Assembly: GCF_900103285.1 (NCBI RefSeq)
Contig: NZ_FNGS01000002.1
Location: forward strand, 350,064 to 414,063
Origin: Siphonobacter aquaeclarae
GTDB taxonomy: Bacteria > Bacteroidota > Bacteroidia > Cytophagales > Spirosomataceae
Reading direction: 5' to 3'
Length of the DNA: 64,000 nt
Of this stretch, positions 1 through 64,000 are shown one piece after another. A model generated the notes under the pieces. The model saw nothing but the letters and a program-made list of their open reading frames with translations. It was not told the DNA's origin and did no database searches. The translations under genes were made by a program, and so were the position numbers. Each line of letters starts with the position of its first letter. Within the stretch, counting starts at the first letter, position 1.

Positions 1-95
1 TCTCACAGAATACACAGACTTCACAGAAAAAGCTGGAAGATTTTAGCTAATCTACTCCCAAGCAGTTTTCTGTGAAGTCTGTGTATTCTGTGAGA
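1..95. repeat. Family-1 intergenic inverted repeat, copy a
   Basis: Two 30-nt arms (1-30 and 66-95) are exact reverse complements around a 35-nt spacer. Each arm is made of 9-nt variants of the word CACAGAATA. It lies just beyond the stop codon of the carbonic anhydrase gene and may be cut by the window edge. Related copies are at 9931-9997 and 57164-57233. A role as a two-way transcription terminator is inferred from the position. Confidence 0.85.
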
Positions 96-109
96 AAAAA
101 ACCTTCCCC

Positions 110-742
110 TTAATCGAAATCGTACCGGAATACCGGATCAATCGGACTATTCGGCGGAAGGCTCAGGATTTCGTTGATAATCCCCGTCTTCAACCCGAAT
201 ACCCATCCGTGGATATACGGCACCTCCCGGGTCTTCCAGGCACGCTGCACGATGGTCGTTTTCGACAGGTTCTTCACCTGTTCGAGTACGTTCAATTCTA
301 CGAGCCTGTCTGACCGTTTGTGTTCGTCTTCAATGGCGTTGATTTCCTCTTCGTGTTTGTAGTAGACTTCCTTGATGTTACGGAGCCACTTGTTGATCAG
401 CCCGAGGTCCTGATTGCCCATCGCCGCCCGCACCCCGCCGCAGCCATAGTGGCCGCACACGATAATGTGCTTCACTTTCAGCACTTCCACGGCATACTGA
501 AGCACGGAAAGCATGTTCATATCGGTGTGTACCACCAGGTTGGCGACGTTCCGGTGGACAAAGATCTCCCCCGGCTGTGTCTGAGTAATCTGCTCGGCAG
601 GTACCCGGCTGTCGGCGCAACCGATCCAGAGAAACTTGGGCTTCTGGTCTCTGGCCAGATCGTCGAAAAAGGCTTCATTTTCCTGGAGCTTTTCCATCGC
701 CCAGGCTTTGTTATTCAAGAGAAGTCGCTGGTATTCCTGCAT
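110..742 (-). CDS. Beta-class carbonic anhydrase
   Basis: This 210-residue protein should interconvert CO2 and bicarbonate in the cytoplasm. The zinc site of beta carbonic anhydrases is visible: Cys42 with the Asp44/Arg46 dyad in CADSRVP, then His98 and Cys101 in GHYGCGG. The length is usual for the family and the ATG start at 742 gives a normal N-terminus. The gene follows the SulP transporter gene by 24 bp on the same strand, so the two are probably co-transcribed. That pairing suggests bicarbonate as the transported ion; this is an inference, since SulP proteins also carry sulfate and other anions. Confidence 0.95.
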
Positions 743-766
743 AGTAGTTGTTAGTGGGAAAGTCGC

Positions 767-2350
767 TTACAAAACTTCAGTGGATTTCCGGTCTTCGAGT
801 TTACGCCGGCTAACGTGCTTGAATTCAACAGACACTTCCCGTTCGGGCGCATTTTCCTTGAATTCTTTCATGAGCTGAAACACATCGTAGTCGATAAACT
901 GCGCGCGGCTGCCGTCAAAGATAACCATGTCGCCCGCTTCAATTTCACTCAGGACCTGTTTGATTTTTGGTTTATTGAGGAATGATACGTCTTTGTTGAA
1001 TTTAATGAGAACGCGATTTTCATCCCGGACGACCGTGAGCACGGAGTGAAAATTGGTATACAGGACAAAAGCCAGTCCCACGAATGTCCCGATGAAAATC
1101 CCCATCAGCAGGTCAGTAAAGACAACCAGCAGGATCGTCACCAGAAACGGAATGAACTGATCCACTCCCTCTTTCCACTGTTTGATGAAGTGGGAAGGAT
1201 TGGCCAGTTTCCATCCAACGATGATCAGTACCGCCGCCAGCGACGACAGCGGAATGCGGTTGAGCAGTCCCGGCAACGCAAATACAGCTACACACAGCAG
1301 CAAACCGTGAACAAAAGCAGACATCCGCGAACGCGCTCCGGAATATACGTTGGCAGAGGTGCGCACCACTACCGACGTGATCGGTAACCCGCCGATCATT
1401 CCCGAAACCAGGTTGCCAACTCCCTGAGCGACCAATTCCTTATTAGGAGACGAAATACGCTTGTACGGATCGATTGCGTCCGAGGCTTCGAGGTTCAGCA
1501 GGGTTTCCAGACTGGCCACAATCGCGATGGTACCGGCGGTCACCCATACCTGCGGATTGGTGATGAAACTGAAATCCGGGAAAATAAGAATGCTTAACAG
1601 GCCCTCGCCTTCTTTGGCGATCGGTACGTTGACCATGTGGGTCGGAAGGTTTCCGAGGAAGAGCGACGGGAAAGCTGCTTTGAACCATTCATTCAGTCCT
1701 ACTCCCAGCAATACTGCGGCGAGAGATGAGGGAAAAGCCTTGAAGAAGCCAATTCCTTTTTTGGCGAGTTTATCCCAGAAAACGAGGAGAACAATAGCCA
1801 ACACACTGATAATCAAAGCACCTTCATGAAACGATACCACCGACTTGATCAGCTCGGTAATGGTATTTTCGTGGTCGTTCTGAAGAAACTCGAACTCCCC
1901 TTCCGCATCCTGGTCGTCGCCCAGGGCGTGCGGTATCTGTTTGAGGATGATGACAATTCCGATGGCAACCAGCATACCCCGGATCACACTTTCCGGGAAG
2001 TATGCGCTGAGACGGCCGGCTTTCAACGCACCCAGCAACACCTGCAAAGCACCGGCGAGTATTACCGCCACGAGGAAACCTTCGAACGACTCCAGTTTGG
2101 TAATCGCGGCGGCGACAATCACCGTCAATCCGGCGGCGGGGCCACTCACTGAAATCTCCGAACCGGAGAGTAGTGAAACCAGTACGCCGGCCACTATTCC
2201 GGCTACCAACCCTGAAAAAAGAGGGGCTCCCGATGCCAGCGCAATCCCGAGGCAGAGCGGAAGTGCGACAAGAAAGACCGAAAGACCTGATTTCCAGTCG
2301 CTTTCAATTAGAGAGCGCCTGTAGTATGACCAATTCTCGCTGAGTTTCAT
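767..2350 (-). CDS. SulP family inorganic anion transporter with STAS domain
   Basis: A 527-residue inner-membrane protein with 10 or more hydrophobic segments in the first 420 residues, followed by a C-terminal STAS-like domain (about 440-520, containing DMVIFDGSRAQFIDYDV). The N-terminal stretch with LPLCLGIALASGAPLFSGL is typical of SulP carriers. SulP proteins exchange or co-transport sulfate, bicarbonate or related anions. The carbonic anhydrase gene directly downstream points to bicarbonate or CO2 handling, as in known SulP-carbonic anhydrase pairs. The substrate cannot be read from the sequence. Confidence 0.92.
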   Translation of the reverse strand: MKLSENWSYYRRSLIESDWKSGLSVFLVALPLCLGIALASGAPLFSGLVAGIVAGVLVSLLSGSEISVSGPAAGLTVIVAAAITKLESFEGFLVAVILAGALQVLLGALKAGRLSAYFPESVIRGMLVAIGIVIILKQIPHALGDDQDAEGEFEFLQNDHENTITELIKSVVSFHEGALIISVLAIVLLVFWDKLAKKGIGFFKAFPSSLAAVLLGVGLNEWFKAAFPSLFLGNLPTHMVNVPIAKEGEGLLSILIFPDFSFITNPQVWVTAGTIAIVASLETLLNLEASDAIDPYKRISSPNKELVAQGVGNLVSGMIGGLPITSVVVRTSANVYSGARSRMSAFVHGLLLCVAVFALPGLLNRIPLSSLAAVLIIVGWKLANPSHFIKQWKEGVDQFIPFLVTILLVVFTDLLMGIFIGTFVGLAFVLYTNFHSVLTVVRDENRVLIKFNKDVSFLNKPKIKQVLSEIEAGDMVIFDGSRAQFIDYDVFQLMKEFKENAPEREVSVEFKHVSRRKLEDRKSTEVL

Positions 2351-2464
2351 GAAATAAGTTCAATAAGGAGTTAAATCAATTACAAAATTGACTTATCAAA
2401 GAAGGCGAAAATTGAAGGAAAAATAAAAACGGGATTAAAAATTAATAAATAGTTGGAAAATTGG

Positions 2465-2620
2465 TGGCGTTTTCAGTTTACGGTTGGTAGCCCGGTGCGA
2501 GTAGTCGAGGCCGATTGCCCGCCGTGCGTAGCTCCACTACGGTAGGCAACCAGCTTAGACTACGCGCACCCGGCTGCCGAACAAGCAACTGAAAACAGAA
2601 AACCACAAACTGAAAACAAA
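2465..2620. repeat. Family-2 inverted repeat with imperfect cruciform core
   Basis: The 345-bp gap between the SulP gene and the porin gene (2351-2695) holds no gene. Its middle carries words of the TTTTCAG/CTGAAAAC type at both edges (about 2471 and 2588-2617). Inside is an imperfect 20-nt inverted repeat, arms near 2487-2507 and 2553-2573. It belongs with the repeats at 28569, 49517 and 60097. Confidence 0.7.
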
Positions 2621-2652
2621 AAAGAACCTCCACCCCAACGGAGCGGAGGTTT
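2618..2652 (-). terminator. Rho-independent terminator of the porin gene
   Basis: Read on the minus strand, CCTCC and GGAGG arms close a hairpin that is followed by TTCTTTTTT, about 45 nt after the porin stop codon. Confidence 0.6.
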
Positions 2653-2695
2653 CCAACCTTCCCACTATAAACTACTCTGGTATTTGCGTTTGGAT

Positions 2696-4018
2696 TCAGT
2701 TCAGAAATACCTGATACTGAAGAATAAAGGCCCCTCTGTGTCCGGTCAGGTCCGCTTGTTGGCCGCGGGTTTCGAACAGGGGGCGGTTCTGATAGGCCAG
2801 CGTCAGCTTCGAGGTATGGCCTCTGAGCAGCCAGTTGATGCCTGCGTCCCAGAACAACATCGCGTCATTCAGGCGGTCATACTTCGCGTATTGCAGACTG
2901 GCATAGGGCATCAGCGTCGTTTTTCCGACAAGGTTATCCCGGAATTTGTACCCCGCCTGTGCGTAAAGCAGATTTCCGGTACCGAAAGACGGGTATCCGT
3001 TTCCGCCTCCGTTGACCAGACTGGCCTGCGTACTACGGCCATCCGCCGGATTCATGACAGCCTGATTGCGGATGTAGCCAGGACCATAATAGGTATTCAG
3101 GTACGCCGCGTAAATACTGATTGCAGTACCCTTTGATTTGTTGACAGGTGCATCGTAAAAAACATCCACCGCGAAATTCCGCATGGACGTTTCCACCGTA
3201 TCTCCCGACGCGGAGGTATGCCACTGGGCATTATCCTGGTACTGAAAACCCGCGCCAATATTGAATACCCGCTTACTACCCAGGTAAGTACCTGTATTAT
3301 AACCCGTCACGTTCGACTCCCGATCCAGAAACTGCCATTGAAAATACCCGTTGAGCTGCAGCTGCGCGGGTTTCGGCGAAAACGTGGAATTCGCGCCGAT
3401 CGCCGGAACATACCCGGCCGATTTGGTAATTGACATCGGTGAGGCGACCGTCACCCGGTAGTCCAGCTTTCCCAGTTTGCCTTTTGCGTAAATGCTGAGT
3501 TTCCGGAGAAACTGGTCGGTCACGTCGTTGGTATTCTGTTCAAAAAGCGGCGCATCGAGGCCTAGAATCGAGCCTACCGAGGGGGAAGAATACCGGGACA
3601 GCCCGTTCCAGGCCGTCAACCCGCCGCCGAGGAAGAATTTCTTCCGCACGACTTCGTAATCCCCGTTGATATCGTGGATAAAGAAGCCGGCTTTCCGGTC
3701 TGACAGGTAGTTAAAGTTATTCATTCCGATCTGGGTATACAGAAAAACACGGTCGGCAATCTGCCCATAGGCCTGCATCCGGGCGCGCCGGATACCAATG
3801 TCGGTGACATTCCGTTTTGCGAACCCATTGACCGTTGAGCCCGGGTTCAGGTCGGTATTTCTCAGCCAGAACTGGCCCGTGAGCGTCACCTTGAAATAGT
3901 TGCTGCCGTCTTCGTTGAGCCATAGTTTACCATCTTTAAACTGCTGGCTGTAAGCGATGTGCGACAGCAAAAGGCTGGCTGCGAGGGTCGTGACCGGAAG
4001 GAGTCGTCTGAAATGCAT
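2696..4018 (-). CDS. Outer-membrane porin, phosphate-selective porin (OprP)-like
   Basis: A 440-residue exported beta-barrel. The start at 4018 is chosen because it places a signal peptide directly at the N-terminus (MHFRRLL, a hydrophobic run, then cleavage near AYS-QQ); the longer reading adds ten unlikely residues. The mature part has alternating polar and hydrophobic strands with many aromatic residues and ends in the short hydrophobic strand FILQYQVFLN, as usual for porins. It resembles the Bacteroidota porins assigned to the phosphate-selective porin O/P family. The substrate is unknown. It is a single gene with its own terminator downstream. Confidence 0.75.
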   Translation of the reverse strand: MHFRRLLPVTTLAASLLLSHIAYSQQFKDGKLWLNEDGSNYFKVTLTGQFWLRNTDLNPGSTVNGFAKRNVTDIGIRRARMQAYGQIADRVFLYTQIGMNNFNYLSDRKAGFFIHDINGDYEVVRKKFFLGGGLTAWNGLSRYSSPSVGSILGLDAPLFEQNTNDVTDQFLRKLSIYAKGKLGKLDYRVTVASPMSITKSAGYVPAIGANSTFSPKPAQLQLNGYFQWQFLDRESNVTGYNTGTYLGSKRVFNIGAGFQYQDNAQWHTSASGDTVETSMRNFAVDVFYDAPVNKSKGTAISIYAAYLNTYYGPGYIRNQAVMNPADGRSTQASLVNGGGNGYPSFGTGNLLYAQAGYKFRDNLVGKTTLMPYASLQYAKYDRLNDAMLFWDAGINWLLRGHTSKLTLAYQNRPLFETRGQQADLTGHRGAFILQYQVFLN

Positions 4019-4284
4019 GCAGGTGAAGTATGACGTGGATAAAAGCACAGCAGGCGACCCCCGCCGGGCTTTTCCCGTCAGGCTGTCACCTGTTCCTCTT
4101 ACTGGACGTTGCTAAAATAGACCTTCTTTCGGGAGAAAATCCCAAAAAACGCTCCTCCACTCCGGCATGCTGCTTCGTTACCTGCATATGCAAAACGGGT
4201 GCTGTTGTCACCCACGCAGATTAGACGGGCAAGGCCGTTCCGGTCAAACCCCGAAATCCGGTTTTAATTTCATTTTAATACCCG

Positions 4285-7200
4285 TCAGGCAGGCGGGCCG
4301 TATCCGCCGCCGCCGGGCGTTTCGAGGTGCAGGCGATCGCCCGCGGCAAGCGCTGCGCCGTCGATGCCTCTCAGGGGAAGGATGGTACCATCGGCCCGTG
4401 TCACCCACTGCCGGCCGGCAGCGCCTGGATGCCCGCCCGCCACGCCATACGGACCGGCGTTCCGGTGCTGGGTAAGCATGGACAACGTCACCGGTTCCAG
4501 AAATTCCATGACACGGCGGATACCATCGCCTCCCCGGAAACGCCCGGCTCCACCCGAGCCTTCCCGGATTTCGAAGCGCTCCAGCCGGACCGGATACCGC
4601 CATTCAAGTATCTCAGGATCAGTGATGCGCGTATTGGTCATGTGCTGGTGTACGCCGGAAGCGCCGGCAAAGTCCGGCCCGGCGCCGGTACCCCCGCCTA
4701 CGGTTTCGTAATATCCGAAGCGGTCGTTTCCAAACAGCGTGTTATTCATCGTACCCTGGGAGCAGGCCACCGAGCCGAAGGCTTTCAGAAGCGTATCGGT
4801 GAGGCGCTGACTGGTTTCGACGTTGCCGCCGACCACGGCCGGGCAGCGGGAGGCTTCCGGCGGGAAGGCCGGTCGCAGCAGCGTATCTTCCGGAATAATC
4901 AATTCCACAGCCCGCAGCAACCCGTCATTCAGCGGAATATTTTCCGGAATGAGCGTCCGGAGTACGTACATGACCACGCTTTGAACGATGGCTTCGTTGG
5001 CGTTGAGGTTTCCCGGATGCACCCCTCCGGTTCCGGAAAAGTCGATGATACGGTGATCCGACTGCCGCATCGCTATGCGGAGAGGTGTACCGTCGTCCAG
5101 CATTTCCGCTGCCGACCCGACCGGTAATCCGAAAACATATTCCCGGACTTTTGCGGCAGAATAGGCCTTCAGTTTTTCCATGTAAAGCCGAACGGTATCA
5201 ATACCGGACGCAGCGGCCAGTCGCTGTAACCCCGTAGCGCCCTCGCGGTTGGCGGCGAGCGCCGCGTTGAGATCGGCCAGGTTTTCTTCCGGCGAACGAC
5301 TGGGATACCTCGCGCCCGTCAGCACGTCAGTCATTTCCGCCCAGCGTGTCTGGCCGTGGTGAACGAGGTACATCGGTGGAATAACAACGCCTTCTTCTTC
5401 CAGGTTTTTCGCATCCGGCGGCATCGAAGCGGGTCGGATACCGCCCATTTCAGCGTGATGGCAGCGACTCGCTACGTACCCGATCCGGGTTCCCTGCCAG
5501 AAAACCGGAGTAATCAGGGTAACGTCCGGCAGGTGACTTCCTCCAAAACCAGGGTGATTGGTCACGACAACATCCCCCTCCTCCATCGGAATCGCCTCCC
5601 GTACCTTCCGGACGCATACGCCGAGACTCCCCAGATGCACCGGGATATGCGGAGCATTGGCGATGAGTTCGCCGTTTTCATCCAGCAGAGCGCAGGAAAA
5701 ATCCAGCCGTTCTTTTACGTTGACGGAAAGACTGGTACGGCGGAGCATTTCGCCCATATTTTCGGCAATCGCACGAAAGCGGTTTGTAAACAGCTCCAGG
5801 TCAGCGAGTTCGTGCCCGGCTATTGCCTGCGTATGCTCGTGTAAGGTAATGATGACTGTTCCGTCGGGATCGACGAGGGCTTCGGAACCTTCGTCGAGCC
5901 AGGTAGTCGAAAACGCATCGGTCAGCACACAGGGCCCCTGGACGACGCTTCCGGCAGCTAATTCCTCCCGCCGGATAACCGGAGCAGCAGGTACGGGAAT
6001 ACGTTCCGGGGAAGCAGCTCCACCGGGCATATCTTCCTGCACACGCTCTGCTGCTATGACCCGTATACTTTCGATTTCAATACTTCTGTTTTCGGGGAAA
6101 TAGCCATAGACCTGCTCGTATCTTGCCCGGAATAATCCGCCCAGCACGGCAATATCCAGTGATTCAACCGGTATTTCGAGGCTGGATTCCTGCCCTTTTA
6201 ACCGGAGAAAAACGAAGCGGCGGCGGATGTATCCATCCGCAACCCCCTCTTCCTCCAGTCGTCCCAGGGCGTCTTCCTCCAAAATTTTCAGGTAATCGCG
6301 GAGGACAGACGGATTGTCAAGTAACTGAAGAACAGATCGTTCGGCAAACCGTTCCAGACGTGACCGGGAGATCCCATAGGCGCTCAACAGCCCCGCCTGT
6401 GCCGGCAGCAAGATCGTCCGCACATGGAGCAACCGCGCTACTCCGCACGCGTGGAGCCCACCAGCCCCGCCGAAAGCGACGAGGGCGTACTCCGCCGGAT
6501 CGTATCCTTTGGAGACGGAAATCGTCCGGACAGCCTCGGCCATCGTTTCATCTGCGATCCGGATAAAGCCCAGCAGGGTGTCTTCGGCACCGGGCCGGGC
6601 CCCGGTTTTTGTTTCGATGGCAGTCAACAGCTCTTCCAGCCGGAATGAAGCATCTTCCAGGGATACCGGAATACCAAACTGGCCGGCGTCGAGGCGCCTG
6701 AGCAGCAGGTTAACGTCGGTGATCGTCAGCGGGCCGCCTGCGCCGTAGCAGGCCGGACCGGGCGAGGCGCCTGCCGATTCCGGTCCGACATACAGCTTTT
6801 GCCCGTCGAATCCGCAAACCGACCCGCCGCCTGCTGCAACGGTATGAATCGCCAGCGCCGGCGCCTGCAGCCGCGCCTGACCGATGACAGACTCAAACTG
6901 GTAGTCGTAATCTCCGTCGTACCGGGCCACATCTGTACTCGTTCCGCCCATATCAAAGGTCAGAATACGCTGAAAACCTGCCCGGCGGGCCGTTTCCGCT
7001 GCCCCTACTACTCCACCGGCCGGGCCGCTGAGGAGACTATCCTTCGGTTCAAAAGATGTAGCCCGGACCAGATTCCCGGCACTGCTCATCACAAAGAGCT
7101 CGCCGCCGCGGAGTACTTCCTGGATTTTTCCGAGGTATTGATGAATAACGGGTGACAGATACGCATTGACGACGGCCGTCTCCGCCCGGTGCAGAAACTT

Positions 7201-7968
7201 GATCTGGGACGACAGATCCGTCGAAACAGAGGTAAAAGGATGTTTCAGAAACGTAGCCAGCTGCTGTTCGTGTACCGGATTCCGGAACGCATTTTTCAGG
7301 CAAACGGCAATACTTTCGGCATCTGTCGCAGCAGGTAATTTCATCGGAATCAGCACATTACCGGCTGCGTCAATCTGCTCTTCGACTTCGATGACATCGG
7401 AATAAAGCGGCGCCGGTTTACGGATATTCAACGCGAAAAGATCCGGCCGGGATTGATCTCCGATCCGGAGTAAGTCCCGGAATCCCTGCGTAATGTAGAG
7501 CGCAGTGCGTGCGCCCTTTCCTTCCAGCAGCGCGTTGGTTCCGCGGGTAGTACCCAGGCGCAGGACCAGCGGCGGGAATACCTCGCCGGGAGCAGTTCCG
7601 GTCAGCAGACGGGCCGCCAGTACGGGCGCCTCCTCTCCCGCGGTCAGCTCGAAAGCGCCAATACCTTCCGGCGGCGCATCTTCGAGTTCAAGTACCGCAA
7701 ACCTCCCCTGAGGCAGGCAGGTCTGTACGACAGAGGTAAAATTGCCTGAGAGCGAGCGAAAGCGGAATCCTTTCAGTACATCACGTGTTAACCCCCACAC
7801 ATTCAGCACCGTGAGCCGATTATCGGCTGCCGAAACAACACGACTCCTCAGGCATCCGCTGGAAAGTACTTTGAGCTGATAGGAATGCCCTTCGGAATCC
7901 CGGGCGATGCAATCGGTGAAGGTACCGCCGGTGTCGACGGAGAGGTAGTAGGTCAGGTCTTCTCGCAT
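4285..7968 (-). CDS. 5-oxoprolinase (ATP-hydrolysing), HyuA-HyuB fusion
   Basis: A 1,227-residue cytoplasmic enzyme that should open 5-oxo-L-proline to L-glutamate using ATP. The N-terminal half is HyuA-like with the phosphate-binding motif DTGGTFTDC near residue 14 and a second actin-fold motif, FDMGGTSTDV. The C-terminal half is HyuB-like (from about residue 690), ending in a glycine-rich GGGGYGPP tail. The length matches the fused single-chain form known from eukaryotes and many bacteria. ATG at 7968 is preferred over the TTG two codons upstream. A TATTTTTG box on the minus strand (7972-7979) is so close that the mRNA would be almost leaderless, so it may be chance. No pxpABC genes are nearby. 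Confidence 0.93.
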   Translation of the reverse strand: MREDLTYYLSVDTGGTFTDCIARDSEGHSYQLKVLSSGCLRSRVVSAADNRLTVLNVWGLTRDVLKGFRFRSLSGNFTSVVQTCLPQGRFAVLELEDAPPEGIGAFELTAGEEAPVLAARLLTGTAPGEVFPPLVLRLGTTRGTNALLEGKGARTALYITQGFRDLLRIGDQSRPDLFALNIRKPAPLYSDVIEVEEQIDAAGNVLIPMKLPAATDAESIAVCLKNAFRNPVHEQQLATFLKHPFTSVSTDLSSQIKFLHRAETAVVNAYLSPVIHQYLGKIQEVLRGGELFVMSSAGNLVRATSFEPKDSLLSGPAGGVVGAAETARRAGFQRILTFDMGGTSTDVARYDGDYDYQFESVIGQARLQAPALAIHTVAAGGGSVCGFDGQKLYVGPESAGASPGPACYGAGGPLTITDVNLLLRRLDAGQFGIPVSLEDASFRLEELLTAIETKTGARPGAEDTLLGFIRIADETMAEAVRTISVSKGYDPAEYALVAFGGAGGLHACGVARLLHVRTILLPAQAGLLSAYGISRSRLERFAERSVLQLLDNPSVLRDYLKILEEDALGRLEEEGVADGYIRRRFVFLRLKGQESSLEIPVESLDIAVLGGLFRARYEQVYGYFPENRSIEIESIRVIAAERVQEDMPGGAASPERIPVPAAPVIRREELAAGSVVQGPCVLTDAFSTTWLDEGSEALVDPDGTVIITLHEHTQAIAGHELADLELFTNRFRAIAENMGEMLRRTSLSVNVKERLDFSCALLDENGELIANAPHIPVHLGSLGVCVRKVREAIPMEEGDVVVTNHPGFGGSHLPDVTLITPVFWQGTRIGYVASRCHHAEMGGIRPASMPPDAKNLEEEGVVIPPMYLVHHGQTRWAEMTDVLTGARYPSRSPEENLADLNAALAANREGATGLQRLAAASGIDTVRLYMEKLKAYSAAKVREYVFGLPVGSAAEMLDDGTPLRIAMRQSDHRIIDFSGTGGVHPGNLNANEAIVQSVVMYVLRTLIPENIPLNDGLLRAVELIIPEDTLLRPAFPPEASRCPAVVGGNVETSQRLTDTLLKAFGSVACSQGTMNNTLFGNDRFGYYETVGGGTGAGPDFAGASGVHQHMTNTRITDPEILEWRYPVRLERFEIREGSGGAGRFRGGDGIRRVMEFLEPVTLSMLTQHRNAGPYGVAGGHPGAAGRQWVTRADGTILPLRGIDGAALAAGDRLHLETPGGGGYGPPA

Positions 7969-8035
7969 GTCCAAAAATAAATTGTGAAAGCAGGGTCGTC
8001 AACTTTTCTGTAATTTGGTCGCACTTAAACTTCCC

Positions 8036-8971
8036 ATGAGCCGCACTTCTTCCTTCCAAATCTGGTCCGGATTGCTGTACCTGTACCTCGCCTGGGGCAG
8101 TACGTATCTGGCTATTCACTACCTCGTCGAAACCGTACCTCCCCTGCTCGCTTCCGGTTTCCGGAATCTGTCGGCGGGAATGATCATGCTTGCCTGGGCG
8201 CGCTTCCGGGAGCCGCAGGTATGGCCGGACCGGCGTTCGTGGCTGATCTCGACCTGGATCGGCATTTTGCTACTGGGCGTGGGCAACGGCGGCGTGAGTA
8301 TCGCAGTAGCCTGGGTACCAACGGGATATGCTGCGCTGATTGTGGCGGCCGTGCCGATCTGGCTGGTATTGCTGCAATGGCTCTGGCTGGGTATACGGCC
8401 GAGTGCGATGGTGCTGGGCGGCGTACTGACGGGCGTCCTCGGTGTCGGGTTGCTTCTCGATTTTGAAGCCTTTTCGCTGGAAGGCGCCTCTGCCAATTTC
8501 ACCTGGGGTATCCTGGCGCTCCTGCTCGCTACGTTTTGCTGGAGTTTGGGAATGGTAACGGCGCAGCGCTCTCCGGTACCCTATTCGGCGGCATACATTT
8601 CCGCCATGCAAATGCTGGGCGGAGGCATGGCGACGCTCCTCGTGAGCGGCCTGACCGGCGAGTGGCTGCGCTTTGATCCGGGAAAAATGAACCTGGTGAC
8701 GTTTCAATCGTATGCATACCTGCTGATTATCGGCTCGCTGGGAGGCTTTACCGTTTTCAGCTGGCTCGCGCAGAAGACGACGCCTACGCTATTAGCTACC
8801 TATAATTATGTAAACCCGCTGGTTGCTTTGTTGCTGGGTTATATTTTTGTCGGAGAACAACTTTCATTCAAAGTAGTACTGGCAGCAGTCATTATCATTG
8901 CGGCAGTCGTCTTAATTACGGTCGGGCAGCGTCGCCAGAAGCGGATTTCCCGCGAGGAGCAGCCCGCCTGA
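8036..8971 (+). CDS. EamA/DMT family metabolite exporter
   Basis: A 311-residue inner-membrane protein with about ten hydrophobic helices in two EamA repeats. The first repeat has LYLYLAWGSTYLAIHYLVET, the second ends around NYVNPLVALLLGYIFVGE, both typical of drug/metabolite transporters. The ATG at 8036 is chosen over an upstream TTG. It is divergent from the 5-oxoprolinase gene with only 67 bp between starts, so the two may share a control region. The substrate (often amino acids or other metabolites) cannot be told. Confidence 0.88.
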   Translation: MSRTSSFQIWSGLLYLYLAWGSTYLAIHYLVETVPPLLASGFRNLSAGMIMLAWARFREPQVWPDRRSWLISTWIGILLLGVGNGGVSIAVAWVPTGYAALIVAAVPIWLVLLQWLWLGIRPSAMVLGGVLTGVLGVGLLLDFEAFSLEGASANFTWGILALLLATFCWSLGMVTAQRSPVPYSAAYISAMQMLGGGMATLLVSGLTGEWLRFDPGKMNLVTFQSYAYLLIIGSLGGFTVFSWLAQKTTPTLLATYNYVNPLVALLLGYIFVGEQLSFKVVLAAVIIIAAVVLITVGQRRQKRISREEQPA

Positions 8972-8994
8972 TCCCCTAAAACCTCTAAATCACC

Positions 8995-9909
8995 ATGAAA
9001 AAAACCGCACTGGTTTTACTCGGCAGCATGCTTACTCTCGGTACTCAGGCACAGCAGGTTATTCCGCTTTACGACTTTCAGCCTATTCCGAATCAGGCGC
9101 CGAACGCGCCGACGACAGACGAGATCGCAGAAAACGACGGAATTCTCCGCATCCGCAACGTCACGAAACCTACGCTGACAGTCTACAAACCCGCCAAACC
9201 CAATGGCACAGCGATAATTATCTGCCCGGGAGGCGGCTATTACATCCTCGCTGCCGGGCATGAAGGGTCGGATGTTGCCAAGACGCTCAATGACTTCGGG
9301 GTGACGACCTTCGTCCTGAAGTACCGCCTGCCGACAACGGAGAACCTGTTTATGGACAAAGAAACCGGTCCGCTGACCGACGCCCAGCAGGCCATCCGCC
9401 TGGTGCGTTCGCGGGCGGTGGAGTTTGGCATACGTCCCGACAAGATCGGTGTCATGGGTTTCTCGGCCGGCGGGCACCTGGCCTCTACAGCCGGCACTCA
9501 TTTCGAGCATCCGGTCGGAAACTGGCCGGGCCGGTCAACGGTATCCGTTCGCCCGGATTTTCTGGTGCTGCTGTATCCGGTTATCAGCTTTGCACCCGGG
9601 CTTGCACACGGAGGCTCGCGCGATGCGCTGCTTGGTAAGAATGCCTCTCCCGAAAAAATAGACCTTTACTCCAACGAAAAGCAGGTTACGAAACAAACGC
9701 CACCGGCTTTCCTTGTTCACGCAGCGGACGACGGTGGTGTGCCGGTGGAAAACTCTGTTGAATTTTTCCTGGCTTGTAAGCGCAACGGCGTTCCGGCGGA
9801 GTTGCACATTTACCCCAAAGGTGGCCACGGCTTCGGCATGAACAACCCGACAACTCCTGATAAGTGGACGGAGCGGTTGAAAAACTGGCTGACGAGTATC
9901 GGGATGTAG
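8995..9909 (+). CDS. Secreted alpha/beta-hydrolase, acetylxylan-esterase-like
   Basis: A 304-residue exported hydrolase. It has a signal peptide (KKTALVLLGSMLTLGTQAQQ), an oxyanion-hole region CPGGGYYILAAGHEG, the nucleophile elbow GFSAGGHLAS, and a late HGFGMN with the likely catalytic His; an acidic residue lies near HAADDGGVP. This arrangement is that of the carbohydrate esterases and lipases of the BD-FAE/Axe1-like group. Deacetylation of plant polysaccharides is likely but inferred. It starts 23 bp after the EamA gene and is convergent with the LacI regulator gene. Confidence 0.82.
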   Translation: MKKTALVLLGSMLTLGTQAQQVIPLYDFQPIPNQAPNAPTTDEIAENDGILRIRNVTKPTLTVYKPAKPNGTAIIICPGGGYYILAAGHEGSDVAKTLNDFGVTTFVLKYRLPTTENLFMDKETGPLTDAQQAIRLVRSRAVEFGIRPDKIGVMGFSAGGHLASTAGTHFEHPVGNWPGRSTVSVRPDFLVLLYPVISFAPGLAHGGSRDALLGKNASPEKIDLYSNEKQVTKQTPPAFLVHAADDGGVPVENSVEFFLACKRNGVPAELHIYPKGGHGFGMNNPTTPDKWTERLKNWLTSIGM

Positions 9910-9930
9910 GGCAAAGAGCAAAATTACGTT

Positions 9931-9997
9931 TCTGTGAATTCTGTGTTTTCTGTGAGAAATAAAAAATGTTACTCACAGAAAGCACAGAATTCACAGA
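9931..9997. repeat. Family-1 intergenic inverted repeat, copy b
   Basis: Arms near 9931-9956 and 9972-9997 pair with one mismatch around a short AT-rich loop. The words are TCTGTGAATT and CTGTGTTTT, variants of the same 9-nt unit as copies a and c. It fills the gap between the convergent esterase and lacI-type genes, nearly touching the regulator's stop codon. Confidence 0.85.
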
Positions 9998-10000
9998 AGA

Positions 10001-11059
10001 TCAGATAAACTCATTCATTTCTTCCACCATCGACCCCTTCCGTTCCGAGGATTTCCGTATGACGAGATCCGTTTGCAGGATACGCGTTTGATACCGGATC
10101 GGCTTTCCCTTCTTTTCAATCAGGTCAATCAATAGTTCGGCCGCCTGCTGCCCCATTTCAAAGCCGGGTTGAGCCACTGAGCTCAACGGCGGGTCGAGCA
10201 ACGGCGCGATCGGCGGATCTGAAAACCCGATCAACGCTACCTGCTCGGGCATGCGCAGGCCCATTTCCCGGATGGCGAGGTGCGCGCCCAGCGCGATACT
10301 GGTACTCGCGGCCAGGATACCGTCGGGATAGTCGGCGGCGTTTGCACACAATTCTTTCGTCAACTGATTGCCGCTCTGCTGCCGGAAGGGGCCTTCCACG
10401 AGCCATTCTTCACGTACAGGCAGGTTGTTTTTATGCAGCGCCGCGCGGAACCCGGCTGTTCGCTGCTGGACAATCGGCAGATGCTGCGGACCGGTCAGAC
10501 ATGCCAGGCGACGGCAACCCTGCGCGATCAGGTGCTCGGTAGCCCGGAAGGCGCCGTCGAAGTCGTCGACCAATACCTGGTGCGTTTGAAAATTATCCAC
10601 TTTCCGGTCGAAGAAAACGACGGGAATCCCCTGCTCTTGAAGGGTGCGGAAGTGGTCTCCGTTACGGACGGAGCTGGCTGTAGAGACAACGAGTCCGTCG
10701 GCCCGCCGTACCAGAATATTCCGCACATCAGCAACTTCGCGGTCTACTGAATCGTGGCTCTGGTAGATAATGATGTGGTAGCCCATGCGGTAGGCTACTT
10801 CTTCTACTCCACTGATAACCAGCGCAAAAAAAGAATTAGCAATCTCCGGGACGATGATCCCGATGGTCTGGCTACGGCTGCGCTGAAGGCTCAGCGCGAT
10901 GGGGTTCGGGGAGTAACTCAGTTCCTGGGCCAGCTCCAGTACTTTCCGCTTCGTTTCCTCCCCAATTTCGCTGCTGTCACGCAGGGCGCGGGAGACGGTC
11001 GACTTGGAAACACCAAGCCGGCGGGCAATTTCCTTCAGGGTAATAATCGAACTATTCAC
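10001..11059 (-). CDS. LacI family transcriptional regulator
   Basis: A 352-residue DNA-binding repressor or activator of sugar genes. The N-terminal helix-turn-helix with its hinge is clear (TLKEIARRLGVSKSTVSRAL, residues 7-26), followed by a periplasmic-binding-protein-like ligand domain (IGIIVPEIANSFFALVISGV onward). The start codon is GTG at 11059. Ligand and targets are unknown. A perfect 34-bp palindrome lies 121 bp upstream and is a candidate operator. The esterase gene convergent with it, and the enzymes further along, make a carbohydrate signal plausible. Confidence 0.93.
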   Translation of the reverse strand: MNSSIITLKEIARRLGVSKSTVSRALRDSSEIGEETKRKVLELAQELSYSPNPIALSLQRSRSQTIGIIVPEIANSFFALVISGVEEVAYRMGYHIIIYQSHDSVDREVADVRNILVRRADGLVVSTASSVRNGDHFRTLQEQGIPVVFFDRKVDNFQTHQVLVDDFDGAFRATEHLIAQGCRRLACLTGPQHLPIVQQRTAGFRAALHKNNLPVREEWLVEGPFRQQSGNQLTKELCANAADYPDGILAASTSIALGAHLAIREMGLRMPEQVALIGFSDPPIAPLLDPPLSSVAQPGFEMGQQAAELLIDLIEKKGKPIRYQTRILQTDLVIRKSSERKGSMVEEMNEFI

Positions 11060-11179
11060 GACGGTATTTTTTGCGAAACCCGGAAAAATCCAAAACAGTA
11101 CCGGGACGATTTGATTCTACTCCTCCTCTTTCTTCGGCAAAAATTGAACTTTACCTAAAAAAAACTGACCTAAAGATAG

Positions 11180-11213
11180 TTTACGCAACCGTTCCCGGGA
11201 ACGGTTGCGTAAA
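11180..11213. promoter_or_regulatory. Perfect 34-bp palindrome, candidate operator
   Basis: The sequence centred on CCCGGG at 11194-11199 is a perfect palindrome from 11180 to 11213. It lies in the divergent space between the LacI-type gene (start 11059) and the sigma factor gene (start 11340). LacI proteins bind palindromes with a central CG step, which this has, but it is longer than the usual 18-20 bp. A zero-loop hairpin with an A/T flank could also act in RNA. Confidence 0.6.
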
Positions 11214-11339
11214 AATATTTTCTCCGGCGCTTGGCGGTGCTGTTTTACCCCCCCAATATCCCTTCAACAAACCGGCACGAAAGCAACACCTGTTTTTCCG
11301 GTTTCTGGGAAAAATCGAATACGTCTTACTACCAAACCG

Positions 11340-11951
11340 ATGCATCTCTCGTCACGTCGCTCTGCACTTCGTCCGGCCATCGCCAAATCGAAGGCATCTA
11401 CTGCCCAATTGTTCGAGCGTTTCATTCAGAACGCAGACGACACGGCGTTTTCCGATCTGTATCACCGGTACCACAAGCGGCTGCTGGTTTACGCGACGAA
11501 AATTGTCAATTCTGCCGAGCTGGCGGAGGAGATCGTGCTGGACGTATTCATGCACTTCTGGCAACATCGCTCCCGCCTGCAGATTCATACCTCATTCGAA
11601 TCGTACCTTTTCCGCTCTGTCCGGAACCTGGCATTTGACTACCTCAAGCACTACCGGCACGAGTTGCACCTGCACGAGATTACGCCGGAAGTAGCGAATT
11701 CCCTGCCGTTGTCGGAAGACCGCCTCGCGGACCAGTACGACTACCAGATCCTGAGCCATTTCCTCGAAAGCCATATTGCAGCTCTCCCCAAGCGCTGCCG
11801 CCTGATTTTCCGCATGAGCCGGGAAGAAGGGCTGATGTACCGGGAAATTGCCGAGAAGCTCGACCTGTCGATCAAGACCGTCGAAGCCCAGATGGGCCGG
11901 GCATTGAAAATGCTCCGCTCGGCTTACGAACAGCATTTTGAGGCCGTTTGA
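11340..11951 (+). CDS. ECF-type RNA polymerase sigma factor
   Basis: A 203-residue sigma-70 family protein of the extracytoplasmic function class. Region 2 is seen in FSDLYHRYHKRLLVYATKIV with EEIVLDVFMHFW, and region 4 in YREIAEKLDLSIKTVEAQMG, the helix-turn-helix for the -35 element. The ATG at 11340 is chosen because it gives a normal short leader before region 2; an upstream extension of 45 residues looks non-coding. In Bacteroidota such factors usually sit next to a FecR anti-sigma and SusC/SusD genes. None is present here, so it is an orphan. Confidence 0.88.
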   Translation: MHLSSRRSALRPAIAKSKASTAQLFERFIQNADDTAFSDLYHRYHKRLLVYATKIVNSAELAEEIVLDVFMHFWQHRSRLQIHTSFESYLFRSVRNLAFDYLKHYRHELHLHEITPEVANSLPLSEDRLADQYDYQILSHFLESHIAALPKRCRLIFRMSREEGLMYREIAEKLDLSIKTVEAQMGRALKMLRSAYEQHFEAV

Positions 11952-11980
11952 TGCCCACTCCTACTGGGCATTCAATACGA

Positions 11981-12008
11981 GGTTCCGCTTCCGGGCGGGA
12001 CCTTTTTT
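11981..12008 (+). terminator. Rho-independent terminator after the sigma factor gene
   Basis: GGTTCCGC pairs with GCGGGACC across a short loop and is followed by six T, 30 bp after the stop codon. Confidence 0.7.
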
Positions 12009-12067
12009 CGTTTCCTCCGAAACTTCCCCGGCGGTGATGCTGTTCCCGTCCTATCCCTATCTTCCCA

Positions 12068-13255
12068 ATGAATACCAAGATGCAGGCTACTGTTGAACGT
12101 CCGCCGCAGGCGATTGCCCCCAGTCTGGTATGGATCATGGCCGTTACATGCGGCGTGGTCGTTGCCAACATTTATTACAACCAGCCGTTGCTGCAAAGCA
12201 TCGCTTCTTCCCTCTCGCTATCGGAAAAGGCCGTCGGCTGGATTGCCACCATTACGCAGGTCGGGTATACCCTCGGTCTTCTTTTCATGGTTCCGCTCGG
12301 AGACAAATTCGAGCGGAAGCGTCTCATTTTGCTGATGCTGACGGGCGCCACTGTGTTTTTGCTGATTGCAGGATTTACCCTCAGTTATCCCATTCTCCTG
12401 ATTGCCAGCTTATTCATCGGTATTTTCTCGTCTGTTCCGCAATTGCTGCTGCCAATGGCGGCTCACCTGGCGCCGGACGAGAGCCGCGGAAAGGTAGTCG
12501 GCAAAGTCATGAGCGGTTTGCTCATCGGTATCCTGCTGTCGCGGACTGTCAGTGGCTACGTAGGCGCTCATTTCGGCTGGCAGACGATGTTTCTGGCGGG
12601 GGGCGGCCTCATGCTGGTCATCATGGCGCTGCTGTACACCCGCCTTCCGGATAGCCAGCCGACGTACACCGGCACCTATGGCAGCCTGATGAAATCCCTG
12701 TGGACGCTGGTGCGGACACTTCCCCCGCTGCGCCAGGCGGCAGCTACCTCCCTGTTTCAGTTCGGGGCGTTCAGCGCGTTCTGGACGACGCTCGTATTTT
12801 TCCTGGAAGGCCCTGACTATCAATTTAAAAGTGATATCGTCGGCCTCTTCGGACTCATCGGCGCGGTTGGAGCGCTTGCTGCTCCGCTGGCCGGAAGGAG
12901 TGCTGACAAACGCGGCCCGCGCCCGACGATCCTCGCCGGCATGGCAGTGGGCATCGTAGCCTTCGCGCTGATGGGCATATTGAGCAAATCGCTGCTGGTG
13001 GTGATCCTCGGTGTGATTCTGCTGGATATGGGACAACAGCTGACGCATATTTCGAATCAGACGAAAGTATTCGCCCTGAAACCGGAAGCGCGGAGCCGCC
13101 TCAATACGGTTTACATGTCCAGTGCCTTTGCAGGCGGCTCGCTGGGTTCTTTCCTGGGTATGATGGCCTGGACAAGCGGGCAATGGCCGGCAGTGTGTTT
13201 ACTGGGGATTATCCTCATTTCAATCGGCTTGTTTCTCAACCGGAAAGCGAATTAA
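12068..13255 (+). CDS. MFS transporter
   Basis: A 395-residue inner-membrane protein with twelve predicted helices. The opening ANIYYNQPLLQSIASSL and the loop 2-3 motif GDKFERKRLI mark a major facilitator of the drug/proton antiporter type, and the length is normal. The second half has the matching loop GRSADKRGPR. The substrate is not evident. It lies between a terminator upstream and the promoter of the GH9 fusion gene downstream, so it is probably transcribed alone. Confidence 0.88.
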   Translation: MNTKMQATVERPPQAIAPSLVWIMAVTCGVVVANIYYNQPLLQSIASSLSLSEKAVGWIATITQVGYTLGLLFMVPLGDKFERKRLILLMLTGATVFLLIAGFTLSYPILLIASLFIGIFSSVPQLLLPMAAHLAPDESRGKVVGKVMSGLLIGILLSRTVSGYVGAHFGWQTMFLAGGGLMLVIMALLYTRLPDSQPTYTGTYGSLMKSLWTLVRTLPPLRQAAATSLFQFGAFSAFWTTLVFFLEGPDYQFKSDIVGLFGLIGAVGALAAPLAGRSADKRGPRPTILAGMAVGIVAFALMGILSKSLLVVILGVILLDMGQQLTHISNQTKVFALKPEARSRLNTVYMSSAFAGGSLGSFLGMMAWTSGQWPAVCLLGIILISIGLFLNRKAN

Positions 13256-13263
13256 ACGACTGG

Positions 13264-13311
13264 TAGTCAGGAATCGGCCGGGGCGCATTACCTTTGGTCA
13301 ATTCCTGACTA
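13264..13311 (+). promoter_or_regulatory. Promoter with flanking inverted repeat
   Basis: A TACCTTTG -7 box at 13289-13296 lies 21 bp before the ATG at 13318. It is flanked by an exact 11-bp inverted repeat (13264-13274 and 13301-13311), the right arm covering the expected transcription start. This geometry suits a dimeric regulator; no regulator is identified. Confidence 0.6.
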
Positions 13312-13317
13312 TCCGCC

Positions 13318-16197
13318 ATGCAAGCCCTCTCAACCGCCATTGCAGCAGCCGGCCTGTTTGCCTGCCTTACCGGCTATGCCCAGGTTTCCGGTTCGGGAAC
13401 CCTTCCGTCCGGAGGCAGAATCCGCTCCTTTTCCTACCACCTTCCTGCTGCCATACCTCCCGGCGGACTACCGCTGGTCATCGCCTGTCACGGAGACGGC
13501 GGTACGGGCGCCGGCTTTCAGGCCTACGCCGGACTGGACGCCGTCGCGGATCAGCAATCCTTTCTGGTGGTATACCCGAATGCCGTGAACGTCGGCGGTG
13601 GAATCCAGTTCAATAAATATGCGGACACCGCGCCGGGTTTCGGTACCGTCGGAGACCCGAACGGCCCGTCGCCGGCCGATCCGAACGCTCCGGATGATGT
13701 CGCTTTTGTCTCCGATCTGATCGACTACTTTTATCAGCAGTATCATATCGACCGAAACCGGGTATATGCCACGGGGCATTCCGGCGGCGGGTTTTTCTGC
13801 TACTTCCTCAGTCTGGCAATACCGCAGAAAATAGCGGCGGTTGCTCCGGTAGCAGCCAGTCTCTGGGGGAATGACAGTTACCTCACCAACCGCTTCGCCA
13901 CTGGCAATTACCAGCAGGTTCCTGTCCTGCATATACATAGCAAGGGAGACGGGACGGTCACCCCGCCGATTTCCCCCTATCCGGACCCAACGCCGGATTT
14001 CGTCTGGCCATTATCGAATTATGCCTACGGGAATTGTAATAACGGCAGTGGATACACGACGAATCCCCTCAATGCGAATGTAGATTCCCTGACCTTTTGC
14101 GGTTCCGGAAAAAAAGTCATTTTACTGATGACGAAAGATGCGACGCATGGCTGGAGCACGCTTTTTCCCGTTGCGCAAACGATGTGGAACTTCTTCCGGA
14201 ACTACCAGCTGACAACTTACCCGAACGGCCCGGTCACTGATCCGCATCTCCGGATCGATCAGTTCGGCTACCAACCCCTGGCGAAGAAAATAGCGGTCAT
14301 CGCCAACCCGCAGACCGGCTACGACGCCGGAAGCTCTTTCACCCCCGGAACTGTTTATCAGGTCCGGAATGCCGCGACTAATCAGGTCGTTTTCCAGGCA
14401 GCGCCGGTGGCCTGGAATAGCGGCGCAACGCACGCACAATCAGGAGATAAAGTCTGGTGGTTTGATTTTTCGACGGTGCGTGAACCGGGCACTTATTTCA
14501 TACTGGATACCATCCGGAACGTCCGCAGTTATTCTTTTCAGATTCAGGAAGAGGTGTACCGGCCGGTACTCCGGCATGCAACGCGGGTATTCTTTTACCA
14601 GCGCAGCGGCTTCGCCAAACAACCTCCTTATGCGGAAGCGCCGTGGACAGACGGCGCTGCTTTCCTGGGCCCCGAGCAGGATACCAACTGCAAGCTCGTA
14701 GGCTCGCTAACCGACCCCCGCGATCTCCGGGGCGGCTGGTTCGATGCCGGCGACTACAACAAATACGTCCCGTTTACCTTCGGCACCCTCACGGATATGC
14801 TGCTGGCGTATGAAGACAATCCGCGTGTCTGGACCGACGATTTCGGCATTCCGGAATCGGGCAATGGTATTCCGGATTTGCTCGACGAAATCAAATGGGA
14901 GCTCGACTGGCTGAGGCGTATGCAGTCGGCCGACGGGTCGCTGTTGCACAAAGTCTCGGTCACCGACTTTTCCGCCGTTTCTCCGCCCAGCGCAGATACG
15001 CACCCCAGACGTTATGGCGCAGCAAGTACGGATGCGACAGCTACCGGCGCAGCGGTATTTGCGCTGGCGGCCCTTTCCTTTCGTTCCGTTGATCCGGTCT
15101 ACGCCGATACACTTCAGCAGGCGGCTATCCGGGCGTATGACTGGTGTACCACGCATCCGGAGCAGGTATTTTCGAATACCGGTTTTCAAAGCGCAGCGGC
15201 GACTTATACCTCAAACGACCGGCTGGCCAGGCGGGTAGCAGCGGCGGGATACCTGTTTGCACTGACCGGAAATACGGCCTACCGTACTTTTTTTGATGCA
15301 CAGTATACCCAGCTTCACCTGCTTGCATGGTCGTACGCATATCCGTTTGAAGCGGCCTATCAGGATGCCCTGCTGTACTATACCCGGGTACCGGCGGCTA
15401 CGCCTTCTGTCCGGAATACCATTCTTACTACTTACCGGCAAAGTCTTCAGAACGGGAATACCGAAAACCTTCCGGCATACCTCAACCAAACCGACGCCTA
15501 CAGGGCTTTTCTCGCCGACCGCAACTATACCTGGGGAAGCAACGAAACCAAATCGCATCAGGGGTCTATGTTCCTGACCATGAATCAGTACCAGCTGGAT
15601 ACTGCCAACAGGGTGCAGTACCGGGATGCCGGTCTTGGGTTTCTGCATTACCTCCACGGCGTCAACCCCACGCGATACTGCTACCTGACGAATATGGGTA
15701 CTTCGGGCGCCGGGTATTCTGTTCAGACGATGTATCATTCCTGGTTCGGCGATGGAACAGCTTTCGATACCAATCCGCCACCAGGGTACCTGATGGGCGG
15801 CGCCAATCCGACCTTTGCCCCGGATCCATCCTATGCCGGCCCTCCGCTGTCACCACCTCAGAATCAGCCGGTTCAGAAGTCGTACAAGTCCTGGAATACC
15901 TCCTTTCCGGAAAATTCCTGGGAGCTCAATGAGCCGGCGATTTATTCTCAGGGCGCGTATCTCCGGCTGCTTGCTCAGGCCATGTGTTACACGACAGCCG
16001 TCACCAGCGTCCGTTCCGGCAACTGGACCGACCCTGCGACCTGGGCTTGCCGACGCGTGCCGCTTTCGACAGATCCGGTTATTATTGCGGCCGGAACCTC
16101 CGTCACGGTAAGTACATCTGTCGAAGCCCGGAAGATCTCGCTTCAGGGAACGATTCAGTATCAGAATGGAGGGGTACTTAAACTAGGTCAGCCATGA
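13318..16197 (+). CDS. Secreted esterase-GH9 glycoside hydrolase fusion
   Basis: A 959-residue exported enzyme with two catalytic modules. After a signal peptide (to about residue 22) comes an alpha/beta-hydrolase of the feruloyl-esterase/PHB-depolymerase kind (about 25-300) with nucleophile Ser155 in GHSGGG. An Ig-like domain typical of GH9 enzymes follows (about 310-405, beginning LRIDQFGYQP). The GH9 catalytic domain runs from about 410 to 885, with the base motif DAGDYNKY at 476-483 and the likely acid Glu in NEPAIYSQGA. The last 70 residues, starting SVRSGNWTDPATW, form a small beta-rich module. GH9 cleaves beta-1,4-glucans or xyloglucan; the esterase may remove acyl side groups. No clear C-terminal secretion signal of type IX is seen. 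Confidence 0.88.
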   Translation: MQALSTAIAAAGLFACLTGYAQVSGSGTLPSGGRIRSFSYHLPAAIPPGGLPLVIACHGDGGTGAGFQAYAGLDAVADQQSFLVVYPNAVNVGGGIQFNKYADTAPGFGTVGDPNGPSPADPNAPDDVAFVSDLIDYFYQQYHIDRNRVYATGHSGGGFFCYFLSLAIPQKIAAVAPVAASLWGNDSYLTNRFATGNYQQVPVLHIHSKGDGTVTPPISPYPDPTPDFVWPLSNYAYGNCNNGSGYTTNPLNANVDSLTFCGSGKKVILLMTKDATHGWSTLFPVAQTMWNFFRNYQLTTYPNGPVTDPHLRIDQFGYQPLAKKIAVIANPQTGYDAGSSFTPGTVYQVRNAATNQVVFQAAPVAWNSGATHAQSGDKVWWFDFSTVREPGTYFILDTIRNVRSYSFQIQEEVYRPVLRHATRVFFYQRSGFAKQPPYAEAPWTDGAAFLGPEQDTNCKLVGSLTDPRDLRGGWFDAGDYNKYVPFTFGTLTDMLLAYEDNPRVWTDDFGIPESGNGIPDLLDEIKWELDWLRRMQSADGSLLHKVSVTDFSAVSPPSADTHPRRYGAASTDATATGAAVFALAALSFRSVDPVYADTLQQAAIRAYDWCTTHPEQVFSNTGFQSAAATYTSNDRLARRVAAAGYLFALTGNTAYRTFFDAQYTQLHLLAWSYAYPFEAAYQDALLYYTRVPAATPSVRNTILTTYRQSLQNGNTENLPAYLNQTDAYRAFLADRNYTWGSNETKSHQGSMFLTMNQYQLDTANRVQYRDAGLGFLHYLHGVNPTRYCYLTNMGTSGAGYSVQTMYHSWFGDGTAFDTNPPPGYLMGGANPTFAPDPSYAGPPLSPPQNQPVQKSYKSWNTSFPENSWELNEPAIYSQGAYLRLLAQAMCYTTAVTSVRSGNWTDPATWACRRVPLSTDPVIIAAGTSVTVSTSVEARKISLQGTIQYQNGGVLKLGQP

Positions 16198-16730
16198 AAC
16201 GCCTGTTCGATCCTGCTCATATTCACGTAGAAACCATCCGGCAATTACTGGAATCATCTTTTCCGGTGGAAGAAAGACGGCCTTTTCCGGATTTTCTCCG
16301 GCTGCTTTCCAACGGCGCTTTTTCGCTGTATGTCTGGGAGGAAAACGAAAAACTGATGGCCTTTTCCGTCGTCTGGGATTTCGGGGATTTTCAGTTTCTG
16401 GAATACCTCGCGGTACATCCGGATACCCGCGGAACGGGGTATGGTACCCAGGCGATGAACGACCTGATCGCCGCCTTTCAAACACCCCTGTTGCTGGAAG
16501 TCGAACCGCCGGCAGATGCCATCAGCCGCAAGCGTATCGTTTTTTACGAGCGACTGGGTTTTGTATTGAACGACTTTCCGTATTTCCAGCCGCCGTACCG
16601 GGCAGATGGAACTCCGTTTTCGCTCCGGATCATGTCCTATCGCCGACCACTGGAAGCTGCCGATTTCGCGGAAAAGGCAGAGAAGTTGAAATGGGAGGTG
16701 TATGAGAGGTGGTATGATGGGGTGAAATAA
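16194..16730 (+). CDS. GNAT family N-acetyltransferase
   Basis: A 178-residue protein of the acetyl-CoA-dependent acetyltransferase fold. The acetyl-CoA binding loop is seen in YLAVHPDTRGTGYGTQAM, and the C-terminal FYERLGFVLND is typical. The start codon overlaps the stop of the GH9 fusion gene as ATGA, so translation is probably coupled. The substrate is unknown, and a functional link to polysaccharide breakdown is not obvious. Confidence 0.85.
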   Translation: MKRLFDPAHIHVETIRQLLESSFPVEERRPFPDFLRLLSNGAFSLYVWEENEKLMAFSVVWDFGDFQFLEYLAVHPDTRGTGYGTQAMNDLIAAFQTPLLLEVEPPADAISRKRIVFYERLGFVLNDFPYFQPPYRADGTPFSLRIMSYRRPLEAADFAEKAEKLKWEVYERWYDGVK

Positions 16731-16780
16731 CTTCTTCAAGCCCGCTCGCCTGGGATTTTTCCTCGCCTTCGATTATTCGG

Positions 16781-16804
16781 AATGTAAACAAAACTGTTTA
16801 CATT
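16781..16804. promoter_or_regulatory. Palindromic operator of the toxin-antitoxin operon
   Basis: AATGTAAACA and TGTTTACATT are exact 10-bp arms around AAAC. The site ends 6 bp before the antitoxin ATG at 16811. Helix-turn-helix antitoxins commonly bind such sites over their own start to repress the operon; here that is inferred from position and symmetry. Confidence 0.75.
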
Positions 16805-16810
16805 TCAACT

Positions 16811-17302
16811 ATGGACGGGCGATTCGAAAAATACAAAGGCATTCATCCCGGGATAGTACTGGACCGCGAGCTGAAAAGGCGGGCGCTCAAACAACGACCG
16901 TTTGCTCTGGCCTTGGCCGAGCATCCACAGACTTTTAATGCGATTACGAAAGGGAAACGTAACCTTACGACTTCATTGGCGTTAAAAATCGAGCGGGAGC
17001 TGGGTTTGGAAGAAGGAACGTTGCTCGTTTTGCAGGTTTTTTACGATATCCGGAAAGAGAAAGAAAAGCTTGCAACCCGGATTGCTCCAAATCTGTCCTT
17101 GTTACGCAAAACGCTTTTCTGGGATACTGAGATAGAAAAAATTGACTGGCAACAGCAATCGACGGCAGTTATCCGACGTGTGTTTGAACGTGGAAGCGAA
17201 GCCGAAAAAGCTGAGATCCTTCGATTTTATGGAAAAGCAAAAGTTGTCTCAGTGATGGGTTCCGTCGCTTTGTCGACGGAACCCATCACTGAAGATGAAT
17301 GA
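16811..17302 (+). CDS. Helix-turn-helix antitoxin-like protein
   Basis: A 163-residue protein whose first 75 residues look like an XRE/HigA-type DNA-binding domain (HPGIVLDRELKRRALKQRPF, then NAITKGKRNLTTSLALKIER). The second half is mostly helical and charged and may bind the toxin. It overlaps the downstream nucleotidyltransferase toxin gene by ATGA, the layout of a toxin-antitoxin pair. It is not of the usual AbiEi winged-helix type. A palindrome just before the ATG is its probable operator, and a 19-bp hairpin lies inside its last codons. Confidence 0.8.
   Translation: MDGRFEKYKGIHPGIVLDRELKRRALKQRPFALALAEHPQTFNAITKGKRNLTTSLALKIERELGLEEGTLLVLQVFYDIRKEKEKLATRIAPNLSLLRKTLFWDTEIEKIDWQQQSTAVIRRVFERGSEAEKAEILRFYGKAKVVSVMGSVALSTEPITEDE
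17249..17292 (+). other. 19-bp perfect hairpin at the antitoxin-toxin junction
   Basis: Arms 17249-17267 and 17274-17292 are exact reverse complements with a 6-nt loop CTTTGT. The hairpin lies within the last codons of the antitoxin gene and ends 6 nt before the toxin ATG at 17299. There is no T tract, so it is not a standard terminator. It could lower toxin translation or stall transcription. Confidence 0.9.
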
Positions 17303-17958
17303 CGTTATATTACAACACTGTTGACCCGGATCTTCGATACTGCCTCGATATATTGATGAAGGCAGAGATACTGGCGGACTTCCGCCTTGTTGGAGGTACT
17401 GCCCTCAGCCTCCAGGTTGGGCATCGCCGCTCGGTAGATATCGACTTGTTTACAGACGCCCCTTACGATACGGTCGATTTTCAAGGAACAGACGAGTTCG
17501 TGGAAGCCGCCTTTCCGTATGCCAGTCATATGGCCAACTGCTCACCTGCCCTTGGGAAATCATATTCCATCGGAAACCATCGGACAAACGCTGTCAAGCT
17601 GGATCTCTTTTACACAGATCCTTTTATATTTCCTGCCGTAGTGGCGGAAAATATCCGTTTGGCCTCAGTTGAGGAAATCGCCGCCATGAAACCCGACGTG
17701 ATCTTACGCGGAGGTCGAAAGAAAGACTTTGGGGACTTACACGAGCTTCTCACCATTCACGACGTTTCTACCCTACTCGCACTGCATCGGCAACGATACG
17801 AATACGCCCATGACAGGAACCTGCTCCTGAAGAATCTTACCGATTTCGCTTCCGCTGAAGAAGATTTCGACCCTATTTGCCTCAAAGGAAAGTACTGGCA
17901 ATTTGTCAAGGAAGACATTCAGGAGGCAGTGGCTCTCACCATTCGCTCCGCTCTCTGA
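17299..17958 (+). CDS. AbiEii/AbiGii-type nucleotidyltransferase toxin
   Basis: A 219-residue protein with the nucleotidyltransferase signature VGGTALSLQVGHRRSVDIDL at about residues 31-50: the GG and the DxD pair bind nucleotide and metal. A further conserved patch, GGRKKDFGDLHELL, is typical of this toxin family. Members act as toxins of type IV toxin-antitoxin or abortive-infection systems, transferring nucleotides to cellular targets such as tRNA in studied cases. The start overlaps the antitoxin stop as ATGA. The stop abuts, with no gap, the stop of the convergent DUF2279 gene. Phage defence is likely but inferred. Confidence 0.88.
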   Translation: MTLYYNTVDPDLRYCLDILMKAEILADFRLVGGTALSLQVGHRRSVDIDLFTDAPYDTVDFQGTDEFVEAAFPYASHMANCSPALGKSYSIGNHRTNAVKLDLFYTDPFIFPAVVAENIRLASVEEIAAMKPDVILRGGRKKDFGDLHELLTIHDVSTLLALHRQRYEYAHDRNLLLKNLTDFASAEEDFDPICLKGKYWQFVKEDIQEAVALTIRSAL

Positions 17959-18858
17959 TCAAAAATAAATCGCATGCACCTTCACCTTAAACTTCGGAGG
18001 TACTTTCGAAAAGCGGAATTCAATTGCCGGAGCCGGAATTTTCAGGCAGTTTGCGAGGAATAACAGGCTTCGGATCAGGTCGGAATTCGTCGGAATACGC
18101 GTCAGATCCAGGTCCGGTGACAGGAAAAACTGCCGCACCGGCCGGCGACCAAGCGCGACGCTCTTTTCATAATCCGCCGCGATCATGTTATCAATTCCGT
18201 AGCCTACGGCAATGTTGAGCATTTTCGGCCAGTGAACGGAGCGGTCGGCCGTCTGAAACGACGCCGGGTTGACGGAAAGCCAGTAGGTTTGGCCGTTGTA
18301 ATCCTTAAGCCAGCTTTCCTTCCAGGTTCTCCCGAGTATTTCCGGGCGTTCGCGCGCCAGGCGCGTCGGGTGAAAGCTCCATTTCGGCGTCACACGAACT
18401 TCTCCCCAGGCAAGTTGTTGTCCGACCAGCAACGCAGGGCCCGCCAGGTTTGCCGCCATATCCCCGAGAGAAAAGCCGTACTCCGGCGAAAATCCATCCA
18501 GAATTTCAATGGGAAGCATAAACGTCAACCCGCTCGTAGCGCCGTAAATCGCAGCGTTCCGGTCCGTCAGTCCCGCCCAACGGTATGCAGCCATACCCAT
18601 CCGGGCAATTTGGTACGAGGTATAGGCATGACCGGCTTTATCGATCTGAAGCCACTCTTTGTTGTCGTTGAACGTATGAAAATCCTTGAGGGGCTTCTTA
18701 TACCACGCTTTGCTCAAACCGTAGATACTTCCCGCAAAACCTACGCCCTGCCCGATCAGCAAACCGTTGAGCCGGTCGTGATGGATCTGGCAGAATACAA
18801 ACTGAGGGACACAAATCAGGAATAACAGCAGGCGCACGGGGTGAAGGAAGGTTGGCAC
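17959..18858 (-). CDS. DUF2279 family envelope protein
   Basis: A 299-residue protein with an N-terminal signal (FLHPVRLLLFLICVPQFVFC, cleavage near FCQ) and several weakly hydrophobic segments. The stretch KAGHAYTSYQIARMGMAAYR and the downstream GATSGLTFMLPIEILDGFS are typical of DUF2279, a family common in Bacteroidota with no known function. The start is GTG at 18858; a GTG eight codons later is possible. It is followed upstream on the same strand by the VWA-like gene. Confidence 0.75.
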   Translation of the reverse strand: MPTFLHPVRLLLFLICVPQFVFCQIHHDRLNGLLIGQGVGFAGSIYGLSKAWYKKPLKDFHTFNDNKEWLQIDKAGHAYTSYQIARMGMAAYRWAGLTDRNAAIYGATSGLTFMLPIEILDGFSPEYGFSLGDMAANLAGPALLVGQQLAWGEVRVTPKWSFHPTRLARERPEILGRTWKESWLKDYNGQTYWLSVNPASFQTADRSVHWPKMLNIAVGYGIDNMIAADYEKSVALGRRPVRQFFLSPDLDLTRIPTNSDLIRSLLFLANCLKIPAPAIEFRFSKVPPKFKVKVHAIYF

Positions 18859-18886
18859 AAAAATGGGGAAAAAGCACCGGCAGACG

Positions 18887-20944
18887 TCAATATCCGCCCA
18901 TGAATTTCCGCACGCCCCACTCCAGCGTCAGCAATGCGACCAGCAGGAAAAACACCCAGCGCAGGTTGATGGCCTCCCGAAGGTCTTCCGTACTCGAGAT
19001 CCGGTCGGGCGTATCCCGCTTTTCCAACCGTGCAGTCAGCTCCGGAATCTGGCTTGCCAGGTAAAAATGCCCGGATGTCTGCTGGCTGAGCTGCCGCAGG
19101 AGGTTGAAGTCGGCAGTGGTATTGGACAGCTCCATCTGCTCGTCGCGCACGACAAACTGCCCTGCCGCCGATTCGTCCTTTCCCAATACTTTCGCCGTAG
19201 CCGAATAGTGGTATACACCCGCCGGCAGATTACTGATATCAAACCGGCTCTGGGATGCGGTGTAGGAATAGGTACGCGGTTCGCCTTTTTCTCCGGTTAC
19301 TTTCAGGTTGACGGTCTGTCCGTATATCCGTTCGTAAATGTCGTTGTAGATCTCTGTTTCGAAGGATACCCGCTCTTCCGTCTGGAACTGGTTCTGAACC
19401 GGATAGACCCGGAGCTTGCGCTTGTCGTCCTTGGATGAAAGGTACTGGATGATTTTCGTGAAAAGGCCGTCTACTACCTCCTGTTTTTCCGTCAGGTTAT
19501 ACTCTTCCAGCCGCCATTCCCAGAGACCTTCGCCGAGCAATACCGCGCTTCTGCGACCGCCGGAATGCAGTAGCAGCAGGGGTTTTGTCGTTTCGACGTT
19601 GTTTTTCTTCTGGTAAAGAACCACTTCCGAATTAGCCAGTACCCGCACATCTCCGAAAGGCACCGTCATCGGCGGCAGCTTCCGGATGAGCTCCATCTGA
19701 GCGGCATCGAGGTTGAGGCGGGTGAAATTCCGGTTGTAAAAGCCCGTTACCTGGTCGGTCTGGCTGCCCTGCGACAATACCTGCGCCGCCTGCTGGAGAT
19801 TGTTCAGCGCGTTGAGGTTTGTCTGCGCACCGACAATCCAGAAAACCGGCGTACCTGAATCGAGCCATTTCTTCAGGTATCCGGCAGAGGAGTTCGTCTG
19901 GTCGGGCTGCTGGTGGAAGATGACCAGATCGTATTTCTGGTCTGTCGCCGGCGCCGGGGACAACGGATTGACAATCTGAAACTGAAATTCCAGGTTCTCG
20001 TTTTTCTCAATAATACTTCGCAGCGCCTTGATATCGGGGTGCGGAGCAGATGCGACCAGGAGTATCTTCTGCCGTCCGTCGATGACTTCCACATACACAT
20101 CGCGGCGGTTATTCTGTACGGTGTGTTCGCCCGGAAGCGGCGACACCTCCACCACCAGGTGCTGTACGCCCTTTGCCTGTGCCTGCGCAAGAAACTGCAC
20201 GGAAACAACATTCGACTCTCTTGGAAAGGAAACAGCCTGCTGACCGACGACCTCACCGCCCCGACGGAGGGTTACCGTCGCCGAACGGCCCGCATACCCG
20301 TCTGCCCGAACTTCTGCCTGAACCGGAAACTGGTTCCCTAAGTAAGCTATCTGATTGGCATAGACCGATTTGATACTGACGTCCTTCTTCGGGACGGTAT
20401 CTCCAACCGCGATAGTATGAATCGGGAAAGAATAGCTGCCGAACGCGGGAGAAGTACCCTGGTTGACGATACCATCCGAAAGCAGAATCACATCGGTAAC
20501 GTTACGGCCTTCAAAATTGCTTTTGACAGTACCCAGTAAACGTGAAAGGTCGGTTGTTTTCTGGTTGAAGCGAACGGAGTCCAGTGTGGCGGGCGGACGG
20601 TCCTGAAGAGTCTGCCACTCAACGGCATAGCCTTTGTCTTCCAGGCTTTCGCGGAGCGATTGCAGGCCGGGAATAGCGGCAGCCCCCGCTTTGCCGAGCG
20701 AGGCGGAGTTATCCAGCGCCAGTACCACCGTTTTCTTTTCTACACGTACTTCAGTCTGGCGGAGCAGCAGGTTCAGCAGCAGCAGACACAGTCCTGTAAC
20801 CGACAAAAACCGCAGCGCAGCCAGCAGAAGGTTGGTCCGCTTGCTCCACGACGGCTGGGGTTGATAGAGAAGAAAGGCATAGAGGCCGCCTGCCAGCAGA
20901 CAGAGCAGAATCCACCACGGTGACGACTGAAAAACGACGTTCAA
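18887..20944 (-). CDS. Membrane-anchored von Willebrand factor A-like protein
   Basis: A 685-residue protein with two N-terminal hydrophobic helices (about 8-26 and 38-62), a VWA-like domain with the metal-site motif DNSAS (LALDNSASLG) and ILLSDGIVNQG, then beta-sandwich regions, and a last hydrophobic helix near the C-terminus (LRWVFFLLVALLTLEWGVRK). The layout is that of the BatA/BatB-like envelope proteins of Bacteroidota, but it is longer and I do not assign it to a named family. The start is TTG at 20944. It is 57 bp downstream of fabG on the same strand. Confidence 0.7.
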   Translation of the reverse strand: MNVVFQSSPWWILLCLLAGGLYAFLLYQPQPSWSKRTNLLLAALRFLSVTGLCLLLLNLLLRQTEVRVEKKTVVLALDNSASLGKAGAAAIPGLQSLRESLEDKGYAVEWQTLQDRPPATLDSVRFNQKTTDLSRLLGTVKSNFEGRNVTDVILLSDGIVNQGTSPAFGSYSFPIHTIAVGDTVPKKDVSIKSVYANQIAYLGNQFPVQAEVRADGYAGRSATVTLRRGGEVVGQQAVSFPRESNVVSVQFLAQAQAKGVQHLVVEVSPLPGEHTVQNNRRDVYVEVIDGRQKILLVASAPHPDIKALRSIIEKNENLEFQFQIVNPLSPAPATDQKYDLVIFHQQPDQTNSSAGYLKKWLDSGTPVFWIVGAQTNLNALNNLQQAAQVLSQGSQTDQVTGFYNRNFTRLNLDAAQMELIRKLPPMTVPFGDVRVLANSEVVLYQKKNNVETTKPLLLLHSGGRRSAVLLGEGLWEWRLEEYNLTEKQEVVDGLFTKIIQYLSSKDDKRKLRVYPVQNQFQTEERVSFETEIYNDIYERIYGQTVNLKVTGEKGEPRTYSYTASQSRFDISNLPAGVYHYSATAKVLGKDESAAGQFVVRDEQMELSNTTADFNLLRQLSQQTSGHFYLASQIPELTARLEKRDTPDRISSTEDLREAINLRWVFFLLVALLTLEWGVRKFMGGY

Positions 20945-21001
20945 ACTCCCGGTGATTTTGGAGCGGGGCCCCGCTCATTGCCAGGCCCCGCTACTGTGTG
21001 A

Positions 21002-21748
21002 CTAGGTTAAGATACCTCCGTCTACCTGAATAACCTGTCCGGTGATGTACCGCGACATGTCAGAACCCAGGAAAACGCAGGCGTCGGCCACTTCTTCCGG
21101 CTCTCCTCCCCGCTTCATCGGGATGGAGTTCATCCAGTCGGCAACAGCCTTCTCGTTCACTTCGCCCGTCATTTCGGTGACGATGAAGCCCGGAGCGATG
21201 GCGTTGGAGCGGATATTCCGGCTGCCCAGTTCGAGGGCGACCGACTTGGTAAATCCGACGATACCGGCTTTCGACGCCGCGTAGTTGGCCTGTCCGGCGT
21301 TTCCGCGAAGTCCGACAACCGACGTCAGGTTGATAATGGAACCGCTTTTCGCCTTCATCATCGGGCGGGTTGCCGCCTTGGTGAGGTTGAAAACCGATTT
21401 CAGGTTGACCCGGAGTACTTCATCCCAGGCTTCTTCCGTCATGCGCATGAGCAGACCGTCACGCGTGATGCCGGCGTTGTTCACCAGTACATCCAGTTTG
21501 CCGAAATCGGCAATAACCTGATTGACCAGTTCTTCCGCTGCCTGAAAATCGGACGCGTCCGAACGATATCCTTTCGCCTTAACGCCCAGAGCGGCCAATT
21601 CCGCTTCCAGCGCCTGGCCTTTTTCTACGCTTGAGAGATAGGTAAACGCAACAGAGGCCCCCTCCTGGGCAAAACGGGTGGCAATCGCCCGGCCGATTCC
21701 CCGGGATGCACCCGTTACCAGGGCGACTTTTCCTTCTAATAAGGGCAT
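21002..21748 (-). CDS. fabG: 3-oxoacyl-[acyl-carrier-protein] reductase
   Basis: A 248-residue short-chain dehydrogenase that reduces beta-ketoacyl-ACP with NADPH in fatty acid elongation. The nucleotide loop TGASRGIGRAIA (about 14-25), NNAG, the catalytic Ser and YAASKAG (Tyr and Lys), and the C-terminal ITGQVIQVDGG are all present, and the length is exactly that of FabG. A TATTTTTG promoter box lies upstream on the minus strand (21778-21785). Other SDR enzymes share these motifs, but the overall match is to FabG. Confidence 0.9.
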   Translation of the reverse strand: MPLLEGKVALVTGASRGIGRAIATRFAQEGASVAFTYLSSVEKGQALEAELAALGVKAKGYRSDASDFQAAEELVNQVIADFGKLDVLVNNAGITRDGLLMRMTEEAWDEVLRVNLKSVFNLTKAATRPMMKAKSGSIINLTSVVGLRGNAGQANYAASKAGIVGFTKSVALELGSRNIRSNAIAPGFIVTEMTGEVNEKAVADWMNSIPMKRGGEPEEVADACVFLGSDMSRYITGQVIQVDGGILT

Positions 21749-21777
21749 AGATAAGAAATTGTTTGGAGTACGAATGA

Positions 21778-21785
21778 CAAAAATA
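21778..21785 (-). promoter_or_regulatory. -7 promoter box for fabG
   Basis: Read on the minus strand the bases are TATTTTTG, fitting the Bacteroidota TAnnTTTG consensus. The fabG ATG is 30 bp downstream. No convincing -33 element was seen. Confidence 0.55.
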
Positions 21786-21845
21786 TCAGGGTTCGGCGAT
21801 CTCTGAGACAGAAGACCGAAAAATTAAGTCAGAAGAGGAAAGACT

Positions 21846-23770
21846 TCAGACAGCCAGGGACAGGTCGAAACGGGTACCGATCTGCGGAGAGGAGCTGATG
21901 ATCATGACGCCGCCGATGGCCTCCATCCGTTCCCGGATATTCTTGAGGCCAATGCCGTCGAAATGGCCCTGGATGTTGAATCCCCGCCCGTTGTCCTGCA
22001 CGGTTACGTTCAGGGTTTCGGCTGTTTTTTTTCGACGACAATCTCCGCCAGCTGCGCTTCGGCATGTTTGAGAATATTGTTACAGAGCTCCAGGCACACA
22101 TTATAAAGGTTGAACTCCACTTCCCGAGACAACCGACCATCCAATCCTTTGACAGTCAGATCAAAACGGGTTTGTCCGCGGCCGTTGTTCAGCACCCGGA
22201 CCAGGCGGGTAAGGCTCTCCACCAAACCGTGTTTTTCAAGCTCTTCCGGAAGCATGTTGTGGGAGATGTAGCGGACTTCCTGGTAGGCTTCTCCCATCAT
22301 CGACAATACCTCGCTGTAAATTTCCTGCTCCCGTACCGTCAGGTTCTTCGGATCGAGGGCCTTGATTGTCATCCGGGTAGCCGCCAGCAGGCCGCCGAGG
22401 TTGTCGTGCAGCTCAGCCGCCACACGCTTCCGCTCCATCGTCTGTCCGCGTACGAGCGCTTCGGAAATTTCCCGGTTTTTCTGGATCAGCTCTTCGTTGG
22501 CCTGTTTGAGCTCCTGGGTACGGCTTTCGACACGCTCTTCCAGGGTTTCGTTGAGTTCTTCGATTTTTTCTTTCTGAAGGGCGATCTCCTCCTTCTTTTT
22601 CTGAACCGTCCGGTACAGGAAGAAGAGCATCGCTCCGATGCCCCAGAAAAGTACGGCCGCGCCGACAAACCAGAGCTTCATTTTCCGCTCCCGGTCAGCT
22701 TCCTGCTGCTTTTCAGCCAGTTTTTCGCGCTCTGATTCCACCATGATTTTATAGAAATCCTGGAGACCGGCGTTTTTCGGAAGACTGTCGTTTGTGGCCT
22801 TGTACTGCTCGTGGTATTCAAGGGCTTTGTCGAAATGGCCAAGAACCTTGTAGGACTCGGCGAGGTACTGCAATGCTTCCGCCCGGTCGGCCAGGTTATT
22901 GCTTTCCATGCGGGCATTCCGCAGCGCTGCTTCCGCAAAACCGATAGCGGCGCGGGCGTCTCCCTGCCTGAGCGAAAGCTGTGCGAGGTAGAGGTTGCTC
23001 GTCGACCGGGTAATGGTACTGCTGTCAGACCGGATGGCCTGATGAAAGAGGTCTATCGCCCGGGACGTATCGCCGAGGCGCTCGTAGATTTCGCCGAGGA
23101 AATTGAGCGTCATCCCGATTTCATAGGTCCGGTTGGCTTTCCGGGCCAGGCCCAGCGCCCGCTCGAAATACTGCTTGGCGACCTTGGGCTTGTTCATCTT
23201 CCGGTAGCAAAGTCCTACCTGTCGGAGCATGAACGCCCGCTGTTCGTCCGTCCGTGAAATCTGTTCTCCTTTTTCAAAGAAACGCAGCGCCTGAGGATAG
23301 TCCTCCAGCGTCGTATACTGAATCCGGCCCATGCGTTTCAGGCATTCGAAGAGGTAGCGGCACTGATCGGGCGGGTATTTGAGATAGAGATTATAGGCCT
23401 GGTAGTTTGCCAGGTAGGATTCCCGGTAGTGCAGATCAAGGTGGGCGATACGACCTTTCAGCGTGAGAGCGTCCGCTTCCGCTAATTCATAGCCAAGGGC
23501 TACAGCCGCCTTCAGGTGGAGGTCGTTGTAATAGTAGGCCGAATCAAGGTCGCCATCCGAATCGTCGTAGCTGTCGGATTGTTCGATGTACAGATTCGTC
23601 AGCTTTTCGTACAGGTCGAGGCTCTGCCGGGTGTCCTCCTCGCTGGTATGTGCGCGCTTCCACTCGTCCAGTTCCCGGCGGGCACTGGAAATCGAACGGG
23701 TCAGCGGTACCTGCTGGGCAAGGGTGGGAAACACCCAAAGAGTCAGCAATAAGGAGTAGATAAGCTTCAT
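21846..23770 (-). CDS. TPR-containing sensor histidine kinase, frame broken in the ATPase domain
   Basis: A membrane sensor kinase of the NarL/DegS type: signal peptide, TPR-like repeats (about 70-330), one membrane helix (LWFVGAAVLFWGIGAMLFFL), a coiled coil, and the HisKA_3 phosphorylation box VAAELHDNLGG. The frame from ATG 23770 ends at 22010 (586 residues), before the ATP-binding N and G boxes. The missing part (QDNGRGFNIQG, then GIGLKNIRERMEAIGG, ending at 21846) is intact in the -1 frame. The break is at eight A (22025-22032 on the plus strand). It could be ribosomal slippage, a real indel or a sequencing error. The partner response regulator is not in the window. An N-terminal extension of the open frame upstream of 23770 is antisense to the Smr gene and not credible. 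Confidence 0.85.
22025..22032 (-). other. A8 slippery tract at the kinase frame break
   Basis: On the coding strand, in the zero frame GAA AAA AAA CAG, the bases form A AAA AAA, a classic -1 slippage heptamer. Slipping by one gives ACA GCC and continues the ATPase domain to 21846. Confidence 0.75.
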
Positions 23771-23913
23771 CCGACGGTGAGCGGAAAACAGAAGGTCAAA
23801 ATAAGAGTTTTTATCCCTCGAAATCAAGGAAGATACCAGACGAACTCGTAAGCGGTCAGAATCGGCTGCCGCACATCCCGCCAAAAAATCCGGGGCATCC
23901 CGCGGCGGATTCC

Positions 23914-23921
23914 TACTTTTG
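23914..23921 (+). promoter_or_regulatory. -7 promoter box for the Smr gene
   Basis: TACTTTTG, 23 bp before the ATG at 23945, in the divergent space between the kinase and the Smr gene. Confidence 0.65.
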
Positions 23922-23944
23922 CGCCCTGAAACAGTTCTGAGACT

Positions 23945-24886
23945 ATGAATATCGGAGACAGAGTACGGCTGGTCCACGGTCGGGAAGAAGGTATCATCAC
24001 CAAATTCCTGCCGGGGGATATTGTAGAAGTGGAAATCGAGGACGGCTTCCGTATCCCGGTGCAGAAGCGGGAGGTAGCTCTTGTTTCTCCGGAAGAAAAA
24101 AACCGGTTCCGCGGCGTGGAACCCGCCCAGACCGAGCGCCCCCGCGCCTCGGAAATCGTAGCCAATCAGGGTCTTTACCTCGCGTTTATTCCGGTCAATG
24201 ACCGGGAGATGACCCTCTATGTCATTAACAATACCGACTGGGACATTCCCTTCACGCTCACCAATGGCGCCGAGCCGCATTTCCGCAGCCTGGCGGCCGG
24301 ATCGCTCAAGGGCCGCAGCAGCCTGAAAGCGGGCGACTGGCTCGTGAAAGACTTCGAAAGCTGGGGTGTTTTCACTGTTCAGGCCCTGTTCAGCCGCCCG
24401 GCATTCATGCAGCTTCGTGCGCCGCTGGAGAAGAAACTTCGCTTCCGGGCGGCTACCTTCTTCAAAACCACGCAGCGGGTACCCGTGCTGGATAAATCGG
24501 GACATCTCTTCCAGCTCGATGGGCAGGAGCCCGTCCGCGCCGAGCAACTGAAAGCCAGCCTCGAAGGAGCGCCCAAAGCCGATACCCTGCCCGATCTGCC
24601 CAAACCGGAAGAAACGGTAGACCTGCACATCGAAAAACTGTCCCGGGATTTTCTGGCAATGGACCCGCTTGAAATACTGGATCTGCAACTAAAAACGTTC
24701 GAAAAAGCGTTGGAGAATGCCATCGCGCACGGCGTGGATGAAATCACCTTTATTCATGGCGTCGGAAACGGCACGCTTCGCACTGAATTACACCGCAAAC
24801 TCGGCAAACACCCGCATGTCGCCTATTTCTCCGACGCCCGCAAAGAAAAATTCGGGTATGGAGCTACCCTGGTCCGGATCAAGTAA
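23945..24886 (+). CDS. DUF2027 and Smr domain protein
   Basis: A 313-residue cytoplasmic protein. The N-terminal 60 residues form a small beta domain (IGDRVRLVHGREEGIITKF), the middle is the DUF2027-type region, and the last 85 residues are an Smr domain as in MutS2, with the motifs VDLHIEKL and FIHGVGNGTLRTEL. Smr domains are nucleases or nucleic-acid binding modules. The N-terminal combination is known only from Bacteroidota and its function is not established. The next gene starts 29 bp inside its 3' end. Confidence 0.85.
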   Translation: MNIGDRVRLVHGREEGIITKFLPGDIVEVEIEDGFRIPVQKREVALVSPEEKNRFRGVEPAQTERPRASEIVANQGLYLAFIPVNDREMTLYVINNTDWDIPFTLTNGAEPHFRSLAAGSLKGRSSLKAGDWLVKDFESWGVFTVQALFSRPAFMQLRAPLEKKLRFRAATFFKTTQRVPVLDKSGHLFQLDGQEPVRAEQLKASLEGAPKADTLPDLPKPEETVDLHIEKLSRDFLAMDPLEILDLQLKTFEKALENAIAHGVDEITFIHGVGNGTLRTELHRKLGKHPHVAYFSDARKEKFGYGATLVRIK

Positions 24887-26336
24887 TCCGGTACGTTCGT
24901 TTTGGTTTTTGGGCCTTTTGGCCCTGTTTTTGTGGGGATGTCAGCCGAAAGGCCCGGCGGGTCCGCCGGCGCCGAAGGAATCGTACCTCTATACGAAAAA
25001 GCAAGTGGAAAGTCGTCGTTACCTGTCTACCCTGAATATTCCGGTTGACATTTCCCTCCGGGATGTCGAACAGCAGATCAATGCCAATCTGCAGGACCTC
25101 ATTTACGAGGACCTGAGCTATGATGACGGAGACGACATGCAGGTCCGGGTGTGGAAACGCGGCCGGATTTCGGTGGCTCCTCAGGCCATCCCGGCCAAAA
25201 ACGGTACGCCGGCAGCGGGCGGCCCGCTTCCGGCTTCGCCCGGCAGCAGTCTGCAACTGGTGGTTCCCCTCAAAGTCTGGATTAAAACCCGGTACAGCCT
25301 GCTCGGCCTTTCCACCGAAAAAGAAATTCAGTTTGACCTGAACGTACGCCTGACAACGCGCTTTTCGGTAGCTCCCAACTGGGAAGCGCGGACGGAAACC
25401 GAGCTTCAGGGATTTGACTGGGTGACAAAACCTGTGCTTAAACTGGGTCCCGTTTCTATTCCGGTAGCCGGTATTGTCGAAAAATCGCTTAACTCAAAGA
25501 AGGAATCCATCGAAGACGGTGTGGATGAAGCCGTCCGGAAGAACATCGAAATCCGTAAGTACGTCTTGCAGGCCTGGAATGCCGCCCTCCAGCCGTATCA
25601 GGTATCGGAGAAGTACCGTACCTGGCTGAAGGTGACGCCGGTCGGGATTGAAATGACGCCTTTCCGGGCAGACGGCAAGAATCTTCGGGCAGTTGTGGGT
25701 ATTCAGACTTATACGGAGACCGTTTTCGGGGATAAACCCGTCGTAACACCGGTGACGCAGGTGCCCGATCTGAAGATTTCACCGTCGGTCAGCGACGATT
25801 TCACCATCGGGCTTGTCAGCGAGCTGTCACACGCGGAAGCCGAAAAAATGGTATCGGATACGGTCGTCGGCCAGCATTTCCACTACGGCAAGTACGACGT
25901 GGAAGTTACCGACGTGAAACTATACGGCGACGCGAACGAGCTTGCCATCCGTGCCGGGCTGAAAGGCAGTCTGAACGGCTATATTTATTTCAAGGGAGTA
26001 CCGTATTACGATCCCGTAACCCGCACGGTGACGCTCCGGAACATGGATTACGATCTGGATACGCGCAGTTTCCTCGTCAAGACGGCCAACTGGCTGTTGC
26101 AAAGCCGGTTGCGGAAGTCGCTTCAGGCGGCGCTTACCTTCCCTGTGGGTGAGCCGATCGAGGAAGCCCGTCGCCGGGTGCAGGCGTTACTGAACCGCAA
26201 CCAGGTGGCCAAAGGCGTGACGCTCAACGGAAAGATTGAGTCGGTCAAACCCGATCAGGTATACCTGACCAACGGGTCGATCTACGCGATTGTATTTGCA
26301 AAAGGGTCTGTCAACCTGCATGTAGAGGGGCTTTGA
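24858..26336 (+). CDS. DUF4403 family lipoprotein
   Basis: A 492-residue exported lipoprotein. The start at ATG 24858 gives a signal with a lipobox ending LFLWGC, cysteine being the lipidation site; longer readings lie inside the Smr gene. The start of the mature domain, LSTLNIPVDISLRDVEQQIN, is typical of DUF4403, a family related to lipid-binding TULIP-like or BPI-like folds by prediction only. The gene overlaps the Smr gene by 29 bp, so they are probably co-transcribed. The function is unknown. Confidence 0.8.
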   Translation: MELPWSGSSNPVRSFWFLGLLALFLWGCQPKGPAGPPAPKESYLYTKKQVESRRYLSTLNIPVDISLRDVEQQINANLQDLIYEDLSYDDGDDMQVRVWKRGRISVAPQAIPAKNGTPAAGGPLPASPGSSLQLVVPLKVWIKTRYSLLGLSTEKEIQFDLNVRLTTRFSVAPNWEARTETELQGFDWVTKPVLKLGPVSIPVAGIVEKSLNSKKESIEDGVDEAVRKNIEIRKYVLQAWNAALQPYQVSEKYRTWLKVTPVGIEMTPFRADGKNLRAVVGIQTYTETVFGDKPVVTPVTQVPDLKISPSVSDDFTIGLVSELSHAEAEKMVSDTVVGQHFHYGKYDVEVTDVKLYGDANELAIRAGLKGSLNGYIYFKGVPYYDPVTRTVTLRNMDYDLDTRSFLVKTANWLLQSRLRKSLQAALTFPVGEPIEEARRRVQALLNRNQVAKGVTLNGKIESVKPDQVYLTNGSIYAIVFAKGSVNLHVEGL

Positions 26337-26426
26337 CTTACCTGCAGCGGGAGTCCGGACGAGTTACAAATGTGGAAGGTTCGTCTTTTTTCGCCTTCGC
26401 AGGTGCTCGTATGGAGGAAGATCGTA

Positions 26427-26434
26427 TACATTTG
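26427..26434 (+). promoter_or_regulatory. -7 promoter box for RNase P RNA
   Basis: TACATTTG ends six bases before the predicted RNA 5' end, the expected spacing. Confidence 0.8.
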
Positions 26435-26439
26435 TAAAA

Positions 26440-26840
26440 AGCAAGCCGTCTTATCGCTGCCTGTGCAAACAGGGAGAGGAAAGTCCGGGCAGCATAGAGC
26501 ACCGTGCTACCTAACGGGTAGGCGGTCGTCTGGTGACGGGCGGCCGACAGCCAGTACCACAGAAAATATACCGCCCGGAGGAGCCTGCTCCGCCGGGTAA
26601 GGGTGAAAAGGTAGGGTAAGAGCCTACCGCCTGTCAGGCGACTGACAGGGCAGGGCAAACCTCACGGGCTGAAAGACCAAATAAACCGGCGGTTTCCGCA
26701 AGGAACGAAGGGCTGCTCGCCCGGTGCCGGTGGGTAGGTCGTTAGAGACGGCAGGTGACTGCCGTTCTGGATAAATGATAAGACCGCGACTTTCCTTCGG
26801 GAGTCATCGCGGACAGAACCCGGCTTACAGGCTTGCTTTT
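26440..26840 (+). ncRNA. rnpB: RNase P RNA, bacterial type A
   Basis: The catalytic RNA that trims tRNA 5' ends. The conserved core is clear: GAGGAAAGTCCGGGC near the 5' end (about 26474), the CR IV/V region AGAGACGGCAGG near 26745, and GGACAGAACCCGGCTTACAG near the 3' end. The ends (AAGCAAGCCGTC and GGCTTGCTTTT) pair to form P1, which sets the boundaries to within a few bases. A promoter box precedes it. The 3' end runs into a T-rich stretch that may terminate it, 38 bp before the next gene. Confidence 0.95.
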
Positions 26841-26877
26841 TCTTTTTCTTTCGAAAGAAATTCCTTCGACGTCTACT

Positions 26878-28545
26878 ATGAAACTGTCTTCAACCCGTCT
26901 GGTTAGTCTCTTGACCGCCCTGCTGCCTCTTTCCCTGGCGGCGCAGGTGGGCACTCCGTCCAAAAAGTACCAGACGCCGATGTCCATCGAGGAACAGAAT
27001 CAGCAAAAAGTACTTTCTGAAGCGGAAACCAAGCGTTTTCGCCGGTCCTACGAAGGGTTCAACAAAATGAATACCTGGTCGGTCTCGGTACACGGCGGTA
27101 TCAGCAAGTTCTTCGGTGATCTGCAGACAGGTGATTTTCTGACGAATGGGCCGGGGGAAAAGACGACGTTTCTGGCAGGGTTATCGGTCAACAAACAGCT
27201 CTCGCACCTCTTCGGTGTATCGGCCAATTTCGGCTTCGGAACGCTCAGCGGCAGCAAGGACCGGTTTGTGTACATCGATCCGCTCAACGAATCAAAAGGC
27301 CTCTCCTACGGCCCGAATTACTTCAACTCCGATATTCTCCAGGGAAGCCTCAACTTCGAAGCCAACCTGAAATCGCTGCTCTTCGGTACCCGGAAACTCC
27401 GGCGGCTCAAGGCAGATGTTTTTGTGGGAATCGGGTATCTCTACTACAATACCAAAGTGTACGCCATCCGCGACTACCAGTTTACAGACGCGGGCGGAAC
27501 GGTGCGGAATTACCTGAAAGACGAACTGATCCGTTTTTCCAACGGCCCCAAAAGCTCTACGACGGCCGGAGGCTGGGAAGGTGCAGGATCGAAGTACAGC
27601 CGGGACCTTGTCATTCCGACGGGTATCCGGTTTTTGTACGAACTATCTCCCCGGATCGATATCGGGATGCGGTATACGCTCAACCATACCTTCACCGAAA
27701 AACTGGATATGACCCTCGGCGGGTATGACAACTCGAATATGGGCCAGATCTATTCCTCTTCCGGCGGCAATAACTCCTTCCGGCGCGGTGATTCGGCGTA
27801 TGACAAGTACGGTACGCTTGGACTGGAAGTTAACTACAAACTCGGGCGAAAAGCGGCCCGCGGTACGATTAACGGAAAGTACCCCCGCGACAACGGACAG
27901 GTATACCACCTTCGCTGGACCGATCCGAAAGACCTCATCGAAGCGCCGTATAACCCGACCGCCGATACGGCCCTGGCACGCGTAAAAGCCATTATGCCGC
28001 CGCCGGTTGACCCCCGCCTCTACACCGATACCGACGGAGACGGCGTCGCCGATCTCTACGACAAGGAACCCAACACCCCGGCCAACAGCATCGTTTCCGG
28101 AGCGGGCGTCGCCATGAACCTGAAGGACCTGCTCCAGCCGATGATCGACCGGAAGGTACCCAAGGAAACCTGCACCCAGGTATTCGGCAATGTGGAATTC
28201 AAGACAGACCAGGCGGTACTTCTTCCGGGGGCAAAGAACCTGCTCAACGACCTAATCTCCTACCTGAACGAAGCGCGGGATTGCCGCCTGGTGGTAATGG
28301 GCCATACCGACCGCCGGGCATCCGACGCCTATAACATGCGGTTGTCGCGCCGCCGGACGGAAGCCGTTAAGAAATACGTCGCCAACGCCGGGCTGAAAGA
28401 CCCCAGCCGCGTGACGATCGAATACTACGGCGAGCTTCGGCCCGTCGCCCCCAACGACAAACCCAATGCCGGCATGGCCCGCAACCGCCGCGTCGAGCTG
28501 CGGATTCTTCCGATGAATAATTGGAAGAATTATCCGGGGAACTAG
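26878..28545 (+). CDS. OmpA family outer-membrane protein
   Basis: A 555-residue exported protein. The ATG at 26878 starts a signal peptide ([11 protein letters not shown] to about SLAAQ); the longer open frame enters the RNase P RNA region and is rejected. The first 320 residues look like a beta-barrel. A calcium-binding-like linker [15 protein letters not shown] follows, then an OmpA domain (about 430-545) with [19 protein letters not shown] and NRRVELRI, which binds peptidoglycan. It probably ties the outer membrane to the cell wall. Confidence 0.88.
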
Positions 28546-28568
28546 GGGACAGGCAGTCGCTCCTGGGA

Positions 28569-28712
28569 CGTTTCGTTTTCAGTTTCCGGTTTGCAGTTTG
28601 GGATCCAGCAGATACCCTTTTTCAGGTGGCGGAGAGAGGCAGAAACGCTGGAGCCCGGTACCCTAACCGAAAACGGAAGACAGAAAACTGTAAACAGAAA
28701 ACCGAAAACACG
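28569..28712. repeat. Family-2 intergenic inverted repeat
   Basis: Left part (about 28569-28600) has GTTTTCAG, GTTTCCGG and GTTTGCAG words; the right part (about 28668-28712) has CCGAAAAC, CAGAAAAC and CTGTAAAC, the reverse complements. The arms face each other across about 70 bp between the OmpA gene and the rpsP promoter. Confidence 0.75.
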
Positions 28713-28732
28713 GTTACTTCAAAACTTCTTCC

Positions 28733-28740
28733 TACCTTTG
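28733..28740 (+). promoter_or_regulatory. -7 promoter box for the rpsP operon
   Basis: TACCTTTG, followed after about seven bases by the expected start of a 45-nt leader that ends at the rpsP ATG. Confidence 0.75.
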
Positions 28741-28758
28741 CGTTCCAATTCGGAAATC

Positions 28759-28783
28759 GGGGGACGGGTTCCCCCACAAACCC
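28759..28783 (+). promoter_or_regulatory. Possible pseudoknot leader of rpsP
   Basis: GGGGG at 28759-28763 pairs with CCCCC at 28771-28775. Within its 7-nt loop, GGGTT (28766-28770) can pair with AACCC (28779-28783), giving a compact H-type pseudoknot that ends 7 nt before the ATG at 28791. Such a structure over the ribosome site fits autoregulation by a ribosomal protein; this is an inference from base pairing only. Confidence 0.5.
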
Positions 28784-28790
28784 AATAACA

Positions 28791-29336
28791 ATGGTAAAAA
28801 TTCGTTTGGCCCGTCGTGGCCGCAAGAAACAAGCCATGTACGACGTCGTAGTAGCTGACGCTCGTGCTCCGCGTGACGGTCGTTTCATCGAGAAACTCGG
28901 CACGTACAATCCGAACACCCAGCCTGCGACGATCGTCCTCAACGAGGAAAGCGCCGTAAAATGGTTGCTCACCGGAGCTCAGCCGACGGACACGGCCCGT
29001 GCAATTCTGTCTTACAAAGGTCTGCTGCTCAAGAAGCACCTGCAGGTTGGCGTAATCAAAGGTGCGATCTCTCAGGATCAGGCCGATGAGAAATTCGCTG
29101 CCTGGAAGGCTGGCAAAGATGCCCAGGTAACCACCGCGAAGGAAGGCTACGCTGCCAAGAAGGCGGATGCGAAGCAATCCCGTCTCGAAGCCGAAGCCAA
29201 GGTAAACGCGGCACGGGCTGAAGCACTCGCGAAGAAAAACGCGGAAGCGGTAGCAGCCGTTGAAGCTGAAGCAGCAGTCGAAGAGGCTCCCGCTGCCGAA
29301 GGCGAAACAGCTACCGAAGAAGCCGCTGCAGAATAA
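28791..29336 (+). CDS. rpsP: 30S ribosomal protein S16 with long C-terminal tail
   Basis: A 181-residue small-subunit protein. The first 80 residues are S16 ([48 protein letters not shown]). S16 in most bacteria is about 80-90 residues; here a further 100-residue tail rich in Ala, Glu and Lys follows, ending in an acidic run. Such tails are known in other Bacteroidota. The ATG at 28791 is fixed by the conserved N-terminus. First gene of rpsP-rimM-trmD, though a terminator follows it. Confidence 0.95.
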
Positions 29337-29364
29337 GCTTCTTTTCCTGTTATCGGAAGAATTG

Positions 29365-29406
29365 GCAAGTCTGCCGGATCCGTTCCGGCGGACTTGCTTC
29401 TTTTTT
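29365..29406 (+). terminator. Rho-independent terminator or attenuator after rpsP
   Basis: GCAAGTCTGCCGGA pairs with TCCGGCGGACTTGC (one G-T) and is followed by TTCTTTTTT. Partial read-through would set the high S16 to RimM/TrmD ratio. Confidence 0.85.
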
Positions 29407-29426
29407 AGACAAGATCCTCTCTCCCA

Positions 29427-29993
29427 ATGACCAAGGAAGATTGCTACGAACTGGGACGAATCACCCGCGTACACGGACTCAAGGGCGAATTGCAGCTCCT
29501 GTTTGAAGTGGACGACCCGTTTGAATACGAAGAACTCGACAGCGTCCTCATCGAACAGAAAGGACAGCTCATCCCCTTCTTTGTCGAACAGCTCAACATC
29601 CAGCCGAACCGCATCATCGCGAAGTTCGAGGAAGTAGACTCGATCGACAAAGCCCAGACCCTCGTCGGGTCCAAGCTCTGGCTCACGCTGGATAACCTCC
29701 CGGATCTGGATAAAGGGCAGTTTTATTACCACGACGTCGTCGGGTATCAGGTCGTTGACAAAACCCTCGGCCCGCTCGGTACTGTCCGGGAATTTGCCTC
29801 CTTCTCGCATCAGGATATCCTCGTGATGGATTACCAGGGCAAGGAAGTACTCATCCCCGTGATCAATGAAATGATCGGCGAAGCCGACCACGATCAGCAG
29901 CTGCTGCATGTTTCGCTCCCGGAAGGCCTGCTCGATATTTACCTGAGTGAATCGTCCAAAGACGACGGAGACGAAGAAGAAGAACACGCGTAA
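29427..29993 (+). CDS. rimM: 16S rRNA processing protein RimM
   Basis: A 188-residue factor that binds ribosomal protein S19 and helps mature the 30S head. The N-terminal RimM domain (YELGRITRVHGLKGELQLLF) and C-terminal PRC-barrel domain (about 100-175, YYHDVVGYQVVDKTLGPLG) are both present, and the length is usual. The C-terminus is acidic. It lies between rpsP and trmD, the order found in many bacteria. Confidence 0.95.
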   Translation: MTKEDCYELGRITRVHGLKGELQLLFEVDDPFEYEELDSVLIEQKGQLIPFFVEQLNIQPNRIIAKFEEVDSIDKAQTLVGSKLWLTLDNLPDLDKGQFYYHDVVGYQVVDKTLGPLGTVREFASFSHQDILVMDYQGKEVLIPVINEMIGEADHDQQLLHVSLPEGLLDIYLSESSKDDGDEEEEHA

Positions 29994-30005
29994 CTGCACG
30001 TACCT

Positions 30006-30686
30006 ATGCGTCTGGATATTATTACCGCCGTACCGGAATTGCTGGAGAGTTTCTTCCAGAATTCGATTGTGAAACGGGCTCAGGACAAGCAACTGGCCGA
30101 AATTCACCTGCACAACCTGCACGACTATGGCATCGGCAAGTACAAACAAATCGATGACTACCCCTTCGGCGGCGGCGCCGGTATGGTCCTGATGATCGAA
30201 CCGATCGCGCAGATTATCCGGCAGTTACAAGCCGAACGTACGTACGACGAGATTATTTATACTGCTCCCGACGGCGGCCGGTTCGACCAGAAAACGGCGA
30301 ACAAGCTGTCCCTCGCCGGGAATATCATCATCCTCTGCGGGCATTACAAGGGCGTGGACGAACGTATCCGGGAAACCTTTATCACCCGGGAAATCAGTAT
30401 CGGAGATTATGTACTCTCGGGCGGAGAACTGGCCGCTGCCGTCATTTCTGACGCGATTATCCGCCTCCTCCCGGGCGTACTGGGCGATGAAACCTCTGCC
30501 CTCACCGACTCTTTTCAGGATAACCTGCTCGCTCCGCCGGTATATACCCGGCCATCGGAATGGGAAGGACAACCCGTGCCTCCCGTCCTGCTCTCCGGCC
30601 ACGACGCCAAAATCCAGGACTGGCGCTACGAGCAGTCTGTGGAACGGACGCGTGAGCGGCGACCGGATTTGCTGGGTGGGGAGTAG
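30006..30686 (+). CDS. trmD: tRNA (guanine-N1)-methyltransferase
   Basis: A 226-residue SPOUT enzyme that methylates G37 of tRNAs with S-adenosylmethionine, preventing frameshifts. Marks of TrmD are [38 protein letters not shown] and the trefoil-knot stretch [14 protein letters not shown]. It starts 12 bp after rimM. A family-3 inverted repeat follows the stop codon. Confidence 0.96.
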
Positions 30687-30764
30687 GCTATAAGCAATAA
30701 GCTGTAAGCTACAGGCCTTTGAGCAGTGATACTCTCGCCTATAGCTTACAGCTTATTGCCTAGC
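30687..30764. repeat. Family-3 intergenic inverted repeat, copy a
   Basis: Left arm at about 30694-30716 with TAAGC every 7 nt; right arm at about 30736-30760 is its near-perfect reverse complement. It fills the gap between the convergent trmD and GH105 genes and reaches into the latter's stop codon. Likely a two-way terminator. Confidence 0.85.
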
Positions 30765-31887
30765 GCCTCTCCATCCTGAATACTTCGCTGCCTGCCAGCA
30801 GGAAACAACCGAGGCCGTAATCTTCAAAATCCGGTACGCTGGAGACGGTGACCGGCTGCCCGTCTTTGGGTTCCTTACCGGTTCCCTGGACATAGCCCAG
30901 GAATCCATTCGGCTGTACCGATTCGCTGACGAGCGCGTTCCAGGCCTTGCGTACTACCGGCTTGTATGCTTTCCCGGGTAAAATTCCGTGGTTAATTCCC
31001 CACGCCATTCCATACACAAACAGGGAGGTCCCGGTCGCTTCTTTTCCGCCGTAGTTGGACGGATCGTGTAAACTGGCATTCCAGAACCCATCCGGCCGCT
31101 GAATCGTCTTCAGCGCGCCGAGCATATCGACAAGCATTTGTTGATATTCGTCCCGGTGAGGGGCGTTTTTCGGAAGAATATCCAGTACCCGAACGAGCGC
31201 CGCTACTACCCAGCCATTTCCACGTGACCAATAGCAATCTTCTCCGTTGGGTTCTTTGTAGGGGGGAAGAAAGTCTTTATCCCGCCACCAAAGTTTATCC
31301 TCCGGGTTATACAGCCCCTTTCCGCCTTCCGCGTCGCGGGTATGCCGGAACATGCGGTACATCTGTTCCCAATAGGTCGTATCGCGGTAGATGACACCCA
31401 ATTGAGCATAGACCGGCATCCCCATCTGGATGGCGTCGATCCAGGTCCAATCGCCGGTACGGCCCGACTTCACCACATTATCAATACAGGTTTTGATATC
31501 GCGGATGCGCTCCTCTTTCGACGGGTCCAGCAGGTAGAGATCAATGTACGTCTGACCGCAGCACTGGTCGTCCGCATTTTTGGTCGTTACTCCGTTTCGC
31601 AGTCCCCATTTATGTGCCTGCCCCCAACTGAGGGCGTAGTCGAGGTATTCCGGTTTCGGATCGATCCGGTGAAGCGCCATCAGGCCTTCATAGTATACCC
31701 CACGAGTCCAGATATTACTGGGCCTTGTCCGGTTCGTCACGATTTCCTTACCGGTATCCGGCCATTTCTGCATGAAATAGGCATTCGCCCGGCGCATGGG
31801 TTCGAGGATAGCCGCCGGTTTGGGGAGTTTCTGAGCAGAAAGGGAGAAGCTGGCGAGTATGCCGGCCGCCCATAGCCATTTTTTCAT
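30760..31887 (-). CDS. GH105 unsaturated rhamnogalacturonyl hydrolase
   Basis: A 375-residue exported enzyme of the alpha/alpha barrel GH88/GH105 group. It should release the unsaturated galacturonyl unit left by rhamnogalacturonan lyases. ATG 31887 is preferred because it opens a signal peptide (KKWLWAAGILASFSLSAQ). Recognisable stretches are RTRPSNIWTRGVYYEGLMAL, YWSRGNGWVVAALVRVL and the late SSVPDFEDYGLGCFLLAGSE. The acetylesterase gene for the same polysaccharide lies 80 bp upstream on the same strand. Confidence 0.9.
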   Translation of the reverse strand: MKKWLWAAGILASFSLSAQKLPKPAAILEPMRRANAYFMQKWPDTGKEIVTNRTRPSNIWTRGVYYEGLMALHRIDPKPEYLDYALSWGQAHKWGLRNGVTTKNADDQCCGQTYIDLYLLDPSKEERIRDIKTCIDNVVKSGRTGDWTWIDAIQMGMPVYAQLGVIYRDTTYWEQMYRMFRHTRDAEGGKGLYNPEDKLWWRDKDFLPPYKEPNGEDCYWSRGNGWVVAALVRVLDILPKNAPHRDEYQQMLVDMLGALKTIQRPDGFWNASLHDPSNYGGKEATGTSLFVYGMAWGINHGILPGKAYKPVVRKAWNALVSESVQPNGFLGYVQGTGKEPKDGQPVTVSSVPDFEDYGLGCFLLAGSEVFRMERR

Positions 31888-31967
31888 CGGGATCAGGTCT
31901 TGCTTATCGGGAGGACGGACAAAATCGACACCCTCCCTCAAGCTACCCTACCCCGCACCATCCTGTT

Positions 31968-33260
31968 TCAGTTGCCGTCGGGGCGTGACGGATCCACGAG
32001 CGGGCTCGCCGCCAGGTGAAACTGCTCCGGCAGCATCGGGCGGGTGGGATCAATCGCCTGTACATCCGAAACGAGGTTTCGCGCGAGTTCCGGCACGACT
32101 TCCCGGATCCCTTTCACCACACATTGAGCCAGCAGGTACGCGCCGTAGTTACTGAAGTGGATATTATCCTGAATGCCATCGGGCCGACCGGGTAGCACGC
32201 CCGGCGGGTAATGCACAAAGGCCTTGAGCGAAACCTCCGGACCAAGCGCCTCCCAAAGCTGCTTACTCATCGCATTCAGATCGATCAGCGGAACATGCTC
32301 CTCGCCGGCCGTTTTCCGCATCGCCTCCGGAAAATCGCCGAGGGTATTTTCGATATGTCCCGCCGCATCAAACTTTCGTCGGTGCATCGACGTGACCAGA
32401 ACAGGGTTACCGCCTTTTGCCCTGACATCCTGGATGTAGCGTTTCAACAGGCCCGCATACTCAACAAATGGCCGTAAATCTTTCTGTTTCTGATCGTTAT
32501 GGGCGAATTCAATGAAGACATAATCTCCGGGGCGGACGAGACCGAGTACCTTCTCCCAGCGTTTCGACGCAAGAAAGCTCGTCAACGATTCGCCCGATTC
32601 CGCATGGTTGGCAACCGCTATTTTCCCCGGCTCAAAAAAGCGCGGGATCATCTGCCCCCAGGCGGCGAAGGGTTCATACGGTTGGTCGACCACCGTCGAG
32701 TTGCCGGTCAGAAAAACGGTTACGGCTTTTTTATTCGGACGGATCTTCAGCGCAGCGACTTTCGGCAGTTCTCCGGAAAACTCAAACGTTAACTGCCCGT
32801 CCCAATGGCGGTAGGCTTTTTCCCTGGGTTTCAGGATAACTTTTCCGCCGTTGGGTAAGTTGGGAGTCCGGACGTTGACCGTCATTTTCTTCCGGACCAG
32901 CTTGCGATTCGGCGTCCGGATATCTTCCAGCATGAGCCGACGGTTTTCTACTTTGACAGTTGTCTGGGAAGCGCCTTTTTCATCCCCCAGAAGCAACTCC
33001 ACATCATAGTTTCCCTCCGGCAGGTTGACGCTGAAATAAAACGGCGCAGCAGCGGTGACGAAGTCATTCCGCTTCCGGACAGCAAAAAGGCCGGTAATAG
33101 GCGTACCGGGTAAGAATCCATATCCCCGGGTGGAGTCGTAAAGCGTCTCGGGCGTCACTTTTGTATAACCCGATGCGACGGGCCCTCCGCCAAAGTCAAA
33201 CGACTGGGCGCCCGCCGTACCCGAGGCCATCAGCAATATCCAAACCGGCCATTTTTTCAT
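31968..33260 (-). CDS. Rhamnogalacturonan acetylesterase-like protein, CE12 family
   Basis: A 430-residue exported SGNH hydrolase. After the signal peptide (to about SGTAGAQ) comes a beta-rich N-terminal domain (to about 180), then the esterase domain: nucleophile block VFLTGNSTVV, the Gly block NHAESGESLTSF, the Asn block IEFAHNDQK, and a late DNIHFSNYGAYLLA with the catalytic His. It should remove acetyl groups from pectin rhamnogalacturonan-I. It probably forms an operon with the GH105 gene downstream. No SusC/SusD pair is present. Confidence 0.87.
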   Translation of the reverse strand: MKKWPVWILLMASGTAGAQSFDFGGGPVASGYTKVTPETLYDSTRGYGFLPGTPITGLFAVRKRNDFVTAAAPFYFSVNLPEGNYDVELLLGDEKGASQTTVKVENRRLMLEDIRTPNRKLVRKKMTVNVRTPNLPNGGKVILKPREKAYRHWDGQLTFEFSGELPKVAALKIRPNKKAVTVFLTGNSTVVDQPYEPFAAWGQMIPRFFEPGKIAVANHAESGESLTSFLASKRWEKVLGLVRPGDYVFIEFAHNDQKQKDLRPFVEYAGLLKRYIQDVRAKGGNPVLVTSMHRRKFDAAGHIENTLGDFPEAMRKTAGEEHVPLIDLNAMSKQLWEALGPEVSLKAFVHYPPGVLPGRPDGIQDNIHFSNYGAYLLAQCVVKGIREVVPELARNLVSDVQAIDPTRPMLPEQFHLAASPLVDPSRPDGN

Positions 33261-33264
33261 TTGT

Positions 33265-33714
33265 TCAGAAGTCGATGTGGCAATTGATCCACTCTCCGTC
33301 CAGGCGCGCGCCGTACTTTTTGTAAAACTGAATGGACGGTTCGTTCCAGTCGAGTACCTGCCACATCAGGCCGGTGCAGTCGGTACGCCGGGCTTCTTCC
33401 ACCGTCGCGTCGAGGAGGCTTTTACCGAGGCCGAGGCCGCGGAACTCTTCCCTGACGATCAGGTCTTCGAGGTACAGCCGCTTGCCTTTCCAGGTAGAAT
33501 ACCGGTAGTAGTACAACGACATACCCGCGATAACGCCGTCTTTTTCGGCAATAATCGTCCCATAAACAGGGTTTTCGCCGAAACCGTCTTTCAGCAGTTG
33601 TTCCGGGGTATTGGTTACTTCGTGACCGGCCTTTTCGTAAACAGCCAGTTCGGTAATGAGGTCAAAGATGGCCTGAACGTCAGCCGGTTCGGCGCGGCGA
33701 ATCGTGATACTCAT
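33265..33714 (-). CDS. GNAT family N-acetyltransferase (diamine-acetyltransferase-like)
   Basis: A 149-residue acetyltransferase. The start at 33714 fits the family N-terminus (SITIRRAEPADVQAIFDLI); the longer frame upstream runs through rluD. The acetyl-CoA loop is DLIVREEFRGLGLGKSLLDA, and the C-terminal DWNEPSIQFYKKYGARL is typical of the spermidine/diamine acetyltransferase branch. The substrate is unproven. It lies 10 bp after rluD on the same strand, so the two are probably co-transcribed. Confidence 0.85.
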   Translation of the reverse strand: MSITIRRAEPADVQAIFDLITELAVYEKAGHEVTNTPEQLLKDGFGENPVYGTIIAEKDGVIAGMSLYYYRYSTWKGKRLYLEDLIVREEFRGLGLGKSLLDATVEEARRTDCTGLMWQVLDWNEPSIQFYKKYGARLDGEWINCHIDF

Positions 33715-33724
33715 GGAGAAACGG

Positions 33725-34747
33725 TTAATCCTGAACGTATTTTTCCCACTTTTCGATAACAGCCTGAATATCGGGCGCAAGCTCGGAATCAAACTGCATC
33801 CATTCACCCGTCGCCGGGTGTTCAAAACCGATAGACTTGGCATGCAGAGCCTGCCGCGGGCAAAGCGCGAAGCAATTTTCGACAAATTGCCGGTAGCGGG
33901 TAAATACCGTACCCTTCACAACACGGTCTCCGCCATACATGCTGTCATTGAAGAGCGGATGCCCGAGGTAGCGCATGTGGGCACGGATCTGGTGTGTACG
34001 CCCTGTTTCGAGGTTGCATTGCACCAGGCTGACGTACTTCAGGTACCGAAGTACCTTGTAGTGTGTGACGGCGTGTTTACCCTGCTCGCCGTCGGGGTAC
34101 ACGTCCATTACTTTCCGGTCGCGCGAGCTGCGGCCGATGTGCCCGGTGATAGTCCCTTCCTCTTCTTTCGGCTCTCCCCAAACAAGCGCATAGTACGTCC
34201 GTTCGATGGTATGCTCGAAAAACTGGCGGGCCAGGTGGCTCATGGCATAGTCGGTCTTGGCAATGACCATCAGGCCGGAGGTATCCTTATCAATCCGGTG
34301 TACCAGGCCGGGGCGGATTTCCCCGTTCCGACCGGTCGGCAGTTGCTGAAAGTGATAGATCAGGCCGTTGACGAGGGTTCCGTCCCAGTTGCCATACGCG
34401 GGGTGAACCACCAGGCCGGCAGGTTTGTACAGGACGAGCAGATGGTCGTCTTCGTACCGGATATCCAGCGGAATCGGCTGTGGAATCAGCTCCGTTTCGG
34501 CACGGGGCGGCTGCGGCAGGGAGATGATGATTTCGTCCAGGGGTTTGACCTTGTAGCTGGACTTCACCGCGTTGCTGTTCACCTTCACGCCGGCGGCATC
34601 GATCGCCGCCTGGATTTTGGTCCGTGTCGCGTTTGGAATCTTATCGGTGAGAAACTGGTCCAGCCGGACCATCTTCTGACCCGCATCAACGGTAATCCGG
34701 TGATGTTCAAAGAGTTCGTCTTCTAGTTCTTCGTTTTCCTGAATCAT
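33725..34747 (-). CDS. RluA/RluD family pseudouridine synthase
   Basis: A 340-residue enzyme that isomerises specific uridines in 23S rRNA to pseudouridine. An S4 RNA-binding domain occupies about residues 25-85 (RLDQFLTDKIPNATRTKIQA), followed by the catalytic domain with Asp153 in HRIDKDTSGLMV and the late TGRTHQIRAHM. Length and layout match RluD, which modifies helix 69, but a RluC-type target cannot be excluded. Confidence 0.93.
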   Translation of the reverse strand: MIQENEELEDELFEHHRITVDAGQKMVRLDQFLTDKIPNATRTKIQAAIDAAGVKVNSNAVKSSYKVKPLDEIIISLPQPPRAETELIPQPIPLDIRYEDDHLLVLYKPAGLVVHPAYGNWDGTLVNGLIYHFQQLPTGRNGEIRPGLVHRIDKDTSGLMVIAKTDYAMSHLARQFFEHTIERTYYALVWGEPKEEEGTITGHIGRSSRDRKVMDVYPDGEQGKHAVTHYKVLRYLKYVSLVQCNLETGRTHQIRAHMRYLGHPLFNDSMYGGDRVVKGTVFTRYRQFVENCFALCPRQALHAKSIGFEHPATGEWMQFDSELAPDIQAVIEKWEKYVQD

Positions 34748-34778
34748 AGGAAGGGGGGATTGCGGGAGGGGTTTCGGG

Positions 34779-34848
34779 CTTTAAGCTATAGGCTTTAAGC
34801 CGTAAGCTATAGGCAATATGCCGGCCAGCAACAGCTTAAAGCCTCTCA
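34779..34848. repeat. Family-3 inverted repeat, copy b (degenerate)
   Basis: Words GGCTTTAAGCTATA, GCTTTAAGC and GTAAGCTATAGG (about 34779-34822) face CAGCTTAAAGCC (about 34829-34840). The pairing is less regular than in copy a. It lies between rluD and the sufB terminator. Confidence 0.7.
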
Positions 34849-34869
34849 CCGCCACATCCGTCATATGCT

Positions 34870-34894
34870 AAAAAAACCCCGGCTTTGGCCGGGG
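34870..34894 (-). terminator. Rho-independent terminator of sufB
   Basis: CCCCGGC and GCCGGGG close a 4-nt loop; on the minus strand six or more T follow. It lies about 30 nt after the sufB stop. Confidence 0.9.
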
Positions 34895-34923
34895 TCCGAG
34901 ACCTTCGTATGGAGTACCGACGC

Positions 34924-36369
34924 TTATCCCACGCTGCCTTCGAGGCTGATTTCGAGGAGCTTCTGGGCTTCTACTGCGAATTCCATCGGCAACTGATTCA
35001 GTACTTCCTTGGCGTAGCCGTTGATGATCAGCGCGACAGCCGCTTCCGTCGGGATACCCCGCTGGTTGCAGTAGAAAAGCTGGTCTTCTCCGATTTTCGA
35101 CGTCGTCGCTTCGTGTTCGACGGTCGCCGTGTTGTTTTTCACTTCGATGTACGGGAAGGTATGCGCTCCGCATTTGTCTCCCAGCAGCAGGGAATCACAT
35201 TGGGAGAAGTTACGGGCGTTGGAAGCCCGTTTCATGACTTCCACCAGACCCCGGTACGAGTTTTGGGAACGACCGGCAGAGATACCTTTGGAAACAATCC
35301 GGGACTTGGTGTTCTTCCCGATGTGGATCATTTTGGTACCGGTATCGGCCTGCTGGAAGTTATTCGTCACCGCTACGGAGTAAAACTCTCCGATGGAATT
35401 ATCCCCTTTGAGGATAACGGACGGGTACTTCCATGTCACGGCAGAACCCGTTTCCACCTGTGTCCAGGAGATCTTCGCGTTCGGACCGTCGCAGATACCC
35501 CGCTTGGTCACAAAGTTGTAAATCCCGCCGCGGCCTTCCTTGTCACCCGGATACCAGTTTTGTACCGTTGAGTACTTGATTTCAGAGTCGGAAGCTGCGA
35601 TAAGCTCGACTACTGCCGCGTGCAGCTGGTTTTCATCCCGCATCGGAGCGGTACACCCTTCGAGGTAGCTGACATAGGAGCCTTCATCGGCCACGATCAG
35701 CGTACGCTCAAACTGGCCGGTACCGGCTGCGTTGATACGGAAATAGGTCGACAGTTCCATCGGGCAGCGTACCCCTTTCGGGATGTAGCAGAAGGAGCCG
35801 TCAGAAAAGACCGCCGAGTTGAGGGCGGCAAAATAGTTGTCTTTCGGAGGAACGACGGATCCGAGGTACTTCTTCACCAGCTCAGGGTGTTCCTGAATGG
35901 CCTCGGTCATCGAACAGAAAATGATACCCAGTTCCTTGAGCTTGTCCTTGAAGGTAGTGGCAATGGAAACGGAGTCGATAACGGCGTCGACGGCCACCCC
36001 GGAGAGGCGTTCCTGCTCCTGAAGGGAAATACCCAGGCGTTCGAACGTCCGGCGCAGTTCAGGATCAATGTCGTCGAGCGACTTCACTTCCTTTTTCTGC
36101 TTCGGAGCCGAATAATATTTAATTGATTGGTAGTCGACTTTTGCGTAATGTACATTTGCCCAAACCGGCTCTGTCATTTCAAGCCAAAGGCGATACGCCT
36201 TGAGTCTCCATTCCAGCATCCATTCCGGTTCGTTCTTTTTAGCTGAGATAAAACGTACAATATCTTCACTCAGCCCTGCCGGAGCCTCGTCGGCTTCGAT
36301 CAGGGTTTCGAACCCGTATTTATATTCGGAACTGGTAATTTCTTCTAGGATATCTGCTTCCTTCGCCAT
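34924..36369 (-). CDS. sufB: Fe-S cluster assembly protein SufB
   Basis: A 481-residue scaffold subunit of the SufBCD complex, which builds iron-sulfur clusters in the cytoplasm. Marks of SufB are [16 protein letters not shown] near the N-terminus, the beta-helix core with [20 protein letters not shown], and the C-terminal [18 protein letters not shown]. The ATG at 36369 is chosen, with a promoter box 22 bp upstream. Its partners sufC and sufD lie about 25 kb away at 61913, an unusual split. Confidence 0.96.
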
Positions 36370-36390
36370 GATTGCTTTCTCAGATTTATG

Positions 36391-36398
36391 CAAAAATA
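36391..36398 (-). promoter_or_regulatory. -7 promoter box for sufB
   Basis: TATTTTTG on the minus strand, 22 bp before the ATG at 36369, in the 69-bp gap after the Lrp-type gene. Confidence 0.6.
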
Positions 36399-36438
36399 TA
36401 ACAAAACCCGCGGCGGAACGTTCATCAGCGCAAGAAAA

Positions 36439-36918
36439 TTACCCGACCACAGGCTCTGCAAACGGAACCGGGCGCGAAACGCTTTCTTCGAGTGAGATGA
36501 ACGTCTCGGTCCGCTGAATGCCGCTTACCTTCTGAATTTTGTCGTGCAGTACTTCCCGCAGGTGAGTCGTATCGCGGCAGACGATCTTGGCAAAAATGGA
36601 ATAGATACCGGTTGTATAGTGGATGTTGACGACTTCAGGGATTTCCATCAGCTGCTCGGCAACTTCCGCGTACAACGAGCTTTTATCGAGGTAGATACCA
36701 ATGAAAGCGGCAATGTCCCAGCCCAGGCGCGTGTGATCCACCATCAGGGTCGATCCCTTCACAATGCCCATCTGTTCCATTTTGCGCATCCGGACGTGGA
36801 CAGTACCGCCCGAAACGAAGATCCGCTTGCCGATTTCCGTGTAGGGCATCGTTGCATCCTGCATCAGCAACCCCAGAATTTTCAGGTCAACGTTATCAAT
36901 CTCGTAATTTTTGTCCAT
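36439..36918 (-). CDS. Lrp/AsnC family transcriptional regulator
   Basis: A 159-residue DNA-binding protein. The N-terminal helix-turn-helix (IDNVDLKILGLLMQDATMPY, then EIGKRIFVSGGTVHVRMRKM) is followed by the RAM ligand-binding domain (about 70-145). Proteins of this family sense amino acids and often control their own gene. It lies upstream of sufB on the same strand and divergent from the tRNA-shaped RNA gene. The sufB gene has its own promoter box, so a regulatory link is only possible. Confidence 0.92.
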   Translation of the reverse strand: MDKNYEIDNVDLKILGLLMQDATMPYTEIGKRIFVSGGTVHVRMRKMEQMGIVKGSTLMVDHTRLGWDIAAFIGIYLDKSSLYAEVAEQLMEIPEVVNIHYTTGIYSIFAKIVCRDTTHLREVLHDKIQKVSGIQRTETFISLEESVSRPVPFAEPVVG

Positions 36919-37029
36919 GGATCAACGACGGTTTTTAATATTTAGGCAACGCTACGACAATATTTTTGAAAAAATCATAAATATTTCAAAATTTTCATAC
37001 AAAACTTGCAAAGAGCCTCCACGGTGTTC

Positions 37030-37037
37030 TATTTTTG
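37030..37037 (+). promoter_or_regulatory. -7 promoter box for the tRNA-like RNA
   Basis: TATTTTTG, placing a transcription start near 37043, about 26 nt before the tRNA-like 5' end. Confidence 0.7.
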
Positions 37038-37068
37038 TACCGTCAAAAGCGACAACGCTGATACACAC

Positions 37069-37225
37069 TGTAGGGTGATGAAATTGGCAGCCATGCCCTC
37101 CTGTCTCGGGGGTAAGGACCACGGGAAAAAGTCAGGATAAAGCCGGGTTAGTCCGACTGGGGTTGACCACCAAATTTTGTTCTGTACCTAACCGCCTTGT
37201 GGAGGTTCGAATCCTTCTCCTACAG
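37069..37225 (+). tRNA. tRNA-shaped RNA gene with 88-nt variable region and GTC anticodon position
   Basis: The ends fold as a tRNA: acceptor arms TGTAGGG (37069-37075) and TCCTACA (37218-37224); class II D-arm ATG/CAT with loop AAATTGGCAGC; anticodon stem CCCTC/GGGGG with loop CTGTCTC, putting GTC (37103-37105) at the anticodon; T-arm GGAGG/CCTTC with loop TTCGAAT. Every spacing matches a class II tRNA except the variable region, 37113-37200, which is 88 nt instead of about 10-20. In it AAGG and CCTT close the base, a 7-bp hairpin with one bulge (37130-37137 with 37152-37158) forms, and its loop GGTTAG (37146-37151) can pair with CTAACC (37188-37193) as a pseudoknot. No CCA is encoded. The D-arm resembles tRNA-Leu, the anticodon would read Asp codons. 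It may be an unusual tRNA, a decayed one or another small RNA. Confidence 0.6.
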
Positions 37226-37378
37226 CTCTTTATTTTTCTACTATATTCCATTCATTTACAGGTTTTCCGTTACCGGATTCAATTGTCCGACGGATTTTTT
37301 TTACCCTGTTGTTTGGTATTGGCAAGAAATGGCAGTAGTTTTATTTGGTTTTTAGTTTGTTGATGAAGTGTAATTCTG

Positions 37379-37414
37379 ACACGCGACCTTGCTGAGGTTT
37401 GCGTGTTTTTTTTT
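37379..37414 (+). terminator. Rho-independent terminator
   Basis: ACACGC and GCGTGT arms, with an inner CCTT/AGG pairing, are followed by eight T. It would end a transcript of about 370 nt begun at the promoter before the tRNA-like gene. The stretch 37226-37378 holds no convincing gene. Confidence 0.8.
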
Positions 37415-37422
37415 GGCTTAGC

Positions 37423-37642
37423 TGCTATAAGCTACAGGCTGTAAGCGTTAAGCTGAAGGCTGTGGACATGGAGCGGTTACAGCCGATATAGTACCCCACC
37501 CGATACGTTTAATACTTACTGCCTTTCTCAGTTTGTTGAATGCCAAGCAGGGTCGGGGATGCAGATACGTTTATATTTGTTTTTTGACCGGCGACACCTC
37601 ACTGGCCAATCGCTTATAGCTTACAGCCTACGGCTCAAAGCT
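37423..37642. repeat. Family-3 inverted repeat, copy c (wide)
   Basis: Left part (about 37423-37462) has CTATAAGC, CTGTAAGC and GTTAAGC words; right part (about 37609-37642) has GCTTATAGCTTACAGCC, the reverse complement. The arms are about 145 bp apart and enclose the promoter of the next gene. The rest of the 36919-37667 gap holds the tRNA-like gene and its terminator. Confidence 0.7.
37572..37579 (+). promoter_or_regulatory. -7 promoter box for the DUF819 gene
   Basis: TATATTTG, 88 bp before the ATG at 37668. Confidence 0.5.
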
Positions 37643-37667
37643 CCTACGCATCTATTCCGCTTACTTC

Positions 37668-38903
37668 ATGATTTCAAACTACGCCGTTGTCCTTGGCATT
37701 CTTTGTGCCGTCCTCGGAACTGTCTTTTATGTTTCGTCTTTCCCGTCCCTGAAGAAGTTTTTCAACCTCATTCCTCCGGTACTCCTCTGCTATTTTATTC
37801 CGGGACTGATGACGACCGCCGGTTTATTCGCCGACGATGTGACGGGGGATAATTCCGCGATCTACAAAGTCGTTTCCCAATACTTGTTGCCGGCTACTCT
37901 TGTACTCTTTACCCTCTCCATGGACATCAAAACCCTGCGCAAACTGGGTGTCAGGACGGTATTGATTTTCCTCGCCGGTATCACGGGTGTTGTAGTAGGC
38001 GGCCCGATCGCCGTGTTTATTGTCAAGCAGTTTTCGCCGGCGACGGTCGGAGGTACCGGGCAGGACGAAGTATGGCGCGGACTCGCCACCATCGCCGGGA
38101 GCTGGACCGGCGGCGGCGCCAACCAGGCTGCACTGAAAGAGATTTTCAGGCCGTCCGAAAAGCTCTTTTCCCAGTCTGTTGCCGTGGATATCATCGTCGG
38201 CGAGCTCTGGATGGCTCTGATGATTTACGGCGCCGGCAAGGCCGCGCAGCTCGACAAGCTCTTCAAAGCCGACGCCTCCGCCATCCGCGACGTACAGGTA
38301 AGCCTCGAAACCTACAAGGCGAAAAACGAGCGGATTCCGACGCTGCGGGATCAGCTCATGATCCTGGCGATCGGCTTTGGCATTACCGGCGCGGCGCACC
38401 TGATTGCGGACAACCTCGTCCCCTACCTGCAGCAATTCCCGGCGCTGGAGAAATTCAGCCTGACGTCGAAAGTGTTCTGGATTATTTCCCTCGCGACACT
38501 CGCAGGTATTATCCTCTCCTTCACCCGGTTACGGGAGCTGGAGCATGTCGGCGCTTCCCGCACGGGCAGTGTATTCCTGTACCTGCTCATCGCAACGATC
38601 GGGCTGAAAATGAACCTGCTGGCGATTGCCGACAACCCCGGCCTCTTTGCCGTGGGCCTGATCTGGATCACTATCCACGGGCTTTTTACGCTGGTGGCTG
38701 CAAAATGGCTCAGGGCGCCGTTTTTCTTCACGGCAGTTGGTTCACAAGCCGCTATCGGCGGGCCTGCCTCCGCGCCCGTAGTGGCGGCGGCGTTCCATCC
38801 TTCCCTTGCTCCGGTTGGTGTGCTGCTGGCCATTCTGGGATATGCGATCGGGACGTACTGCGGCTACCTTACCGGTTTGCTGATGCAGTGGGCGTCGCTG
38901 TAA
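37668..38903 (+). CDS. DUF819 family integral membrane protein
   Basis: A 411-residue inner-membrane protein with about ten helices. The stretches PPVLLCYFIPGLMTTAGLF and GSWTGGGANQAALKEIF, and the late VGSQAAIGGPASAPVVAAAF, are typical of DUF819 (YjcL-like) proteins, which resemble sodium-coupled or aspartate-type carriers but have no proven substrate. It is transcribed alone from the box at 37572. Confidence 0.85.
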   Translation: MISNYAVVLGILCAVLGTVFYVSSFPSLKKFFNLIPPVLLCYFIPGLMTTAGLFADDVTGDNSAIYKVVSQYLLPATLVLFTLSMDIKTLRKLGVRTVLIFLAGITGVVVGGPIAVFIVKQFSPATVGGTGQDEVWRGLATIAGSWTGGGANQAALKEIFRPSEKLFSQSVAVDIIVGELWMALMIYGAGKAAQLDKLFKADASAIRDVQVSLETYKAKNERIPTLRDQLMILAIGFGITGAAHLIADNLVPYLQQFPALEKFSLTSKVFWIISLATLAGIILSFTRLRELEHVGASRTGSVFLYLLIATIGLKMNLLAIADNPGLFAVGLIWITIHGLFTLVAAKWLRAPFFFTAVGSQAAIGGPASAPVVAAAFHPSLAPVGVLLAILGYAIGTYCGYLTGLLMQWASL

Positions 38904-39083
38904 ACGGGCCCAGAACGGAATAAATATATTTTTTCTGTGCAGATTCCAATACAATCTACAAGCGACGTATATTCGCCGTTTCGAACCGTACTTGTTTAAA
39001 AGTCACTGGTTTTACGAGTTGTTTTTAAGGGAGATCCGCCTCCTTGAACTTCTTTCCTCTGACTTATCTTTCGAAACTCTGAC

Positions 39084-40985
39084 ATGCGTCTTCGTTTTAC
39101 GCTTCTGATTGCCCTGGGTCTCTTGTGGAGTCCGGCCGGATTTGCCCAGTCCTGGTCCTCCCTGATGTCGGATTCGTTTATTGCCCAGCATACGGATTCC
39201 ATCACGGTAAAAGAACAAAAACCGGCTCACTGGGACTACGAACAAGGTCTGGTCCTGTTTGCCCTCAACCGGGAATGGGAGCGGACAGGCGACGGCAGGT
39301 ACTTCCGCTACATCCAGAAAAACATGGACTCCTTCCTCGATGCGGAAGGCAATATCCGGACCTATAAACTCGAAGACTACAACATTGATAATATTCCGAC
39401 CGGGCGCCTCCTGCTGATGCTTTACCGGCAGACCGGCCAGGAAAAGTACCTGAAAGCCGCGCGTTTTGTCCGCCACCAGATCGAAACCCAGCCCCGCACC
39501 AAAGAAGGCGGCTTCTGGCACAAAAAACGCTATCCCAATCAGATGTGGCTCGACGGTCTTTATATGGGCGAGCCGTTCTATGCTGAATATTCCGCGTATT
39601 TCCACGAAGAGAAGAATTTTGACGACATCGCCAACCAGTTTATCTGGATGGAAAAAAACGCCCGCGATCCCAAAACAGGTCTGCTTTATCATGCCTGGGA
39701 CGAGAGCCGGGAAATGAAATGGGCCGACCCGAAACGCGGTACTTCTCCCAATTTCTGGGGCCGGGCCATCGGCTGGTATGTGATGGCTATTGCCGACGTG
39801 CTCGACTACTTTCCCCAAAGTCACCCGAAGCGGAAGGAGCTGGAGACGATTTTCAAACGCCTCATGCCCGTCGTCGTGAAGTACCAGGATCCGGCTACCG
39901 GCTGCTGGTGGCAGGTTTTCGACAAGGGAGGTGCGCCCGGTAACTATGTCGAAGCCTCGGCTTCGTGCATGATGGTATATGGTCTGGCCAAGGGTGTTCG
40001 TCAGGGTATCCTGGATCCGTCGTTCCTGGCGGCAGCCAAAAAAGGCTATCAGGGTATTTTGAAAGAATTTGTCGAAACCGACGCCAAAGGCCTCCTTCAC
40101 CTGAACAAAACCGTCAGCGTTGGCGGCCTGGGTGGGAATCCCTACCGCGACGGCAGCTACGAGTACTATCTCAGTGAGCCGATCAAAAAGGACGACCTGA
40201 AAGGAATCGGTCCATTCATCCTCGCGAGTATTGAAATGGAAATTGCCGCCGAGCAGCCGGCCGGAAAAGGCAAGACTGTCGGCCTTGATTACTTCTTCAA
40301 CAACGAATACGGTAAAGACAAAGAGGGCAATCGCTTCCGGTATCATTATACCTGGGAAGACTACAAGGATTCAGGCTATTCCCTCTGGGGTTCCATTTTC
40401 CGGGATTACGGCGCGAAAACCGTATCGGTGGAAACAGCCCCGACCGAAGCTGCCCTGAAAGGCCTTAATGTCTATATCATCGTCGACCCGGATACGCCGA
40501 AAGAAACCGAGAAGCCGAATTATATGACGGAAGAGTATGCCAAAGTCATTTATAACTGGGTAAAAGCGGGCGGTACGCTCGTCATCCTCGGCAATGATAC
40601 GGAGAATGCCGAACTGAAGAAATTCAATATCCTCGCCGGGAAATTCGGTATCCAGTTTACCGACAAAAACCTCAACATGGTCAAAAATAACGTGTATGAA
40701 CAGGGTAAACTGACGTTCGACGGCTACCATTCCATCTTCCGGGATGTGAAAAAGATTTTTGTCAAAGAATTGGTTTCTCTCCAGGTACAGCCCTCAGTCC
40801 GCCCGGTTCTGACCTCCGGCAGCGACATCGTCATGGCTGTCGCGGAGGTCGGTAAAGGCCGTGTATTCGCCCTGGGCGATCCCTGGATCTACAACGAATA
40901 CCTGAACGGCAAGCGCCTTCCGATGGAATACGAAAATTTCAAGGCGGCGAAAAACCTGAGCCTCTGGCTGTTGCGGGCGAAGTAG
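39084..40985 (+). CDS. GH105-type glycoside hydrolase with C-terminal amidotransferase-like domain
   Basis: A 633-residue exported protein. The signal peptide ends near GFAQS. Residues to about 385 are a GH88/GH105 alpha/alpha barrel: HWDYEQGLVLFALNREW, MWLDGLYMGEPFYAEY, FWGRAIGWYVMAIADVLDYF and a late YRDGSYEYYLSEPIKKDDLK. They should act on unsaturated rhamnogalacturonan oligomers. About 220 more residues follow (from GLDYFFNNEYGKDKEG) with VKAGGTLVILGNDTENAE, like the DUF4350/glutamine-amidotransferase-like domains seen behind other hydrolases. Most GH105 enzymes end before this region. It stands alone, 8 kb from the other GH105 gene. Confidence 0.88.
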   Translation: MRLRFTLLIALGLLWSPAGFAQSWSSLMSDSFIAQHTDSITVKEQKPAHWDYEQGLVLFALNREWERTGDGRYFRYIQKNMDSFLDAEGNIRTYKLEDYNIDNIPTGRLLLMLYRQTGQEKYLKAARFVRHQIETQPRTKEGGFWHKKRYPNQMWLDGLYMGEPFYAEYSAYFHEEKNFDDIANQFIWMEKNARDPKTGLLYHAWDESREMKWADPKRGTSPNFWGRAIGWYVMAIADVLDYFPQSHPKRKELETIFKRLMPVVVKYQDPATGCWWQVFDKGGAPGNYVEASASCMMVYGLAKGVRQGILDPSFLAAAKKGYQGILKEFVETDAKGLLHLNKTVSVGGLGGNPYRDGSYEYYLSEPIKKDDLKGIGPFILASIEMEIAAEQPAGKGKTVGLDYFFNNEYGKDKEGNRFRYHYTWEDYKDSGYSLWGSIFRDYGAKTVSVETAPTEAALKGLNVYIIVDPDTPKETEKPNYMTEEYAKVIYNWVKAGGTLVILGNDTENAELKKFNILAGKFGIQFTDKNLNMVKNNVYEQGKLTFDGYHSIFRDVKKIFVKELVSLQVQPSVRPVLTSGSDIVMAVAEVGKGRVFALGDPWIYNEYLNGKRLPMEYENFKAAKNLSLWLLRAK

Positions 40986-41039
40986 ACGCCGTCAGCCGCA
41001 TGAGTGACTAATATCAAGGCAAAACTGAAACGCCTTTGG

Positions 41040-41047
41040 TATTTTTG
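41040..41047 (+). promoter_or_regulatory. -7 promoter box for the ebo operon
   Basis: TATTTTTG, 47 bp before the eboA ATG at 41094. It rules out the upstream ATG at 41004 as the start. Confidence 0.7.
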
Positions 41048-41093
41048 TCGGTATGACCAGGTCGGGTGCAGGTCGCCCGGCCTTTTTTTGTGG

Positions 41094-41927
41094 ATGTACA
41101 TGACCAACGAATCGCTGCTGCTGCTTCGCCGGCACCTGGAAACGCTTCTGGAACGGCACCTTCCGGAAAGCGGATGGAACTGGCTTCGGGGAAACCGCCC
41201 CGTACTGACTGCTTTTGTGGCGGCGCCGCGCTTTACAGGCAAGACCGTCCCACCTGCGGATGACCCGCTTTTTGCTGATATTGAGGCCCTTCGCCCGGGT
41301 TTTACCGTAAAAAGCTGGCCGGCAGACCGGCTGGCACGTCTATGGCTGCTGCTCGGATTGCCGCTGGATGACCGGGAGGCTTTTCTCCGATCGATTGAAA
41401 CGCTCTTCGATACGGCGGAAATGAACGAACTGGTGACGCTATACGCTTCGTTGCCGGTACTGCCTTTTCCGGATGCCTGGATTTTCCGGGCGACAGAAGC
41501 CGTCCGTTCCAACATGGGCGTCGTCTTCGACGCGCTGGCGCTCGACAACCCCTACCCTTCCGAGCAGTTTTCGGAGCCGGCCTGGAACCAGTTGGTCATG
41601 AAAACGATTTTCAACGACAAACCTCTCGGACGCATAATCGGTCTGGCAGAACGCTCCAATGCGGCGCTTTGCCGTATCCTGGTTGATTTTGCGCACGAGC
41701 GCTGGGCTGCCGGCCGGCACGTGCCGCCGAGAGCCTGGGAGGTTGTCGGGCCGTTTATCGGAGAAAACTTTTTACCGGATCTGGAACGTCTGTTCCGGTC
41801 GGGCCGTCCGGAAGACCGCCGGGCAGCCGCGCTGATCTGCCGCGATACGCCGTTTGAACCGGCGCGCGTGTTGGGAAGTACCTATGCAACTGCCGACGGA
41901 CTCGATTGGAGTTCGGTCGACGAATAA
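41094..41927 (+). CDS. eboA: EboA domain-containing protein
   Basis: A 277-residue protein with no membrane segment. Stretches such as KSWPADRLARLWLLLGLPL, LYASLPVLPFPDAWIFRATE and WNQLVMKTIFNDKPLGRIIG match EboA, the first gene of the ebo clusters. Its biochemical role is unknown. The start is ATG 41094 or 41100, fixed by the promoter box. It heads a six-gene operon in which spacings are 13, 132, 48, 32 and 18 bp. Confidence 0.85.
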   Translation: MYMTNESLLLLRRHLETLLERHLPESGWNWLRGNRPVLTAFVAAPRFTGKTVPPADDPLFADIEALRPGFTVKSWPADRLARLWLLLGLPLDDREAFLRSIETLFDTAEMNELVTLYASLPVLPFPDAWIFRATEAVRSNMGVVFDALALDNPYPSEQFSEPAWNQLVMKTIFNDKPLGRIIGLAERSNAALCRILVDFAHERWAAGRHVPPRAWEVVGPFIGENFLPDLERLFRSGRPEDRRAAALICRDTPFEPARVLGSTYATADGLDWSSVDE

Positions 41928-41940
41928 CCGCTAAACCACT

Positions 41941-42945
41941 ATGTGCTTACATCAAAATCCTTCTCATTTCGAGGAAAATAAAGAAGAAATCACCCATAGC
42001 AACCTGGTATGGAACGATTACCGGGAGACTATCCGGGGAATGGTATTCTTCGATCCGCACGTCCATATGACGTCACGGACGACAGACGACTACCAGGCCA
42101 TGGCCGATGCCGGTATTGTTGCGCTGATCGAACCCGCTTTCTGGCTGGGGCAGCCGAGAACCGGCGTAGCGACGTTCAAGGACTACTTCGCGAGCCTCGT
42201 CGGCTGGGAGCGTTTCCGCTCTTCCCAGTTCGGCATTAAACACTACTGCACCATCGGGTTGAACTCCCGGGAGGCCAATAATGAAGCCCTCGCCGAGCAG
42301 GTAATGGAAATTCTTCCACTATATGTGTACAAAGAGGGAGTAGTCGGCGTAGGTGAAATTGGCTTTGACGACCAGACACCCGCCGAAGAGAAATACTACC
42401 GCGCCCAGCTTGAACTGGCAAAAGAAGCCGGCCTTCCGGTGCAGGTTCATACCCCGCACCGCGACAAAAAGCAGGGTACCGAACGGAGCATGGCCATCGC
42501 GCTGGAACACGGCCTTGATCCGGGTATGGTCATCATCGACCACAACAACGAGGAGACGGTACACAGTGTGCTCGATCAGGGATTCTGGGCGGCGTTCACG
42601 ATTTACCCGTTTACCAAGATGGGCAATGAGCGCATGGTCGAGGTAGTTCGTGAATACGGCCCGGAGCGGATTATGGTCAACTCGGCGGCCGACTGGGGTA
42701 TTTCCGACCCCCTGGCCGTCCCCAAAACCGCTGCCCTGATGAAAATGAAGGGTATTTCGGACGAAGCCATCCGTCTCGTGACCTACCAAAACGCGCTGGA
42801 CGCCTTTGCCCAAAGCGGACAGATCACCGAAAGCGATTTCGAAGCGGTGAAAAACATCGATCAAAGCCTGAAATTCAACGGGAATACCATCCTCCGCGGC
42901 GGCCAGCAACCCCGTATCGACAAGGATTCCATCTTCATCCGATAA
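41941..42945 (+). CDS. eboB: TatD family metal-dependent hydrolase of the ebo cluster
   Basis: A 334-residue TIM-barrel hydrolase. The metal-binding start FDPHVHMTSRTTDDY, the middle GVGEIGFDDQTPAEE, and QVHTPHRDK place it in the TatD/amidohydrolase superfamily; Asp of NSAADWGISDP is a likely late ligand. It corresponds to the TatD-like ebo gene. The substrate in the cluster is unknown. It begins 13 bp after eboA. Confidence 0.87.
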   Translation: MCLHQNPSHFEENKEEITHSNLVWNDYRETIRGMVFFDPHVHMTSRTTDDYQAMADAGIVALIEPAFWLGQPRTGVATFKDYFASLVGWERFRSSQFGIKHYCTIGLNSREANNEALAEQVMEILPLYVYKEGVVGVGEIGFDDQTPAEEKYYRAQLELAKEAGLPVQVHTPHRDKKQGTERSMAIALEHGLDPGMVIIDHNNEETVHSVLDQGFWAAFTIYPFTKMGNERMVEVVREYGPERIMVNSAADWGISDPLAVPKTAALMKMKGISDEAIRLVTYQNALDAFAQSGQITESDFEAVKNIDQSLKFNGNTILRGGQQPRIDKDSIFIR

Positions 42946-43077
42946 ATGACAACAGGATGCCGGCGTGATCTTTCAGCCGGCATCCTGTCCGTTTGTCAAC
43001 CTGGTTGATTAAATTGCCGGGAATTTCCTTCTTCCTTTTCCGGAAAGACAAGTCTTCAAACAAAGGATAGCAAACCG

Positions 43078-43953
43078 TTGGGTATCAAAGCGTATTTTCA
43101 ACTGATGCGCCCGGCCAATATTGTGACGGCCGTCGCGGATGTCTGGGCGGGTGCAGCCATCGCCGGAGCGATACCTCCGTCGTTCGACTGGCACCGCCTG
43201 CTGGCCCTGAGTATCTCTACGGTCGGTCTTTATGGCGGGGGAGTGGTTTTCAATGACGTGTTCGACGCCGGTCTGGACGCCGTGGAGCGGCCCGAGCGGC
43301 CGATCCCGAGCGGGGAAGTATCGGTCGAGGCCGCTATTTTCCAGGGTACGGCTTTACATATTCTCGGCATCATTGCTGCCAGTACCTGCGGCACTACTTC
43401 CGCGATTCTGGCCGCTTCCATTGCCGTGCTGACCCTGAGCTATGATCGTTTTGCGAAGCATCATTCCGTGCTCGGCCCGCTGAATATGGGTCTTTGCCGC
43501 GGATTGAACCTGCTGCTGGGTATCAGCCTGATACCGGAGCAGTTACCGCACTGGTATTTCCTCGGCTTTCTGCCGATTCTGTTTATCGCCGCGGTTACGA
43601 TGATCAGCCGGGGCGAAGTACACGGCGGCCGGGCCCGGACCATGCTGTGGGCGGGTATTTTGTTCGCGATTGTGGAGCTGGCTCAGTTGGCTGTCGCGCA
43701 GCAGCAGGGATTTCTGATCGAAGCGCTGCCGGCTGTGGCCCTGCATGCTTTTATGGTTTTTCGTCCGCTGGCGGCCGCTTACCGGAACCCCATCGGACCT
43801 AACATTGGAAAAGCCGTGAAATCAGGCGTTTTGTCGCTGATAATCATGAATGCGGCGTGGTGTCTGGCTTTCGGTGCGTGGCCGCTGGCGCTGGCGACGC
43901 TCGTTCTGTTACCTTTGTCTTTTCAGTTGGCAAAATGGTTTGCCGTTACCTGA
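43078..43953 (+). CDS. eboC: UbiA-type prenyltransferase of the ebo cluster
   Basis: A 291-residue membrane enzyme with about eight helices. The first prenyl-diphosphate motif NDVFDAGLDAVERPERPIPS (NDxxD) is clear; the second DRFAKHH is shorter than in UbiA itself. It should attach a polyprenyl chain to an unknown acceptor. The likely start is TTG at 43078; the first ATG (43105) would remove the conserved IKAYFQ. The 132-bp gap before it has no terminator. Confidence 0.87.
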   Translation: MGIKAYFQLMRPANIVTAVADVWAGAAIAGAIPPSFDWHRLLALSISTVGLYGGGVVFNDVFDAGLDAVERPERPIPSGEVSVEAAIFQGTALHILGIIAASTCGTTSAILAASIAVLTLSYDRFAKHHSVLGPLNMGLCRGLNLLLGISLIPEQLPHWYFLGFLPILFIAAVTMISRGEVHGGRARTMLWAGILFAIVELAQLAVAQQQGFLIEALPAVALHAFMVFRPLAAAYRNPIGPNIGKAVKSGVLSLIIMNAAWCLAFGAWPLALATLVLLPLSFQLAKWFAVT

Positions 43954-43995
43954 GAGAGAACCGCCTCCGGCGCTTTTCTCTGCTATTTTGATTGT

Positions 43996-45156
43996 GTGTC
44001 CATGGAAACGATTCAACAACGGTTTACCGTCTCTTTTTCATACCCGGTACTTTTCACTACGCATCTTTTCGACCCGAGTAACCCTCAGTTACGTTTGTTC
44101 TTCGAGACTTTTCCCGGAGGCGATTTTCGGAGAAAGATTTTGTTCTGCGTTGACGCAGGCGTACTGACCGCGTATCCGGAACTGCCCCTGCAGGCAGCCG
44201 AGTACTTCCGCTCCCTTCCGATGGAGTACATTCCGGAGTGGGTGGTTTTGCCCGGCGGCGAAGCGGCCAAAAACGATCCGGCACTGTTTGACGCCATCGT
44301 GGATGCGGTGGACCAGTTCGGAATCGACCGGCACTCGTTTGTGGCGGCTATTGGCGGCGGCGCCGTACTCGACCTTGTCGGCTATGCGGCGGCCGTCTCT
44401 CACCGGGGTGTGAAGCATATCCGCATTCCGACAACCGTCCTGTCCCAGAATGACTCCGGCGTCGGCGTTAAAAACGGCATTAATTTCCGGGGGAAAAAGA
44501 ACTTCCTCGGCACTTTTGCACCGCCTGTAGCCGTTTTCAACGACTTCGCTTTTCTCGCAACGCTCGACGACCGCGACTGGCGCTCAGGCATTTCCGAAGC
44601 AATAAAAGTGGCCCTCATCAAGGACAAGGTCTTTTTTGAGTGGATCGAAGCCAATGCAGAAGCGCTGGCCCGTCGCGAAGAAGCACCGATGCATTACCTG
44701 ATTCACCGCTGTGCGGCACTCCACATCGATCACATCGGAGGAGGAGATCCCTTTGAAAGCGGTTCGGCCAGGCCGCTGGATTTCGGACACTGGGCGGCAC
44801 ATAAACTCGAATACCTGACGGATTTCAGGATCCGTCACGGTGAAGCAGTGGCGATCGGCATCGCGTTGGATACGTACTACTCCGAACTGTCGGGACGCCT
44901 GACCGGAGACGACGCCCAACGGGTGATCAAAGTGCTGCTGAAACTGGGTTTTGACCTGTTTCATCCGGCGTTGGGCGAAGACGACTGCGCCCACCTCCTC
45001 AACGGGCTCCGCGAGTTTCAGGAGCACCTGGGCGGACGCCTGACTATTACCCTGCTCGACGCCGTCGGCAAAGGAGTAGAAGTGCATGAAATGGACGATA
45101 CGCTGATCCGGCAGTCGGTCAACCGCCTGCGCTCCAGCCACCTGGCCTGGGCCTGA
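43996..45156 (+). CDS. eboD: 3-dehydroquinate synthase-like protein of the ebo cluster
   Basis: A 386-residue protein of the sugar-phosphate cyclase family. The NAD site is seen in FVAAIGGGAVLDLVGYAAA, followed by IRIPTTVLSQNDSGVGVKNG and the zinc-ligand stretch RPLDFGHWAAHKLE with HGEAVAIGIALD. It is like AroB but belongs to the EboD branch; a true shikimate-pathway role is unlikely in this setting. Starts at GTG 43996 or ATG 44002. Confidence 0.88.
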   Translation: MSMETIQQRFTVSFSYPVLFTTHLFDPSNPQLRLFFETFPGGDFRRKILFCVDAGVLTAYPELPLQAAEYFRSLPMEYIPEWVVLPGGEAAKNDPALFDAIVDAVDQFGIDRHSFVAAIGGGAVLDLVGYAAAVSHRGVKHIRIPTTVLSQNDSGVGVKNGINFRGKKNFLGTFAPPVAVFNDFAFLATLDDRDWRSGISEAIKVALIKDKVFFEWIEANAEALARREEAPMHYLIHRCAALHIDHIGGGDPFESGSARPLDFGHWAAHKLEYLTDFRIRHGEAVAIGIALDTYYSELSGRLTGDDAQRVIKVLLKLGFDLFHPALGEDDCAHLLNGLREFQEHLGGRLTITLLDAVGKGVEVHEMDDTLIRQSVNRLRSSHLAWA

Positions 45157-45188
45157 AGCTGACCTCTCCGCCGCAATCCCGACTGACT

Positions 45189-46379
45189 ATGCAAACGCCA
45201 CACGGTCATCTGACCTATTGCAGCAACATACATCCCGGAGAAAAATGGCATGACCATTTTTCAGCCCTCCGGACGAGCGTTCCCCTGATCCGGCAGCAGC
45301 TTTCGCCCGATGCCCCGTTTGGCCTCGGCGTCCGCATTGCCGGCCTCGCCAGCAAGGACCTTCACCGGGACGGCGGCCTGTCTGCCTTCCGGGACTGGCT
45401 CTCCGAAAACAATACGTACGTCTTTACGCTCAACGGTTTCCCGTACGGAGGTTTCCACAATACGCGCGTCAAACAGGATGTCCATGCGCCGGACTGGATT
45501 CAGCCCGAGCGCCGGGATTATACCATCCGCCTGTTCCGGGTACTTTCGCAATTGCTGCCTGACGGGCTTGACGGCGGGGTTTCCACATCGCCTCTCTCCT
45601 ACCGTCACTGGTGGCAAACCGAAACCAGCCGGAAGGAGGCTGTCGCAGTAGCTACGCACCATATCCTCGAGGTGGTCGTCGAACTGCTCGACATCCGCCG
45701 GAAAACAGGGCAGGTACTTCACCTGGATATTGAACCCGAGCCCGACGGTATCCTCGAAAACTCAATCGAGTTTGTGGACTGGTTCAAAGATGAACTCCTT
45801 TTCCGCGGGGTACCTTACCTGATTCAGAAAAAAGGCTTGTCGGAAACCGAAGCCGAAGAGGCCCTTCGCACGCACGTGCAGGTATGCTACGACGTCTGTC
45901 ACTTTGCGGTGGAATTTGAAGATCCGGACGTGGTACTCGACCGGCTGGAAGCAACAGGTATCGGCGTTGGAAAAATCCAGATCAGCTCTGCGCTGAAGGT
46001 GGATTTCGGGAACGATGTTCCGGAAAAAGTAGAACTGCTGCGACGGTTCGACGAACCGGTATACCTCCACCAGGTAGTCGCCCAGTCGGACGCAACGCAG
46101 CTGAAATTTCCTGACCTCGACGCTGCTCTCTGGAACAGTACTCCTTCCGGCGAATGGCGGATTCACTACCATGTACCGCTTTTCGTGGATCAGTACGGAT
46201 TGCTCAAGTCCACCCGGGATGAAATCGTCCGGGTTCTGAACCGTCAGAAAACACAGCCGTTTACCCGCCACCTCGAAGTCGAAACCTATACCTGGGGCGT
46301 GCTTCCTCCCGAATCTCAATTACCCATCGAAGAGTCCATCGTCCGGGAAATGACCTGGGTGAAAGAGCAATTGCTCTGA
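45189..46379 (+). CDS. eboE: Metabolite traffic protein EboE
   Basis: A 396-residue TIM-barrel protein of the xylose-isomerase-like group. Clear stretches are LTYCSNIHPGEKWHDHF at the N-terminus, FTLNGFPYGGFHNTRVKQ, HLDIEPEPDGILENS and YDVCHFAVEFEDPDVV, which hold likely metal-binding His, Glu and Asp residues. It matches EboE, needed in cyanobacteria for moving a precursor of the sunscreen scytonemin. The exact reaction is unknown. Confidence 0.88.
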   Translation: MQTPHGHLTYCSNIHPGEKWHDHFSALRTSVPLIRQQLSPDAPFGLGVRIAGLASKDLHRDGGLSAFRDWLSENNTYVFTLNGFPYGGFHNTRVKQDVHAPDWIQPERRDYTIRLFRVLSQLLPDGLDGGVSTSPLSYRHWWQTETSRKEAVAVATHHILEVVVELLDIRRKTGQVLHLDIEPEPDGILENSIEFVDWFKDELLFRGVPYLIQKKGLSETEAEEALRTHVQVCYDVCHFAVEFEDPDVVLDRLEATGIGVGKIQISSALKVDFGNDVPEKVELLRRFDEPVYLHQVVAQSDATQLKFPDLDAALWNSTPSGEWRIHYHVPLFVDQYGLLKSTRDEIVRVLNRQKTQPFTRHLEVETYTWGVLPPESQLPIEESIVREMTWVKEQLL

Positions 46380-46397
46380 TCTATTCTCTGTCCGACC

Positions 46398-47771
46398 ATG
46401 CAAAAAACCGTTGTCATCGACGTCGTCGGGTTAAGCCGGAGCGTCATCGGAGCGCATACGCCCTTCCTCAGTAATTACCTTAAGACCAGACACATACAAA
46501 CCATACGACCTGTACTGCCGGCGGTAACTACTACCGCTCAAAGCTGCTATGTAACGGGTAAATGGCCTTCTGAACACGGTATTGTCGGAAACGGCTGGTA
46601 CGACCGGGAAGACGCCGAAATCAAGTTCTGGAAGCAGTCCAACCACCTCGTCAAAGCTCCGAAAATCTGGGAAGAAGCGCGGAAAAAGGATGCTTCTTTT
46701 ACCGTTTCGAAGATGTTCTGGTGGTACAACATGTACTCCTCTGCCGACTACTCCCTGACGCCGCGCCCGCAGTACCATGCCGACGGCGTCAAGGCGCCGG
46801 ACTGCTACAGCTACCCGCCGGAATTGCGGGATCAGCTACAGGAAAAGCTCGGACAGTTTCCGCTGTTTAATTTCTGGGGACCGAATGCCAATATCAAGTC
46901 GACCCAGTGGATCGCCGATGCCTCCCTTGAAGTAGACCGGCTCCATAATCCCACCCTTACGCTGATTTACCTGCCGCATCTGGATTACTGTCTGCAGAAA
47001 TTCGGGCCGGATATTCCCAAAATCAGCAGGGAACTGGGGGAAATAGACGGCGTATTACAGCAACTCATCACGTACTATCAGGCGCAAAATGCTAACATCA
47101 TTCTGTTGTCTGAATACGGGATCAATGCCGTCAGCCGGCCGGTACACCTCAACCGCGTCCTCCGGGAAGCCGGGCTGATTTCGGTCCGTACCGAGCGTTG
47201 GTATGAATTGCTCGACGCCGGTATTTCGGAGGCTTTTGCGTCCGCCGATCACCAGGTAGCTCACGTCTACGTCAAAAACCCGGCCCGCATTCCGGAGGTA
47301 AAGCAACTGCTTGAAAAGGTACCCGGTGTACGCGCGGTACTGGATGAAGCAGGAAAGAAAGAGCATCATATTGACCATGAACGGGCGGGCGACCTCGTCG
47401 TACTCGCCGAAACCGACGCCTGGTTTACCTACTACTATTGGCTGGATGACAAAAAGGCGCCGGATTATGCCCATCTTGTCGACATCCACCGGAAGCCCGG
47501 ATATGATCCTGTCGAGATGTTTATGGATCCGGCGAATCCCTTCATCAAGCTGCGTGCGGGGTACAAACTTGCCCGTAAGCTATTGGGATTCAGGTATCTG
47601 ATGGACGTTATTCCCCTGGACGCCTCCCTTGTCAAAGGTTCCCACGGCGCGCTCGAAGCGCCGGAGGCTTTCCACCCGGTTCTCATAACCGATGAAAAAC
47701 TTTCCGAACAGGCGATAGACGCGCCGGAGGTATATGGGGTGATCTGGAAGAGTTTGTTTGGGAATTCTTAG
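46398..47771 (+). CDS. eboF: Alkaline phosphatase/phosphodiesterase superfamily protein of the ebo cluster
   Basis: A 457-residue protein of the nucleotide pyrophosphatase/type I phosphodiesterase fold. The metal and nucleophile region is VIDVVGLSRSVIGAHTPFL with PAVTTTAQSCYVTG (Thr nucleophile); later ligands are LPHLDYCLQKFGP, SEYGIN and KGSHG. It matches the last ebo gene. No signal peptide is apparent, so it acts in the cytoplasm. A terminator follows. Confidence 0.87.
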   Translation: MQKTVVIDVVGLSRSVIGAHTPFLSNYLKTRHIQTIRPVLPAVTTTAQSCYVTGKWPSEHGIVGNGWYDREDAEIKFWKQSNHLVKAPKIWEEARKKDASFTVSKMFWWYNMYSSADYSLTPRPQYHADGVKAPDCYSYPPELRDQLQEKLGQFPLFNFWGPNANIKSTQWIADASLEVDRLHNPTLTLIYLPHLDYCLQKFGPDIPKISRELGEIDGVLQQLITYYQAQNANIILLSEYGINAVSRPVHLNRVLREAGLISVRTERWYELLDAGISEAFASADHQVAHVYVKNPARIPEVKQLLEKVPGVRAVLDEAGKKEHHIDHERAGDLVVLAETDAWFTYYYWLDDKKAPDYAHLVDIHRKPGYDPVEMFMDPANPFIKLRAGYKLARKLLGFRYLMDVIPLDASLVKGSHGALEAPEAFHPVLITDEKLSEQAIDAPEVYGVIWKSLFGNS

Positions 47772-47811
47772 TTAAGCGCCTGAGGTTAAGCTACTTTCCG
47801 ATCATTTTGAT

Positions 47812-47846
47812 AAAAGCCGTTCTGCTTGCGTGGAACGGCTTTTTTA
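47812..47846 (+). terminator. Terminator of the ebo operon
   Basis: AAAGCCGTTC and GAACGGCTTT close a 10-nt loop and run into a T tract. Confidence 0.9.
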
Positions 47847-47927
47847 CTTTATTCCCTAATTTTAAACCAATTCTTTCCTTCTATTTTCCTATCTTGTTGA
47901 AGAAACTGTCCTCAAATCGATTGATGT

Positions 47928-48329
47928 ATGGCTGAAATCAATGCGTATCTTACTTTCCATGGAAATTGTTTGGAAGCGATGACATTTTACCAGGCGTGCT
48001 TCGGAGGTGAATTCGATTCAATGACGTATGAAAACTCGCCGATGAAGGTTCCGGTAGGCAAAGAATCCAAAATCATGCACTCCCGCCTGCAGAGTGAAGC
48101 CCTGGAACTGATGGCCGCCGACGACCTGACCGCTCCGGCGTCTTCTCCCGGTAATATGGTGTCGCTCAATGTCAACTGCCGGTCAGAAGAAGAAATCAAG
48201 CGCCTCTTCAAAGGCATTTCACAGGGCGGTAAAGTGACCCTGCCTCTTCAGGATACCTTCTGGGGCGCCAAGTTCGGGATGGTCACCGACCGTTTTGGTA
48301 TCAAATGGATGTTCAACTACGGGAAATAA
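47928..48329 (+). CDS. VOC family protein, PhnB/YjdN-like
   Basis: A 133-residue protein of the glyoxalase/bleomycin-resistance fold. The N-terminal INAYLTFHGNCLEAMTFYQA and C-terminal GAKFGMVTDRFGIKWMFNY are typical of the PhnB-like (3-demethylubiquinone methyltransferase-like) branch. Its substrate is not known. It lies between two terminators and so is a single transcription unit. Confidence 0.9.
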   Translation: MAEINAYLTFHGNCLEAMTFYQACFGGEFDSMTYENSPMKVPVGKESKIMHSRLQSEALELMAADDLTAPASSPGNMVSLNVNCRSEEEIKRLFKGISQGGKVTLPLQDTFWGAKFGMVTDRFGIKWMFNYGK

Positions 48330-48350
48330 ACCCTGAACGCATACACGCAG

Positions 48351-48380
48351 GAGCCGGATTTGCATTCGGCTCTTTTTTTT
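48351..48380 (+). terminator. Terminator of the VOC gene
   Basis: GAGCCG and CGGCTC close a 10-nt loop and are followed by eight T. Confidence 0.92.
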
Positions 48381-48414
48381 GCTTTATACCTTAACGCTGT
48401 TCTGCCCCTTCTTA

Positions 48415-48462
48415 TTTTTGAATAAAAAATACATACATTTGATTGTTATTTTTATTCAAAAA
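48415..48462 (+). promoter_or_regulatory. Promoter of the radical SAM gene with flanking inverted repeat
   Basis: A TACATTTG -7 box at 48434-48441 lies between exact 14-nt arms (48415-48428 and 48449-48462) of the form TTTTTGAATAAAAA. The right arm ends 3 bp before the ATG at 48466. The arms are AT-rich, so chance is possible. Confidence 0.55.
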
Positions 48463-48465
48463 GCC

Positions 48466-49512
48466 ATGAACGAATACCGCAAAGGAAGAGGCGCCCAGTT
48501 CAACTCGGACAATCCGTTTCTCAAGCAGCGCTTTGAACCCGAACCCGACGAAACCGAGGAAATCCAGCCGGCTCCGCAGACCCGGTTTTTCACCGAAACA
48601 CCCAAAAAAATCATCAGCAAATTCGACAGCCCCGACCTCGGCATGGGCATGTCCATCAATCCGTACCAGGGCTGTGAACACGGCTGCATTTATTGCTACG
48701 CCCGGAATTCGCACGAGTACTGGGGGTATTCGGCGGGACTGGATTTCGAAACAAAGATCATCGTCAAGCCCAACGCACCGCAGTTGCTGGAAGAACAGTT
48801 TCTGAAGAAGAGCTGGGTTCCCACCGTCATCGAAGTATCCGGAAATACCGACTGCTACCAACCGGCGGAACGAAAATTCGGCATCACCCGAAAACTGCTG
48901 GAGGTATTCCTGAAGTACCGGAATCCGCTCAGCATGATCACGAAAAACGCCCTGATCCTGCGCGATAAGGACTTGCTGTCGGAACTCGCCGCCTTCAACC
49001 TCGTCCACGTCTACATTTCCATCACGAGCCTGAACGAAGACATACGATCAGCCATGGAGCCGCGTACCGTGACGGCCAGGCAGCGCCTCCGGGTCATCGA
49101 ACAACTGACCGCAGCGGGCGTGCCGACCGGCGTCATGACCGCCCCCATCATTCCCGGGCTCAACGACCACGAGATTCCGAAGCTCATCGAATCCGCCGCG
49201 CAGGCGGGAGCGCTCGCGGCGGGGATGACCGTCGTCCGCCTGAACGGCTCCATCGCCGGTATTTTCGAAAACTGGATCCGGAAGGCATTCCCCGACCGGG
49301 CCGACAAGGTACTCAACCAGATCCGCGAGTGCCACGATGGCAAACTCAACGACAGCCGCTGGGGCAAGCGCATCAAAGGCGAAGGCCGGATAGCGGAGCA
49401 CATTCAGCAACTGCACCGCATCTCCCGCCTGCGCTTCCTCAAAGACCGGCAGATGCCCGCTTATGATCTGACACAGTTCAGGAAGGAGGGGATGCAGATG
49501 AGGTTGTTTTGA
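48466..49512 (+). CDS. PA0069 family radical SAM protein
   Basis: A 348-residue iron-sulfur enzyme. The cluster-binding motif is CEHGCIYCYA (CxxxCxxC) at about residue 70, preceded by SPDLGMGMSINPYQG. The N-terminal RKGRGAQFNSDNPF and the later TDCYQPAERKFGITR mark the PA0069-like branch, related to spore photoproduct lyase but of unproven function. The ATG at 48466 follows the promoter box; the longer frame upstream is rejected because it covers the promoter. Confidence 0.9.
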   Translation: MNEYRKGRGAQFNSDNPFLKQRFEPEPDETEEIQPAPQTRFFTETPKKIISKFDSPDLGMGMSINPYQGCEHGCIYCYARNSHEYWGYSAGLDFETKIIVKPNAPQLLEEQFLKKSWVPTVIEVSGNTDCYQPAERKFGITRKLLEVFLKYRNPLSMITKNALILRDKDLLSELAAFNLVHVYISITSLNEDIRSAMEPRTVTARQRLRVIEQLTAAGVPTGVMTAPIIPGLNDHEIPKLIESAAQAGALAAGMTVVRLNGSIAGIFENWIRKAFPDRADKVLNQIRECHDGKLNDSRWGKRIKGEGRIAEHIQQLHRISRLRFLKDRQMPAYDLTQFRKEGMQMRLF

Positions 49513-49516
49513 GGGA

Positions 49517-49673
<157 letters not shown>

Positions 49674-49728
49674 CTCCCGGTACACCTTTTTTACTAATTT
49701 ACCTCCCACCTCACACAGGTATGTATTT

Positions 49729-50751
49729 ATGGCTTCGATCTACACCGAAAAACAGCAGCGTTATTTGCTCATCATGAGCCTGGTGGCTATTGCCGGCTTT
49801 ATTCTCGCCGGGCTGAGGCAGTATACGACGGCGTTTCTGGGAGCGGGAATTCTGTTTGTGATTTTCAGGCCCTGGTTCAAGCACCTCGTACATGAAAAAA
49901 AGTACAACCGGACGTGGGTATCGTCGGGGTTGCTGCTCTTTGCTATCCTCGTGATTATCATTCCGTTTCTGGTGTTGAGTCTGCTGCTGATCGACCGTGT
50001 CCGGTATTACAGCAACAATTACGACGAGATACTCCGGCTGGTCAAACGGATGGAAGACTGGAGCGGGTTTTCCCTCACGCAGGAAGACAACGTCCGTTCG
50101 CTCATTCAGCAGGGGGCATCCTGGGCCAGCCAGCAGTTTCCATCGCTGATATCCGGAGCCGTGGATATTTTCATCATCCTGGGCCTGCTGTTCTTCACGC
50201 TGTACTACATGTTTGCAGAGGAGGAGCGGTTCCTCGCCGGCGTGAAGCGCTACATTCCCTTCGATCCGAAAACCACCACCGAGCTCGGCGAGAGCCTCAA
50301 AAACATGGTAAACGCCAATATTCTCGGCCAGGGGTTGATTTCCCTCGTGCAGGGAGTACTCACCGGGCTGACGCTCTGGATTTTCGGCGTACCCGATTCG
50401 GCTTTCTGGGGAACGGTGGCCTTTTTCATGGGTTTCATTCCGGTACTGGGTACTCCGCTGGTATGGGGACCGGCCGGTCTGATCGTCATTTCCCAGGGAG
50501 ATACCGGTCGCGGAGTAGGTATCCTGCTGGTAGGAGTGATTGTCATTATGAACATTGACAACGTCCTGCGCATCGTGCTGGCCAAGCGTATGGGCGACGT
50601 ACATCCGCTGATTACGCTGGCGGGCGTTGTACTCGGCGTGCCGCTGTTCGGTATTCTCGGCCTCGTCATCGGGCCGCTGCTTATTGCCTATTTCATTGTG
50701 CTGTTCAAGGTATTCGAACGACAAAACAAAGCCCTCCTCAAAAACGAGTAA
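49729..50751 (+). CDS. AI-2E/PerM family transporter
   Basis: A 340-residue inner-membrane protein with about eight helices and a soluble segment between helices 3 and 4. The C-terminal stretch FFMGFIPVLGTPLVWGPAGL and GVVLGVPLFGILGLVIGPLL are typical of the family once named for autoinducer-2 export. Members also act as sodium/proton antiporters, so the substrate is open. First of three genes with spacings of 9 and 3 bp. Confidence 0.9.
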   Translation: MASIYTEKQQRYLLIMSLVAIAGFILAGLRQYTTAFLGAGILFVIFRPWFKHLVHEKKYNRTWVSSGLLLFAILVIIIPFLVLSLLLIDRVRYYSNNYDEILRLVKRMEDWSGFSLTQEDNVRSLIQQGASWASQQFPSLISGAVDIFIILGLLFFTLYYMFAEEERFLAGVKRYIPFDPKTTTELGESLKNMVNANILGQGLISLVQGVLTGLTLWIFGVPDSAFWGTVAFFMGFIPVLGTPLVWGPAGLIVISQGDTGRGVGILLVGVIVIMNIDNVLRIVLAKRMGDVHPLITLAGVVLGVPLFGILGLVIGPLLIAYFIVLFKVFERQNKALLKNE

Positions 50752-50760
50752 GATTGCCCT

Positions 50761-51540
50761 ATGCGCTACCTCCTCCTCTCTGCCTGTTTGCTGTTTGCGT
50801 TGACAATCAGCGCACAACAAAATGATTTCCAGAAAAAAGAGTACATTCACTCCGATGGAAAAAAGCTTCCCTACCGCATTCTTTTCCCGGAAAACTATGA
50901 TCCGCACCGCAAGTACCCGCTGGTATTGTTTCTGCATGGCGCCGGCGAGCGGGGTACCGACAACGAAAAGCAACTGACGCACGGCAGCTCCCTGTTCCTG
51001 AAAAACCGGTCGGCCTTTCCAGCTATTGTGGTCTTTCCGCAGTGCCCGCCGGAAAGCTACTGGGCTTCGGTGAAGATTGACCGGAGCACGTCGCCGATCA
51101 GGCTCGATTTCGACTACTCGCGGGAACCGAATTGGCCGCTGGTATCCGCGATGGAGGTTGTCAGATCCCTGATGAAGGACGAAGGTGTCGACAAAAAACG
51201 CATCTACATTGTCGGACTTTCGATGGGCGGTATGGGTACGTTCGAAGCCGTATACCGGCATCCGAAACTATTTGCCGCAGCGGTGCCGATCTGCGGCGGC
51301 GGGGATACGCAACGGTATGAAAAGGTCAAAACGTCGTTCCGCGTCTTTCATGGAGATGCCGATCAGGTAGTTGGCGTGGACCAGTCCCGGAAGATGGTCG
51401 ACGCGCTCCAAAAGCTTGGCAATGACGTCACATACAAAGAATACCCCGGTGTCAACCACAATAGCTGGGACAATGCCTTTGCCGAGCCGGATTTCCTTTC
51501 CTGGCTCTTTTCACACGCACGCCGGAAGGCCCGCTGGTAA
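50761..51540 (+). CDS. Secreted prolyl-oligopeptidase-like esterase
   Basis: A 259-residue exported alpha/beta-hydrolase. The signal peptide ends near ISAQQ. The oxyanion stretch is PLVLFLHGAGERGTDN, the nucleophile elbow VGLSMGGMGTFEA, then HGDADQVV with the acid, and GVNHNSWDNAF with the His. It resembles the peptidase/phospholipase-carboxylesterase proteins often found with plant-wall enzymes. The substrate is unknown. It starts 9 bp after the transporter gene. Confidence 0.87.
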   Translation: MRYLLLSACLLFALTISAQQNDFQKKEYIHSDGKKLPYRILFPENYDPHRKYPLVLFLHGAGERGTDNEKQLTHGSSLFLKNRSAFPAIVVFPQCPPESYWASVKIDRSTSPIRLDFDYSREPNWPLVSAMEVVRSLMKDEGVDKKRIYIVGLSMGGMGTFEAVYRHPKLFAAAVPICGGGDTQRYEKVKTSFRVFHGDADQVVGVDQSRKMVDALQKLGNDVTYKEYPGVNHNSWDNAFAEPDFLSWLFSHARRKARW

Positions 51541-51543
51541 CCG

Positions 51544-51990
51544 ATGAAACCGCTCTACGTTCTCACTTTTACCTTTATTCTGGCGATTGCCGGGCTATGG
51601 CTCTGGAGCCAGGAATGGCGGCTTGTCCTGGCCGGGAACATCGCCATGGCAGCGATGCTGCTTTTTACGGCCATGGGGCATTTCATGTTCACCCCGGGAA
51701 TGGTGCGTATGATGCCACCCGTTATTCCCTTTCGCCGGGAACTGGTGTGGCTGACAGGCCTGGCGGAAATCGCCGGTGCGGTCGGCCTGCTCCTCCCGCA
51801 ATACCGGCACCTGGCGGCAGGCTGGCTAATCGTTTTCCTGCTGCTCGTGCTGCCGGTCAACATCTATGCAGCATTGCATCGGGTTGATTACCAGAAAGGT
51901 ACGAGCGATGGAGCAGGCCCCGAATACCTCTGGATCCGGATTCCGCTACAGGTATTTTTTATCGGGTGGATCTGGTTTTTCAGCTGGTAG
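51544..51990 (+). CDS. DoxX-like small membrane protein
   Basis: A 148-residue protein with four predicted helices (about 3-20, 27-50, 68-88, 92-110, with a last one near the end). The pattern AMGHFMFTPGMVRMMPPVIP and LVWLTGLAEIAGAVGLLLPQ is that of the DoxX-like family. The function is unknown. It starts 3 bp after the esterase gene, and ends directly against the stop of the convergent AraC-type gene. Confidence 0.82.
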   Translation: MKPLYVLTFTFILAIAGLWLWSQEWRLVLAGNIAMAAMLLFTAMGHFMFTPGMVRMMPPVIPFRRELVWLTGLAEIAGAVGLLLPQYRHLAAGWLIVFLLLVLPVNIYAALHRVDYQKGTSDGAGPEYLWIRIPLQVFFIGWIWFFSW

Positions 51991-52830
51991 TCAGGCCCGT
52001 TTTTTCCGGAATTCCGTCGGGCTCATCCCGCGGTACTTCCGGAAAAGGCGGTTGAGGTGACTTTCATCCGTAAACTGAAGTTCATCCGCTATTTCATTGA
52101 TACGCAGATCACTATGCAGCAGCCGGGCTTCCACCAGCTTCATTTTATAGCCGATGATATACTGTTGAAGCGTTTCTCCGGTATGCTTTTTGAAATACTC
52201 ACTGAGGTAATTGACGGACAACCCGAAACGCGAGGCAATCTGCTCCGCCCGCAGGGATTCGGGCTGGTAGATGCCGGATTGAATATGCCGGATGATCTGC
52301 AGGATGGTCGTTTCTGCGGACTGCTTCTGTATTTTTTCGGGTAGTTTGAGTGCGAGGTTGCGGGCAACGATCATCAGCACGGTATGGATAATCTGCGTAA
52401 TGACCTCCCGGTGATAGAGCTCCTGGTTGACATATTCTTTCATCAGCCCGTCCATCAGCGCCCGCATCAGGGCTTTGTCGCTCTGGTTGTGCAGGATACA
52501 GCCGGGCGTATGCGTAGCATTGAGAAAGATAAACTCTATTCGGCGAACCCAATCGTCGGATTTATAGCCGTCAGACAGGTATACTTCCTGAAAACGAACA
52601 AAAAAGAAGCGGGTAGTACTGCTGACCTGAAACGAATGGCAGTCTTCCGGCGTGAGCAGAAACAGATGCCCGCCGCGGTAATCGAAGGTATTCTGGTTGA
52701 TACACTGGCGCCCTGTCCCGTCCAGGATATACACCAGTTCGAAGAAGGTATGCTTGTGAGCGGAAACCGGAGATTCGGTCAGTTCCTGGTAACTCACTTC
52801 AAAAGGCTGGTACAGGTTTTCCGTCAACAT
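51991..52830 (-). CDS. AraC family transcriptional regulator
   Basis: A 279-residue DNA-binding protein. The N-terminal cupin-like ligand domain (about 10-130, with KHTFFELVYILDGTGRQCIN) precedes two helix-turn-helix motifs in the last 100 residues (LRAEQIASRFGLSVNYLSEY and INEIADELQFTDESHLNRLF, ending YRGMSPTEFRKKRA). It is divergent from the quinone-oxidoreductase-like gene, which it may control. The ligand is unknown. Confidence 0.93.
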   Translation of the reverse strand: MLTENLYQPFEVSYQELTESPVSAHKHTFFELVYILDGTGRQCINQNTFDYRGGHLFLLTPEDCHSFQVSSTTRFFFVRFQEVYLSDGYKSDDWVRRIEFIFLNATHTPGCILHNQSDKALMRALMDGLMKEYVNQELYHREVITQIIHTVLMIVARNLALKLPEKIQKQSAETTILQIIRHIQSGIYQPESLRAEQIASRFGLSVNYLSEYFKKHTGETLQQYIIGYKMKLVEARLLHSDLRINEIADELQFTDESHLNRLFRKYRGMSPTEFRKKRA

Positions 52831-52921
52831 ACCTGCAATTTTACAGAAAGTCCCGAAAAGGATACCGGAATAATGATCGTTTCCTCACGGAAATTTGCCT
52901 CCGGAAACCAACAGCAAATCC

Positions 52922-53845
52922 ATGAAGACCCTGGTATTACCCCATCCGGAAAGTGCCTTCCAACTCACAGACCTTCCGGTTCCGGAGCTGGCCGAAGGCG
53001 AAGTACTCATTCAAACCAAAGCCATCAGTATCAATCCCGTAGATGTCAAGACCCGGGCCGGCAAGGGTATGTACGGCCGGCTCAGCACCGAAAATCCGCT
53101 GATCCTCGGCTGGGATGTTTCGGGGACGGTTGTTCGCTCCAATAGTCCGGAATTTGCCGTTGGAGACGAAGTCTTCGGTATGGTCCGCTTTCCCGGACAC
53201 GGCAAAGCATATGCCGAATACGTTGCCGCGCCGGCTGCACACCTGGCCCGGAAACCTGCCACGGTCACACACGAAGAAGCCGCCGCCGCAACACTCGCCG
53301 CGCTGACGGCCTGGCAGGCGCTGGTCACTCACGCCGGAGTTCAGCGCGGTCAGGAAGTACTCGTTCATGCCGCAGCGGGAGGTGTCGGGCACTATGCGGT
53401 ACAGCTGGCGCGTCACCTCGGCGCTGTTGTTACCGGAACTTCCTCGGCAGTCAACCGGGATTTCGTGCTTTCACTCGGAGCTGAACGGCATATCGACTAT
53501 CACCGCGAAGCTTTCGACGACCGGGAGTATGATTTTATTCTGGATACCCTCGGGGGAGATAACGCCCTGCGGTCCATCCGCGCCACCCGGCCCGGCGGAA
53601 CGGTCATCACCATTCCGAGCAATGCGGTAGCAGACACCGAAACCCTCGCCCGTGAGCGGGGCGTTAATGCCTATTTCTTTCTGGTTTCCTCGAATGGAGA
53701 AGATATGAAAGCCATTGCGTCGCTTCTCGCTTCCGGGGCTCTCCGGTCCCATGTTTCAGCGGTGTTTCCGTTTGATGAGATGGAAGCAGCCCATGCGCAG
53801 GTAGCCTCCGGCCGGACAAGGGGAAAAGTAGTAGTGGCGGTATAA
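52922..53845 (+). CDS. NADP-dependent quinone-oxidoreductase-like MDR protein
   Basis: A 307-residue medium-chain dehydrogenase/reductase without the catalytic zinc cysteines. The nucleotide-binding stretch is VLVHAAAGGVGHYAVQLAR, and ILGWDVSGTVVRSNSPEFAVGD is usual. It probably reduces quinones or enones with NADPH. The ATG at 52922 fits the family N-terminus (KTLVLPHPESAFQLTDLPV). It is divergent from the AraC regulator, 91 bp between starts, and ends at a two-way terminator. Confidence 0.9.
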   Translation: MKTLVLPHPESAFQLTDLPVPELAEGEVLIQTKAISINPVDVKTRAGKGMYGRLSTENPLILGWDVSGTVVRSNSPEFAVGDEVFGMVRFPGHGKAYAEYVAAPAAHLARKPATVTHEEAAAATLAALTAWQALVTHAGVQRGQEVLVHAAAGGVGHYAVQLARHLGAVVTGTSSAVNRDFVLSLGAERHIDYHREAFDDREYDFILDTLGGDNALRSIRATRPGGTVITIPSNAVADTETLARERGVNAYFFLVSSNGEDMKAIASLLASGALRSHVSAVFPFDEMEAAHAQVASGRTRGKVVVAV

Positions 53846-53882
53846 GCAAAAAGCCCGGTCTCCGTGGATCGGGCTTTTTGCT
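53845..53882. terminator. Bidirectional terminator
   Basis: AGCAAAAAGCCCG and CGGGCTTTTTGCT pair exactly, with A and T runs in the stem on both sides. It separates two convergent genes whose ends it overlaps. Confidence 0.93.
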
Positions 53883-56016
53883 ACCGTGTTCCGAGTTCGA
53901 CCGACAGATTCGGCAGGCCCAGAATCCGGTGTGGCGAAGGCGGATTGGCCAGCTTCAGTTCGATGGTATGTCCGCTTTCCTTCGCCCATTTTACCGGGGT
54001 AAGTTCCTTGCGGTAAATCAGTTGCGGAATATCATCGGAAATCAGCACCGGAACCTTGTCGTGGTATTGGTTGAAGAGTTTGACAACCAGCTGATTCCGC
54101 CCCGACTTCAGTGGTAATAACACCACATTCCGGTTGGTTTCGGCTTTTTCCGGACTATTCCGGACGAGGAGTTCTTCCCCGTTGAGCCATACGGCGAGGC
54201 CATCGCCGCTGCGGATTTCGACGAGTACCTGACGGGCCTTGTCGGCCGTCATTTCCTGAAGGATAAACCAGCTTTGGGACGGTTCTGCCGGTAGTTCATG
54301 CTCGTCGGCGTGCTTCCAGTTTGTGGCCCGCCAGGCAGGGTCGGTAGTCCTGGGCCAGGGTTTGGAGGGTTCTATCATTCCGGTCACCCCGGGCCAGGCA
54401 ATACCGGAGTACTCCACCGGGTGGGTATAGGTTGATCCCCAGAAAATCGGGCCGTTTTGCGGCAGGCGAACGGAAGGGTCGCCGTCGAGCACAACCGTCT
54501 CCGTATTTCCGTCAATCGAAAAGTCGATCGATTTACCTTTTTCTTCCTCTGTGTAGACCAGAACAGGCTTACAGTTCACCGCTGCAGGAGTCTGGACGGT
54601 CCACGACTGGCTGACCGTTCCCCGGAAATACGTATTGTAGTCAATCCCGCCGATGCTGTAATGCGGTTCGGCATTTCGCTGGTCAAGTACTTTCGGGCGC
54701 TGGGATTTGTAGACGGTTTCGAGGTTGGCAGCCGGAACGGAGTAGCCATTCTGAAAGTCCACGACGATGACGGGGATATCCCGCACCGACTTGATTTCTC
54801 CCGGAAGCATAATCTTCAGGCCATTACCCTGCCGCTGATAGGAAGCAGAAGCGCCGGGGCTGCCCAGGAGGTAGATATTCTTCACCTGCCCCGTCACATG
54901 TGGCAGCAGCACGGACCGGGTTTTCGGCAGGGTGGTTACGGCGAGGTACAGCTTGTTTCCTTTGGTGGTTACTTCGCCCCACTCGAATGCCTCGGGAAAC
55001 GGATTCGGAGAGGCAGCGTAGACGGCCTCTCCGTTTTTGCGGAGCCATTCGCCGTTTCGGAGAAGTACGTCCCGTTCGAAGTCGACCACGGTTCCGTCCC
55101 CCCTCGGTCCGATGTTCAGCAGGTAGTTGCCGCCCCGGCTGACGACTTTCAGGAGAGCCACCAGTTTTTCCCGGGCTTTGTCTGACGCCAGGCCATGCTC
55201 CTGCCAGGAGCGGTATCCCCAGGTTTCGTCGTAAATGGAGGCGGGCGTCTGCCACGGCGTAGCGATTTTATAGTTCGGATACTCGTTATCGCCCATGACG
55301 CAAAAATCCCCGGCCTCGTTACCCAGTCGCCCGCTCACCATGCAATCCGGCTGGAGGCGGTGCACCAGATCCCGCAGTTCGGTACTCTGTTTTGCCGTGA
55401 GTGACCCCATGTCAAACCACAGCTCGGAAATCGGGCCGTAGTGGGTCAACAGTTCGGTTACCTGGTTTTTGTTGTATTCGTGGTGAGAATCCGGAATGGG
55501 ATCGGAATTGGAGCTTGAAATGGGGTATGCACCCGGGAAATGCCAGTCGATCAGCGAGAAATACAACCCGAACCGCAGCCCGGCGCGCTGGCAGGCTTCA
55601 GACAGCTCTTTGACGACGTCCCGCTTATACGGCGTAGCGTCGACCATGTTGAAGGTGGTATAGGCTGACTTGAACATGCAAAAACCGTCATGATGTTTCG
55701 ACGTCAGCACTATGGATCGCATACCGGCTGCTTTGGCCAGTAACGCAACCGAGTCGGGATTCCATTGAGTGGGATTGAACGTTTTAGCTACACGTTCATA
55801 CGTATCCGAGTACAAACCGGCAGCATGTGCCCGGATTTGTTCGCTGTAACCGCGGGTGACCGGCTTGCCTTCCCATACCCCACCCAGAACGGAATAGACG
55901 CCCCAGTGAATAAACATGGAATACTTGTCGTTTTTCCAGGCAGTAAGGGCGGGCGACTGGGAATGGGCGGCAACGGGAAAGAGCAACGCAAGCAGGAGTA
56001 AACGTATAGGCTTCAT
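53881..56016 (-). CDS. GH29 alpha-L-fucosidase with C-terminal binding domain
   Basis: A 711-residue exported enzyme that releases alpha-linked L-fucose from glycans. The start at 56016 gives a signal peptide (KPIRLLLLALLFPVAAHSQ). The GH29 barrel occupies about 25-420: KYSMFIHWGVYSVLGG, SIVLTSKHHDGFCMF, FGLYFSLIDWHFP and the nucleophile stretch ISELWFDMGS. About 290 residues follow, including a jelly-roll-like part with DGLAVWLNGEELLVRN, probably sugar-binding. Most GH29 enzymes are shorter. It is a single gene. Confidence 0.92.
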   Translation of the reverse strand: MKPIRLLLLALLFPVAAHSQSPALTAWKNDKYSMFIHWGVYSVLGGVWEGKPVTRGYSEQIRAHAAGLYSDTYERVAKTFNPTQWNPDSVALLAKAAGMRSIVLTSKHHDGFCMFKSAYTTFNMVDATPYKRDVVKELSEACQRAGLRFGLYFSLIDWHFPGAYPISSSNSDPIPDSHHEYNKNQVTELLTHYGPISELWFDMGSLTAKQSTELRDLVHRLQPDCMVSGRLGNEAGDFCVMGDNEYPNYKIATPWQTPASIYDETWGYRSWQEHGLASDKAREKLVALLKVVSRGGNYLLNIGPRGDGTVVDFERDVLLRNGEWLRKNGEAVYAASPNPFPEAFEWGEVTTKGNKLYLAVTTLPKTRSVLLPHVTGQVKNIYLLGSPGASASYQRQGNGLKIMLPGEIKSVRDIPVIVVDFQNGYSVPAANLETVYKSQRPKVLDQRNAEPHYSIGGIDYNTYFRGTVSQSWTVQTPAAVNCKPVLVYTEEEKGKSIDFSIDGNTETVVLDGDPSVRLPQNGPIFWGSTYTHPVEYSGIAWPGVTGMIEPSKPWPRTTDPAWRATNWKHADEHELPAEPSQSWFILQEMTADKARQVLVEIRSGDGLAVWLNGEELLVRNSPEKAETNRNVVLLPLKSGRNQLVVKLFNQYHDKVPVLISDDIPQLIYRKELTPVKWAKESGHTIELKLANPPSPHRILGLPNLSVELGTR

Positions 56017-56197
56017 GTGATTGTCGGTTGAGCGTCTCAAAGGATCAGCCTTCCGGCGGGAAGAACCAATGGCCAAAGTAACCAATATCTTTCAAAACAC
56101 GCACCGAACCGCGTCTATACCCGCTTCAATTTACCGAGCGGGCGGATTCAGGGTCTTTTCCCCGCCCGATGGTTAGGAAAAGCCGGCCCCCGTCTTC

Positions 56198-56205
56198 TAC
56201 CTTTG
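56198..56205 (+). promoter_or_regulatory. -7 promoter box for the M28 peptidase gene
   Basis: TACCTTTG overlaps the TTG at 56203, so that codon cannot be the start; the GTG at 56230 then has a leader of about 20 nt. Confidence 0.75.
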
Positions 56206-56229
56206 ACTACTGTTTTACTGATCACTGCT

Positions 56230-57165
56230 GTGAAAAAAGTTCTCATTCTGCTTCTGCTGGCCGGATTTTCGTCCTACGGCCGCGACATCACGCCTACTGC
56301 GAAGAGGCTCTCCAGGCATATCCGTTTCCTGGCATCCGACAAGATGAAAGGCCGGGGTACCGGCAGTCCCGAAAACGAAAAAGCGGCCGCCTATATCGCC
56401 CGCCATTTCAAAAAATATGGCCTCAAGCCGCTCGGTACCGATGGCTACTACCAGGCATTCACGGCGAAGGTACGGCGGGTGGTGGTACCCGATAGCCTAC
56501 GGCCGGCCCGTAACGTCATCGGCTTTCTGGACAACGGAGCTGAAAATACTATCGTCATCGGCGCGCACTACGATCACCTCGGCACGGGTAATCAGGGCAG
56601 TTCACTCGCCGAAAACCCGCAGGGGCAGATCCACAACGGGGCCGACGACAACGCGTCGGGCGTGGCGGGCCTGCTGGAACTGGCGCGGTACTTCTCCGGA
56701 AACGACGTCAAAGAATCATACAACTTTCTCTTCATGGCTTTCGGAGCGGAAGAGCTCGGCCTGATCGGCTCGCGGTACTTCCTCCTCAACCCTACCCTGC
56801 CGCTCGCCAAAATGAACTTCATGATTTGCATGGACATGATCGGCCGGTACAACCCTGAACGTGGCGTCGGAATCGGCGGATATGGTACGGGCGATCGCTG
56901 GCCGGAAATCTTTCAGAACCTCAATGCTTCCGTGAAGTACTTCACCGACCGGCCTGGAAACGGCGGCTCTGACAACGCCGCATTCTATGCCAAGCGTATC
57001 CCTGTCCTCTTCTTCCATACCGGCGGGCACCCGGACTACCACAAGCCTACCGACGATGCCGACAAGATTGATTACCAGGCGGAAGAGGGTATTCTGAAAT
57101 TGGAAATTCAGGTTATTGAAAACGCACTGAAACAACCGAAGCTGGTTTTTACACCCGTTCAATAA
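56230..57165 (+). CDS. Exported M28 family metallopeptidase
   Basis: A 311-residue aminopeptidase-like enzyme. GTG 56230 is chosen since the promoter lies over the TTG nine codons before; the signal peptide then starts at once (KKVLILLLLAGFSSYG). Two-zinc ligands of family M28 are visible: His and Asp in GAHYDHLG, Asp in NGADDNASG, Glu pair in AFGAEELGL, Asp in MDMIGR and His in FHTGGHPDYH. It should free N-terminal amino acids from peptides outside the cytoplasm. Its stop is inside a family-1 inverted repeat. Confidence 0.92.
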   Translation: MKKVLILLLLAGFSSYGRDITPTAKRLSRHIRFLASDKMKGRGTGSPENEKAAAYIARHFKKYGLKPLGTDGYYQAFTAKVRRVVVPDSLRPARNVIGFLDNGAENTIVIGAHYDHLGTGNQGSSLAENPQGQIHNGADDNASGVAGLLELARYFSGNDVKESYNFLFMAFGAEELGLIGSRYFLLNPTLPLAKMNFMICMDMIGRYNPERGVGIGGYGTGDRWPEIFQNLNASVKYFTDRPGNGGSDNAAFYAKRIPVLFFHTGGHPDYHKPTDDADKIDYQAEEGILKLEIQVIENALKQPKLVFTPVQ

Positions 57166-57233
57166 TGTCTGTGTATTCTGTGAAGTCTGTGAGCCATATT
57201 TTTCTCACAGACTTCACAGAATACACAGACATT
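57164..57233. repeat. Family-1 intergenic inverted repeat, copy c
   Basis: Two 30-nt arms (57164-57193 and 57204-57233) are exact complements around a 10-nt loop. The hairpin spans precisely the gap between the two convergent stop codons, sharing bases with both. It uses the same 9-nt words as copy a in another order. Confidence 0.95.
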
Positions 57234-57781
57234 TATTTCGGTTCGAACAGCATACCGGTACACAGGCAATACTTCCCGCCCGTCTGCTCCAGTATGTCAT
57301 GGTGGCGGCAGAGCTTACATCCTTCCCAGAATCCCGGATCCTGCGTAAGTAACTCAAAACCAACCGGTTGAAAACCCAGCTTCCCGTTCATCCGCATGAC
57401 CGCCGTGCCGGTAGTAATGCCGAATAATTTCGCCTTCGGAAACAGCCTGCGGCAGAGTCGGAACAGAATGGTTTTGAGTTTCGCTGCCAGTTTTTGCCCC
57501 CGAAACTGAGGCGCAACGATCAATCCCGACTGAGAGACATACTTTCCTCCTTCGTACACATCGTAGTAACAAAAACCGGCCCATTCTCCCGTCGCCGAAG
57601 TGGCGATGATCGCCCGGTGATCACGCATCTTCCGCCGGATAAACTCCGGTGTCCGGCCGCCTATTCCCGTACCGCGCTGCGCAGCACTTTCGCTCATGGC
57701 CCGTCCGATCCCTTCGGCCAGGTCTCCGTGTTTGTCGGAAGCAATCTCAATGACAAACCCGTCGTCTTCCCGCTTTTTCAT
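57233..57781 (-). CDS. GNAT family N-acetyltransferase with cysteine-rich tail
   Basis: A 182-residue acetyltransferase. The acetyl-CoA loop is GLIVAPQFRGQKLAAKLKT, and the fold continues through AVMRMNGKLGFQPVGF. The tail contains CKLCRHHDIL and CLCTGM, four cysteines and two histidines that might bind a metal, unusual in GNAT enzymes. Similar proteins in Bacteroidota lie next to arginine biosynthesis genes; here two arginine/citrulline hydrolases are 2-4 kb away. The substrate is unknown. The stop of the preceding gene directly abuts its start. Confidence 0.8.
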   Translation of the reverse strand: MKKREDDGFVIEIASDKHGDLAEGIGRAMSESAAQRGTGIGGRTPEFIRRKMRDHRAIIATSATGEWAGFCYYDVYEGGKYVSQSGLIVAPQFRGQKLAAKLKTILFRLCRRLFPKAKLFGITTGTAVMRMNGKLGFQPVGFELLTQDPGFWEGCKLCRHHDILEQTGGKYCLCTGMLFEPK

Positions 57782-58084
57782 CTATTCGGCGTGGCTGATC
57801 TGGCGAAAGTACTCCCGACGAAGCGCGGGCGGCAGCATCGGCAGCCATACCTCGCGGGCCAGCTCTCCATGCTCAAGCGCATAAACATAGATGGAGCCGG
57901 TCAGGGTTTTGACCTGATCGGAGCCATAAGTCAGGAGGATTTCTGCCTGGGAAAAGCATTGACGGAGGGCCTCCGGATCGGCTGAGGCCATGGCCTCCAG
58001 GGTAATATCCCGGAGGTGATGAAGAGAAGAAACAGGGCGGAAACCTTCGTGGGAAGCATTTCCGGAACAAGCAGTCGGAAACAT
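57782..58084 (-). CDS. Small conserved protein, DUF7674-like
   Basis: A 100-residue cytoplasmic protein if the ATG at 58084 is used; the open frame extends to 58201 but the longer N-terminus looks non-coding. The part HLRDITLEAMASADPEALRQ, the VYALEHGELAREVW region and PPALRREYFRQI recall the DUF7674 family, sometimes found as immunity-like proteins; this match is from memory of the pattern. It directly precedes the GNAT gene, with no gap between its stop and the next start. Confidence 0.55.
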   Translation of the reverse strand: MFPTACSGNASHEGFRPVSSLHHLRDITLEAMASADPEALRQCFSQAEILLTYGSDQVKTLTGSIYVYALEHGELAREVWLPMLPPALRREYFRQISHAE

Positions 58085-58237
58085 ACCAGGGTAATTTGTT
58101 GGTATCCGAAGGTTCTCCAAACCCGGGCCAGCGTGCCTGTATTTCGCAACTCCCTGTCGATCAAGGATATTCTTTTCAGGAAAAGAAAAAGATCCTTCCA
58201 TTCTGAAAAACAGGTTTTCAAAACGGAAGGATTCATA

Positions 58238-59119
58238 CTACTCTTTACGGGTACTGCGGCGGATGGTCCGCTCGATTTCGTCCCACTCCTCGTCCGGTAC
58301 TGCCTCCAGGTTGCTGAACTGACCGGCGCCTTTCAGCCATTCTCCTCCGTCGATCGTAATATCCTGACCTGTAATGTAAGCGGAATAGTCCGACATGAGG
58401 TAGGCAGCCAGGTTGGCCAGCTCCTGGTGTTCGCCGACACGGCCAGCCGGTACCCGGGTTTCGGGCGACAGCAGTTTGGCTACCTGTTCGGGAAAGAGCC
58501 GGTCCCACGCGCCTTTCGTCGGAAATGGCCCCGGAGCAATGTTATTCAGCCGGATTTTATGCCGGGCCCATTCCACCGCCAGCGAGCGCGTCAGGATCCG
58601 GACGCCGGCTTTCGATACCGCTGAGGGCACCGTGTAACCCGTTCCGGTAAAGGCGTAACTGGTGATGATGCTGACGACCGTCCCCGGTTGCCCTTTTTCG
58701 ATCCAGTACTTGCCGAGCGCCAGGGTAAAATTGACAGAGCCCTGCAGCACGATACCGATTACGGCCTCGAATGCCTTGTGGCTCAGCCGCTCGGTCGGGC
58801 TGATGAAGTTGCCGGCAGCGTTGTTAACGAGGCCGTCTACCTGTCCGAAACGTTCAAGGGCTTTGGCCAGGACGTTTTCGATTTCTTCGTATTTCCGGAC
58901 ATCGCATGGAACGGCGAGTACGGCCCCGCCTGTCTCCGCCGATAGCTCCGCTGCCGTGGCATCGATGACTTCCTGTCGGCGAGAACAGATGACAATGTTC
59001 GCCCCGAGGCGGAGAAATTCCCGGGACATGGATTTCCCGAGGCCGGTACCGCCGCCGGTCACGATGATGGTTTTGCCGTTCAGTGCCCCGTCACGGAGCA
59101 TGGGTTCCTGGTAGATCAT
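58238..59119 (-). CDS. SDR family oxidoreductase, 2,4-dienoyl-CoA-reductase-like
   Basis: A 293-residue short-chain dehydrogenase. The N-terminal YQEPMLRDGALNGKTIIVTG and TGGGTGLGKSMSREFLRLGA are typical of the peroxisomal-type 2,4-dienoyl-CoA reductases, which help degrade unsaturated fatty acids. NNAAGNFISPTERLS and the C-terminal TGQDITIDGGEWL also fit. The usual Tyr-Lys pair of SDRs is replaced by a Ser/Lys arrangement (SAVSKAGV), as in that branch. It overlaps the CtlX gene by ATGA. Confidence 0.88.
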   Translation of the reverse strand: MIYQEPMLRDGALNGKTIIVTGGGTGLGKSMSREFLRLGANIVICSRRQEVIDATAAELSAETGGAVLAVPCDVRKYEEIENVLAKALERFGQVDGLVNNAAGNFISPTERLSHKAFEAVIGIVLQGSVNFTLALGKYWIEKGQPGTVVSIITSYAFTGTGYTVPSAVSKAGVRILTRSLAVEWARHKIRLNNIAPGPFPTKGAWDRLFPEQVAKLLSPETRVPAGRVGEHQELANLAAYLMSDYSAYITGQDITIDGGEWLKGAGQFSNLEAVPDEEWDEIERTIRRSTRKE

Positions 59120-60057
59120 AGGGCTCCGTATTTTTCAGGAAGGTGAATTTCGGCAATCATGCAGCGCGCCGATCCGCCGCCGTTTCCTTCGATCATATGC
59201 AAATCGGTGTGGAGGATCTGGCAGTAATCGTCGAGCGTATCGACCTGCCGGGGCGTCAGGCTGTCGTAGGCCTGGGTTGACATGACCAGCAGCTGCTCGC
59301 CTCTTCCGTTGCGCAGTTGCAGCATGTTTCCGGCGAAGTGGCGGAGTTGCTCATGGGTAATTTCAACGATCTGGCGTCCGGACGTTTCCAGGGAACTGCG
59401 GACGATGAACCGCTCGTCGGGATCGGCTATCGCATCAAGGCAAACCACTGCAAAGAGGTCGCCGATGCACAGGAGTACGTTGGTATGGTAGATCGGCCGG
59501 CCCATTTCATCCGTCGCATGAAATTTCACCACTTCGTAGTTCATCTGAAGGGCGAAAGCGTCGAGCACGTCCTCGTTGGTGCGGGGCGAGAGGCACGCAT
59601 AGGCGATTTTGTACTTGCGGTCGAGCACCATCGAGCCGGTTCCTTCCAGAAATTTTCCTTCTGTTTCGAAGGCGGAGAGGTCTATCCGGCGGTTGATGTA
59701 GAATTTTTGCTCGATGAGATTAAGGATATCCTCCCGGCGTTCGAGGCGGCGGTTTTCTGCCTGCATCGGGTAGGTAATCACCGTCCCGTTGAAGTGAAAG
59801 CTCACCCAGTTGTTCGGAAAGATGGAATCGGGGGTGTGCGGTTCGGGGGTATCTTCCACGACCAGCACGTCTACGCCGACGGCCTGGAGGAGGCGAACCA
59901 TTTCGTCGAACTCGTCGAGGGCTTCGTCCTGTGCGTGTTCTTTCGTTTTATCGGCCATCTCCACGTCCTGAAAGGCATTGGAGGAAGCCGTCTGTTCATT
60001 GAATCCGAACCTCACCGGCCGGATCATGAGTACATGGGAGGTTGATTGGCTTCTCAT
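59116..60057 (-). CDS. ctlX: CtlX-like citrulline/arginine guanidino hydrolase
   Basis: A 313-residue enzyme of the amidinotransferase/deiminase fold. Marks are IRPVRFGFNEQT near the N-terminus, TPDSIFPNNWVSFH, LEGTGSMVLDRK, YHTNVLLCIGD and GNGGGSARCMIAEI with the catalytic Cys. These match the citrulline utilisation hydrolase CtlX known from Francisella and also common in Bacteroidota. It should act on citrulline or a related ureido compound. It overlaps the SDR gene by ATGA, so they are co-transcribed. Confidence 0.87.
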   Translation of the reverse strand: MRSQSTSHVLMIRPVRFGFNEQTASSNAFQDVEMADKTKEHAQDEALDEFDEMVRLLQAVGVDVLVVEDTPEPHTPDSIFPNNWVSFHFNGTVITYPMQAENRRLERREDILNLIEQKFYINRRIDLSAFETEGKFLEGTGSMVLDRKYKIAYACLSPRTNEDVLDAFALQMNYEVVKFHATDEMGRPIYHTNVLLCIGDLFAVVCLDAIADPDERFIVRSSLETSGRQIVEITHEQLRHFAGNMLQLRNGRGEQLLVMSTQAYDSLTPRQVDTLDDYCQILHTDLHMIEGNGGGSARCMIAEIHLPEKYGAL

Positions 60058-60096
60058 AGGTATGTGTGCGAGGTCTTAGTTGTGATGAGAAAAACT

Positions 60097-60241
60097 GTTT
60101 TCAGTTTTCAGTTTTCAGTTTTCAGTTTTCAGTTTTCAGTTTTTTTCGCCATTAATAAACTGGTTTCCAAACAATTACTACACTTTTCACATTACTCTCC
60201 CAATCCCCAACCGAAAACAGAAAACTGTAAACCGAAAACTC
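60097..60241. repeat. Family-2 inverted repeat with six GTTTTCA heptamers
   Basis: Six tandem GTTTTCA copies (60097-60138) face CCGAAAACAGAAAACTG-type words (60211-60241) across about 70 bp. The right arm ends at the stop codon of the arginine deiminase-like gene. Similar to the array at 49517, but CA in place of CG. Confidence 0.9.
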
Positions 60242-61671
60242 TACTCCCGATGCAGCGGCATCGACATACAATGCGATCCGCCGCGGGCGCGGGACAGTTC
60301 GGCGCTGGGGAGCATGATAAAGGTATCGGTCAGGGTTTCGGGATCGGAAGTACCGGTTTCGAATTCGTTCAGGAGATCCGCCGCGCGTACCGTCCGGAAG
60401 CCTGCCTGCCGGAAGGCTTCGAGCGTTTTGTCGTTGCGGTCGTATCCGATGACGACTCCCTCCTTCAGGGCGAGCAGGTTGCAGGAGTCGGTCCACTGCT
60501 CCCGGGCGCCGTAGGGAAATTCGTTGTTGCCGGAATAGATAAACCGGACCTTGTCCCGGCGGCAGCCGAGGTCTTCGACGCTGATCTGGATGAGCAATTC
60601 CTCCAGGCTTTCGATTTCCTTCGGACGGTTTTCTCCCTTGAAAAACTGAACGATCTTGACTTCTTCGTCGGCCCGGGGCGGAATAAGCCCGCTCATGGTG
60701 GCATCGATCTGGTCGTCGGTATGGCGGCCGTTCCGGGCAAGCGAACCGAGCACCACCCAGACATCCTTCTTCACCTGGGTAAAAATGGTATCGAGGTGCA
60801 TGTAGTCCCGCTTGAAGGGTATTTTGACGACGGTGATTTTGTCGACTACTTCCCGGTCAAACAGAATTTTGATGGTCTGTTGGGCGGCGAACACCGTTGT
60901 ACGCTCCGAAACGCCGACCAGCAAGTGGTTCGGAGCTACCATCATGACGTCTCCGCCTTCGAGGGTCGTTTTGTTATAGTCTTTTTCGTTGTCCGGGAGG
61001 AGGAAATACAGCTCGTTGTCGGGCAGCTCGATGATTTTTCCCCGGATATCGGCAAAGACAGGGTGGTTGTAAAAAATATACTGGGCGAGAAGCGCTTCCC
61101 GGGTACGGGCCTGTTTGGCCGGCTTATTCAGTAGCAGGTGATTGTTGATCGTGATACCAATATCCCGCGTGAAAATGAAGTTCGGAACCGGCGCAAAGAG
61201 CATCTCCCCAGCCGGCGTAGTACCGGAGATGAGGGTCTTGGCAAGGTCTACCGGCGCGAGATCGCTCAGTTCGGACTGGGTAGTATACCATTCGTGTTCG
61301 ACGGCGCAGATGGCAGCCACCAGCTTCGTCCGGACCAGCTCCTCTTCCAGAATATCCGCCAGCAGTTTCTGGAATTCAATAACCCGGGTGGAGTTGAAGT
61401 ACAGCGGGTGGTCGGGCTTGTAAAACGAACGGGAGGTATCCGCGTCGATGGCAGCGATCTTTCCCCGGATCTTTTCCGGATCGAGGAAATACAGGAGGAT
61501 CTTGACGTAATAATCGTACTCGTCCTTTCGCATGGTATCCAGGTGGACGATGTCTTCGAAGAGCCAATCCTGTGCTTTGGAGGGGACTACTTTCCCCAGA
61601 CCGGAGTCCGGGCTGTGAATCAGAAGGCGTTTCAGGGTTCCAACTTCACTCGCTACAAAAATAGATTTCAT
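60241..61671 (-). CDS. Arginine deiminase-like protein
   Basis: A 476-residue cytoplasmic enzyme that should convert arginine to citrulline and ammonia. The deiminase fold is visible in LEGGDVMMVAPNHLLVGVSE, MHLDTIFTQVKKDVWVV, and the catalytic Cys motif ARGGSHCMSMPL at the C-terminus. It is about 60 residues longer than ArcA of classic arginine fermenters; arcB and arcC are not nearby. It lies upstream of CtlX on the same strand, separated by a family-2 repeat. Together they would act on arginine and citrulline. Confidence 0.85.
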   Translation of the reverse strand: MKSIFVASEVGTLKRLLIHSPDSGLGKVVPSKAQDWLFEDIVHLDTMRKDEYDYYVKILLYFLDPEKIRGKIAAIDADTSRSFYKPDHPLYFNSTRVIEFQKLLADILEEELVRTKLVAAICAVEHEWYTTQSELSDLAPVDLAKTLISGTTPAGEMLFAPVPNFIFTRDIGITINNHLLLNKPAKQARTREALLAQYIFYNHPVFADIRGKIIELPDNELYFLLPDNEKDYNKTTLEGGDVMMVAPNHLLVGVSERTTVFAAQQTIKILFDREVVDKITVVKIPFKRDYMHLDTIFTQVKKDVWVVLGSLARNGRHTDDQIDATMSGLIPPRADEEVKIVQFFKGENRPKEIESLEELLIQISVEDLGCRRDKVRFIYSGNNEFPYGAREQWTDSCNLLALKEGVVIGYDRNDKTLEAFRQAGFRTVRAADLLNEFETGTSDPETLTDTFIMLPSAELSRARGGSHCMSMPLHRE

Positions 61672-61872
61672 ACGGCACTAGTTTGCTGCAAGATAGGCGG
61701 ATTCCCTTCAGCCGAAAAAATGAAAATCTCCTTAAAACAGCTAAAACCGGGCCTATTGTAGCTATTCGCAGAAAAATTTCCAATGGGGTACGAATGCCCT
61801 TCCCCGGGACGAACCAATCCCCTGAAAAGCAAGTTATCCACTCAAGAAAGGCATTGTTTGGCCTTTTCGCCC

Positions 61873-61880
61873 TACCTTTG
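61873..61880 (+). promoter_or_regulatory. -7 promoter box for sufCD
   Basis: TACCTTTG, 33 bp before the sufC ATG at 61913, with TTGTTTG at 61854-61860 as a possible -33 element at 19-bp spacing. Confidence 0.8.
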
Positions 61881-61912
61881 CAGTTTGAAACACTTACTTT
61901 GACCAAGCAGCT

Positions 61913-62671
61913 ATGCTTAAAATAGAAAACCTTCAGGCATCCATTGGTGAGAAGCAGATACTGAAAGGCATTAATCTGGAAGTGAAACCCGGTGAAGTTC
62001 ACGCCATTATGGGTCCTAACGGCTCCGGCAAGAGTACGTTGGCATCGGTGCTGGCGGGTCGGCAAGACTACGAGATCACCGGCGGGAGCGTGGAGTTCGA
62101 CGGGAAGGATCTCCTGGAAATGGCGCCGGAAGAGCGTGCAGCCGAAGGTATTTTCCTGGCATTTCAGTATCCGGTGGAAATTCCGGGGGTTTCGACGACC
62201 AACTTTTTAAAGACCGCCCTTAACGAAATCCGCAAATACCAGGGGCAGGAGCCGCTCGACGCGGTGAGCTTCCTGAAGCGGATGAAAGAGAAGATGAAAC
62301 TGGTAAATATCGACCAGTCGCTGCTTTCGCGCTCCCTCAACGAAGGATTTTCCGGCGGTGAAAAGAAGCGGAACGAAGTCTTCCAGATGGCCATGCTGGA
62401 ACCGAAACTCGGGATCCTGGATGAGACCGATTCCGGGCTCGACATCGATGCGCTCCGGATCGTGGCGGAAGGCGTGAATACCCTTCGCGACGGCCAGCGT
62501 TCGTTCATCGTCGTTACCCACTACCAGCGTCTGCTTGATTACATCGTACCTGATTTTGTGCACGTCCTCTACAAGGGCCGTATCGTCAAGTCCGGCACGA
62601 AAGAACTGGCACTCGAACTGGAAGAAAAAGGATACGACTGGATCAAGGCGGAAGTAGACGAACTCGTCTAG
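61913..62671 (+). CDS. sufC: Fe-S cluster assembly ATPase SufC
   Basis: A 252-residue ABC-type ATPase that powers the SufBCD scaffold. Walker A is GPNGSGKST (about 34-42), the signature LNEGFSGGEKKRNEVFQM is the SufC form, and Walker B is LGILDETDSGLD. The length matches. It is driven by the promoter at 61873 and followed after 33 bp by sufD; sufB is elsewhere (34924). Confidence 0.97.
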   Translation: MLKIENLQASIGEKQILKGINLEVKPGEVHAIMGPNGSGKSTLASVLAGRQDYEITGGSVEFDGKDLLEMAPEERAAEGIFLAFQYPVEIPGVSTTNFLKTALNEIRKYQGQEPLDAVSFLKRMKEKMKLVNIDQSLLSRSLNEGFSGGEKKRNEVFQMAMLEPKLGILDETDSGLDIDALRIVAEGVNTLRDGQRSFIVVTHYQRLLDYIVPDFVHVLYKGRIVKSGTKELALELEEKGYDWIKAEVDELV

Positions 62672-62704
62672 TTCCGACAGTATCCACGGCCAACAAGTGA
62701 ACGA

Positions 62705-64000
62705 ATGACTACTCCGATTGATTTTAAAGCCCAGCTGATTGCTGAGTTCCAGCTGAACGAAACCCGCCTTAACGGGGAGAGCCGCAGCCCGCTTCACCAG
62801 CGCCGGCGCCTGGCACTCACGCGGTTCGAGCAACTGGGATTTCCGACTATAAAGAACGAGGAATGGAAGTATTCGAACGTCAAAAACCTGATCAGTCAGC
62901 CGTTTAGCCTGACTCCTCCGGCGAGTGTGACGGCCGAAGACCTTTCTTCGCTTCAGATTCCGAACCTGACCGGGAATATTCTCTATTTCATCAACGGTCA
63001 GTTTCAGCCCCAGCTTTCGACGATTGTCTCTCCCGAGAGCGACGTCGTGATTCTGCCCTTCGCCGAAGCCGCGAAGCGGTTTCCGGAGGTCGTGGAAACG
63101 CATTTCGGCGCTTATGCTGACGATGAAAAGGATGCCTTCACTGCGCTCAATACGGCCTTTGCCCAGCACGGGGTGTTTATCTCCGTTCCGAAGGGCAAGG
63201 TCGTGGAAGAGCCGGTTGTCCTCCGGTTTATCGCCGACGCGCGCACCGAAAATGTAGCCGTACAGCCCCGCAACCTGATTCTCCTGGGCGAACGCGCCGA
63301 AATCAAGGTGGCGGAATCGTTCCGTACCCTCGGCGAGTTTACCTCCTTCACTAATATTGTGACGGAAGCTTCGCTCGGCGAAAATTCCCACCTCGAATAC
63401 TACAAGGTGCAGGACGAAACCGAAAAAGCCTTCCACATCGGCACAACGCAGATTCACCATTCGCAATCGAGTCAGAGCTACGGTACGACCGTCACGATCA
63501 ACGGAGGGTTTGTCCGCAACAACCTGAACCTGGTGATGGGCGGCGAGAACGTAGAGGCGCACCTCTACGGCCTATACCTGCCCAACGGACGGCAGCACAT
63601 TGATAACCATACACTGGTGGACCACGCCCAACCCAACTCGTATTCAAACGAATTGTATAAGGGTATTCTGTTCGACCAGTCGACAGGCGTATTCAACGGC
63701 AAGATTTTTGTCCGGGAAGATGCCCAGAAAACCAACGCGTACCAGAGTTGCAAGAATGTACTGGCCTCCGGTGACGCGACCATGAATACGAAACCGCAGC
63801 TGGAAATCTATGCCGACGATGTAAAGTGCTCGCACGGTACAACGACCGGTCAGATGGACGAAGAAGCCCTCTTCTACCTCCAGTCCCGCGGGATTCCCAA
63901 AGACAAGGCACGGGCCCTGCTCATGCTGGCTTTCGCCGAAGACGTGGTTGAAAAAATCAAAATTCCGGCCATTCAGGAATACCTGGAATCGGCCATTACC
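62705..64000 (+). CDS. sufD: Fe-S cluster assembly protein SufD (3' end beyond window)
   Basis: The first 432 codons of a scaffold subunit that pairs with SufB. Marks are LALTRFEQLGFPTIKNEEWK near residue 40, the beta-helix core ending HIDNHTLVDHAQPNS, and the C-terminal DDVKCSHGTTTGQMDEEALF with the conserved His. Usual SufD length is about 435-445, so only a few codons are missing. It starts at ATG 62705, 33 bp after sufC. The next expected gene, sufS, would lie beyond the window. Confidence 0.96.
   Translation, partial: MTTPIDFKAQLIAEFQLNETRLNGESRSPLHQRRRLALTRFEQLGFPTIKNEEWKYSNVKNLISQPFSLTPPASVTAEDLSSLQIPNLTGNILYFINGQFQPQLSTIVSPESDVVILPFAEAAKRFPEVVETHFGAYADDEKDAFTALNTAFAQHGVFISVPKGKVVEEPVVLRFIADARTENVAVQPRNLILLGERAEIKVAESFRTLGEFTSFTNIVTEASLGENSHLEYYKVQDETEKAFHIGTTQIHHSQSSQSYGTTVTINGGFVRNNLNLVMGGENVEAHLYGLYLPNGRQHIDNHTLVDHAQPNSYSNELYKGILFDQSTGVFNGKIFVREDAQKTNAYQSCKNVLASGDATMNTKPQLEIYADDVKCSHGTTTGQMDEEALFYLQSRGIPKDKARALLMLAFAEDVVEKIKIPAIQEYLESAIT

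Follow-up and report, generated by a model that had tools for sequence, protein, structure and literature searches.

A conserved tRNA-like RNA of Bacteroidota and their phages is a probable non-decoding carrier for tRNA-dependent asparagine synthesis

Asparagine synthesis on tRNA-Asn, by a non-discriminating aspartyl-tRNA synthetase (ND-AspRS) and the amidotransferase GatCAB, is described for Deinococcus, Thermus, Staphylococcus aureus and Bdellovibrio in two papers (PMC4206432, PMC6523644), the first of which also lists Bacteroidetes as one of the clades in which some genera combine AsnRS, GlnRS and GatCAB with the lack of an asparagine synthetase. The determinants recognized by E. coli AspRS are given as GUC, G73, G2-C71, C38 and G10 (PMC6523644). 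According to a third paper, amidation of Asp-tRNA-Asn depends on U1-A72, G1-C72 and U20a block amidation of Asp-tRNA-Asp, and G1-C72 is crucial for aspartate identity (PMC9976931). The RNA family described here resembles the ND-AspRS and GatCAB route in that aspartate would be placed on a tRNA and amidated by GatCAB via U1-A72, with AsnRS present and, in only part of the RNA-bearing genomes, no asparagine synthetase over cut-off. However, that route uses a decoding tRNA-Asn and a non-discriminating AspRS, whereas the carrier here would be an RNA of its own, which has an aspartate anticodon and apparently does not decode. The novelty lies in the separate carrier RNA, tRNA-dependent asparagine synthesis itself being known.

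The window (the whole 64,000-nucleotide stretch of Siphonobacter aquaeclarae DNA that was analysed) encodes a member of a conserved RNA family with strong covariation (Table 1). The original prediction of a full tRNA frame with 88 nt between the anticodon arm and T-arm was confirmed by reading and parsing, with an anticodon stem of 5 bp, and the covariance model R1 scored this copy at 165.9 bits (contig positions 387132-387288). Total length varies with the insert, from 108 to 175 nt across 46 distinct full copies (set A1), and an extension with GRUNGACCAC is found in long forms only. The internal loop (GAUAAA versus CUAA) separates the inner arm stem from the helix that follows, and the 5′ strand of the T-stem has 1-2 additional nucleotides in some relatives, interpreted as a bulge. 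Upstream of the RNA, a TTG and TATTTTTG are promoter-like. An earlier claim gave the RNA its own promoter and terminator: counterparts of the TATTTTTG box are present in relatives (TACCTTTG, TAATTTTG), and the terminator, about 190 nt downstream, is part of a second conserved element. A GGTTAG/CTAACC pseudoknot, also proposed earlier, is feasible in the window but was dropped because its GGTTAG partner varies in the genus, reading GGCAAG in its five other genomes; the conserved CTAAC contributes to the covarying inner stem and the internal loop.

Table 1. Positions of the tRNA-like RNA, its parts and associated features (window numbering unless a separate stretch, L, is named).
Feature	Position	Strand	Remarks
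tRNA-like RNA, 157 nt	37069-37225	+	acceptor TGTAGGG/TCCTACA, discriminator G at 37225
Acceptor stem, 7 bp	37069-37075/37218-37224	+	read from sequence and parsed
D-stem, 3 bp	37078-37080/37092-37094	+	parsed
D-loop AAATTGGCAGC, 11 nt	37081-37091	+	single nucleotide separates GG from A, no 20a
Anticodon loop CTGTCTC	37101-37107	+	GTC at 37103-37105; U37, C38
Variable region, 88 nt	37113-37200	+	anticodon stem to T-stem, exactly 88 nt
Variable-region outer stem	37114-37117/37195-37198	+	
Variable-region inner stem	37122-37124/37192-37194	+	
Variable-region internal loop	37125-37130/37188-37191	+	
Variable-region further stem	37131-37137/37180-37187	+	
TGGGGTTGACCACCA motif, long insert forms	37158-37172	+	GAC-GUC loop pairing possible, inferred
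T-arm GGAGG-TTCGAAT-CCTTC	37201-37217	+	T-stem 5 bp
Promoter-like elements	37006-37037	+	TTG 37006-37008, TATTTTTG 37030-37037
AsnC/Lrp-type transcription regulator	36439-36918	-	divergent neighbour of the RNA
Second conserved noncoding element with terminator hairpin	37337-37415	+	25-mer core TTTTTAGTTTGTTGATGAAGTGTAA at 37349-37373
GatB-AspRS fusion, ~1100 aa	L291:2754-6059	-	3′ of gatA
GatB-AspRS fusion, ~1100 aa	L292:2953-6270	+	3′ of gatA
GatB-AspRS fusion, further stretches	L293/L294		

Neither ARAGORN nor Rfam at its thresholds found anything in the window RNA, and no known Rfam family covers the region; searching Rfam up to E 10 returned only three unrelated matches (E 2.9-6). A tRNA finder run on relatives (L001-L050) likewise missed the family RNA and reported only tRNA-Gln genes, in four loci. 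The exceptions that are recognized as tRNA are short phage forms and a 76-nt form in one genome, G047. The single-sequence fold of the window RNA was no better than its shuffles (z = 0.10), which leaves comparison as the basis of the structure. Of 59 genomes, 45 gave the RNA by BLASTN, that of the window among them, and the alignment comprises 49 complete parsed copies (one further copy is cut by a contig end). Standard pairs fill 94.2% of the base-pair cells in this alignment, against 47.2-57.8% with 3′ partners slid, and double-sided changes occur in 25 of 36 pairs, against a mean of 14.0 in shuffles. Covariation extends to the D-stem (ATG/CAT, ACG/CGT, TTG/CAA, GTG/CAC), outer arm stem (GGTG/CACC, GGGG/CCCC, GAGG/CCTC), inner arm stem (CGG/CCG, CAG/CTG, CAA/TTG, TCG/CGA, AAG/CTT) and T-stem, and six of seven acceptor pairs have double, compensated changes in 56 distinct phage copies. 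The outer D-stem pair is a T-T mismatch in 9/46 distinct rows. Conservation and compensatory change in relatives were thus found for the predicted stems, the pseudoknot excepted. Resemblances to a group I intron, a riboswitch and Y-RNA were considered and dropped, with no Rfam match at threshold. No description of such an RNA was found in the open-licence literature (titles and the starts of abstracts; most subscription journals lie outside this search). In L059, the full copy is followed downstream by two incomplete repeats of the RNA's 3′ half (975-1042 and 1293-1360, minus strand). Separately, the window holds a bacterial class A RNase P RNA at 26438-26843 (plus strand, Rfam match).

Identity elements were counted in 91 distinct copies whose selection did not depend on the loop sequence (46 in set A1 and 45 in set A4, without overlap). 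The pattern used to retrieve sets A2 and A3 has GTC and C38 built in, which leaves A1 and A4 as the only sets usable for loop counts; A2 has two sequences in common with A1 and six with A4, and the extension was misparsed in eight phage rows of A3 owing to D-loop inserts. The aspartate-type elements G2-C71, G73, U35, C36 and C38 are each present in 91/91 copies and G34 in 87/91; G10 is present in just 14/91. Amidotransferase-type elements comprise U1-A72, which replaces the G1-C72 of tRNA-Asp throughout (91/91), and a missing 20a (91/91). Phage copies have G2-C71 and G73 in 56/56 cases and U1-A72 in 51/56, with A1-U72 in the other five. Set against the known determinants, these conserved counts describe a tRNA-Asp anticodon half joined to an amidotransferase-type acceptor, a combination that would mark a GatCAB substrate; amidation of the Asp-RNA itself is inferred. 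Loss of G34 in G053, G055, G222 and G047, all with AsnA and/or AsnB over cut-off, fits a relaxed need for the RNA only weakly, because 29/34 RNA-bearing genomes of the class also have AsnA/AsnB. GTC is retained in all extension-bearing rows (32/32 in A1, 15/15 in A4), and the GAC of the insert might kiss the GUC of the loop. This idea is also weak, because most rows without the extension have GTC too (12/14 in A1, 28/30 in A4).

The family has partial likenesses to several described RNAs. Bacterial tRNA-Asp (GUC) shares G34 U35 C36, C38, G73 and G2-C71 with it, whereas U1-A72 in place of G1-C72, the lack of 20a, pyrimidine 37, the 3-bp D-stem and a giant variable region set the family apart. 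The class II tRNA-Leu shares the D-arm sequence and 3-bp D-stem, and is scored by R1 at up to 61 bits, but differs in discriminator, anticodon, identity set and arm structure. The mismatch between a Leu-like D-arm and a GTC (Asp) anticodon, noted in the original prediction, is real and conserved in the family, and its suggestion of something other than an ordinary tRNA is supported by stem covariation, the absence of an Rfam family and the conserved mixed identity. The mismatch probably reflects the pairing of an aspartate-type anticodon with an acceptor of amidotransferase type. Like tmRNA, the family is a tRNA-like RNA that exceeds tRNA size and would be aminoacylated, and the two occur together in some phage arrays (charging being inferred); unlike tmRNA, it has an anticodon arm, and ARAGORN and Rfam found no tmRNA here.

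Relatives span several orders of Bacteroidota, two genomes of another class and 66 viral contigs. The covariance model, run over 296 genomes of the phylum, gave copies of at least 88 bits in 31. The overall tally of 288/296 genomes with a match reflects background, scores of about 60 bits or lower being ordinary class II tRNAs; in nine loci that were inspected, tRNA-Leu lay at the match site in eight and the ninth was the 76-nt form of G047, which scored 68.5 bits. This form (L275 1500-1576, minus strand) has anticodon ATC and no long arm, and its genome has both AsnA and AsnB. Three neighbouring copies each are present in G329 and G337, which belong to another class. A pattern scan of named genomes matched at least 120 stretches, and copies of at least 90 bits were found in 80/80 of those run through the model. 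Titles among these stretches include Spirosoma, Dyadobacter, Cyclobacterium, Algoriphagus, Chitinophaga, Mucilaginibacter, Pedobacter and Saprospiraceae, as well as one Ignavibacteriales MAG and three MAGs titled Flavobacteriales. In viral contigs, 66 stretches match the pattern, and the model confirmed all of them with scores of at least 73.9 bits; one is cut at its end. At least five ARAGORN tRNAs are present in 32/66 viral stretches, short forms of the family RNA (92-95 nt, labelled tRNA-Asp) being counted among them, and ARAGORN found tmRNA in 9/66. Four stretches (L225, L230, L215 and L246) have 19-25 tRNAs, with a separate tRNA-Asp(GTC) and tmRNA alongside the family RNA. No AsnC-like, GatB or AspRS gene was seen near the RNA in the viral stretches, which are 1.3-14.6 kb long and not whole contigs, and neither the RNA nor two phage copies had a BLAST match among annotated phages. 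A hairpin-like D-loop insert just 5′ of the conserved GGCAGA was seen by eye in L236, L215, L263, L271, L259 and other phage stretches.

Co-occurrence was examined in 80 genomes, hand-chosen to span families and RNA states and not random. RNA absence was judged with R1 (25 genomes) or from the 296-genome scan with stricter filters, presence in near relatives by BLAST (the G049 copy is cut by a contig end), and GatCAB presence on GatB alone. GatB was found in 36/36 RNA-bearing and 20/44 RNA-less genomes, and the RNA in 0/24 GatB-less genomes (Fisher p = 7e-10 for 68 genomes of the class, without kinship correction). RNA and GatB vary together within two families that belong to other orders: both are present in G136, G155, G194 and G315 and neither in G060 and G178 of family f22, and both in G065, G091, G182, G206, G307 and G346 and neither in G075 and G171 of family f23. 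GatB occurs without the RNA, and without the fusion described below, in eight genomes of the class (G014, G037, G038, G042, G047, G051, G057 and G099), the 76-nt form of G047 not being counted as the RNA; two of the eight, G014 and G057, also have neither asparagine synthetase over cut-off. The RNA is likewise missing from nine GatB-bearing genomes that belong to other classes. Some genomes may retain GatCAB for Gln-tRNA.

AsnRS is over cut-off in 78/80 genomes (the two exceptions, G063 and G068, belong to other classes) and full length in the genome of the window. AspRS is over cut-off in 30/30 genomes searched; that it charges the RNA is inferred. AsnA was found in 9/80 genomes (eight over cut-off) and 0/29 further family members, and AsnB over cut-off in 63/80 and 11/29, respectively. 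Both are missing over cut-off in the six genomes of the window's genus. Across 32 RNA-bearing genomes of its family, AsnA occurs in 0/32 and AsnB over cut-off in 11/32. Neither synthetase is over cut-off in 21/32, with nothing better than E 6e-16 in 14; some of the 21 have partial or weaker AsnB-like matches, for example fragments of up to 262 bits in G015. GatB-less genomes of the class have AsnA or AsnB over cut-off in 21/23 cases (exceptions G048 and G075). Among the 80 genomes, just 5/34 RNA-bearing genomes of the class lack both synthetases, so that elsewhere most genomes with the RNA also have an AsnB-family gene.

Three members of the window's family (G019, G024 and G025) have no RNA match above the tRNA-Leu background of R1 and retain the 25-mer that normally lies 3′ of the RNA. 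In G024 and G025, gatA is followed by a gatB::aspS gene of about 1100 codons and then the 25-mer. The fusion gene encodes GatB and a complete bacterial-type AspRS with a GAD domain, and a separate AspRS is also present in both genomes. In G019, one contig breaks off in the fusion, with a gatA-like ORF beside it, and a second contig starts with the end of the fusion, then the 25-mer; this second part has one in-frame stop near its start, and the copy may be broken or misassembled. The gatA-like ORF of G019 and a gatC-like ORF before gatA in G024 and G025 were identified by eye. The anticodon-domain motif is RDHG in 3/3 fused AspRS, and H occurs at this position in 0/28 housekeeping AspRS (30 loci, two of which gave no reading); the position separates discriminating from non-discriminating AspRS, H being the non-discriminating state. 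The fusion is a candidate one-piece transamidosome. Like the RNA, it has the 25-mer behind it and would couple aspartylation to amidation; unlike the RNA, it is a protein solution, with a non-discriminating-like AspRS and no special RNA detected. No special RNA would be needed if a GatB-bound AspRS charged tRNA-Asn, and gatB::aspS appears, by comparison of these loci, to be a natural replacement of the RNA in three relatives.

The divergent neighbour of the RNA has its best NCBIfam match to AsnC (NF008384, 162.3 bits, below the cut-off of 227). A divergent AsnC-like gene lies within 700 nt upstream of the RNA in 109/158 loci and in the other orientation in none, with a median gap of 171 nt and a median identity of 61%. 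No AsnC gene is present in 40/158 loci with at least 1 kb of upstream sequence, and nine more have too little sequence. The 158 loci include some contigs reached twice; merging by identical RNA sequence gives 148, with AsnC in 103, none in 36 and too short a sequence in nine. The largest neighbour cluster of AsnC-less loci (39/40 compared, L087 omitted) contains eight loci, and none of their 14 largest neighbour clusters is asparagine-related by eye. The 25-mer (up to three mismatches) occurs in 37/59 genomes, behind the RNA or, in three, behind gatB::aspS, and the second element may be an sRNA or a 3′ element with a link to asparagine synthesis. Further downstream, a DUF819 membrane protein is encoded at 37668-38903 (plus strand), with homologues in 20 compared loci, two of them from genomes already counted.

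We consider it likely that the RNA is a tRNA that does not decode and is instead dedicated to tRNA-dependent asparagine synthesis, with charging, amidation, release, regulation and the loss of decoding all inferred. Sequence comparison points this way through the structure, identity elements, GatB co-occurrence and regulator linkage, and also through the genus's apparent lack of asparagine synthetases and the GatB-AspRS fusion in three RNA-less relatives. Ordinary AspRS would charge the RNA with aspartate, because it has the aspartate identity set GUC, C38, G73 and G2-C71, and GatCAB would amidate the bound aspartate to asparagine, because the acceptor starts with U1-A72 and the D-loop lacks 20a. 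The RNA may be excluded from the ribosome by its pyrimidine 37, by a position 33 that is free to vary, by its very large variable arm and, where a lineage has one, by a bulge in the T-stem, so that asparagine would not be inserted at aspartate codons. Asparagine would then be freed from the RNA and loaded on normal tRNA-Asn by AsnRS, and the divergent AsnC-type regulator may tune the pathway to asparagine supply. No enzyme was identified that would release asparagine from the RNA, and this best explanation stands without biochemical or expression data. Also counting against it are the loss of G10 and G1-C72, the GatB-bearing genomes that have neither RNA nor fusion, the frequent presence of an AsnB-family gene beside the RNA and the 40 loci with no AsnC gene.

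The complete tRNA frame and elbow, the GUC anticodon, the location in phage tRNA arrays and the tRNA-Asp label that ARAGORN gives to the 92-95-nt forms would also suit a divergent, class II-like tRNA-Asp that decodes GAC/GAU, perhaps inserting asparagine at some aspartate codons. Decoding tRNAs generally need U33 and a purine at position 37. In the 91 copies, position 37 is a pyrimidine in 89 and a purine in two, and U33 is present in 78 and replaced by another base in 13, which argues against decoding, although the inability to decode remains an inference. Twelve of 20 distinct ARAGORN tRNA-Asp in phage stretches read CTGTCAC, in a set that includes short forms of the RNA, and a separate tRNA-Asp(GTC) is present in 8/9 examined phage stretches with at least ten tRNAs (the exception is L219). 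Additional T-stem nucleotides, D-loop hairpins and an 88-nt variable region are also unusual for a decoding tRNA, and we regard this role as improbable. That the sequence is a pseudogene or tRNA-shaped by chance is virtually ruled out: its single-sequence fold is like shuffled sequence and ARAGORN and Rfam miss it, but covariation and conservation across many families and phages refute the idea.

Two other roles would retain charging. A regulatory RNA, an Asp- or Asn-charged tRNA mimic whose charging would signal amino-acid supply and affect the AsnC-type regulator or mRNAs without being the main source of asparagine, would account for the conserved divergent AsnC-type gene, the large structured arm with its conserved internal loop and the adjoining sRNA-like element. 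It seems unlikely given that no AsnC-like gene lies near the RNA in the viral stretches (1.3-14.6 kb, not whole contigs), that the RNA sits with at least five tRNAs in 32/66 of them, and that the GatB requirement and GatB-AspRS fusion favour chemistry; a sensor that additionally requires asparagine formation is not excluded. The identity elements fit equally well a carrier that passes aspartate or asparagine to a non-ribosomal acceptor, as in cell wall or lipid aminoacylation, and non-translational uses of aminoacyl-tRNA exist, for example that of staphylococcal tRNA-Gly. However, no transferase gene was seen by eye in the largest 14 neighbour clusters of two comparisons, the AsnA/AsnB-less genus and AsnC linkage fit free asparagine better, and phage carriage is hard to account for, making such a carrier very improbable.

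A dedicated asparagine-synthesis tRNA thus remains the preferred reading. A broader form of it, a class of purely biosynthetic tRNAs that lost decoding but retain the tRNA shape and the recognition marks of two enzymes, and yield free asparagine via discriminating AspRS and GatCAB, with a conserved internal loop in the long arm that would release or meter asparagine and an RNA that large phages would carry as an auxiliary metabolic gene, is held tentatively, at a little under even chances. Phage carriage might serve asparagine supply or substitute for host RNA lost in infection, both of which are guesses. The family adds an RNA that was not found here by Rfam 15 or ARAGORN. If the proposed role is true, it would explain the origin of asparagine in AsnRS-bearing, synthetase-less Bacteroidota without a non-discriminating AspRS, as well as their retention of GatCAB, and would represent a tRNA whose role shifted in evolution from decoding to metabolism; its presence in viral contigs suggests a phage metabolic gene consisting of RNA.
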